Origin: Persephonella sp.
GTDB lineage: Bacteria; Aquificota; Aquificia; Aquificales; Hydrogenothermaceae
DNA length: 32,889 nucleotides
Reading direction: 5' to 3'
NCBI RefSeq assembly: GCF_015487465.1
Contig: NZ_WFPS01000004.1
Location: 1-32,889 of the forward strand
Every line of letters begins with the position of its first letter. Positions within the stretch are counted from its first letter, which is position 1. The translations under genes were made by a program, and so were the position numbers. Shown piece after piece: positions 1-32,889 of this stretch. The notes beneath the pieces were generated by a model. It was not told where the DNA came from and made no database searches. It saw nothing but the letters and a program-made list of their open reading frames with translations.

Positions 1-1112
1 CTATCTCCTGTTAAAACTTCCTGATAAGCATTGGTTTTCAAATTCTTATATTCAGCTAATCTTTTTACTGTATCCTTTGCATACTTTTTAAACATGGGAA
101 TGAGAGAAAAAACAGGTTTGCAAATTTTGAAATGTTTATAGCAGTAATAAGGAGTGTATTGAGGCTCTTTTAATCTGTCCAAATCCATGTGTGTGGTTGC
201 TCTAACAGAACGGACAGTTCTACTCAAGATTACCATTAAGGTCTTCTTTATATTTTCATCTTTTACATTTTGAATAATGTTTAGAATTTTTTGTGCCTCT
301 TCTCTAACACTTGGAATATACCATCTGTCTAAAAAAGAGTTTCCCATTTCTTGACTTAAAGGAATGTTGTATTTTTTGATTAAACTCTGATAAATCTTTA
401 AAAACTCATTCTGTTTTTCTATTAGATAATCTTTACTGATTTTTTCGTCTCTAAACTTTCTCTTAAATTCTGGTGATGGAAAATTAATTTTATTAAACTC
501 TTCAAGTTGCTTTTTTAGTTCCTTTTCAAACTCTAAAATATGGCTGTTCTTTTCATAAGTTGTCAAAATTTTTAAAGTCTCATTTATTATTTTCTGAAGT
601 TCCACCAAATTAATATTTGCAAACTTAACTTCTGTTATTATTGTATTGAATTTGGAAATATCAATCCCAATACTGTGAATATTCATCTCGTTAGCTTGTA
701 TTAGGGTGGTTCCACTTCCTACAAATGGGTCTAAAACTATATCCCCTTCCTTAAAATACCTTTTTAGGAAATATTCAACCAGTTGCGGAATAAACTTTCC
801 TTTATAGGGGTGTAGTCTGTGAACATGTTTTGTTCTTTCCCTTTCTGGTATCCAGTCAAAGGAAAGCTCCCAATTTATTTCTTTACCTAACTTCTCTTTT
901 ATCTTTTTTTCTTTATTTAAAATATTTTTGTCATAATATTCCTTTAACTCTTCTAATGAGATTAGTATTTTGCCTTTCTTTTCATACTTTTTTATTTTTC
1001 CATAACTTATTAAATAAGAAATGTTGCTTTCTGTGATTTCTCTGTCCAAAAACCTACTTGCCCACTTAGAAGCTTCTTTTATTGTTAACAAATTTTTCTC
1101 TAATAGTTTCAT
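1..1112 (-). CDS. DNA methyltransferase (likely cytosine-N4 or adenine-N6), 3' end cut by window edge
   Basis: This gene runs off the left edge, so only the first 370 codons are visible. After a helix-turn-helix-like N-terminus (about residues 9-60, excisionase/MerR style) there is HPYKGKFIPQ (101-110), typical of Mwo-type and related m4C enzymes, and the AdoMet-binding motif DPFVGSGTT (128-136) followed by an acidic GID at 149-151. The catalytic S/D/N-P-P-Y motif is not seen; in this arrangement it should lie just beyond the edge, after the last visible residues LTGD. The ATG at 1112 starts 3 bp after the stop of the upstream dehydrogenase, with AAGGG about 10 bases ahead. Leucine codons are mostly TTA, CTA and TTG, whereas the neighbours prefer CTT and CTG, which hints at transfer. 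No restriction enzyme is visible, but it could lie outside. Family is clear from motifs; target base and sequence are unknown. Confidence 0.85.
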   Translation of the reverse strand, partial: MKLLEKNLLTIKEASKWASRFLDREITESNISYLISYGKIKKYEKKGKILISLEELKEYYDKNILNKEKKIKEKLGKEINWELSFDWIPERERTKHVHRLHPYKGKFIPQLVEYFLKRYFKEGDIVLDPFVGSGTTLIQANEMNIHSIGIDISKFNTIITEVKFANINLVELQKIINETLKILTTYEKNSHILEFEKELKKQLEEFNKINFPSPEFKRKFRDEKISKDYLIEKQNEFLKIYQSLIKKYNIPLSQEMGNSFLDRWYIPSVREEAQKILNIIQNVKDENIKKTLMVILSRTVRSVRATTHMDLDRLKEPQYTPYYCYKHFKICKPVFSLIPMFKKYAKDTVKRLAEYKNLKTNAYQEVLTGD

Positions 1113-1115
1113 AAT

Positions 1116-2144
1116 TTAATCTACCCTTACAACAATCTTTCCAAAAAACTGTCTGCTTAAGAGTTTTTTGTAGGCATCTTTTACATTTTCAAGATCAAAA
1201 ACTGAATCAATTATAGGTTTTAGTTTGTTTGGAAAGAACTTAAGATAATGGGCAACCTCCCCTTTTGTTCCCATATAAACGCCGTGTATCTTCAGGTTTT
1301 TACCAAATATTTTTCTAAGTTCTACTGTGGCTTCACCTCCTGTTGTTGCACCAAATGTGATTACAGACCCTCCCCTTTTTGCACACTCAATAGAACGGGC
1401 AAAAGTTTCCTGACCGATGTGATCAACAACAATATCACACATATTTCCTTCTGTTATCTGTTTTACAGCTTCAAAAAAGTCAATATTTTTGTAGTTTATT
1501 ATAAAATCAGCCCCTACGGATCTTGCTTTTTCAACCTTCCAGTCGTCTCCAACTGTAGTTATAACTGTAGCACCGAAAAGTTTTGCTATCTGTATTCCAG
1601 CTGTTCCAACACCGCTTCCTCCCCCATGTATCAAAACGGTGTCTCCTACCTTTATACCTCCTCTCGTAACAAGAGAATGCCACATGGTTGTGTATGTTAT
1701 ACCTATTGATGCAGCTTCTTCAAAAGATAGACCTTCAGGTATTTTAAAAACATTCAGATAGGGCACTTTTACATATTCTGCAGAAACACCGTTGTTTAAA
1801 ACCCCAAGAAGAAAATAATTTCGGCACAGATTGTCCTGACCGGACAGACATTTTTCACACACACCGCATGACAAACCTGGATAAACAATAACCTTATCTC
1901 CAGGTTTAATGTGTTTAACTGCTTTACCGACCTTTTCAACTACGCCGGAAGCATCAGAACCAAAAATATGGGGCATGGGTATCTGGGCAGGGTACTTTCC
2001 TTCCATTACCCATATATCAAGGTGATTAAGTGAAAAAGCCTTAACTTTTACAAGAACCTCATCTTCTTTGATCTCAGGATCAGGCATGATACCTATCTTT
2101 ATATTCTCATAACTACCGTGCTGTGTGTAGAAGGCTGCTTTCAT
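1116..2144 (-). CDS. Zinc-type MDR alcohol dehydrogenase / quinone oxidoreductase-like protein
   Basis: A 342-residue NAD(P)-dependent medium-chain dehydrogenase. The N-terminal GroES-like domain holds a structural-zinc loop with Cys93, Cys96, Cys99 and Cys107. The Rossmann domain carries HGGGSGVG (173-180). The usual catalytic zinc ligands are changed: the first Cys is replaced by Asn40-His41, and the GHE motif reads Gly-Ser-Asp (62-64). The enzyme may therefore keep only structural zinc, as in several quinone-reductase and enoyl-reductase branches, or use an altered metal site. Substrate cannot be assigned. The ATG at 2144 follows a strong GGAGGAT ribosome site. It is the first gene of a two-gene unit with the methyltransferase and is divergent from secD. 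Confidence 0.88.
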   Translation of the reverse strand: MKAAFYTQHGSYENIKIGIMPDPEIKEDEVLVKVKAFSLNHLDIWVMEGKYPAQIPMPHIFGSDASGVVEKVGKAVKHIKPGDKVIVYPGLSCGVCEKCLSGQDNLCRNYFLLGVLNNGVSAEYVKVPYLNVFKIPEGLSFEEAASIGITYTTMWHSLVTRGGIKVGDTVLIHGGGSGVGTAGIQIAKLFGATVITTVGDDWKVEKARSVGADFIINYKNIDFFEAVKQITEGNMCDIVVDHIGQETFARSIECAKRGGSVITFGATTGGEATVELRKIFGKNLKIHGVYMGTKGEVAHYLKFFPNKLKPIIDSVFDLENVKDAYKKLLSRQFFGKIVVRVD

Positions 2145-2177
2145 CTTTTATCCTCCAACAAATTCCTATAGATACAA

Positions 2178-2203
2178 TTTTATACCGAAAATTAGGGTAT
2201 AAT
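2178..2203. promoter_or_regulatory. Facing divergent promoters for the dehydrogenase and secD in one inverted repeat
   Basis: The intergenic region holds an inverted repeat with arms TTATACC (2180-2186) and GGTATAA (2196-2202). Each arm carries a -10-like hexamer: TATAAT on the plus strand (2198-2203), about 33 bases before the secD TTG, and TATAAA on the minus strand (2178-2183), about 34 bases before the dehydrogenase ATG. The -35 regions are weak and each overlaps the opposite promoter, so the two may compete. The dyad is seen directly; promoter use is inferred. Confidence 0.45.
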
Positions 2204-2235
2204 AACACTAAAAACAATTTATAGGGGAATAAGTA

Positions 2236-3774
2236 TTGAAAGCTGATCTGAGATGGAAGTTGATTGTAATATTTGGTGTTCTGGTAGCTGCTGTCTATGT
2301 TATATTCTCAAAACCTGTAAAATTAGGGCTGGATCTTCAAGGTGGAATGAGTATAGTCCTTGAGGTTGATGTTGAGCATGTTATCAAAACCCAGTATAAA
2401 CAGCTTGCTCAGGATATCAGAAAAAAACTTAAAGAGAACAATATTGATGTTTTAGGGATAAAGGTTTCTGATCAAGGGATTTTAATTTCACTGCTTGACC
2501 CGTCTTTTGGAGAAAAGGCTCTAAAGATAATAAATGATAACTTTCCTCAGATTAAAGCAGATCTGTCTGATGGTGTTCTTTCGGTTTCCTTTTCTGAATG
2601 GGAATTAAACCGTATAAAAAAGATGACTGTTCAGCAGGCTGTTGAGACCATTAGAAACAGGATTGATGAGTTTGGTAAGCTGAATGCAAATGTTTCTAAA
2701 CTTGGGGATAGAAGGATACTTGTTGAAATTCCTGGTGTGGTTGATCCTGAAAGGGCGAAAGCCATTATAGGAAAGACAGCCCAGCTTGAACTCCTTGAGG
2801 TTGTTGATTCCGCCTTTAGTAAGGAAGAATTACTGAAAAGGTATCCTGATGGTATTCCTGAAGGGACTAAAATACTTGAAGGTCTGCCTGAGAGGATAAA
2901 TGGGAGAGAGATAAAAGAATGGTTTCTGGTTAAAGACACCCCTATAGTTACAGGATCACAGTTGAAAGATGCAAGGGCTTCTGTTGATTCAAGGGGTAAA
3001 CCTGCCGTTAATTTTGAGCTTACAGACGAAGGAGCTGAGATATTCGGTGAAGCAACGGCAAAAATGATAGGAAAAAGGCTTGCTATAGTTCTTGATAACA
3101 AAGTCGTCTCTGCACCGGTTGTAAGATCAAGAATATCTAAATCCGGTCAGATAACAGGAGATTTTACACCTGAAGAGGCTGCTGATCTTGCTGTTGTTTT
3201 AAGAGCAGGTGCTCTTCCAGCTCCTGTTCATATTCTTGAAGAGAGAGTAATAGGACCAACCCTCGGGAAAGATTCTATAGAAAAAACCCTTAAAGCAGGT
3301 ATTTTTGCTCTTATTCTTGTTGGGCTTTTTATGATCTGGAGGTATGCAATATCAGGTTTTATCTCTGTAGTATCTCTTATATTTAACGGAATTCTTTTGT
3401 GGGGAGCAATGGCATTCCTTGAGGTAACCCTAACGCTACCCGGTATTGCAGGAATTATCCTTAATATTGGTATGGCTGTTGATGCGAATGTGATAATCTT
3501 TGAGAGAATAAAAGAGGAACTTAAAAAAGGCAGAACCTTAAGGGTTGCTCTTGAAGAAGGTTTTAGAAGGGCATGGGACGCCATTTTAGATGCCCAGATA
3601 ACTACTCTAATAGCCGCTTTTGTTCTATTCCAGTTTGGAACAGGACCTTTGAAAGGATTTGCTGCCACCCTTTCTATCGGAACGGTTACATCAATATTTA
3701 CAGCTCTATTCGTAACCAAGGTTTTTCTTGATATTGTTTTAGGCGGAAAAAAATCACTTAAATTTGCTTTCTGA
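2236..3774 (+). CDS. secD: Protein translocase subunit SecD
   Basis: A 512-residue RND-type membrane protein that works with SecF and SecYEG to drive late steps of protein export using the proton or sodium gradient. The first membrane helix (about 8-25) is followed by the signature GLDLQGGMS, a large periplasmic P1 domain including RNRIDEFG, and a C-terminal block of five membrane helices with GIAGIILNIGMAVDANVIIFERIKEEL. The length is typical of the family. The start is a TTG at 2236 preceded by AGGGGAAT. secF follows after 10 bases, so the two are co-transcribed. I see no YajC gene beside them. Confidence 0.97.
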   Translation: MKADLRWKLIVIFGVLVAAVYVIFSKPVKLGLDLQGGMSIVLEVDVEHVIKTQYKQLAQDIRKKLKENNIDVLGIKVSDQGILISLLDPSFGEKALKIINDNFPQIKADLSDGVLSVSFSEWELNRIKKMTVQQAVETIRNRIDEFGKLNANVSKLGDRRILVEIPGVVDPERAKAIIGKTAQLELLEVVDSAFSKEELLKRYPDGIPEGTKILEGLPERINGREIKEWFLVKDTPIVTGSQLKDARASVDSRGKPAVNFELTDEGAEIFGEATAKMIGKRLAIVLDNKVVSAPVVRSRISKSGQITGDFTPEEAADLAVVLRAGALPAPVHILEERVIGPTLGKDSIEKTLKAGIFALILVGLFMIWRYAISGFISVVSLIFNGILLWGAMAFLEVTLTLPGIAGIILNIGMAVDANVIIFERIKEELKKGRTLRVALEEGFRRAWDAILDAQITTLIAAFVLFQFGTGPLKGFAATLSIGTVTSIFTALFVTKVFLDIVLGGKKSLKFAF

Positions 3775-3784
3775 GGTGCTGTAG

Positions 3785-4717
3785 ATGAGGAATTTTTTAA
3801 ATGAACCTCCAAATATTGATTTTTTAAAAATAAAAAAACAGGGTTACATCCTGTCTACATTGCTTGTTGTGGCAAGTCTTGTAATTATCTTTACAAAAGG
3901 TTTTAATCTTGGACTTGATTTTACAGGGGGAACATCAATTCAGGTTAGATTTATGCAGAAGATAGATATTGGAGAGTTGAGGTCTGCACTGAGAACTGTC
4001 AACCTTCAGGATTCTCTTATTCAGTCAATCGGAACAGAAGGGGTTGAGTATGAGATCCGGGTATCATTAAAAAAAGGTAAGTCTTCAGAGATAGTTCAGA
4101 AGGTAAAAAAAGCTTTAAAAGAAAAATTTGGGGACAAATTTGAAATAAGAAAGATTGATTATATAGGAGCTGTTGTTGGTGAAGAGCTTAGGAAGGCAAG
4201 TGTTTACTCCATAGTGGCAGTTCTTGTGGCTATTTTGATATATGTAGGCTACAGATTTGAGCCGGTTTTCGCCCTTGGTGCTGTTATTCCTCTTTTCCAT
4301 GATGCGATTATAACGCTGGGAATTTTTGCCCTTATAGGAGAGGAGGTAAATCTTGCTGTTATAGCTGCTATTTTGACAGTTTTAGGATACTCTTTAAACG
4401 ATACAATCATCATATTTGACAGAATAAGGGAGAATATAAAACTGAGAGGAAAGAAAAATCTCCTCCAGCTTGTTAACCAGAGTATAAACGAAAACCTTTC
4501 AAGAACAATTATCACATCTGGAACAACTCTGTTTTCTGTTCTTGCCCTTTATCTGTTTGGTGGTGAATCTTTAAAAGGTTTTTCCCTTGCACTTTTGATA
4601 GGAATAATTTTTGGAACTTACTCCTCAATATATGTAGCCTCTCCCCTTGTTGTTGATCTTGAGAGATTTTTGAGAGTAAGAAAAGCAGAAGAAAGTAAAA
4701 CCCAAAAGGCTACATAA
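3785..4717 (+). CDS. secF: Protein translocase subunit SecF
   Basis: A 310-residue partner of SecD. It has an N-terminal membrane helix, then GLDFTGGTSI (the SecF counterpart of the SecD signature), a periplasmic domain, and a C-terminal block of membrane helices with a VLGYSLNDTIIIFDRIRENI motif. The ATG at 3785 follows GAGGTGCTGT, which overlaps the end of secD. The length is normal and all core motifs are present. The gene ends against the convergent cytochrome bc1 operon. Confidence 0.97.
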   Translation: MRNFLNEPPNIDFLKIKKQGYILSTLLVVASLVIIFTKGFNLGLDFTGGTSIQVRFMQKIDIGELRSALRTVNLQDSLIQSIGTEGVEYEIRVSLKKGKSSEIVQKVKKALKEKFGDKFEIRKIDYIGAVVGEELRKASVYSIVAVLVAILIYVGYRFEPVFALGAVIPLFHDAIITLGIFALIGEEVNLAVIAAILTVLGYSLNDTIIIFDRIRENIKLRGKKNLLQLVNQSINENLSRTIITSGTTLFSVLALYLFGGESLKGFSLALLIGIIFGTYSSIYVASPLVVDLERFLRVRKAEESKTQKAT

Positions 4718-4723
4718 TAAAAA

Positions 4724-4742
4724 AAGGGGCTTAACGCCCCTT
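4724..4742 (-). terminator. Intrinsic terminator of the cytochrome bc1 operon
   Basis: A GC-rich hairpin with stem AAGGGGC (4724-4730), loop TTAAC and stem GCCCCTT (4736-4742). Read on the minus strand it is followed by a run of T from the A-tract at 4719-4725, the classic form of a Rho-independent terminator 4 bases after petC. On the plus strand the downstream T-run is poor, so it would stop secDF transcription less well. Confidence 0.8.
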
Positions 4743-4746
4743 CATC

Positions 4747-5598
4747 TTAATGGATATTTTTCCAGATTTTCTTTTTCCAGGCGTATGTAAGACCTACCAT
4801 TACAAGCATGTAAACAAGAACTATAATACCAACTTTTTGTCTCTGTTCTTTATGTGGGTCTGAAATCTCGTCAAGGTATTTCATAAGATCTTCTGTAGCT
4901 TCCTTAGTTAATCCAACTCTTGGCATGGCTGTTCCAGGAAGGAGAGCCTGAGGTTTGTTGATAAATGCCACCAGATAATGTTCACCTTTAGCTTTCATAA
5001 TTATTGATAAGTCTGGTGGAACTTTACCGAGATATTTTTTCAATGCATCTGGTGGTGTTTCTGCATATATTTTCTGGTATTTTACGCTGTGACATCTTCC
5101 ACATGCTTCTTTGATAAGCTCTTTTCCTTCCACTTTCTTAGCTTTAGATTTCAGGTAAGCGATTATGTCAGCTATCTGTTCATCATTAAGACCTAAAGGA
5201 GGCATTGAGATCTTTTTGAACTCTGAAGCTTTGGCAGGGTCTTTAATAAAATGGTAAAGGAATTTCTCATCTGTGTAAGAAGCTACATTTGAAAGGTCTG
5301 GAGGAACAACGCCAAAAGACATGGCAGCTGTTTTTGCATCCATCGGTGGATTTATACCATCAGCTTTAAGACCGTGACATGAGGTACAGAACATCTGGAA
5401 AGCCTCTTTCCCTTTTGCAGCATCTCCGTCAAGGGGAGGAGTTCCGCCTAAATCAGAAAACTCATAATCAGGTAAATTGTATTTGTGAATGGCTTCCTCA
5501 ACATGTTTGTGCATAATACTGTGGGCAAGAGGCTCTATCCCCCAGTAGGTAACTCCCACTATAACCACCAAAACCAAAAGTATTTTAAGTTCTTTCAT
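4747..5598 (-). CDS. petC: Cytochrome c1 with two haem c sites (bc1 complex)
   Basis: A 283-residue electron carrier subunit of the quinol:cytochrome c oxidoreductase. It has an N-terminal hydrophobic segment (about 5-20), a first cytochrome c domain with CTSCH at 71-75, a second with CGRCH at 166-170, possible Met ligands at 132 and 225, and a C-terminal membrane anchor (about 257-274). The second domain looks like classical c1 (PPDLS at 194-198, then an AMPR Met motif); the first looks like an added class I domain. Two-haem c1 subunits are known in Aquificota and Campylobacterota. The ATG overlaps the petB stop as TAATG, so translation is coupled. It is the last gene of petA-petB-petC. Confidence 0.93.
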   Translation of the reverse strand: MKELKILLVLVVIVGVTYWGIEPLAHSIMHKHVEEAIHKYNLPDYEFSDLGGTPPLDGDAAKGKEAFQMFCTSCHGLKADGINPPMDAKTAAMSFGVVPPDLSNVASYTDEKFLYHFIKDPAKASEFKKISMPPLGLNDEQIADIIAYLKSKAKKVEGKELIKEACGRCHSVKYQKIYAETPPDALKKYLGKVPPDLSIIMKAKGEHYLVAFINKPQALLPGTAMPRVGLTKEATEDLMKYLDEISDPHKEQRQKVGIIVLVYMLVMVGLTYAWKKKIWKNIH

Positions 5599-6803
5599 TA
5601 TTGTCCACCTCCACTGGCTACCTTCTTTTTCTCAATGTAAGAGATTATTGGAAGTGCCACAAAGAATATAAAGTAGATAATTGATGTGACAAATCCAAGC
5701 CATGCAAAAAGACCTGTAGGTGGAAGTTTACCAAGAATTGTTAAAGCTATGAAATCAGCTACAAATATCCACCATATCACCTTAAACATAGGTCTGTGTT
5801 TACCGCTTACATATGGGTATGGTGATTTATCAAGCCATGGAAGGAATAATGGCAGGAACATGGATAAAACAAAAGCGATAAGACCAAGGTTCTGGCTGAA
5901 GAAAAATCCCCTTAATACTTCATAAAATGCAAGGAAATACCACTCAGGATATATATGTGGAGGAGTCTGGAGGTAATTTGCAGGCTGGAAGTTAATCGGA
6001 TCCATAGCAAATTTGTAGTTAAAGAATACCAAGAAGAAGAAGAACAGTAAAAATACTGACATTACAAAGTATTCTTTGGACATAAATACAGGCCAGAAAG
6101 GAATACCTTTTTCCTTTTTCTCCTCTTTGGTCATTGGGATACCGTCTTCATTGTTTGATCCTACTATTCTTACGGCGTAAAGGTGAATGGCTGTAAAAAC
6201 AAGTATGAGTGCAGGAAGTAAAGTAACGTGAAGTGCAAAGAACCTTGTCAATGTTGCATCTTCAACTATGTAGTTACCTCTTATCCATATAACAAGGTCA
6301 GGACCTATAAAAGGTATTTTTGCAAACAGAGTTGTTATTGTCTGGGCAGCCCAGTAAGACATCTGACCCCAAGGGAGGAGATAACCTGTAAATGCTGTTG
6401 CTGCCATAAGAACAAAAAGTATAAATCCTGTTACCCATACTACTTCTCTTGGAGCTTTATATGAACCGTAGTATATACCTCTACCCATATGAATAAATAA
6501 AACAAGGAACATTACAGATGCTCCAACTGCATGCACATGCCTGAATACCCAGCCATAAGCAACGTCCATCATAATTGTTTTGTTAACGCTGTCAAAAGCC
6601 ATATGGGAGTCTGGTTTGTAATACATAAGTACAAAGATACCTGTTACGACAAGTATCACAAAAACAAGCATTGTGAGAACACCGAAACTCCACAAAAAGT
6701 TGATGTTTTTAGGCAGATAATATTCAGACATCATGACTTTCCACAGGGTGGTTACAGCAAGTCTTTTATCCAGCCACCCTATAAATCCACCTTTTTTCTC
6801 CAT
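5598..6803 (-). CDS. petB: Cytochrome b of the bc1 complex
   Basis: A 401-residue integral membrane subunit that binds two b haems and the quinol sites. The haem ligands are His91/His105 (13 residues between) and His192/His207 (14 between). The Qo-site motif PEWYF is at 286-290. The N- and C-terminal halves are on one chain, as in proteobacterial cytochrome b, but the 14-residue spacing in the second pair matches the b6 type. The ATG at 6803 follows GGAGGATAAAA and the gene lies 10 bases after petA. Confidence 0.97.
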   Translation of the reverse strand: MEKKGGFIGWLDKRLAVTTLWKVMMSEYYLPKNINFLWSFGVLTMLVFVILVVTGIFVLMYYKPDSHMAFDSVNKTIMMDVAYGWVFRHVHAVGASVMFLVLFIHMGRGIYYGSYKAPREVVWVTGFILFVLMAATAFTGYLLPWGQMSYWAAQTITTLFAKIPFIGPDLVIWIRGNYIVEDATLTRFFALHVTLLPALILVFTAIHLYAVRIVGSNNEDGIPMTKEEKKEKGIPFWPVFMSKEYFVMSVFLLFFFFLVFFNYKFAMDPINFQPANYLQTPPHIYPEWYFLAFYEVLRGFFFSQNLGLIAFVLSMFLPLFLPWLDKSPYPYVSGKHRPMFKVIWWIFVADFIALTILGKLPPTGLFAWLGFVTSIIYFIFFVALPIISYIEKKKVASGGGQ

Positions 6804-6813
6804 TTTTATCCTC

Positions 6814-7308
6814 CTAACCTTTCATCATTTTTTCATATTCAGGACCTGTTTCGCCTAAAACAATAGTTTTCCCCTCAATTTTAAACGGTGGAATCTCAAG
6901 AGGTCTTGGAGGTGGACCAAAAACATTAACTCCACAGGGATCAAACTCACCACCGTGGCAGGGACATTTGAAAATCTTTCTATCAGGTTCCCAGTTTGGA
7001 ATACAGCCCAGATGCGTACAGATACCTACAACAACGGTGTATTCCCCTGCTACTGTTCTGTTGTCGCACTTTTTCATATCGGGAGTCTTGTGAAGAACAA
7101 ATACAGGCTTACCCCTCCACTGGATCACCTTAAGCTCTCCAGGCTTTACCTTTGACAGATCAAATCTGACCGTTCCTGCAGCTTTTACCTCTGGTAGTGG
7201 TTCCCATGTTTTGTACATGGCATACAGCACTCCACCTAACCCGACAGCAGCCCATCCTCCCATCGCGTACAGGAGGAAATCACGTCTGCTCACTTTTTCT
7301 TCAGCCAT
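6814..7308 (-). CDS. petA: Rieske [2Fe-2S] iron-sulfur subunit of the bc1 complex
   Basis: A 164-residue protein with a twin-arginine export signal (SRRDFLLYAMGG, 7-18) that also serves as membrane anchor. The Rieske boxes are CTHLGC (97-102) and CPCHGG (115-120). Cluster ligands are Cys97, His99, Cys115 and His118, and Cys102-Cys117 would form the disulfide. The order Rieske, cytochrome b, cytochrome c1 is the standard fbcFBC operon. The ATG at 7308 follows a near-perfect AAGGAGG. The 97 bases before it, back to rlmB, are AT-rich with no convincing terminator, so read-through from rlmB is possible. Confidence 0.97.
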   Translation of the reverse strand: MAEEKVSRRDFLLYAMGGWAAVGLGGVLYAMYKTWEPLPEVKAAGTVRFDLSKVKPGELKVIQWRGKPVFVLHKTPDMKKCDNRTVAGEYTVVVGICTHLGCIPNWEPDRKIFKCPCHGGEFDPCGVNVFGPPPRPLEIPPFKIEGKTIVLGETGPEYEKMMKG

Positions 7309-7405
7309 TTTGAACCTCCTTCTCTCTATATTTACGTTAGTAAATCCTTACTATTTTTATTTATTTTGCAATATCTTAAGTTCAAAATCAAAAGATTTAC
7401 TTTTT

Positions 7406-8140
7406 TTAATTTTCTATCCACCTTTGTTTTGCCACCTCCCACAAGGCTATGGCTGTTGCTGAAGAAACATTTAAGGAGGTTACTTTTCCTTTCATAGGTA
7501 TGGTAGCTATAAGATCTGAAGTCTCAAGAACAGATTTTGAAACACCTTTTCCTTCGGAGCCTAATACAACAGCAAGGGGAAAAGGAAAACTTATCTTTTG
7601 TATAGGTTTTCCTCCCTTCTCTACAGAAACTACCCATCCCCCCTTTTTCTTAAATTTATTAAGAAATTGTCGGAGGCTTCCAACTTTAGATATAGGAAGA
7701 TAAAATACAGCTCCTGTTGATGCTTTTATGACTGTTTCGTTTATTGGAGAACTTCTTTCTCTTGGAATTACAATACCGTCAACACCGAGCACCTCGGCTG
7801 TTCTTATCATATTCCCCACATTCTGTGGGTCTGTTATGTGATCCATTACAAGAATTACCCCTCCAGTTTCTGTTATTTTATCTATTAAACTGTTTTCTTC
7901 AAGATACTCAACCGGACTTACAAGTGCAGCGACACCCTGCGTCTTTTTTGTTCCGGCAATATCTTCAACCTTCTTTCTGGGAACTTTCTGTATCTTAACC
8001 TTATTTTTCTCGGCAAGTTTTACTAACTCTTTTGGCGGATGGGAGTCATGGGCAACCAATATTTTCTCAAGGCTTTTGCCTGATCTTAAAGCTTCTATAA
8101 TGGGATTTCTGCCCCAAATAACAAAACTTTTTTCTTCCAT
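7406..8140 (-). CDS. rlmB: SpoU/TrmH-family 23S rRNA (guanosine-2'-O-) methyltransferase, RlmB-like
   Basis: A 244-residue SPOUT methyltransferase. The N-terminal substrate-binding part begins with GRNPIIEAL, which is typical of RlmB. The SPOUT core has motif 1 (Asp100, Asn107, Asn110, Arg113), motif 2 LGSEGKG (193-199) and motif 3 SLNVSSA (222-228). These build the knotted AdoMet site. RlmB modifies G2251 of E. coli 23S rRNA; the same target is inferred here from family. The ATG at 8140 follows AAGGAT. It lies between fmt and the bc1 operon on the same strand. Confidence 0.9.
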   Translation of the reverse strand: MEEKSFVIWGRNPIIEALRSGKSLEKILVAHDSHPPKELVKLAEKNKVKIQKVPRKKVEDIAGTKKTQGVAALVSPVEYLEENSLIDKITETGGVILVMDHITDPQNVGNMIRTAEVLGVDGIVIPRERSSPINETVIKASTGAVFYLPISKVGSLRQFLNKFKKKGGWVVSVEKGGKPIQKISFPFPLAVVLGSEGKGVSKSVLETSDLIATIPMKGKVTSLNVSSATAIALWEVAKQRWIEN

Positions 8141-8160
8141 TTATAAATCCTTATACCATA

Positions 8161-8178
8161 TTAGAATAACTATTCTAA
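8161..8178. promoter_or_regulatory. Perfect 18-bp dyad before rlmB
   Basis: TTAGAATA and TATTCTAA are perfect inverse copies separated by two bases. On the minus strand the right half gives TATTCT (8163-8168), which could act as a -10 hexamer for rlmB with a start near 8156. The dyad may be an operator or a second half of the control region with the FNR-type box 13 bases away. Confidence 0.45.
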
Positions 8179-8190
8179 ACAAATTTTACA

Positions 8191-8204
8191 TTGATTTTAA
8201 TCAA
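8191..8204. promoter_or_regulatory. FNR/CRP-type binding site
   Basis: The sequence TTGAT-TTTA-ATCAA is an exact match to the FNR consensus TTGAT-N4-ATCAA. Its centre (8197.5) is 41.5 bases upstream of a transcription start at 8156, the class II activator position, if TATTCT at 8163-8168 is the -10. It sits in the fmt-rlmB gap, upstream of rlmB and, further on, the bc1 operon. The match is seen; the regulator is inferred. Confidence 0.5.
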
Positions 8205-8211
8205 AGGGAAA

Positions 8212-9147
8212 TCAGTATAGCTTTTCTCCAGTTTTTATGTGATATCCCCTTACTGCATCATCTCCAGATATAGGTTTTGAATTGGGAAACTGGAGTTTCT
8301 TTATCAGAATTTTTCCCTTTCCTGTCTGAACTACAAATCCCTTCCCTTTTATTATCTGCACAACCTCCCCGGGGTTTCCTGTGGCATTTTCATCTAAAAC
8401 TTCAGCTTCAAGTATTTTGATCTGTTTATCCCTGAAATTCGTGAAGGCTTTCGGCCACACCTTTAGAGCTCTTATCTGGTTAAATATCTCCCTTGCTGAT
8501 CTGTTCCAGTCTATCCTGCCTTCTTCTTTTTTTATAGGCTTGGCATAGGTTGCTTTTGAGTCCTCCTGAGGTGCTTTTGTTATTTCTCCTTTTTCTATCT
8601 TATTGAGAACATCTATCAAAAGGTCTGCTCCGGCTTTTGCAAGTTTATTGTGGACAGTTGTTATGTCATCTTCTTCTAAGATGGGTATCTCAACACAGCT
8701 GTATATGTCGCCTGCATCCAACTGCTCTGTTATCTCCATTATGCATACACCTGTTTTTTTCTTTCCGTCCATTATTGCCCTGTGTATAGGGGCTGCTCCT
8801 CTGTATTCAGGCAGGAGTGAGGCATGGACATTTACTGTTTTATATTTTGGAAGTTCAATAATCTCTTTTGGCAGTATCTTCCCATAAGCTACGACAACAA
8901 ATATATCAGGCTCAAGTCTTTTTAACTCTTCATAAAGCTCTTTATTACTTTTAACCTTTTCAGGCTGTAACACTGGAATACCGTGTTCTTGGGCAACAAC
9001 TTTTACAGGTGGAGGGGTTAACTTCTTTCCTCTGCCTTTAGGTTTATCCGGCTGGGTAATAACAGCCACTACTTGATGTTTTGAGTTCAGCAATGCCTTC
9101 AAACTTTCTACAGCAAATTCCGGTGTGCCCCAAAAAACTACTCTCAA
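8212..9147 (-). CDS. fmt: Methionyl-tRNA formyltransferase
   Basis: A 311-residue enzyme that formylates initiator Met-tRNA with 10-formyl-tetrahydrofolate. The catalytic residues Asn106, His108 and Asp144 are in place within the region [19 protein letters not shown] (106-124), and the N-terminus shows [10 protein letters not shown]. The C-terminal tRNA-binding OB-like domain is complete. The length is normal. The start is a TTG at 9147 preceded by AAAAGGAGG. It is followed by rlmB on the same strand after 71 bases that contain two regulatory dyads. Confidence 0.97.
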
Positions 9148-9225
9148 TCTAACCTCCTTTTATATTTATTGTAATATATCTAAACAGGTAATATGATTAT
9201 AATTGAGGAAGGTTGGAGGTTGTAG

Positions 9226-9858
9226 TTGCTTAAATATCTGATGATATCCCTCGCCGGTTTTTTAGGTTCGTACCACTGTGTTGGTATGTGCGGTTTTATT
9301 CCTCCTTTGATCCAACATAGAAGCTGGCTTTTGGGAAATATACTTTACTCTTCAGGCAGAATATTTACCTACTCTTTTTTAGGTTTTATAGCAGGTTATG
9401 CAGGAATGGTTTTTCACAATATTCAGTTTCAGATGTTCCAAAAGTTTCTTTCTGTATTTCTTGGGATAGCAATGATAATTTTTGGTCTTCAGATTACAGG
9501 AAGAATTAAAGAGCAGGGTGTTCCGGGACTTGATCTGATCTTTACTACTATTGCTGAGATTTTATCTAAGTTCAGAAGAAATCCATTTTTCCTGGGAATG
9601 TTTAACGGATTTCTGCCCTGTCCCCTCGTTTATGCATTTTTGATGCAGTCAATGTTTGAAGGGTCTCCTCTAAAAGGTATGCTTGTGATGTTTGCCTTTG
9701 GTGTGGGGACAGTGCCTGCAATGCTTTTTGCAAGTAAGATATTCCATATCTTTTCTCCTAAATTGAGAAAAAGGCTGGCATCATTTTCAGGAATTATTGT
9801 TGTTCTTTTTGGTATCTGGGCAATTTTGAGGGCTTTTGGTATAGGACACCACCATTAG
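9226..9858 (+). CDS. DsbD_2 / TauE-SafE-like membrane protein
   Basis: A 210-residue membrane protein with about six helices in two related halves. The first carries GSYHCVGMCGF near the N-terminus and the second NGFLPCPLVYAFL, both hallmarks of the DsbD-transmembrane-like family often labelled 'sulfite exporter TauE/SafE'. Members near cytochrome oxidase genes have been linked to copper or haem-copper oxidase maturation; others move reducing power. Cys18 and Cys22 of the first motif and the Cys of LPCP could form a redox or metal pair. The C-terminus ends in three histidines. The TTG start at 9226 follows GGAGGT, and TATAAT at 9198-9203 is a likely -10. The exact substrate is unknown. Confidence 0.75.
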   Translation: MLKYLMISLAGFLGSYHCVGMCGFIPPLIQHRSWLLGNILYSSGRIFTYSFLGFIAGYAGMVFHNIQFQMFQKFLSVFLGIAMIIFGLQITGRIKEQGVPGLDLIFTTIAEILSKFRRNPFFLGMFNGFLPCPLVYAFLMQSMFEGSPLKGMLVMFAFGVGTVPAMLFASKIFHIFSPKLRKRLASFSGIIVVLFGIWAILRAFGIGHHH

Positions 9859-9867
9859 GAGGAAATT

Positions 9868-11274
9868 ATGATACAGAAAGCTGTTGTAAGGTCTTTTGGG
9901 GCTGCAAAAACTGTTACAGGATCATGCCATCTTCTTGAGGTGGGAAATCTGAAAATACTTGTAGATTGCGGTATGTTTCAGGGTCATGATGAGAATAAAA
10001 ATTATGAGGATTTTGGATTTAATCCTGCAGATATTGATTACCTTATCGTAACCCACGCCCATATAGATCATATAGGAAGAATTCCCCTTCTTGTGAAAAG
10101 AGGTTTTCGTGGGAAAATAATATCAACAGATCCCACAAGACATATAGCAAGGATAATGCTTCTTGATGCTGCTAAAGTTATGGAGGAGGAGTACAAAGTA
10201 TTATACAGAAAAGCCCTGAGAAGGGGACACCCTGAGGAGGTCAGACCTCCTCTTTATGATGAAGATGATGTTTATGATGCTATGGAACATTTTAGGATTA
10301 CACTTGATTACCACCAGCCTTTTGAAATAACAGATTATCTGACTGTGACTTTCAAAAATGCAGGACACATATTAGGATCAGCCTACCTTGAGATAAAACT
10401 AAAAATAAACGGCAGGTGGAAAAAGATTATATTTTCCGGAGACCTTGGTATGAAAGAGAGGCTTATAATAAAGCCTCTTGAATTTTCAAACGACGGTCAG
10501 ATTATCTTCACCGAATCAACATACGGAAATAGAAAACACAAATCCCTCAAAGAAACCATCACCGAATTCAAACAAGCGATAGAAGAAAGTTTTAAAAATG
10601 GGGGAAACATAATTATCCCAACATTTGCTCTGGAAAGGGCACAGGAGATACTTTATGTGCTCAGGCATATGTATGACAGGGGAGAACTTCCAAAGTGTAA
10701 GGTTTTCCTTGACAGTCCACTTGCGATCTCTGCTACAAAAATATTTCTCCAGTTTCCTGAATATTTTAATGAAGCAACCAGAAAAATGGTTAAGGAAGGC
10801 AAAAATCCTTTTATATTCCCGTATGTCCATTTCACCACCACTGTTGAGGAATCAAAAATGATTAACTCTATAGACTCAGGGGCAATCATACTGGCAGGAA
10901 GCGGTATGTGCACAGGTGGAAGGATAAAACACCACCTTAAACATAATCTGTGGAGACCTGAATCTTCTGTTATATTTGTAGGATATCAGGCAAGGGGGAC
11001 ACTCGGAAGATTAATTGTTGACGGGGCAAAGACAGTGAAGATATACGGTGAAGAGATAGCAGTAAAATCTAAAATATATACTATAAACGGTTTCTCTTCA
11101 CATGCAGACCAGTCTGTCTTAATGGAATGGATTGATAATTTTGAGAACAGAGAGATCGTTTACATAGTTCACGGTGAGCCTAAAGTGATGGAGGTGTTCA
11201 AAGAAAAGATAAAGTCTAAACTCTCTGTCAAAACTCATATTGTTGAAAAATGGGAAAGTATATTTATTACATAA
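9868..11274 (+). CDS. MBL-fold beta-CASP ribonuclease (CPSF73/YSH1-like)
   Basis: A 468-residue metallo-beta-lactamase-fold protein with an inserted beta-CASP domain and a C-terminal RNA-specificity region. The zinc motif is HAHIDH (63-68), with further ligands in AGHILGS and SGDLGM, then [35 protein letters not shown] and a final VHGE. This full set indicates an active zinc-dependent RNA endo/exonuclease similar to COG1236, though its RNA targets are unknown. The ATG at 9868 follows TAGGAGGAAATT, 9 bases after the membrane protein gene, so they are co-transcribed. Its 3' end carries the promoter of thiG. Confidence 0.88.
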
Positions 11275-11276
11275 GC

Positions 11277-11285
11277 TGGTATAAT
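11277..11285 (+). promoter_or_regulatory. Extended -10 promoter of thiG
   Basis: TGG followed by a perfect TATAAT (11280-11285) forms an extended -10 element immediately after the stop of the nuclease gene. The thiG ATG lies about 28 bases further. No TPP riboswitch could fit in so short a leader, and no good -35 is seen. Confidence 0.5.
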
Positions 11286-11312
11286 ATTAAAAATTTTTTC
11301 AGGAGGTATTTG

Positions 11313-12113
11313 ATGAGCTTAGAACAGGAACTTTTAAAAGATGACAAGCTTGTTATAGGGGATAAAGAGTTTTCATCAAGGCTTATAGTTGGTTCAGGAA
11401 AATATAAAGATTTTGAGGAAACAGCAAAGGCAACAGAAGCTTCCGGTGCCCAGATGATAACAGTTGCAGTTAGAAGGGTTAATATAACAGATCCAGATAA
11501 ACCAAACCTCCTTGATTATATAGACACATCAAAGGTTATGATACTTCCAAACACAGCCGGCTGTTATACAGCAGAGGAGGCTGTTCTTACTGCTAAGCTT
11601 GCAAGGGAAGCCTTAGGACATGGTTTTGTTAAACTTGAAGTAATAGGGGATCAAAAAACGCTTTATCCAGATATGGTTGAAACCCTTAAAGCTGCCGAAA
11701 TCCTTGTGAAAGAAGGTTTTACAGTTCTTCCATACATAACAGACGATCCGGTTATGGCTAAGAAGTTTGAGGATATAGGCTGTGCTGCTGTTATGCCTCT
11801 GGCGGCTCCAATAGGATCAGGTCTTGGACTTCAAAATCCTTACAACATAATCTTTATAAAAGAGGCTGTTTCTGTTCCTGTCATAGTCGATGCTGGTATT
11901 GGAACAGCATCAGATGCATCTGTTGTTATGGAGCTTGGGGTTGACGGTGTTCTTATGAACACAGCTATAGCACAGGCTAAAGATCCTATAAAAATGGCTG
12001 TTGCTATGAAACATGCTGTAATAGCAGGAAGACTTGCGTATCTTGCAGGAAGAATACCGAAAAAGATGTATGCATCAGCCTCATCACCTGTTGAAGGCAT
12101 GATCGGAAGGTAA
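11313..12113 (+). CDS. thiG: Thiazole synthase ThiG
   Basis: A 266-residue TIM-barrel enzyme that joins 1-deoxy-xylulose 5-phosphate, dehydroglycine and ThiS thiocarboxylate to form the thiazole part of thiamine. Visible marks are [10 protein letters not shown] near the start, [27 protein letters not shown] with the DXP-binding lysine, [13 protein letters not shown] and VDAGIG. The start is the ATG at 11313 after CAGGAGGTATTTG; an upstream in-frame ATG at 11250 would add 21 residues that overlap the previous gene and has no ribosome site. No thiS or thiH lies next to it. kdsB follows almost directly. Confidence 0.95.
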
Positions 12114-12114
12114 G

Positions 12115-12849
12115 TTGGCAGTTATTATAATCCCTGCAAGAAAAGGATCAACAAGGCTTAGGAACAAACTTTTGCTTGAAGTTAAGGGCAAACCTGTTAT
12201 ACAGTGGACAGCAGAGAACTGCCTAAAAGTTAAAAATGCTGAAAAGGTTATAGTTGCAACAGACTCAGAAGATATAGCAAAGATTTTTGCCGGTTCTCCG
12301 ATTGAGGCTGTTTTAACACCTTCAGACTTGAAAAGTGGAAGCGACAGGGTTGCTTATGTGGCAAAGGATATTGATCAAGAAAAAATAATAAATGTTCAGG
12401 GAGATGAGCCTCTTCTTCTTCCTGAGGATATACAGAAGGTTATTGATGGGCTTGATGATGCCCAGATCACAACACTGTCCTTCCCAATAAACAATGAGGA
12501 AGAATACATAAATCCCAATGTTGTAAAAGTTGTTACAGACAGGGAAGGTTATGCCCTGTATTTTTCAAGAAGTCCAATCCCTTTTTACAGGGATATTGAT
12601 TTTTCCCAGATGCTTAGAGAGTTCAAAAATCCAGTGATGAAGCATATAGGTGTTTATGGATACAGAAAAGATGCACTTATGGATTTTGCATACAGACTTA
12701 AGCCTTCAGTTTATGAGCAGATTGAAAGGCTTGAACAGTTAAGACTGCTTGAGAATGGATACAGGATAAAGGTTTTCACTGCACAGAAGGATACATTAGG
12801 GATAGACACAGAGGAAGATTTTGAAAAGTTTTGCCGTATTATAGGCTAA
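12115..12849 (+). CDS. kdsB: CMP-Kdo synthetase (3-deoxy-manno-octulosonate cytidylyltransferase)
   Basis: A 244-residue nucleotidyltransferase that activates Kdo with CTP for lipopolysaccharide inner core. The nucleotide-binding start reads IIPARKGSTRLRNKLL, followed by VATDSEDI, SGSDRVA, NVQGDEPLL and YFSRSPIPFYRD, all standard for KdsB. Its presence implies an LPS-type outer membrane. The TTG start at 12115 lies one base after the thiG stop, with GGAAGG in the end of thiG as ribosome site. Its stop overlaps the stop of the convergent citrate synthase gene. Confidence 0.96.
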   Translation: MAVIIIPARKGSTRLRNKLLLEVKGKPVIQWTAENCLKVKNAEKVIVATDSEDIAKIFAGSPIEAVLTPSDLKSGSDRVAYVAKDIDQEKIINVQGDEPLLLPEDIQKVIDGLDDAQITTLSFPINNEEEYINPNVVKVVTDREGYALYFSRSPIPFYRDIDFSQMLREFKNPVMKHIGVYGYRKDALMDFAYRLKPSVYEQIERLEQLRLLENGYRIKVFTAQKDTLGIDTEEDFEKFCRIIG

Positions 12850-13970
12850 CCTCTTTTTTCAGGGGGTATATACCTTATGTTGTGTCCCCCGTCATAAATT
12901 TGTGTTGGTCTGAAAAGTTTATTTTCTTTAAGGTATTCTTTACAATGGGCTATCCAACCTGATATTCTTGCCATTGCGAAAACAGGTGTATAAAATGATG
13001 GAGGAATTCCCAATATGTTGTAAAGGACACCTGAATAGAAATCTATGTTAGGGTATATCTTTTTATCTTTCAATCTTTCAAGACCAGCTTTCTCAAACTC
13101 AACAGCCGTTTTATACAGTCTGTTTTCTTCGTCGGATACCTCCTGAAGCATTCTTTTAATTATCAATGCCCTTGGATCGTGAGTTTTGTATACTCTATGC
13201 CCAAATCCCATTATCCTTTCTTTATTTTTAAGTTTTTGATCAATGATCTGTGGAATGTCCTCTATTTTGTCTATCTGGGAGAGCATGTAATAAACCCTTT
13301 CATTTGCTCCACCGTGCAGTCTTCCTGATAAAGAACCTACAGCAGATGAAACACAGGAGTAAAAATCTGCAAGTGTTGATACAACGACTATAGCTGTAAA
13401 TGTTGAAGCATTTATTGTATGTTCTGCATGAAGTATAAGACATTTATCAAATATTTCCCCTTCTTTTCTCTCAGGTTTTTCACCTCTCATCATATAAAGG
13501 AAGTTTTCACCGTAAGACAGCCTGAAATCAGGCTCAACTATCTCTTTGTTTTCTGATATTCTTTTCCATGCTGCTATAACAGTGGGAACCTGACCTAAAA
13601 GTCTTGTTAATGATGAGTAGTGGTGTTTCTCATCGAGAACATCTTTGTTTGTATCAAAAGCTGATAAAATAGGGATTATTGATTGGAGAACTTTCATAGG
13701 GTGTGTATCCTTTGGGATATCTTTCAAAAATTTTATTATTGAGCTGTCTATCTGGAGATTGTTTTTTACGTCGCACACAAACTCGTCATACTCTCTTTGG
13801 GAAGGTAGTTTTCCAAATACGAGAAGGTAAGAGACCTCAAGAAAGTTTGATTTTTCAACAAGCTCCTCAATAGGAATTCCTCTGTATTCAAGGATACCCT
13901 TCTGTCCATCTATATAACTGATTGATGATCTAACTACAGGTATGCCTGCAAGCCCTGAATAAACCTCCAT
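12846..13970 (-). CDS. gltA: Citrate synthase
   Basis: A 374-residue citrate synthase-fold protein. The catalytic triad is His219 (SGRLHGG), His258 (GFGHRVYK) and Asp310 (PNIDFYSG). Other conserved parts are HAEHTINASTF (181-191) and DPRA with Arg267. The length is that of short bacterial/archaeal citrate synthases, longer than citryl-CoA lyase. In an organism thought to run the reductive TCA cycle it could work oxidatively, for biosynthesis, or in the reverse direction as shown for some thermophiles. The ATG at 13970 follows GGAGGG. It lies 54 bases after a coupled transporter operon and may share its transcript. Its TAG overlaps the kdsB TAA tail to tail. Confidence 0.93.
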   Translation of the reverse strand: MEVYSGLAGIPVVRSSISYIDGQKGILEYRGIPIEELVEKSNFLEVSYLLVFGKLPSQREYDEFVCDVKNNLQIDSSIIKFLKDIPKDTHPMKVLQSIIPILSAFDTNKDVLDEKHHYSSLTRLLGQVPTVIAAWKRISENKEIVEPDFRLSYGENFLYMMRGEKPERKEGEIFDKCLILHAEHTINASTFTAIVVVSTLADFYSCVSSAVGSLSGRLHGGANERVYYMLSQIDKIEDIPQIIDQKLKNKERIMGFGHRVYKTHDPRALIIKRMLQEVSDEENRLYKTAVEFEKAGLERLKDKKIYPNIDFYSGVLYNILGIPPSFYTPVFAMARISGWIAHCKEYLKENKLFRPTQIYDGGHNIRYIPPEKRG

Positions 13971-14024
13971 AATTCCCTCCAGACCTTTTGAGATTAAATC
14001 TAATTTTTAAAAATCCACAGGCAA

Positions 14025-14375
14025 CTACTTTCTTCTCATTAAAAATATTTCCCCTATGCTGCCAGCGATTACATAAATCCATACCACACTTCCCATATAA
14101 AGCCTGTCCTGAAATGTAAGCACAATAAGAATAATCAAAAGCAAAAATGAGTATATAAGAAATGGAACAGCCTCTGAGGGCTTATTAAACAGCGTTTCAA
14201 AGCTGTAGTTTCCATTTTTCATCTCTTTAAGCAAAAACGCTGTAGCTCCTGCACCTATACCCAGTGAAATATAAAATAGATACTCATTCTGAAGATCAGG
14301 ATAAATGCTCATAATCAGAGCGACCCATAATGGAAGATCCTGAAGAAGTTCGCCGATAAAAACTCTTGTATTCAT
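14025..14375 (-). CDS. Small membrane protein of unknown function
   Basis: A 116-residue hydrophobic protein with about four predicted membrane helices (roughly 13-25, 32-48, 69-86 and 93-109) and a basic C-terminus ending MRRK. I do not recognise the family. Its ATG overlaps the stop of the MHS transporter as TAATG, so its translation is coupled to it, which suggests a role with the transporter, for example as an accessory subunit. That role is inference only. Confidence 0.6.
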   Translation of the reverse strand: MNTRVFIGELLQDLPLWVALIMSIYPDLQNEYLFYISLGIGAGATAFLLKEMKNGNYSFETLFNKPSEAVPFLIYSFLLLIILIVLTFQDRLYMGSVVWIYVIAGSIGEIFLMRRK

Positions 14376-15637
14376 TATCTTAACGGCTCTTTTGCAGTTT
14401 CTTTTAGCGTAATACCAGCTATAAATGCAATAGAGGCAGCAAATATAAGATAAAATGCCGGTGAGTTGATATCACCTGTTATTTTTATAAGGTAGGTTGA
14501 TATTAATGGAGCTGTTCCCCCAAATATTGCAAAGGGGAGGTTATAGCCTATTGAATAACCGGTGTTTCTTATCTGTGTTGGGAATATCTCAACAAGGGTT
14601 GTGGGCAGTATAGACATAAACCCAGCAACAACAACTGCAAAGACTATCTGTCCTATCAGTGCGTTTTCAACCGATCCTGATGAAACAAATTTAAAAAGTG
14701 GATAGGAGGCAATAACTGTGAAGCCGGTTGAGAAAAGTATTATAGGCTTTCTCCCTATCTTGTCTGACAGCCAACCAAAAAATGGTATAAGCACTGCAAG
14801 AACAACCATGCTGATTGTGTTGATGGTAAGGGCTGTAGATTTTGGAAATTTAACAAAAACAGTTAGATGATTTGCTATGTAAACAAAGATTGTGTAAAAG
14901 CCAACAGCCTGAAATGTGCTTAAAGAAAAAGTTTTTACAAACTCTTTACGGGCTTTTTTAAAAACATCAACAAGAGGCTGTTTATCTATCATCTCTTCAT
15001 ACTCAAGCTCAAGGAATTTGGGAGTTTCATCTATATTTTTTCTAACATAATAGCCCACCAGTCCAAGGAGTATTCCTGTGAAAAAAAGCACCCTCCAGCC
15101 CCATGAATAAAGATCATCTTCTGGAAGAATTTTTGTTATCACAGCACCTGATGCTGAGCCAAGAAGTATCCCAACCACAGCCCCAAGTATCCCCACACTG
15201 CCGAAAAGACCCCTTCTGTCCTGAGGTGCATGTTCCACAATAAAAGATACAGACGTGGTATATTCCCCTCCTACAGAAAGCCCCTGAAAAAGCTTAAGTA
15301 GAATTAAAAGTATAGGTGCCAAAATTCCGATCTGGGCATATGTCGGTAGAAGTCCAATAGCAGTAGTGGAGAAAGCCATAAGTAGTATAGATATCGTTAA
15401 TGCTTTTTTTCTGCCATATTTGTCGCCTATCTGTCCAAAAAGAACAGCTCCAACCGGTCTCATAACAAATCCAACAGCAAAAGCTCCAAAAGATTTCAGA
15501 AGGGAAACTGTAGGATCTTCTGAAGGAAAGAAAAGCTCTCCGATAATAACAGCAAGAAAACCATAAACAACAAAATCATACCATTCCAATACATTACCTA
15601 CCATTCCGGCAAATAATGTCTTAGAATGTTTTTTCAT
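14375..15637 (-). CDS. MFS transporter, metabolite:H+ symporter (MHS) family
   Basis: A 420-residue 12-helix secondary transporter. MHS features are GNVLEWYDFVVYGF (14-27), GDKYGRKKAL in the loop after helix 2, QGLSVGGEYT in helix 4 and a second GWLSDKIGRKP. Relatives move alpha-ketoglutarate, citrate, shikimate or proline/betaine with protons. The nearby citrate synthase makes a di- or tricarboxylate plausible, but the substrate cannot be read from the sequence. It abuts the 65-residue gene upstream (stop and ATG adjacent) and overlaps the small membrane protein gene downstream. Confidence 0.88.
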   Translation of the reverse strand: MKKHSKTLFAGMVGNVLEWYDFVVYGFLAVIIGELFFPSEDPTVSLLKSFGAFAVGFVMRPVGAVLFGQIGDKYGRKKALTISILLMAFSTTAIGLLPTYAQIGILAPILLILLKLFQGLSVGGEYTTSVSFIVEHAPQDRRGLFGSVGILGAVVGILLGSASGAVITKILPEDDLYSWGWRVLFFTGILLGLVGYYVRKNIDETPKFLELEYEEMIDKQPLVDVFKKARKEFVKTFSLSTFQAVGFYTIFVYIANHLTVFVKFPKSTALTINTISMVVLAVLIPFFGWLSDKIGRKPIILFSTGFTVIASYPLFKFVSSGSVENALIGQIVFAVVVAGFMSILPTTLVEIFPTQIRNTGYSIGYNLPFAIFGGTAPLISTYLIKITGDINSPAFYLIFAASIAFIAGITLKETAKEPLR

Positions 15638-15835
15638 TTATGCATCCACCCTGAAGTCTTCTTCATCAAGTAGCAGGTTTTCAAGTATCAGATCAGGAAC
15701 AAGTTCCTTGTCATCAAAATTTTCTAAAACCTCAAGGTATATCTGGGCTGTTTGTCTGTTTGGGTATTTTTCTTTTAGATATTTTTTGAGCATCTTGATT
15801 GTGACAGTTTTGTTGTTTTTTGCCAGTTCAGACAT
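15638..15835 (-). CDS. Small charged protein of unknown function
   Basis: A 65-residue soluble protein with a basic first half (several Lys, and KYLKEKYPNRQTA) and an acidic leucine-rich second half ending DEEDFRVDA. It is likely helical; no metal or catalytic motif is seen. The ATG shares a base with the stop of the preceding gene (TAATG) and its stop is directly followed by the transporter ATG. Such tight placement supports that it is a real gene and suggests a link to the transporter, possibly as a regulator. I do not recognise the family. Confidence 0.6.
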   Translation of the reverse strand: MSELAKNNKTVTIKMLKKYLKEKYPNRQTAQIYLEVLENFDDKELVPDLILENLLLDEEDFRVDA

Positions 15836-16119
15836 TACCCGATTTTACCTTTAAGATTTTTTATCATTCTGTCGCTTGCGATTTTGTATCTTATGTCTCT
15901 TTTTGCAAGTTTTTCCATCTCAGATTTTATGTATTTTTCAGCCTCATCTGTTGCCGTTTTGTAGCCAAGGACATACGCTGTAAGAGCCAGAATTGCAAAA
16001 CCTGTAAACTCAACAACCTTTGATGCTATAACGTTGGGTATAAAAAGACCTCCAACAGCAAGCAGAATTCCAACAGCAAGAAATATCTTCCAATACTTTA
16101 GAAGAAAGTTTGCTAACAT
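15835..16119 (-). CDS. Small membrane protein with cytoplasmic tail, unknown function
   Basis: A 94-residue protein with two hydrophobic segments (about 10-27 and 34-54) and a charged helical tail rich in Lys and Glu (about 55-94). The ATG at 16119 is preferred because AGAGGT precedes it by about five bases; a TTG 15 bases earlier has no ribosome site. It is the first gene of the unit leading to the MHS transporter, behind its own promoter. Not recognised; the two-helix plus tail design resembles small accessory or scaffold membrane proteins, but no function is claimed. Confidence 0.6.
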   Translation of the reverse strand: MLANFLLKYWKIFLAVGILLAVGGLFIPNVIASKVVEFTGFAILALTAYVLGYKTATDEAEKYIKSEMEKLAKRDIRYKIASDRMIKNLKGKIG

Positions 16120-16148
16120 TACAACCTCTGACAAATTTTTTCAAGAGA

Positions 16149-16177
16149 TATATATAATATCAGATAATTCTGTTCAA
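16149..16177 (-). promoter_or_regulatory. Sigma70-type promoter of the small-protein/MHS transporter unit
   Basis: Read on the minus strand: TTGAAC (16172-16177), a 17-base spacer, then TATATA (16149-16154). The start would fall near 16142, about 23 bases before the ATG at 16119. This places a separate promoter between trkH and the transporter unit. Confidence 0.55.
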
Positions 16178-16180
16178 TAT

Positions 16181-17629
16181 CTACAGGTTTCTGACAAACA
16201 AAAATGATATAACAGGTATTATCTCAAGTCTTCCAAATATCATCTCAAAGGAAAGCACAAGCTTTTCAAAGTCTGAAAATGAACTGAAGTTTGATGCAGG
16301 ACCAACCTCTCCAAGACCTGGACCTAAGCTGGTAATGCAGGCGACAGAAGCAGAGAAAGATGTTATAAGATCGTGACCTCCAATAGTTAGTATAAAACCA
16401 AAAAACAGCAAAGAAAAAAGATAAAGGGACAAAAAAGCCCAGAATGTATTTACTGTAGAAATATCAAGGGGTTTCCCTTTTATGTAAGGTTTGTACACAA
16501 TTTTTGGGTGAATGATCCTTTTAATCTCACCGGTTACGACTTTCAATATAAAAATAAGCCTGAAGATCTTAATTCCTCCTCCTGTTGAACCTCCTACAGC
16601 CCCTATCAATGTTATTATCATCATCAGAGACAGTATGGAAGGGTGCCAGTTTGTATAATCAGCTGTTGAAAAACCTGTTGTTGTTGCGGCAGAAACAATC
16701 TGAAAAAGACCGTATCTAAGGCTTTCTGAAATGCTGTTATAAGTGTTTGTTTCATACAGTATGAATGTTGCAAAAGCTGTTGAAAAAAGTATTATTCCTG
16801 TATAAACGATAACCTCAGAATCTGCAAAAAATCTCTTTATTGATCCTGTCTTAAAAGCTATGTAATAAAGCTGAAGATTTACTGCTCCAAGAAACATAAA
16901 AACTGTTATTATTATCTCAGCATATACATTATGTAATGCCGAAACACTTGCGTTATAAGGAGCAAAACCTCCTGTGGCAACTGTTGAAAATGTAAAAGCA
17001 GCAGCATCATAAAGATTACACCCTGTTAAAAGCAGGAGTATTATCTGGACTAAAGTCAGCATCAGATAAACAGATATAACTATTTTTGATACCTCTTTCA
17101 CCCTCGGTTCAACTCTTTCCTCAATTATTTTTGATGATTCAAACTTAACAATTGCTCTTCCTACAGGCATCTTTGTTGACAAAAATGAAACAGCCAGAAC
17201 TACAAAACCAACTCCACCTACCCAGTTTGTTATACTTCTCAGAAGTAAAAGGCTCTTAGGAAGTTCTTCTATGTCTGTCAATATAGAAGCACCTGTTGTT
17301 GTAAATCCTGAAACCGATTCAAAGTAAGAATCTATAGGATCATGTATATATCCGCTTAATTCGTAGCTTAATGTTGTAAGCAGTGGGAATATAAACCATA
17401 TTGAAACAGCTATAAAAAGAGCTTCCTTTTCTGACAGTTTTACTGTTTTTACAGGTATCAAAACAGAGTAGAAAAAAAGAGTAATAAAAATAGGGACTAT
17501 GTAACAAAGGATCTCCTGATCTTCAGTATAAATTGAGTAAAAAAGTGGTAATGTGAATGTTGTCAAAGAAAGGATAAAAAGTATAAAGCTCAAGATTTTC
17601 AAAACAGGCAGAATTCTGAAGTTATTCAT
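16181..17629 (-). CDS. trkH: Potassium uptake protein TrkH (membrane subunit)
   Basis: A 482-residue K+ channel/transporter of the TrkH/KtrB superfamily. Four pore-loop repeats are visible with their filter glycines: SGFTTTGAS, TVATGGFAPY, AATTTGFST and CITSLGPGLGEVGP. The C-terminal FEMIFGRLEIIPV is typical. The gene overlaps the end of trkA by 8 bases when the ATG at 17629 is used; a TTG at 17650 would add the basic tail MRRKKKK but lies inside trkA. It needs TrkA as regulatory subunit, encoded just upstream. Confidence 0.95.
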   Translation of the reverse strand: MNNFRILPVLKILSFILFILSLTTFTLPLFYSIYTEDQEILCYIVPIFITLFFYSVLIPVKTVKLSEKEALFIAVSIWFIFPLLTTLSYELSGYIHDPIDSYFESVSGFTTTGASILTDIEELPKSLLLLRSITNWVGGVGFVVLAVSFLSTKMPVGRAIVKFESSKIIEERVEPRVKEVSKIVISVYLMLTLVQIILLLLTGCNLYDAAAFTFSTVATGGFAPYNASVSALHNVYAEIIITVFMFLGAVNLQLYYIAFKTGSIKRFFADSEVIVYTGIILFSTAFATFILYETNTYNSISESLRYGLFQIVSAATTTGFSTADYTNWHPSILSLMMIITLIGAVGGSTGGGIKIFRLIFILKVVTGEIKRIIHPKIVYKPYIKGKPLDISTVNTFWAFLSLYLFSLLFFGFILTIGGHDLITSFSASVACITSLGPGLGEVGPASNFSSFSDFEKLVLSFEMIFGRLEIIPVISFLFVRNL

Positions 17630-18920
17630 TTTCTTCTTCTTCCTTCTCAAGTATGACTAAGATATCACCCTCTTTCAACACAAAATTGCCGTGAACTATA
17701 TTCATCTTCCCTTCTCTTACGACACTGAGCACAACAGAGTTTTTTAATGGGATTTCACTTATCTTTTTCCCGCTTAATTTTTTGTTTACTATCTGCTCAT
17801 ATACTTTTACATTTTCCTTAAGCTCAAAAATGTCCCTCAATCCTCTGTGCCTAATTTTTCTGTAAACTTTCCTTGCTATAAGTTTTCTTGCAACTATAGG
17901 TATGTCAATACCGAGGGAAAATGCTATCTCTTCATACTCAGGTTTTTCAATAACTGCCAGAACCTTTTTTGCGTTTAGTTTTTTGGCTATTATACATGCA
18001 AGAATGTTGTCTTCTCTGTAGCTTGCACTTATAACAAGATCTGAATCACCTACCCTTTCGCTTTTTAATAGCTCCTGATCTGTTATTTTACCGTTTAAAA
18101 CCATTATTCCCGGAAATTCTGAAGCTATCTCCTCACACAGATTTATATCCTGATCTATCACTTTTATCTTCAGCTTTTTTTCTTCATACAATCTTTTCAG
18201 TATGGATTTGCCGACTTTAGATACGCCTAAAAAAACAACATCTTTCACTGGTGTGAACTGTATGTTAGATAGATCTATAAACTGATCTAATCTGTCTTTT
18301 TCTATCAGTATATAAAGAAGATCCCCTTCCAGAATGGTTTTTTCCCCTTTTGGAATAAAAATCTTTTCGTCTCTCTCTATGAGAGCAAGGGTAAAAGGAA
18401 CTTTTTCTCTGAGATCTTTAAGATCAGCTATTTTTGTGTTTGTAAATCTGTCAGGTCTATTTGCTCTGTAGCTAAATATTATAAATTTTCCTTCCTCTAA
18501 CTCATTAAGATAAGAAATAAATGGGTAGTTAATTATCATCTGAACATTTTTGAAAAGCTCTTTAAAGGTATTAACAATCTCTATCTGGAGAAAGCTCTCT
18601 ATCTCATGTTTTGATAAAATATCCTTATCAACCCTTACAAATATTCTGTCCCTGTTATAAACAGCTCTGAGCATAAGAGCAACAGATAGGTTGATCTCAT
18701 CTTTGTTTGTTGCAACGATATAAAGATCGTAATCTTTCAGCTGTCCTATACATTCTTCATCAAAGGCATCACAGTTGTAAGCTGCTATATCTGCATGAAT
18801 CTGAAGGTCTTCTACCTTTTTGCTGTCTTTGTCAATAATAGCTATGTCGTAGCCTTCCTCAGAAAGTTTCTTCGCAAGATAACTGCCTACTACCCCTGCA
18901 CCAACTATACAGATTTTCAT
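17622..18920 (-). CDS. trkA: Trk system K+ uptake regulatory protein TrkA
   Basis: A 432-residue cytoplasmic subunit with two RCK units, each an N-terminal Rossmann domain and a TrkA_C domain. The first nucleotide site is GAGVVGSYLAKKL (7-19) with an acidic IIDKD; the second is LGVSKVGKSILKRL with VIDQD, slightly degenerate in its glycine motif. It binds nucleotides and gates TrkH. The tail is very acidic (EKEEEENE). The ATG at 18920 has a poor ribosome site (no clear GGAGG), so translation may be modest. A 24-bp dyad covers its promoter. Confidence 0.95.
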   Translation of the reverse strand: MKICIVGAGVVGSYLAKKLSEEGYDIAIIDKDSKKVEDLQIHADIAAYNCDAFDEECIGQLKDYDLYIVATNKDEINLSVALMLRAVYNRDRIFVRVDKDILSKHEIESFLQIEIVNTFKELFKNVQMIINYPFISYLNELEEGKFIIFSYRANRPDRFTNTKIADLKDLREKVPFTLALIERDEKIFIPKGEKTILEGDLLYILIEKDRLDQFIDLSNIQFTPVKDVVFLGVSKVGKSILKRLYEEKKLKIKVIDQDINLCEEIASEFPGIMVLNGKITDQELLKSERVGDSDLVISASYREDNILACIIAKKLNAKKVLAVIEKPEYEEIAFSLGIDIPIVARKLIARKVYRKIRHRGLRDIFELKENVKVYEQIVNKKLSGKKISEIPLKNSVVLSVVREGKMNIVHGNFVLKEGDILVILEKEEEENE

Positions 18921-18946
18921 TTATACACCAGATTTTTTATTAAATT

Positions 18947-18970
18947 ATTAATCTTTATTATAAGATTAAT
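18947..18970. promoter_or_regulatory. 24-bp perfect dyad over the trkA promoter
   Basis: The arms ATTAATCTT (18947-18955) and AAGATTAAT (18962-18970) are perfect inverse repeats with a 6-base centre. On the minus strand the centre provides a TATAAT -10 (18957-18962) with TTTACC 16 bases upstream as -35, giving a start about 30 bases before trkA. A protein bound to the dyad would block this promoter, so it looks like a repressor operator. It also lies 74 bases before trpS. Confidence 0.55.
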
Positions 18971-19042
18971 TACTGTGGGGTAAAGACAGGATCAAGATAG
19001 AGATGTATTATAATTTTGTTTCTAATAATCTGGAGGTTGGAA

Positions 19043-20296
19043 ATGAAAAAAGTTCTCAGCGGTATGAGACCAACAGGAAAACTTCATTTAGGTCATTACC
19101 TTGGTGTTATAAAAAACTGGCTTGAGCTACAGGAAAAACACGACTGTAAATTTTTTATAGCTGACTGGCATGCACTAACTAACAAATACAAACAGACAGA
19201 TGATCTAAAGGAAAACATAAAACAGATGATAATAGACTGGCTTTCCTGCGGTATTGATCCTGAGAAGGCAACCCTTTTTATTCAGTCAGGAGTTAAGGAA
19301 CATGCAGAGCTATCCCTTCTTTTTTCTATGATCACCCCTAAAAGCTGGCTTGAGCTGAACCCTTCCTACAAGGATCTTAAGTTTAACCTTTATTACCAGT
19401 ATCTGAGAGATTTTCTTGCAGGTAAACAGGTAAAGATTATCCAGACCCCACCATCTGAAGATTTTGATCAGGCTGTTGAAAGAGCATCGGGAAAAGTTAG
19501 GAATAAAATATTTGAGGAATATCTGAGAGAAGCTTTTTTCAGGGCTTTTTACAACAAAAAAGGAATAGATTTTAAAGGTCTGAAAGAAACACTCATAAAG
19601 CTTGGTATCCAGAAAAAGATTGTAGAGGAGGCTGTAAAAAATCTTGAAGAAGGGGATGTTGGGAAGGATATAGACACACTCGGCTTTCTTGCCTATCCTG
19701 TTCTTCAGGCGGCAGACATTCTTATATACAAGGCTGAAGCCGTTCCTGTAGGAGAAGACCAACTTCCCCACATTGAGCTTACAAGAGAGATAGCAAGGAG
19801 ATTCAACAACCTTTATGACAGCATTTTCCCAGAGCCTGAGGCTATGCTGACAGAGGAATCTAAACTTCCCGGAATAGATGGAAGAAAGATGTCAAAATCC
19901 TACAACAATGCCATATACCTGTCAGATGATCAGCAGACGGTTAACAAAAAAGTTCTTGAGATGAAAACAGACCCCCAGAGAGTAAGAAGAAATGATCCCG
20001 GTAATCCTGAAGTGTGCATAGTTTACGATTACCACAGGATTTTTACAGATAAGGATACTGTGAAGGATATAGATAAAAAATGCAGAAATGCAGAGATAGG
20101 TTGTGTAGACTGTAAAAAGATCCTTGCACAAAATCTGAACAGATTTTTAGATCCAATAAGGGAAAGGAGAAAAGAAATAGAAAAGGATCTTCCTACATAC
20201 GAAAAGATCTTTCAGGAAGGAACCGAAAAAGCAAAAGCGATAGCTTCAGAAACAATGACAGAAGTTAGAAAAGCTATGAGGCTGTGGGAGTTTTAA
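19043..20296 (+). CDS. trpS: Tryptophanyl-tRNA synthetase with probable [4Fe-4S] site and an inserted domain
   Basis: A 417-residue class I synthetase that charges tRNA-Trp. The HIGH motif reads HLGH (15-18) and KMSKS is at 282-286. It is some 80-90 residues longer than the usual enzyme, mainly from an insert at about 112-208 between YKD and GFLAYPVLQAADIL. Cys325, Cys347, Cys354 and Cys357 give C-x21-C-x6-C-x2-C, almost the same as the C-x22-C-x6-C-x2-C that binds a [4Fe-4S] cluster in Thermotoga maritima TrpRS. The start is the ATG at 19043 after GGAGGTTGGAA; an in-frame ATG 27 bases earlier precedes this ribosome site and is unlikely. A TATAAT at 19009-19014 is a likely -10. Confidence 0.95.
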   Translation: MKKVLSGMRPTGKLHLGHYLGVIKNWLELQEKHDCKFFIADWHALTNKYKQTDDLKENIKQMIIDWLSCGIDPEKATLFIQSGVKEHAELSLLFSMITPKSWLELNPSYKDLKFNLYYQYLRDFLAGKQVKIIQTPPSEDFDQAVERASGKVRNKIFEEYLREAFFRAFYNKKGIDFKGLKETLIKLGIQKKIVEEAVKNLEEGDVGKDIDTLGFLAYPVLQAADILIYKAEAVPVGEDQLPHIELTREIARRFNNLYDSIFPEPEAMLTEESKLPGIDGRKMSKSYNNAIYLSDDQQTVNKKVLEMKTDPQRVRRNDPGNPEVCIVYDYHRIFTDKDTVKDIDKKCRNAEIGCVDCKKILAQNLNRFLDPIRERRKEIEKDLPTYEKIFQEGTEKAKAIASETMTEVRKAMRLWEF

Positions 20297-20315
20297 AGGG
20301 GCTAAAAGCCCCTTT
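20295..20315. terminator. Bidirectional terminator hairpin between trpS and gap
   Basis: The stem AAAGGGGCT (20295-20303) pairs with AGCCCCTTT (20307-20315) around an AAA loop. It includes the end of the trpS stop codon and lies between convergent genes. The T-tracts are short on both sides (TTTCGTTT on the plus strand), so it is likely used from both directions with moderate strength. Confidence 0.7.
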
Positions 20316-20318
20316 CGT

Positions 20319-21326
<1,008 letters not shown>

Positions 21327-21364
21327 TTACTTCCTCCTTTTGTTTTTATACAACATTAATCTAC

Positions 21365-21378
21365 GTTAATATTTTAAC
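21365..21378. promoter_or_regulatory. Small dyad upstream of gap
   Basis: GTTAA-TATT-TTAAC is a perfect short inverted repeat in the gap upstream region, about 15 bases above the presumed -10. It could be an operator, but short AT-rich dyads also arise by chance. Confidence 0.25.
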
Positions 21379-21390
21379 ATTTAAAGATGA

Positions 21391-22689
21391 TTAATCCTGA
21401 ACAATCTGGTGAATGATCTGTTCCATTTTCATTCCCCTTGAACCTTTAATCCAGACTGTTGTTTTCTCTTTTTGGGAGGATATAAAATCAGCTATATCCC
21501 TTTTCTGTTCAAAATAGTAAACATCTTTTTTACCTTTTAGTATTTCATACGCATACCTCATCTGTTCTCCATAAAATACAGCTGTATCAATAGATGAGTT
21601 TTGTATTAACTTTCCCACCTCTTTATGTTTCTGGATTGAGTAAACTCCAAGCTCAAGCATATCTCCTAAGACTATAATTTTTTTACCTTTCATCATTGAG
21701 AGTGTTTTAATTGCATTTTCAACAGAGAGAGGGTTTGCGTTGTAACTGTCGTCTATTATTGTTATATTTTTTTGTCTGATAACCTTTCCCCTTCCTTCAG
21801 GCAAATAAAAAAGGCGTAGTTTTTCAATGGTTTTTTCAGGATCAATCTCAAGGTATTGTAAAACACCAAAAACAGCCCCCAAGTTGTTAAAAACAGCCAT
21901 ATTAAACACAGGCATCTCAACCCTGTATGACTTTTTTCCAATCTGTATAATACCTTCTGTTCCATTATCATTTATATTTACAGACAGAATTTTTATGTCT
22001 GAACCTTCTTCTGATCCAAATGTTATAACATTTTTGTGTTGATAAAAATCTTTAACACAATAAGGAATTATTCCAACATCTCCCCCTTCTAATATCTCAC
22101 CTTTTCCTCTTATCACATTTTCAAAACTGCCGAACTTCTCTGTATGACCGTATCCTACAGATGTTAGAACTCTGATCTCAGGCTGTGATATTGAAACAAG
22201 ATAGGATATGTCCCCTATTTTACCTGCTCCCAACTCAAATATACCTGCTTGTGTCCCCTCAGGGATGTTTGCAAGTGTTAAAGGGTGTCCTATCTCGTTG
22301 TTCAGATTTCCGGGGGTTGAGTATGTTTTAAAATGATCTGACAAAACAAAATCCAAAAGCTCTTTTGTTGTGGTTTTTCCGCTTGTTCCTGTTATGCCTA
22401 TTGCAAATGAGAGTTTTTTTCTTTTGTGTTTTCCCACCTTTATGAGAGCCTCAAGGGTGCTTCTGACATGTAATGAGCCCGGGTGCGGATCTTTTTTTTG
22501 TGTAAAAAAACCTACAGCACCTTTTTTAATCGCATCTTTTATAAAGAGGTGTCCGTCATATCTACTTCCTTTTATCGGGACGAAAAAATCTCCTTTTTCT
22601 ATCTGACGGCTGTCTATCTTAAATTTTTTTATCCTGCTGTTTTGTGATGTTTTCTTACCAAAAAGGTTGAACAGTTCTTTAATTTCCAT
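21391..22689 (-). CDS. murF: UDP-N-acetylmuramoyl-tripeptide--D-Ala-D-Ala ligase MurF
   Basis: A 432-residue Mur ligase that adds D-Ala-D-Ala to the peptidoglycan precursor with ATP in the cytoplasm. The ATP site is GITGTSGKTTTKEL, followed by GNLNNEIGHPLTLA, FELGAGKIGDI and, in the C-terminal domain, DDSYNANPLSVENAI and LGDMLELG. All three Mur domains are present. The ATG at 22689 has only AAGTCCTT before it, an unusually weak ribosome site. gap follows downstream after 64 bases with its own promoter-like sequence. Confidence 0.95.
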   Translation of the reverse strand: MEIKELFNLFGKKTSQNSRIKKFKIDSRQIEKGDFFVPIKGSRYDGHLFIKDAIKKGAVGFFTQKKDPHPGSLHVRSTLEALIKVGKHKRKKLSFAIGITGTSGKTTTKELLDFVLSDHFKTYSTPGNLNNEIGHPLTLANIPEGTQAGIFELGAGKIGDISYLVSISQPEIRVLTSVGYGHTEKFGSFENVIRGKGEILEGGDVGIIPYCVKDFYQHKNVITFGSEEGSDIKILSVNINDNGTEGIIQIGKKSYRVEMPVFNMAVFNNLGAVFGVLQYLEIDPEKTIEKLRLFYLPEGRGKVIRQKNITIIDDSYNANPLSVENAIKTLSMMKGKKIIVLGDMLELGVYSIQKHKEVGKLIQNSSIDTAVFYGEQMRYAYEILKGKKDVYYFEQKRDIADFISSQKEKTTVWIKGSRGMKMEQIIHQIVQD

Positions 22690-22774
22690 AAGGACTTATT
22701 TTATAATTAATCAGCTTTTTTTCAAGGATTTGAAAATTTTAAAACTGTTATAGATTTACAAAAAGGGGTTTTAG

Positions 22775-23455
22775 ATGGAGATAAACTGGTTAAATCTGAT
22801 ATTTATGATACCGGCACTTCTTTTTGCCGTTATTATACATGAGCTTGGTCACGGCATCGTTGCTTACAGGCTTGGAGATCCGACGCCTAAATTAGCAGGA
22901 AGGCTGACATTTAATCCTATTCCACACATTGATCCTTTAGGCTCAATAATACTTCCTGCTATGCTTCTAATCCTAAAATTTCCGTTTATATTCGGGTGGG
23001 CAAAACCTATCCCTGTTAACGCATGGAATTTTAAAAAATTAGGATACAGAAAGGGCATGGCAGTGACGGCTTTTGCAGGTCCCGGAATGAACTTCCTTTC
23101 TGCTGTTGTTTTTGGAATTTTTTACCAGATACTATCAAGTCCTCAAATATTGATAACGATTAATGAAACTCTTGGCAGGGGTTTTATAGATTCTGTTCTG
23201 ACCCCTATCTTGATATTTTTAAAATATTCTGTAAGTATCAACATAATTCTTGCCATATTCAACTTACTTCCCATTCCTCCCCTTGACGGTGGTAGGATTT
23301 TGATGAGTTTTCTCCCTCCATATCTTGAGCAGAAACTTGAACCTCTTGAGCAGTGGGGATTTTTTATTGTTATTCTTTTGATGATAGCAGGACTGTTTAA
23401 ATATGTAGTTCTTCCTCCTTATATGTTTTTAACTTCTATTTTGCTTGGTTATTGA
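22775..23455 (+). CDS. Site-2 protease family (M50) membrane zinc metallopeptidase
   Basis: A 226-residue membrane protease of the short M50 group without PDZ domain. The zinc motif HELGH is at 22-26 and the third ligand Asp171 is in NLLPIPPLDGGRIL (163-176). AGPGMNF (101-107) is the usual family motif. Four to six helices are predicted. Members cleave within membranes in signalling or quality control; the substrate is unknown. The ATG at 22775 follows AAAAAGGGG. It is divergent from murF and 106 bases before feoA. Confidence 0.88.
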   Translation: MEINWLNLIFMIPALLFAVIIHELGHGIVAYRLGDPTPKLAGRLTFNPIPHIDPLGSIILPAMLLILKFPFIFGWAKPIPVNAWNFKKLGYRKGMAVTAFAGPGMNFLSAVVFGIFYQILSSPQILITINETLGRGFIDSVLTPILIFLKYSVSINIILAIFNLLPIPPLDGGRILMSFLPPYLEQKLEPLEQWGFFIVILLMIAGLFKYVVLPPYMFLTSILLGY

Positions 23456-23476
23456 TTAAGGTCATTGATAAAAAAG

Positions 23477-23526
23477 TGATAAGTGGAAAAATTTATCATA
23501 AAATTTTATTAGTTATTCTGTATAAT
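23477..23526 (+). promoter_or_regulatory. Upstream control region of feoAB: inverted repeat and -10
   Basis: TGATAA (23477-23482) and TTATCA (23493-23498) form an inverted repeat with 10 bases between, and TATAAT (23521-23526) is a perfect -10 about 36 bases before the feoA ATG. Fur-family sites are rich in GATAAT-type half-sites, so an iron-responsive operator is possible. No full Fur box is present, and no clear -35 is seen. Confidence 0.35.
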
Positions 23527-23561
23527 TGAGATTGAATATAAATTAAATTTAGGAAGAGAAA

Positions 23562-23795
23562 ATGAAACTGTCGCAGGTCGCCAAAGGAAAAAAATGCAGG
23601 ATAAAAAAGCTTGACTTTACTCCTGAAATGAAAAGGAGACTTCTTGAGCTTGGGCTTTTTCCCGGTCAGGAGATAGAGGTTGTTCAGGATGCACCTTTTG
23701 GTGGACCTGTGAAGATAAAAATAAAAGATTACTGCCTTGCCCTGAGAAGATCAGAAGCAAATCATATTGAGGTTGAAGAAGAAAATGAGCAGTAA
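23562..23795 (+). CDS. feoA: Ferrous iron transport protein FeoA
   Basis: A 77-residue SH3-like cytoplasmic protein that supports FeoB. Typical elements are KLSQVAKGKKCRI, MKRRLLELGLFPGQEIEVVQDAPFGGPVKI in parts, and LALRRSEANHIEV near the end. The ATG at 23562 follows AGGAAGAGAAA. Its 3' end overlaps the feoB start by 11 bases, so translation is coupled. Confidence 0.95.
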   Translation: MKLSQVAKGKKCRIKKLDFTPEMKRRLLELGLFPGQEIEVVQDAPFGGPVKIKIKDYCLALRRSEANHIEVEEENEQ

Positions 23796-25953
23796 AGTCA
23801 TAAAAGTTGCTGTTGCCGGAAATCCTAACACAGGAAAAACAACCCTAATAAATGCTATAGCAGGAACTAACTTACATGTTGGAAACTGGCCGGGAGTTAC
23901 AATAGAAAAGAAAGAGGCAAAGTTCAGATACAAAGATTATGAGATACATCTTATAGACCTTCCTGGGACTTACAGCCTCAGCAACAACTCAGAAGAAGAA
24001 AAGATAGCTGTAGATTTTCTCATAAAGGAAAAACCTGATGTTGTTATAGATGTTGTTGACTCAACTAATCTTGAAAGAAATCTTTATCTGACTGTGCAAC
24101 TGCTTGAGCTTGAGCTTCCTGTTGTTATAGCCCTTAACATGTGGGACGAAGCAGTAGCAAAGGGAATTGAGATTGATTATAAAAAACTTGAAGAGCTATT
24201 GTGCGTCAAAGCAGTTCCAACATCTGCTGTAAAAGGAGAAGGGATTAATCAGCTTCTTGATGCTGTAATTGAAATTTTTAACAGAAAGGAAAAACCTGTA
24301 TGTGTTTTACACTTTGAGGATCCACTTGAGGAAGAGATAAAAAAAATACTGAAACAGATAGAAGAGATACAGCCTGTTTTGCTTGATCTTTACCCTAAAA
24401 GATACCTCGTTCTGTCCTTAATTGAAGGAAATGAATCATTCATTGATCTTCCTATAAATGAAAAACTTCAGCAGATAATACAGCAGTTCAGACAGAATAT
24501 CAAAAAGCTGTACCACAGAGATCCTGTAACCCTTATTGTTGAGGAGAGATACTCCATAATAATAAGCATTTACGAGCAGGTTGTAAAAAAACACCCTGTT
24601 AAGTCTGTTGATATCACATTTCTACTTGATAAACTTTTTCTTCATAAGGTTTTTGGTCTTCCTATATTTTTTGTTCTGATGTGGCTTTTGTTTGAGTTTA
24701 CATTTGAACTTTCTTCCCCTTATGTTGACTGGCTTGACTCTGTTCTCAGTTTATTTGTTGCCCCTGCTGTATCCCAGTTTTTATCCTCCATGGGAGCATC
24801 AGAATGGTTCAGATCATTTGTTTCTGAAGGAATAATCGGTGGTGTTGGTTTTGTTCTGGTTTTTGTTCCAGTTCTCTTCTTCCTTTATGTTTTTATGGCT
24901 TTCCTTGAGGGTAGTGGTTATATGGCAAGGGCTGCATTTTTGATGGATCGTTTTATGTCTTTTTTAGGTCTCAGCGGAAAGTCGTTTATCCCTATGATTA
25001 TAGGTTTTGGGTGCAATGTTCCGGCTGTTTATGCAACAAGAACCCTTGAAAATCCTAAAGAAAAAATACTAACGGTTCTTATGATACCTTTTATGTCTTG
25101 CGGGGCAAGGCTTACAGTATATGCCTTTTTTGTGACTATATTTTTTACACAGCATAAAACAGCTGTTATTATGTTCCTTTATCTTTTAGGGATAGCTGTT
25201 GCTGTTATCGTTGCTTTTATACTCCAGAAATTCTTTTTCAAAACAAAGTCCTACCCATTTGTCCTTGAACTCCCCCCTTACAGGCTTCCAACATTCAGAT
25301 TTGTAATGAAAAACGCATGGATAAAAACAAGGGCTTTTCTTTACGAGGCAGGGACATTTATACTGGCGACATCTATTGTTATATGGTTTTTACTTCATTT
25401 TCCCATAGGTGTTAAAAAGACAGAGGATTCTGTTTTTGGTCATATAAGCAAAGTTATAGCTCCTGTTTTTGAGCCTCTTGGATTTGGAAACTGGCAGGCT
25501 GCAGGGGCTTTAATGTCTGGGTTTGTTGCAAAAGAGGTAGTTATCTCAACGATGGGTAATATATATGTTGGTGAAGTTATTGAGAAAGAAGAAGAAGAAA
25601 AGATAGACATAAAAGAAGGGCTCGTTGAAGTAGGAAAAGGGTTCATAGATGCTAACATTCAGGCAGGTGAAAAACTTTTATCTATTTTCGGTCTTATAAA
25701 AATAGCTGAAGAAGAGGAGGAAAAACCGGATACTTCTCTTATGGAGGCTGTGAGAAATGCTTTTACACCATTAACAGCATTTTCTTTTCTCGTTTTTCTT
25801 CTCCTGTACACGCCCTGTATGGCAACAGTTTTTGCCATAAGACAGGAACTAAACAGCTGGAAATGGACAGGTATATCAATTGGGCTAAATCTTACCTCGG
25901 CATGGATTGTTACATTCTTGATTTATAACATCGGTAAAATCTTCTTAGGTTAA
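23785..25953 (+). CDS. feoB: Ferrous iron transporter FeoB
   Basis: A 722-residue Fe2+ transporter. The N-terminal GTPase has G1 GNPNTGKTT (12-20), G2 PGVTIE, G3 DLPG, G4 NMWD and a helical GDI-like region. The membrane part has GFGCNVPAVYATRTLE and the C-terminal LLLYTPCMATVFAI, both FeoB hallmarks. A charged loop with runs of Glu (EKEEEEK and EEEEEK) lies between late helices. The ATG at 23785 matches the family N-terminus; an in-frame start at 23767 would add six basic residues inside feoA. No feoC follows. The next genes suggest an iron module. Confidence 0.97.
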   Translation: MSSKVIKVAVAGNPNTGKTTLINAIAGTNLHVGNWPGVTIEKKEAKFRYKDYEIHLIDLPGTYSLSNNSEEEKIAVDFLIKEKPDVVIDVVDSTNLERNLYLTVQLLELELPVVIALNMWDEAVAKGIEIDYKKLEELLCVKAVPTSAVKGEGINQLLDAVIEIFNRKEKPVCVLHFEDPLEEEIKKILKQIEEIQPVLLDLYPKRYLVLSLIEGNESFIDLPINEKLQQIIQQFRQNIKKLYHRDPVTLIVEERYSIIISIYEQVVKKHPVKSVDITFLLDKLFLHKVFGLPIFFVLMWLLFEFTFELSSPYVDWLDSVLSLFVAPAVSQFLSSMGASEWFRSFVSEGIIGGVGFVLVFVPVLFFLYVFMAFLEGSGYMARAAFLMDRFMSFLGLSGKSFIPMIIGFGCNVPAVYATRTLENPKEKILTVLMIPFMSCGARLTVYAFFVTIFFTQHKTAVIMFLYLLGIAVAVIVAFILQKFFFKTKSYPFVLELPPYRLPTFRFVMKNAWIKTRAFLYEAGTFILATSIVIWFLLHFPIGVKKTEDSVFGHISKVIAPVFEPLGFGNWQAAGALMSGFVAKEVVISTMGNIYVGEVIEKEEEEKIDIKEGLVEVGKGFIDANIQAGEKLLSIFGLIKIAEEEEEKPDTSLMEAVRNAFTPLTAFSFLVFLLLYTPCMATVFAIRQELNSWKWTGISIGLNLTSAWIVTFLIYNIGKIFLG

Positions 25954-26034
25954 TAACTTAGATCAGTATATATTTTCAAATTTAATTTAAGTCTCTAAAT
26001 TTAAACATAAAATAATGATTAAGGAGGGTTATTC

Positions 26035-26526
26035 ATGGAATTCCTTGCCCAGCTACATCCGCCTATAGTTCATTTTGCTGTAGCATTGATAATTATAGGT
26101 GTCGCTTTTGATATACTTGGCTTTGTCTTCAGGAATGACAGCCTCAAACATGCAGGGTTCTGGACTATTATTGTGGGGGCTGTTGCTGTATGGGGTGCTG
26201 CCATCTCAGGACATCAGGCAGAGGAGTTGGTGGAGGAGGCTGTTAAGGGTACGGGAGCTTACCAGCTCCTTGAGCAGCATGAGGAATTTGGAGAGATACT
26301 TCCGTGGATTGCCTCAGTGCTTGGTTTATTCAGACTGTTCTTACGCTTTAAAAAACAGAACCTTCTTTTTGGTCTTTATCTGATAGCCGGAATAGTTGTT
26401 GCAGGTATGATAGGTTTTCAGGGAAGAATAGGGGGAAAACTTGTTTATGAATACGGTGTAGGTGTAAAAACATTCCAGCAGCAGATAGAAAAGGGACATT
26501 ACTACCATGAGGAAGATGAGGACTGA
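26035..26526 (+). CDS. DUF2231-like membrane protein
   Basis: A 163-residue membrane protein with about four helices. It starts with LHPPIVHFAVAL, the family's usual HP-x-x-VHF motif, and has further conserved-type histidines in SGHQAEE and QHEEFGE; the C-terminus is His/Asp/Glu rich (HYYHEEDED). DUF2231 proteins may bind haem or metal, but no function is established to my knowledge. The ATG at 26035 follows AAGGAGGGTT. The 81-base gap after feoB is AT-rich with possible weak promoter elements. The next gene follows with the stop TGA touching its ATG. Confidence 0.75.
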   Translation: MEFLAQLHPPIVHFAVALIIIGVAFDILGFVFRNDSLKHAGFWTIIVGAVAVWGAAISGHQAEELVEEAVKGTGAYQLLEQHEEFGEILPWIASVLGLFRLFLRFKKQNLLFGLYLIAGIVVAGMIGFQGRIGGKLVYEYGVGVKTFQQQIEKGHYYHEEDED

Positions 26527-27003
26527 ATGGACAGTTCTATAAAGAAAGGCGTAGGTTTTGGACTTACATCAGGTATAATAACAACTCTTGGTATGTTGAT
26601 AGTATTATCTGCAGTATCTGAATCGAAAACAGTTGTGCTGGGAGGTATACTGTCTATAGCTATTGCAGATGCAGCTTCTGATGCGATGGGAATGCATATA
26701 TCTGAAGAATCACACGAAAGAGCAGAATCAAAACATATATGGCAGGCGACAATATCAACCTTTATATCAAAATTTATTTTTGCTGTAACCTTTTTAATTC
26801 CTATCTTAACACTAAATTTAGACAAAACAGTAATTGTGAGTCTTATATGGGGATTTTTCCTGATTGGTATATTTAGTTATAAAATAGCAAAAGACAGGAA
26901 TGAAAATCCTTTTACGGCAGTAGCCGAGCATACTACGATAGCTGTTATTGTGTTGGCTGTTATACATTTTACAGGAAATCTAATAAAAAGTTTCGCTGGA
27001 TAA
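26527..27003 (+). CDS. Ccc1/VIT-like membrane protein (possible iron or manganese transporter)
   Basis: A 158-residue protein with about five hydrophobic segments. The N-terminal half resembles the VIT1/Ccc1 family: GVGFGLTSGIITTLGML, then GGILSIAIADAASDAMGMHISEES in parts, with Asp and Met on the helix where these transporters bind metal. It is shorter than plant VIT and lacks a large ferritin-like insert, though HISEESHERAESKHIW offers His/Glu residues in the cytoplasmic loop. Position directly after feoAB and the DUF2231-like gene supports an iron storage, efflux or detoxification role. The assignment rests on motif resemblance and context. Confidence 0.6.
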   Translation: MDSSIKKGVGFGLTSGIITTLGMLIVLSAVSESKTVVLGGILSIAIADAASDAMGMHISEESHERAESKHIWQATISTFISKFIFAVTFLIPILTLNLDKTVIVSLIWGFFLIGIFSYKIAKDRNENPFTAVAEHTTIAVIVLAVIHFTGNLIKSFAG

Positions 27004-27020
27004 AAAGCAGGGAAACCACC

Positions 27021-27049
27021 TTGAAATTATGTTTTCATTCTCATATATT
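27021..27049 (+). promoter_or_regulatory. Sigma70-type promoter of the PqqD/ATP-grasp/decarboxylase operon
   Basis: TTGAAA (27021-27026), a 17-base spacer and TATATT (27044-27049) give a good promoter, with a start near 27056 and a leader of about 38 bases before the PqqD-like ATG. It separates this operon from the iron genes upstream. A second TATAAT at 27073-27078 is too near the ribosome site to be useful. Confidence 0.6.
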
Positions 27050-27093
27050 AATGATTACCATAGTTATAGTAATATAATAAAAGGAGTACCGAG

Positions 27094-27330
27094 ATGAAAA
27101 GACTTTCCCAGCTTGCAATAAATGAAGAAGGCTTTGTTTTTGACCCATTAACAGGGGAGAGTTTCACAGTTAATCAGACAGGACTTTTAATACTTAAAGA
27201 TTTAAAGGAAGGAAAATCTCAAGAAGAAATAATAAAAGACATCACCGAAAACTTTGAGGTTTCACAAGAGGAGGCTGAAAGGGATCTGATTGATTTTATT
27301 GAGAAGCTCAGAAGCTACAGGCTGATTTAG
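27094..27330 (+). CDS. PqqD-like / RRE-type small protein
   Basis: A 78-residue protein with the PqqD pattern: two or three short strands (FVFDPLTGESFTVNQTG, 14-30), then helix LLILKDLKEGKSQEEIIKDI, then an acidic stretch and a last helix ERDLIDFIEKLRSYRLI. PqqD proteins and related RiPP recognition elements bind leader peptides and hand them to modifying enzymes. No pqqA, pqqE or radical SAM gene is present, so PQQ synthesis is not indicated. The ATG at 27094 follows AAAAGGAG. It is the first gene of an operon with an ATP-grasp ligase and a PLP decarboxylase. Family call is from fold pattern and motif, without a search. Confidence 0.75.
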   Translation: MKRLSQLAINEEGFVFDPLTGESFTVNQTGLLILKDLKEGKSQEEIIKDITENFEVSQEEAERDLIDFIEKLRSYRLI

Positions 27331-27340
27331 GAGGAACACA

Positions 27341-28384
27341 ATGGATCAGATAATAGTAGGTGTTTCCGGGATAAATGCTGTTGATAATCCGGGTCCTGGT
27401 ATAGGTGTTGCAAAAAGTCTGAAAGAAGACAAAGACCTGAACATAAAAATAGTTGGTCTTGCTTATGATGCAATGGAGCCGGGTATTTATATGGACTGGA
27501 TTGTGGACAAATCATTTATCATGCCCTATCCATCAGGAGGTCATGATGCATTCATAAACAGGCTTTACTACATAAAAGAAACTTATGGGCTTGATTTTGT
27601 TCTTCCTGTTTTAGATGCTGAGCTACCTGTTTATATAAAATATGCAGATGAGCTTGAGAAAAATGGAATAAAAACATTTCTACCTACATTAGAGCAGTTT
27701 AAACTGAGAGGAAAAGATAGACTTACAGAGATAGCACAAAACATAGGAATAGATATTCCCAAATCAGAGGTGGTTACATCTTATGATGAACTTATAAAAG
27801 CTGTTGAAAAAATAGGACTTCCTGTTATGGTAAAAGGGGCTTTCTATAAAGCATATAGGGCTTACACAACACAGGAGGCTGTCAGCTACTATAACAAAAT
27901 TGTTGCCCAGTGGGGATACCCTATCATAGTTCAGCAGGTCGTATCAGGAGAAGAGATGAATGTTGTTGCGGCTGGAGATGGGGAAGGAAACTCACTTGGT
28001 ATGGTTGGAATAAAAAAGATGTGGATCACAGAACTGGGGAAGATATGGACAGGCGTAACGATAAAAAATGAAAAAATGCTGTCAGCAGCAAAAAAGTTTA
28101 TTGAGGTATACAAATGGCGTGGAGCTTTTGAGCTTGAGTGTATAGTGGACATAGAAAACGACAAAGTTTATCTTATTGAGATTAACCCCCGTTTTCCTGC
28201 CTGGTCGTATTTTGCAACAGGTGTTGGAATAAACATAGCCTCTAACATAGTCAGAAAAGCCTTTGACCTTCCTGTTATAGATTATCCCGATTACGAGGCA
28301 GGAAAGCTTTATGTAAGGTTTACAGACGACCTTGTTACAGATATGGAAAGATTTCAAAGAATAATTACAAGAGGTGAAAGCTAA
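27341..28384 (+). CDS. ATP-grasp carboxylate-amine ligase-like protein
   Basis: A 347-residue ATP-grasp enzyme of the CPSase/PylC-like kind. The N-terminal pre-ATP-grasp domain has GINAVDNPGPGIGVAKSL (10-27), the central part VMVKG with Lys165 for ATP, a QQVVSGEEMN loop (198-207), FELECIVD (263-270) and the metal-binding LIEINPRFPAW (278-288) with Glu280 and Asn282. Such enzymes form an amide or similar bond through an acyl-phosphate. The acid and amine substrates are unknown. It lies 10 bases after the PqqD-like gene (ribosome site AGGAGGAACACA) and one base before the decarboxylase, so all three act together. Confidence 0.85.
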   Translation: MDQIIVGVSGINAVDNPGPGIGVAKSLKEDKDLNIKIVGLAYDAMEPGIYMDWIVDKSFIMPYPSGGHDAFINRLYYIKETYGLDFVLPVLDAELPVYIKYADELEKNGIKTFLPTLEQFKLRGKDRLTEIAQNIGIDIPKSEVVTSYDELIKAVEKIGLPVMVKGAFYKAYRAYTTQEAVSYYNKIVAQWGYPIIVQQVVSGEEMNVVAAGDGEGNSLGMVGIKKMWITELGKIWTGVTIKNEKMLSAAKKFIEVYKWRGAFELECIVDIENDKVYLIEINPRFPAWSYFATGVGINIASNIVRKAFDLPVIDYPDYEAGKLYVRFTDDLVTDMERFQRIITRGES

Positions 28385-28385
28385 G

Positions 28386-29738
28386 ATGAAAAAGATATAT
28401 GAAAAACCAATCATAACAAAGCTTGAAACCGGTTTTATGAATAAATTTGGAAGTTCTCCCCTTTATGCAAGAAAGGTTAGAAGAGATATTGATGGGGTTC
28501 CCATTAATGAGCTTGTAGAAAAATACGGTTCACCCCTTTTTGTCGTATCAGAAAGGAAACTCAGAGAAAAATACAGACAGATTTACAATGCATTCGCCTC
28601 AAGATACCCAAATGTTCAGTTTGGGTGGTCATACAAAACAAACTACCTTCAGGCTGTATGTGCTGTTCTTCATCAGGAGGGTGCAATAGCTGAGGTTGTT
28701 TCTGCGTTTGAATACGAAAAGGCAAGAAACCTTGGGATAGAAGGGAAAGACATAATATTTAATGGTCCTTATAAGCCTGTTTCCATACTGGAGAAGGCTG
28801 CTGCTGAAGGTGCGATGATACATATAGACCATTTTGATGAAATTATTGATCTTGAAAAGGTTGCAGAAAAGCTGGGTAAACAGATTAAGGTTGCAATCAG
28901 GCTGAATATGGATACAGGTATCCATCCCCAGTGGAGCAGATTTGGGTTTAATCTGGAAACAGGACAGGCAACTGATGCTGTAAAAAGGATAAAAGCAGGA
29001 GGTAAGCTAATTCTTAACGGTCTTCACTGTCATATAGGGACATTTATTCTTGAGCCAGAAGCATACGCAAAAGAAGTTGAGAAAATGGTAAAGTTTGCAT
29101 ACGAGGTTGAGGATAATTTTGGATTTAAGATTGAGTATATAGATATTGGTGGTGGATTTCCGTCTAAAAATAAACTGAAAGGAACCTATCTGTCACCTGA
29201 TGTTTTAGTTCCATCGGTTGACGAGTTTGCAGAAAAAATAACAGATGCCCTTTATTCAAACCTTAGACCGGGGGATTTTCCAAAGCTAATACTGGAAACA
29301 GGTAGGGCTATTGTTGATGAAGCTGAGTATCTGATAACAACAATATTTGCCTCTAAAAGATTGCCTGACGGCAGGAAAGCATACATAGCAGATGCAGGGG
29401 TTAATCTTTTGTTTACAGCATTCTGGTATAAGTTTAATATAGAGATTGATAGGGAAGTTCAGGGAACAAATGAGCCTGCTGTTATATACGGACCTTTATG
29501 TATGAATATTGATGTTATAGATGAAGGTTCTCTCCTGCCTCCTCTTGAAAGGGGAACGAGGCTGATATTTTCTCCTGTTGGTGCTTACAATAACACCCAG
29601 TGGATGCAGTTTATAGAATACAGACCAAATGTTGTTATGGTAATGGAAGATGGAACAGTGGAAGTTATAAGGGAAAAAGAGGACATAACAGATATAGAAA
29701 GGAGAGAAAGGCTTCCAGATAAATTAAAATTAAAATAA
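28386..29738 (+). CDS. Fold-type III PLP-dependent decarboxylase (LysA-like) with leader-like N-terminal extension
   Basis: A 450-residue alanine-racemase-fold enzyme related to diaminopimelate/ornithine decarboxylases. PLP Lys84 is in GWSYKTNY, the PLP-stacking His216 in HCHIGTF, the phosphate loop GGGFP at 255-259, ETGR at 304-307, catalytic-type Cys372 in GPLCMNID and Tyr401 in PVGAYNN. All key residues are kept, so it should be active. It carries about 35 extra N-terminal residues, including Tyr5-x-x-Pro8-x-Ile10 and NKFG (19-22), that resemble RiPP leader peptides. The ATG at 28386 after AGAGGTG is chosen over a GTG at 28374 that lacks a ribosome site. A substrate other than free DAP is suggested by its context. 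Confidence 0.85.
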   Translation: MKKIYEKPIITKLETGFMNKFGSSPLYARKVRRDIDGVPINELVEKYGSPLFVVSERKLREKYRQIYNAFASRYPNVQFGWSYKTNYLQAVCAVLHQEGAIAEVVSAFEYEKARNLGIEGKDIIFNGPYKPVSILEKAAAEGAMIHIDHFDEIIDLEKVAEKLGKQIKVAIRLNMDTGIHPQWSRFGFNLETGQATDAVKRIKAGGKLILNGLHCHIGTFILEPEAYAKEVEKMVKFAYEVEDNFGFKIEYIDIGGGFPSKNKLKGTYLSPDVLVPSVDEFAEKITDALYSNLRPGDFPKLILETGRAIVDEAEYLITTIFASKRLPDGRKAYIADAGVNLLFTAFWYKFNIEIDREVQGTNEPAVIYGPLCMNIDVIDEGSLLPPLERGTRLIFSPVGAYNNTQWMQFIEYRPNVVMVMEDGTVEVIREKEDITDIERRERLPDKLKLK

Positions 29739-29754
29739 AGCAGGCATAGTTTAA

Positions 29755-31842
29755 ATGAAGAACCATTACATATCCCACATAAAAGCTGTTTTAAACAGTT
29801 ATTCAGAGATATTTTTTGTAGAGAATTACATTGCAGGTGGGATTTTTCTTCTATGCACTTTTATAAATCCTAATCTTGGTATAGCAGGGATTATAGCTTT
29901 TATTTCTGCTTACCTGTTTGCCAGGTTTTTGCGTATGGAAAAAGAGTTCCTTTCTTCCGGTTTTTATACCTACAACCCACTGCTTGTGGGACTGTCTATA
30001 GGATACCTGTTCAAAATAACGCCGATTACTGTGTTTTTTACTATAACGGCAGGTGTTCTTACCCTTATTTTTTCTGTTATGCTTTACAGTATCTTTTCAT
30101 ACTATCTTAAACTTCCAATTTTCAGCTTACCTTTTGTTATCATAAGTTCAACAATCTATTTATCTGTATCAAATTACTCAAACCTTTTTGTAGGGTCCCT
30201 CTACCCACACATAAATTTCAGCTTTTTAGAAAACCACATACCTATCTGGATTACAGGCTATCTTAAATCCTTCGGGACTATTCTATTTTTACCTGATGTT
30301 TTTGTTGGACTTCTTTTTGCATTAACTATATTTTTTATCTCAAGAATTTTGTTTATGCTTTCTGTTGTAGGGTATTACTCTGGAACATTTGCAGCTGGAT
30401 TTCTGACAGGCTCTTTCTATCAGGCATTTTCAGATATAAGCCATTTTAACTTTATACTGATTGCGATGGTTTTGGGGGGTATATTTCTTATTCCATCAAT
30501 AAAATCATACTTTATTGCTGTTGTTGGGGTTGTGATCTCCACAATTGTTCTTTCGGCTGTAAAAACATTCTGGGCTTTTTACGGCATTCCTGCCTTTACG
30601 CTACCGTTTAATTTTGTTTCTTTGACAATTTTGTATGTTCTCGGTATTTTGGGTTTTCCTTTAGTGGCAAAGGTGATAAGGAAAACCCCTGAAGAAACGC
30701 TGGATTTTTATTTGACAAACATTAACAGGTTCAAAGGTTATGAAAGAACACTTCACCTTCCTTTTTCCGGAAAATGGACTGTCTGGCAGGGATTTGACGG
30801 CAGATGGACACATAAAGGAAGCTGGAGATATGCATATGATTTTGTTATAACTGATGACAATGGAAAAACTTACAAAAATGAAGGTTTAAATCTTGAGGAT
30901 TACTACGCTTACAGAAAGCCTGTTCTATCTCCTGTAAGGGGAAGGGTTGTCAAGGTAATTTCTGACCTTCCTGATAATCCAATAGGTCAGGTTGATAAGG
31001 ATAACAACTGGGGAAATCTAATTGTGATCCATGATGTTAGGGGTTTTTTTGTTGAGATATCCCATTTATCACAGCACTCTATAAAGGTCAAAGAGGGGGA
31101 CTGGGTGGAGGTTGGAAGTTTCTTAGGACTGTGTGGTAATTCTGGCTACTCACCACAGCCACACATTCATGTTCAGGTTCAGCCTTCTGCTGAGATAGGT
31201 TCTTACACACTTCCCTTCAGTTTTGTCAGTTATATTTCTAAAAATAGATTTTATTCAAATAATCTTCCGAAAGAAGGGGAAATTGTTGAGCCTGTTTTCC
31301 CTGACAAATCACTGGAGTTGAAGATGTCATTTATTTTAGATTACCAGTTTTTTTATGATGTTATAAAAAACGGGCAGAAGATTGATACTCTCCATTTCAC
31401 TGTAAAGATGGCTCCAGACGGCACATTTTATTTTGATTCAGGAAAAGGAAAACTCTACTTTGGAAAATATGAAGGAACATTCTATTTTTACAGATTTGAT
31501 GGAAAAGATCCGTATCTAAAGCTGTTCTTTGTATCTGTTCCCAGACTTCCTCTTGCTTACCGAAAGGATATCTGGTGGGAAGATTACATACCTATTAAAA
31601 CAGTAACATCTGAAATTGAAAAATCTGTAATTCTTTTTTTCAGTTCTTTTAATCACAGCTTTGCAAAGGTAAAATATAAGGGAAGGTATGTATCTGAAAA
31701 AAGGATAGAAGGCTATGTAGAGTTTCCTGTTCTTAACATTAAAAAGGAAACTTTTGTTGAACTTGATGAAAACACAGGATTTAAAACTGTAAAAGTGGGT
31801 GATATAGAGATAAAGCTGACAGAAAAAATAGGAGGATCCTGA
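29755..31842 (+). CDS. Urea-transporter-like membrane domain fused to an M23 metallopeptidase
   Basis: A 695-residue fusion. Residues about 20-305 form a membrane domain with the two repeats of the urea transporter family (YNPLLVGLSIG, 73-83, and FNFILIAMVLGG, 231-242). Residues about 335-500 form a LytM-type peptidase with zinc ligands His353, Asp362 and His472, and catalytic His437 and His470. The final 190 residues have beta-rich character and no motif that I recognise. M23 enzymes cut peptide cross-links in peptidoglycan or other peptides, and this domain should face the periplasm. The ATG at 29755 has a weak ribosome site. Its stop overlaps the next ATG (TGATG). Whether the membrane part carries urea is not shown; a conjugate could be the cargo. 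Confidence 0.85.
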   Translation: MKNHYISHIKAVLNSYSEIFFVENYIAGGIFLLCTFINPNLGIAGIIAFISAYLFARFLRMEKEFLSSGFYTYNPLLVGLSIGYLFKITPITVFFTITAGVLTLIFSVMLYSIFSYYLKLPIFSLPFVIISSTIYLSVSNYSNLFVGSLYPHINFSFLENHIPIWITGYLKSFGTILFLPDVFVGLLFALTIFFISRILFMLSVVGYYSGTFAAGFLTGSFYQAFSDISHFNFILIAMVLGGIFLIPSIKSYFIAVVGVVISTIVLSAVKTFWAFYGIPAFTLPFNFVSLTILYVLGILGFPLVAKVIRKTPEETLDFYLTNINRFKGYERTLHLPFSGKWTVWQGFDGRWTHKGSWRYAYDFVITDDNGKTYKNEGLNLEDYYAYRKPVLSPVRGRVVKVISDLPDNPIGQVDKDNNWGNLIVIHDVRGFFVEISHLSQHSIKVKEGDWVEVGSFLGLCGNSGYSPQPHIHVQVQPSAEIGSYTLPFSFVSYISKNRFYSNNLPKEGEIVEPVFPDKSLELKMSFILDYQFFYDVIKNGQKIDTLHFTVKMAPDGTFYFDSGKGKLYFGKYEGTFYFYRFDGKDPYLKLFFVSVPRLPLAYRKDIWWEDYIPIKTVTSEIEKSVILFFSSFNHSFAKVKYKGRYVSEKRIEGYVEFPVLNIKKETFVELDENTGFKTVKVGDIEIKLTEKIGGS

Positions 31843-32744
31843 TGAAAAAATTACTGCCTGCTGTTCTTATGATTTTCACTTTTGCCTATGGAACAGAGTC
31901 AGTCAGGTTTGACGCTATGATGTATGGAGGATCAATTAATTACTCAAATTCCGATGTTAAGGATTACGGCTATTACTTGGGATTGTATGGCTACTTTGGA
32001 TTAGACAGCCAGCACTCTCTTGAAGGTAGTATAGGTTATACATACATTGAGTATTTAAATGGCAGTGATATTAATCAGTTTGATTATACTGCTCTATACA
32101 CTAACTATTCTATCCCTGAAACAAAAATAAAGGTGGGAATTCATTATATAGACTCTGATGACAAAGCTACAGATAACGGGATTGTTCTTTTTGGTGGAGG
32201 AGAGGTTTACGAACCTTACAAAAAGAATGCAGGAGTAGATTTTGCCTACTCCTATTACAGAGATTATAATGTTGCCAAAACATCTACATATTCATTTATG
32301 AGAAGAGGCTTTACCTCAACAACCAGTTCAGGTCTTTCTGTGTTCCAGATATCACCTAAGTTTGGGTTTTATATAGGGGACTACTACAATTACGGCAGTT
32401 TTTACTTTGAGACAAGAGGTTATTATATAAGACTTTCTGATGATGTTGCTTTTGGTAAAAACTTTTTCTCTGTTGAGCAGAATTTATCCTATTTTTATAA
32501 AAACTTTGTTCTGAACCTGTCAGGCTGGATAGGGGAGCAGACTTTTGCTGTGAAGAAAGATGGTTTTGTTGTGTATAACCTCTCTGAAAAATACAAGTCT
32601 GGGTTTTCTGCATCTATAAAATACATTATGGACGAAAGATCAAGTATCACAGCAGGAGTAAGTCAGGACAGATTTAAAGAGGTTGGGTCTGCAAAAACTA
32701 CAAGAGCAACTACTTTATTCTTTACATTTGGAGCTACATTTTAG
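31842..32744 (+). CDS. Outer-membrane beta-barrel protein
   Basis: A 300-residue protein with a signal peptide (about 1-17, ending AYG) and no other long hydrophobic segment. The mature part alternates polar and aromatic residues in many short strands rich in Tyr, Phe and Gly, and the last strand TLFFTFGATF ends in Phe, the usual signal for the BAM machinery. This points to a 14- to 16-strand barrel. I do not recognise the family. Translation is coupled to the fusion gene by TGATG overlap, with AGGAGGATCC as ribosome site, so it belongs to the operon and may be the exit or uptake pore. Confidence 0.75.
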   Translation: MKKLLPAVLMIFTFAYGTESVRFDAMMYGGSINYSNSDVKDYGYYLGLYGYFGLDSQHSLEGSIGYTYIEYLNGSDINQFDYTALYTNYSIPETKIKVGIHYIDSDDKATDNGIVLFGGGEVYEPYKKNAGVDFAYSYYRDYNVAKTSTYSFMRRGFTSTTSSGLSVFQISPKFGFYIGDYYNYGSFYFETRGYYIRLSDDVAFGKNFFSVEQNLSYFYKNFVLNLSGWIGEQTFAVKKDGFVVYNLSEKYKSGFSASIKYIMDERSSITAGVSQDRFKEVGSAKTTRATTLFFTFGATF

Positions 32745-32752
32745 GGTGCGGT

Positions 32753-32889
32753 ATGGATAAAAAGATTGTAATGCTTTTTTTGTTTATTTTTTATTCGGCT
32801 TTTGGATTAAGTTATGATGAGATAAAAGATGCATATCACAGATCTTACCAGTATGAGAAAACAGAAAATTATGAGGATGCGATAAAATC
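32753..32889 (+). CDS. Secreted TPR-like protein, cut by window edge
   Basis: The first 45 codons of a gene that runs off the right edge. The start has a signal peptide (MDKKIVMLFLFIFYSAFG), followed by LSYDEIKDAYHRSYQYEKTENYEDAIK, which fits the first helix pair of a tetratricopeptide repeat (alternating Tyr/Ala spacing and NYEDAI). It is 8 bases after the barrel gene with AGGGTGCGGT before the ATG. A periplasmic TPR protein next to a barrel suggests an envelope assembly or export partner. Confidence 0.65.
   Translation, partial: MDKKIVMLFLFIFYSAFGLSYDEIKDAYHRSYQYEKTENYEDAIK

Follow-up and report, generated by a model that had tools for sequence, protein, structure and literature searches.

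What does an operon do that joins a PqqD-like protein, an ATP-grasp ligase and a PLP decarboxylase to a set of envelope proteins? Such a locus lies at the end of the window analyzed here, the complete contig C4 (32,889 bases) of a near-complete 1.83 Mb genome whose kin are Persephonella and other Aquificota. Six genes on the plus strand follow each other closely. The first encodes a PqqD-like discrete RRE of 78 aa (27094..27330; PF05402 E=4.6e-15). After 10 bases comes a 347-aa ATP-grasp ligase of the CPSase-large-chain/PRK12767-like type (27341..28384; PF02786 E=5.5e-9), after 1 base a 450-aa fold-III (alanine-racemase fold) PLP decarboxylase resembling FslC/FigC (28386..29738; Orn_Arg_deC N and C), and after 16 bases a 695-aa protein, UT-M23, with a urea-transporter fold, an M23 metallopeptidase and a C-terminal beta-rich domain (29755..31842; PF03253 E=2e-64, Peptidase_M23 PF01551 E=2.6e-10). 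A TGATG overlap leads into a 300-aa secreted, putative outer-membrane beta-barrel, called from its signal peptide and position (31842..32744), and 8 bases further on a secreted TPR protein begins (32753..32889), truncated by the contig end after 45 codons. Rechecking on the sequence upheld the coordinates and gaps that the initial annotation gave for all six genes. Profile matches bear out its calls of PqqD, ATP-grasp, Orn_Arg_deC and UT plus Peptidase_M23, and its secreted TPR-like sixth gene agrees with the full-length secreted TPR proteins of relatives, which the 45 codons match.

A single promoter had been proposed for these genes. A sigma-70-like match is present 5' of the first gene (27021..27049, plus strand; TTGAAA-17-TATATT, 10/12), but promoter-like sites in the region number 14 against 18.6±3.9 in shuffled sequence, which is no excess. 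Because the promoter match is not above chance, the operon claim rests on the gene order being kept across phyla. The preceding stretch, 23767-27003, holds a FeoB-like ferrous iron transporter, a DUF2231 membrane protein and a VIT1-like fragment; of these only DUF2231/VIT recur, in close relatives.

Distribution of the gene set

Scanning 84,980 species genomes by ligase profile, and locating the ligases of GC-rich loci by tblastn, left 80 loci (57-98% identity). PqqD lies directly 5' of the ATP-grasp gene in 78 of the 80, the decarboxylase is next in 76, and UT-M23 is present in 66; absent members mostly reflect contig ends. Whether the genes stay together in related genomes had been set in advance as the refutation test of the operon, and the claim survived it. 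The order PqqD/RRE–ATP-grasp–PLP decarboxylase–UT/M23 fusion–barrel–TPR recurs across about a dozen or more phyla, with ATP-grasp proteins 57-72% identical in many phyla outside Aquificota. Beyond Aquificota, the loci carry the labels Kapabacteria, Ignavibacteria/Melioribacter, Verrucomicrobia, Lentisphaerae, Gemmatimonadota, Planctomycetota, Nitrospinia, Desulfofervidaceae and other sulfate reducers, Thermodesulfobacteria, Gammaproteobacteria (Thiomargarita), Rhodospirillales, WOR-3, Wallbacteria, Aminicenantes, Firestonebacteria and others. We state the phylum count as about a dozen because some metagenome labels are doubtful ("Klebsiella" and "Akkermansia"; the "Gammaproteobacteria" locus L144 is an Aquificota bin). 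Cultured or single-organism examples exist (L132, L134, L120), and cultured carriers include Thermodesulfobacterium hydrogeniphilum and Thermodesulfatator autotrophicus. Divergent versions in Gammaproteobacteria and Verrucomicrobiota, with ligases of only 31-43% identity, retain the same gene set. The order itself varies in some loci, with TPR-barrel first in L140 and L143 and TPR upstream in L089, L094, L096 and L099.

Within Aquificota, the ATP-grasp protein occurs in 43 of 136 genomes and 13 of 30 genera, and most carriers have the complete six-gene order, with barrel identity falling to 29-35%. Where the set is split (G094-096, G123-125, family f3), the UT-M23 gene is elsewhere in the genome but still there. 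Ligase and UT-M23 are found together in 40 Aquificota genomes (43 with each), also when unlinked, the exceptions being mostly incomplete or decayed; all 12 ligase carriers in a sample of 369 Gammaproteobacteria have a UT-M23 match, and the pairwise divergences of four system proteins correlate (Spearman 0.65-0.87). These co-occurrence and correlation figures are inflated by relatedness, yet presence is patchy even within the window's genus. That the set is retained in this many phyla points to a general physiological role. A known anti-phage defence system was rejected, as PADLOC models gave 0 matches for five operon proteins, and plasmid-borne spread was rejected, with one distant plasmid match at 28%.

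The decarboxylase and its N-terminal extension

By its PF05402 match the first protein is a PqqD-family RRE; its best NCBIfam model is NF033530, the lasso PqqD chaperone, with a score under the cut-off. The PqqD, FusE, McjB and StsC RRE groups recognize W/Y/LxxP, tolerate Y/W/L exchange in it, and bind it as a strand on RRE beta-3 (PMC12710340). A candidate of the form [YWFL]xxPx[IL] is present on one of the operon's own polypeptides, at the N-terminus of the decarboxylase, where the initial annotation had overlooked it. Nearly every decarboxylase of the system carries this N-terminal extension of about 22 residues, which has the Aquificota form KKxYEKPVIxKLxTGxMNKFG and the general form [YWFL]xxPx[IL]...G..N[KP]FG across lineages; in L112 a broken frame makes it unreadable. 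The LysA and FslC profiles start past it, near residue 31, and the window genome's own LysA is without it.

The extension comprises two blocks. Block 1 (Y5-E-K-P-I-I10; 28398..28415, plus strand), a putative RRE recognition sequence, is found as W/Y/F/L-x-x-P-x-I/L in decarboxylases of all sampled lineages, including relatives of 35-43% identity, and falls in the motif class of PqqD/FusE/StsC ligands with the same Y-to-W/L substitutions (PMC12710340). Block 2 (G16-F-M-N-K-F-G22; 28431..28451, plus strand) is a putative core or active-site segment. Its N19 is almost invariant across phyla and K20-F21-G22 nearly so; L104, L107 and L191-L193 (MNTYA, MNPLG, N-P-H/F/V) keep the Asn and lose the Lys. 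In a codon-aligned comparison of 28 Aquificota decarboxylase genes, pN/pS is 0.05 for residues 5-10, 0.35 for the spacer 11-15 and 0.07 for residues 16-22; the linker 23-31 has 0.50 and the enzyme domain 0.19. Because synonymous sites are close to saturation, the constraint acts on the protein. Two constrained blocks split by a variable spacer are, as judged from sequence, the layout of a leader and a core.

A DNA pattern for the extension matches 36 of 136 Aquificota genomes, every one with the ligase and/or UT-M23 (G120 has only a decayed UT-M23), at one match per genome and two in one genome; the reversed control gave 0 matches in the 136 genomes. The extension is kept where the decarboxylase and PqqD-ligase are on different contigs (G107, L200) and where the decarboxylase adjoins the envelope genes (G108, L202). 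The extension is therefore no side effect of translation across overlapping genes. A short separate precursor peptide was considered as the RRE ligand and rejected: a six-frame motif scan of 34 loci returned the decarboxylase only, besides degenerate chance matches, and the phylum-wide pattern gave one site per carrier genome (one exception), in the decarboxylase where it could be placed. Given the published W/Y/LxxP mapping, the decarboxylase is the obvious candidate ligand of the operon's RRE. Because no separate precursor has the recognition sequence, we consider it very probable that the RRE's target is the decarboxylase itself.

The natural read-through chain PqqD-ligase-decarboxylase of L054, whose three parts share a frame, was also modelled with AlphaFold2 after replacing stops by Gly; its PqqD lacks the first ~12 residues (mean pLDDT 89.3, pTM 0.61). 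A short strand is predicted at 431-433, directly after YEKPV, with confidence 50-76; it fits docking of block 1 to the RRE, with the RRE as partner strand being an expectation. The NKLG segment, the counterpart of GxMNKFG, is modelled as disordered (<50), and GxMNKFG is not placed confidently at the ligase.

What kind of enzyme bears this extension? LysA-like function, as first annotated, is not supported. The NF041039 FslC profile scores 232 bits and TIGR01048 lysA 219 bits, both short of their cut-offs (500 and 297.9). PDB 7kh2 (FigC) is best by sequence and by fold (33% identity, TM 0.90), where LysA and BtrK rank behind it. The protein has the PLP lysine K84, HCHIG, GGG, EtGRA, C372 and VGAYN, and its invariant active-site loop GPLCMN has CMN in place of LysA's CES. 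With a separate LysA in the genome and the wrong active-site loop, we rejected lysine biosynthesis. By sequence the enzyme is closest to N-citrylornithine decarboxylase (FslC/FigC), though it falls outside FslC proper: besides the low score, its partner is an ATP-grasp ligase and the operon encodes no NIS synthetase. FigC, SbnH, AcsE, MccE and BtrK form a subfamily for conjugated, peptide-linked or carrier-bound amino acids, in which BtrK acts on carrier-bound glutamate and MccE on a peptide-bound group (PMC7857480).

Envelope proteins

The AlphaFold2 model of UT-M23 (mean pLDDT 92.5) has a full UT fold, the M23 domain and the beta-rich C-terminal domain, and matches dvUT (3me1) and M23 enzymes. 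Pfam gave no match to residues ~500-695, which are beta-rich and confidently modelled, and none of the top 50 PDB matches covers this domain separately. The residues predicted to bind metal or act in catalysis, H353, D362, H437, H470 and H472, are present in 61 of 61 homologues, which places the domain among M23 peptidases. Its fold relatives include LasA, lysostaphin and beta-lytic protease, enzymes that cleave at glycine. The transporter half keeps the UT fold but not the urea-coordinating residues of both repeats: the Glu of dvUT repeat 2 is A/S/T/M in 61 of 61 homologues, the Gln of repeat 1 is E/A/G/T/D, and the TIGR03441 score is 113 bits against a cut-off of 274.6. The urease alpha subunit was found in 3 of 136 Aquificota genomes, none a carrier of the system, and urease in 2 of 24 carriers outside Aquificota. 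With urease missing from almost every carrier and one residue for urea binding lost, urea uptake is unlikely; urea catabolism was rejected on the same urease distribution, and a plain urea or peptidoglycan role is not supported either.

The M23 domain might mature an exported product in the periplasm, but by the positive-inside rule the charges of the loops leave the UT domain with both its ends in the cytoplasm, so M23 is predicted to be cytoplasmic. This would be unusual for an M23 peptidase, and we regard its placement as ambiguous.

The window's barrel protein has no family match. Barrel homologues occur in 15 aligned loci, and some from Verrucomicrobiota have an N-terminal TPR fused. The start of the sixth gene is 60% identical to a 204-aa TPR protein of L032, and members of this family match TPR_2 and other TPR models in 11 of 11. 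Because the two are fused in Verrucomicrobiota homologues, TPR protein and barrel probably act jointly, by analogy with the exporters PgaA, BcsC and Slam, even though they are separate genes in most lineages here and the barrel is of no known family.

Possible roles of the extension

We propose, at about even confidence, that the operon encodes a leader-guided conjugation and decarboxylation system with an envelope arm, in which the decarboxylase is also the protein that serves the RRE as substrate. Bound to the YEKPVI strand at the decarboxylase N-terminus, the PqqD-like RRE would present GxMNKFG to the ATP-grasp ligase. This ligase would form an amide bond in which an amino acid takes part, most plausibly one loaded on or passed via the N-terminal segment, or else held in the same complex. 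The decarboxylase would then strip the alpha-carboxylate from the resulting conjugate, and the product would pass to UT-M23 in the inner membrane and to the pair of TPR protein and outer-membrane barrel. As to the exact product, our confidence in any assignment is very low. Of the amino acid or peptide conjugate pathway first suggested for this locus, the conserved, linked RRE, ATP-grasp ligase and decarboxylase with their envelope set stand, while the LysA-like and plain urea or peptidoglycan roles are not supported; its remark that no named RiPP or polyamine pathway matches is supported.

That the decarboxylase tail is itself modified we hold to be slightly less than an even prospect. In one tentative version the decarboxylase may be its own carrier: RRE and ligase would load NKFG, the tethered residue would be decarboxylated, and the amine product would be released and moved by UT-M23, TPR protein and barrel. 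Block 2 could also be a docking surface that stays unmodified. We give limited credence to such an arrangement, in which the tail is a tether by which PqqD holds ligase and decarboxylase together for channelling and the substrate is a free small molecule, for example a basic amino acid in acylated form, as rhizoferrin biosynthesis uses. The nearest enzyme, FigC/FslC, uses a free small conjugate, and the lack of a confident placement of GxMNKFG at the ligase by AlphaFold2 agrees with this; yet a YxxP strand would suffice for docking, and GxxNKFG is equally constrained (pN/pS 0.07) with Asn19 near-invariant. It is improbable that the decarboxylase N-terminus is a true RiPP precursor whose MNKFG is modified, cut out at the flanking glycines by M23 and exported as a short peptide. 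The leader/core layout, the glycine at each end of block 2, the invariant M23 active site with its glycine-cleaving fold relatives and the predicted cytoplasmic location of M23, in the same place as the substrate, all fit, but one 450-aa enzyme per 6-residue peptide would be costly, the UT pore is suited to very small solutes, and the core is without the variability usual for RiPPs. An ordinary metabolic operon for uptake of urea or a small amide, or for recovery of peptidoglycan peptides with a LysA-type decarboxylase, would account for the UT and M23 domains and the LysA superfamily membership but is highly improbable given the urease distribution, the lost acidic residue of repeat 2, the separate LysA and the CMN loop, and it leaves the RRE and the extension unexplained.

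Known systems resemble the leader-guided reading in parts. FigC/FslC is nearest by sequence and fold and acts on an amino acid already conjugated distally (PMC7857480), but the rhizoferrin pathway has no RRE, no ATP-grasp ligase (a NIS synthetase instead) and no N-terminal recognition extension. The discrete RRE pathways of PqqD, FusE and StsC (PQQ, lasso peptides, sactipeptides) share the RRE family and the W/Y/LxxP class, but there the sequence is on a short precursor and here it is on a 450-aa PLP enzyme. BtrK of butirosin biosynthesis works with the ATP-grasp ligase BtrJ. It belongs to the same decarboxylase clade and acts on a carrier-bound amino acid (PMC7857480), though its carrier is a separate acyl-carrier protein, of a kind that the operon does not encode, and butirosin has no RRE. 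Borosins offer a precedent of an enzyme bearing the peptide that its pathway modifies, with the core fused to a methyltransferase (PMC7878506), but that core is C-terminal, its N-methylation is autocatalytic, and neither RRE nor ATP-grasp takes part. Graspetides use an ATP-grasp ligase on a ribosomal peptide (PMC8939145), whereas the operon's ligase is of the CPSase-like branch (CPSase_L_D2, PF02786; NF009405; PDB 2pn1 by profile), with many invariant residues including an N-terminal SGINAxDNPGPG; the operon has no short precursor, and MNKFG has no Asp/Glu acceptors for lactam or lactone rings.

Our literature searches for PqqD and ATP-grasp with decarboxylase, urea transporter, M23 or diaminopimelate decarboxylase found no description of the system, whose parts are of known kinds but are not reported there in this arrangement. 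Known RREs serve to grip precursor peptides, and in this system a metabolic enzyme of full size seems to be the conserved target. If so, leader-guided chemistry would extend beyond peptide natural products, and with a defined substrate. The carrier version, if true, would represent a new kind of biosynthetic system in a dozen or more phyla.

Duplicated and decayed copies were also seen. L047 and L123 (Thermovibrio-like G115) have, besides the main operon, a partial second PqqD-ATP-grasp pair; a 477-aa gene separates this pair from the operon. The decayed UT-M23 of G120 (contig C107) has seven stops and lies beside an extension pattern that is intact; on contig C63 of G106, two stops interrupt a fragment of the ATP-grasp gene.
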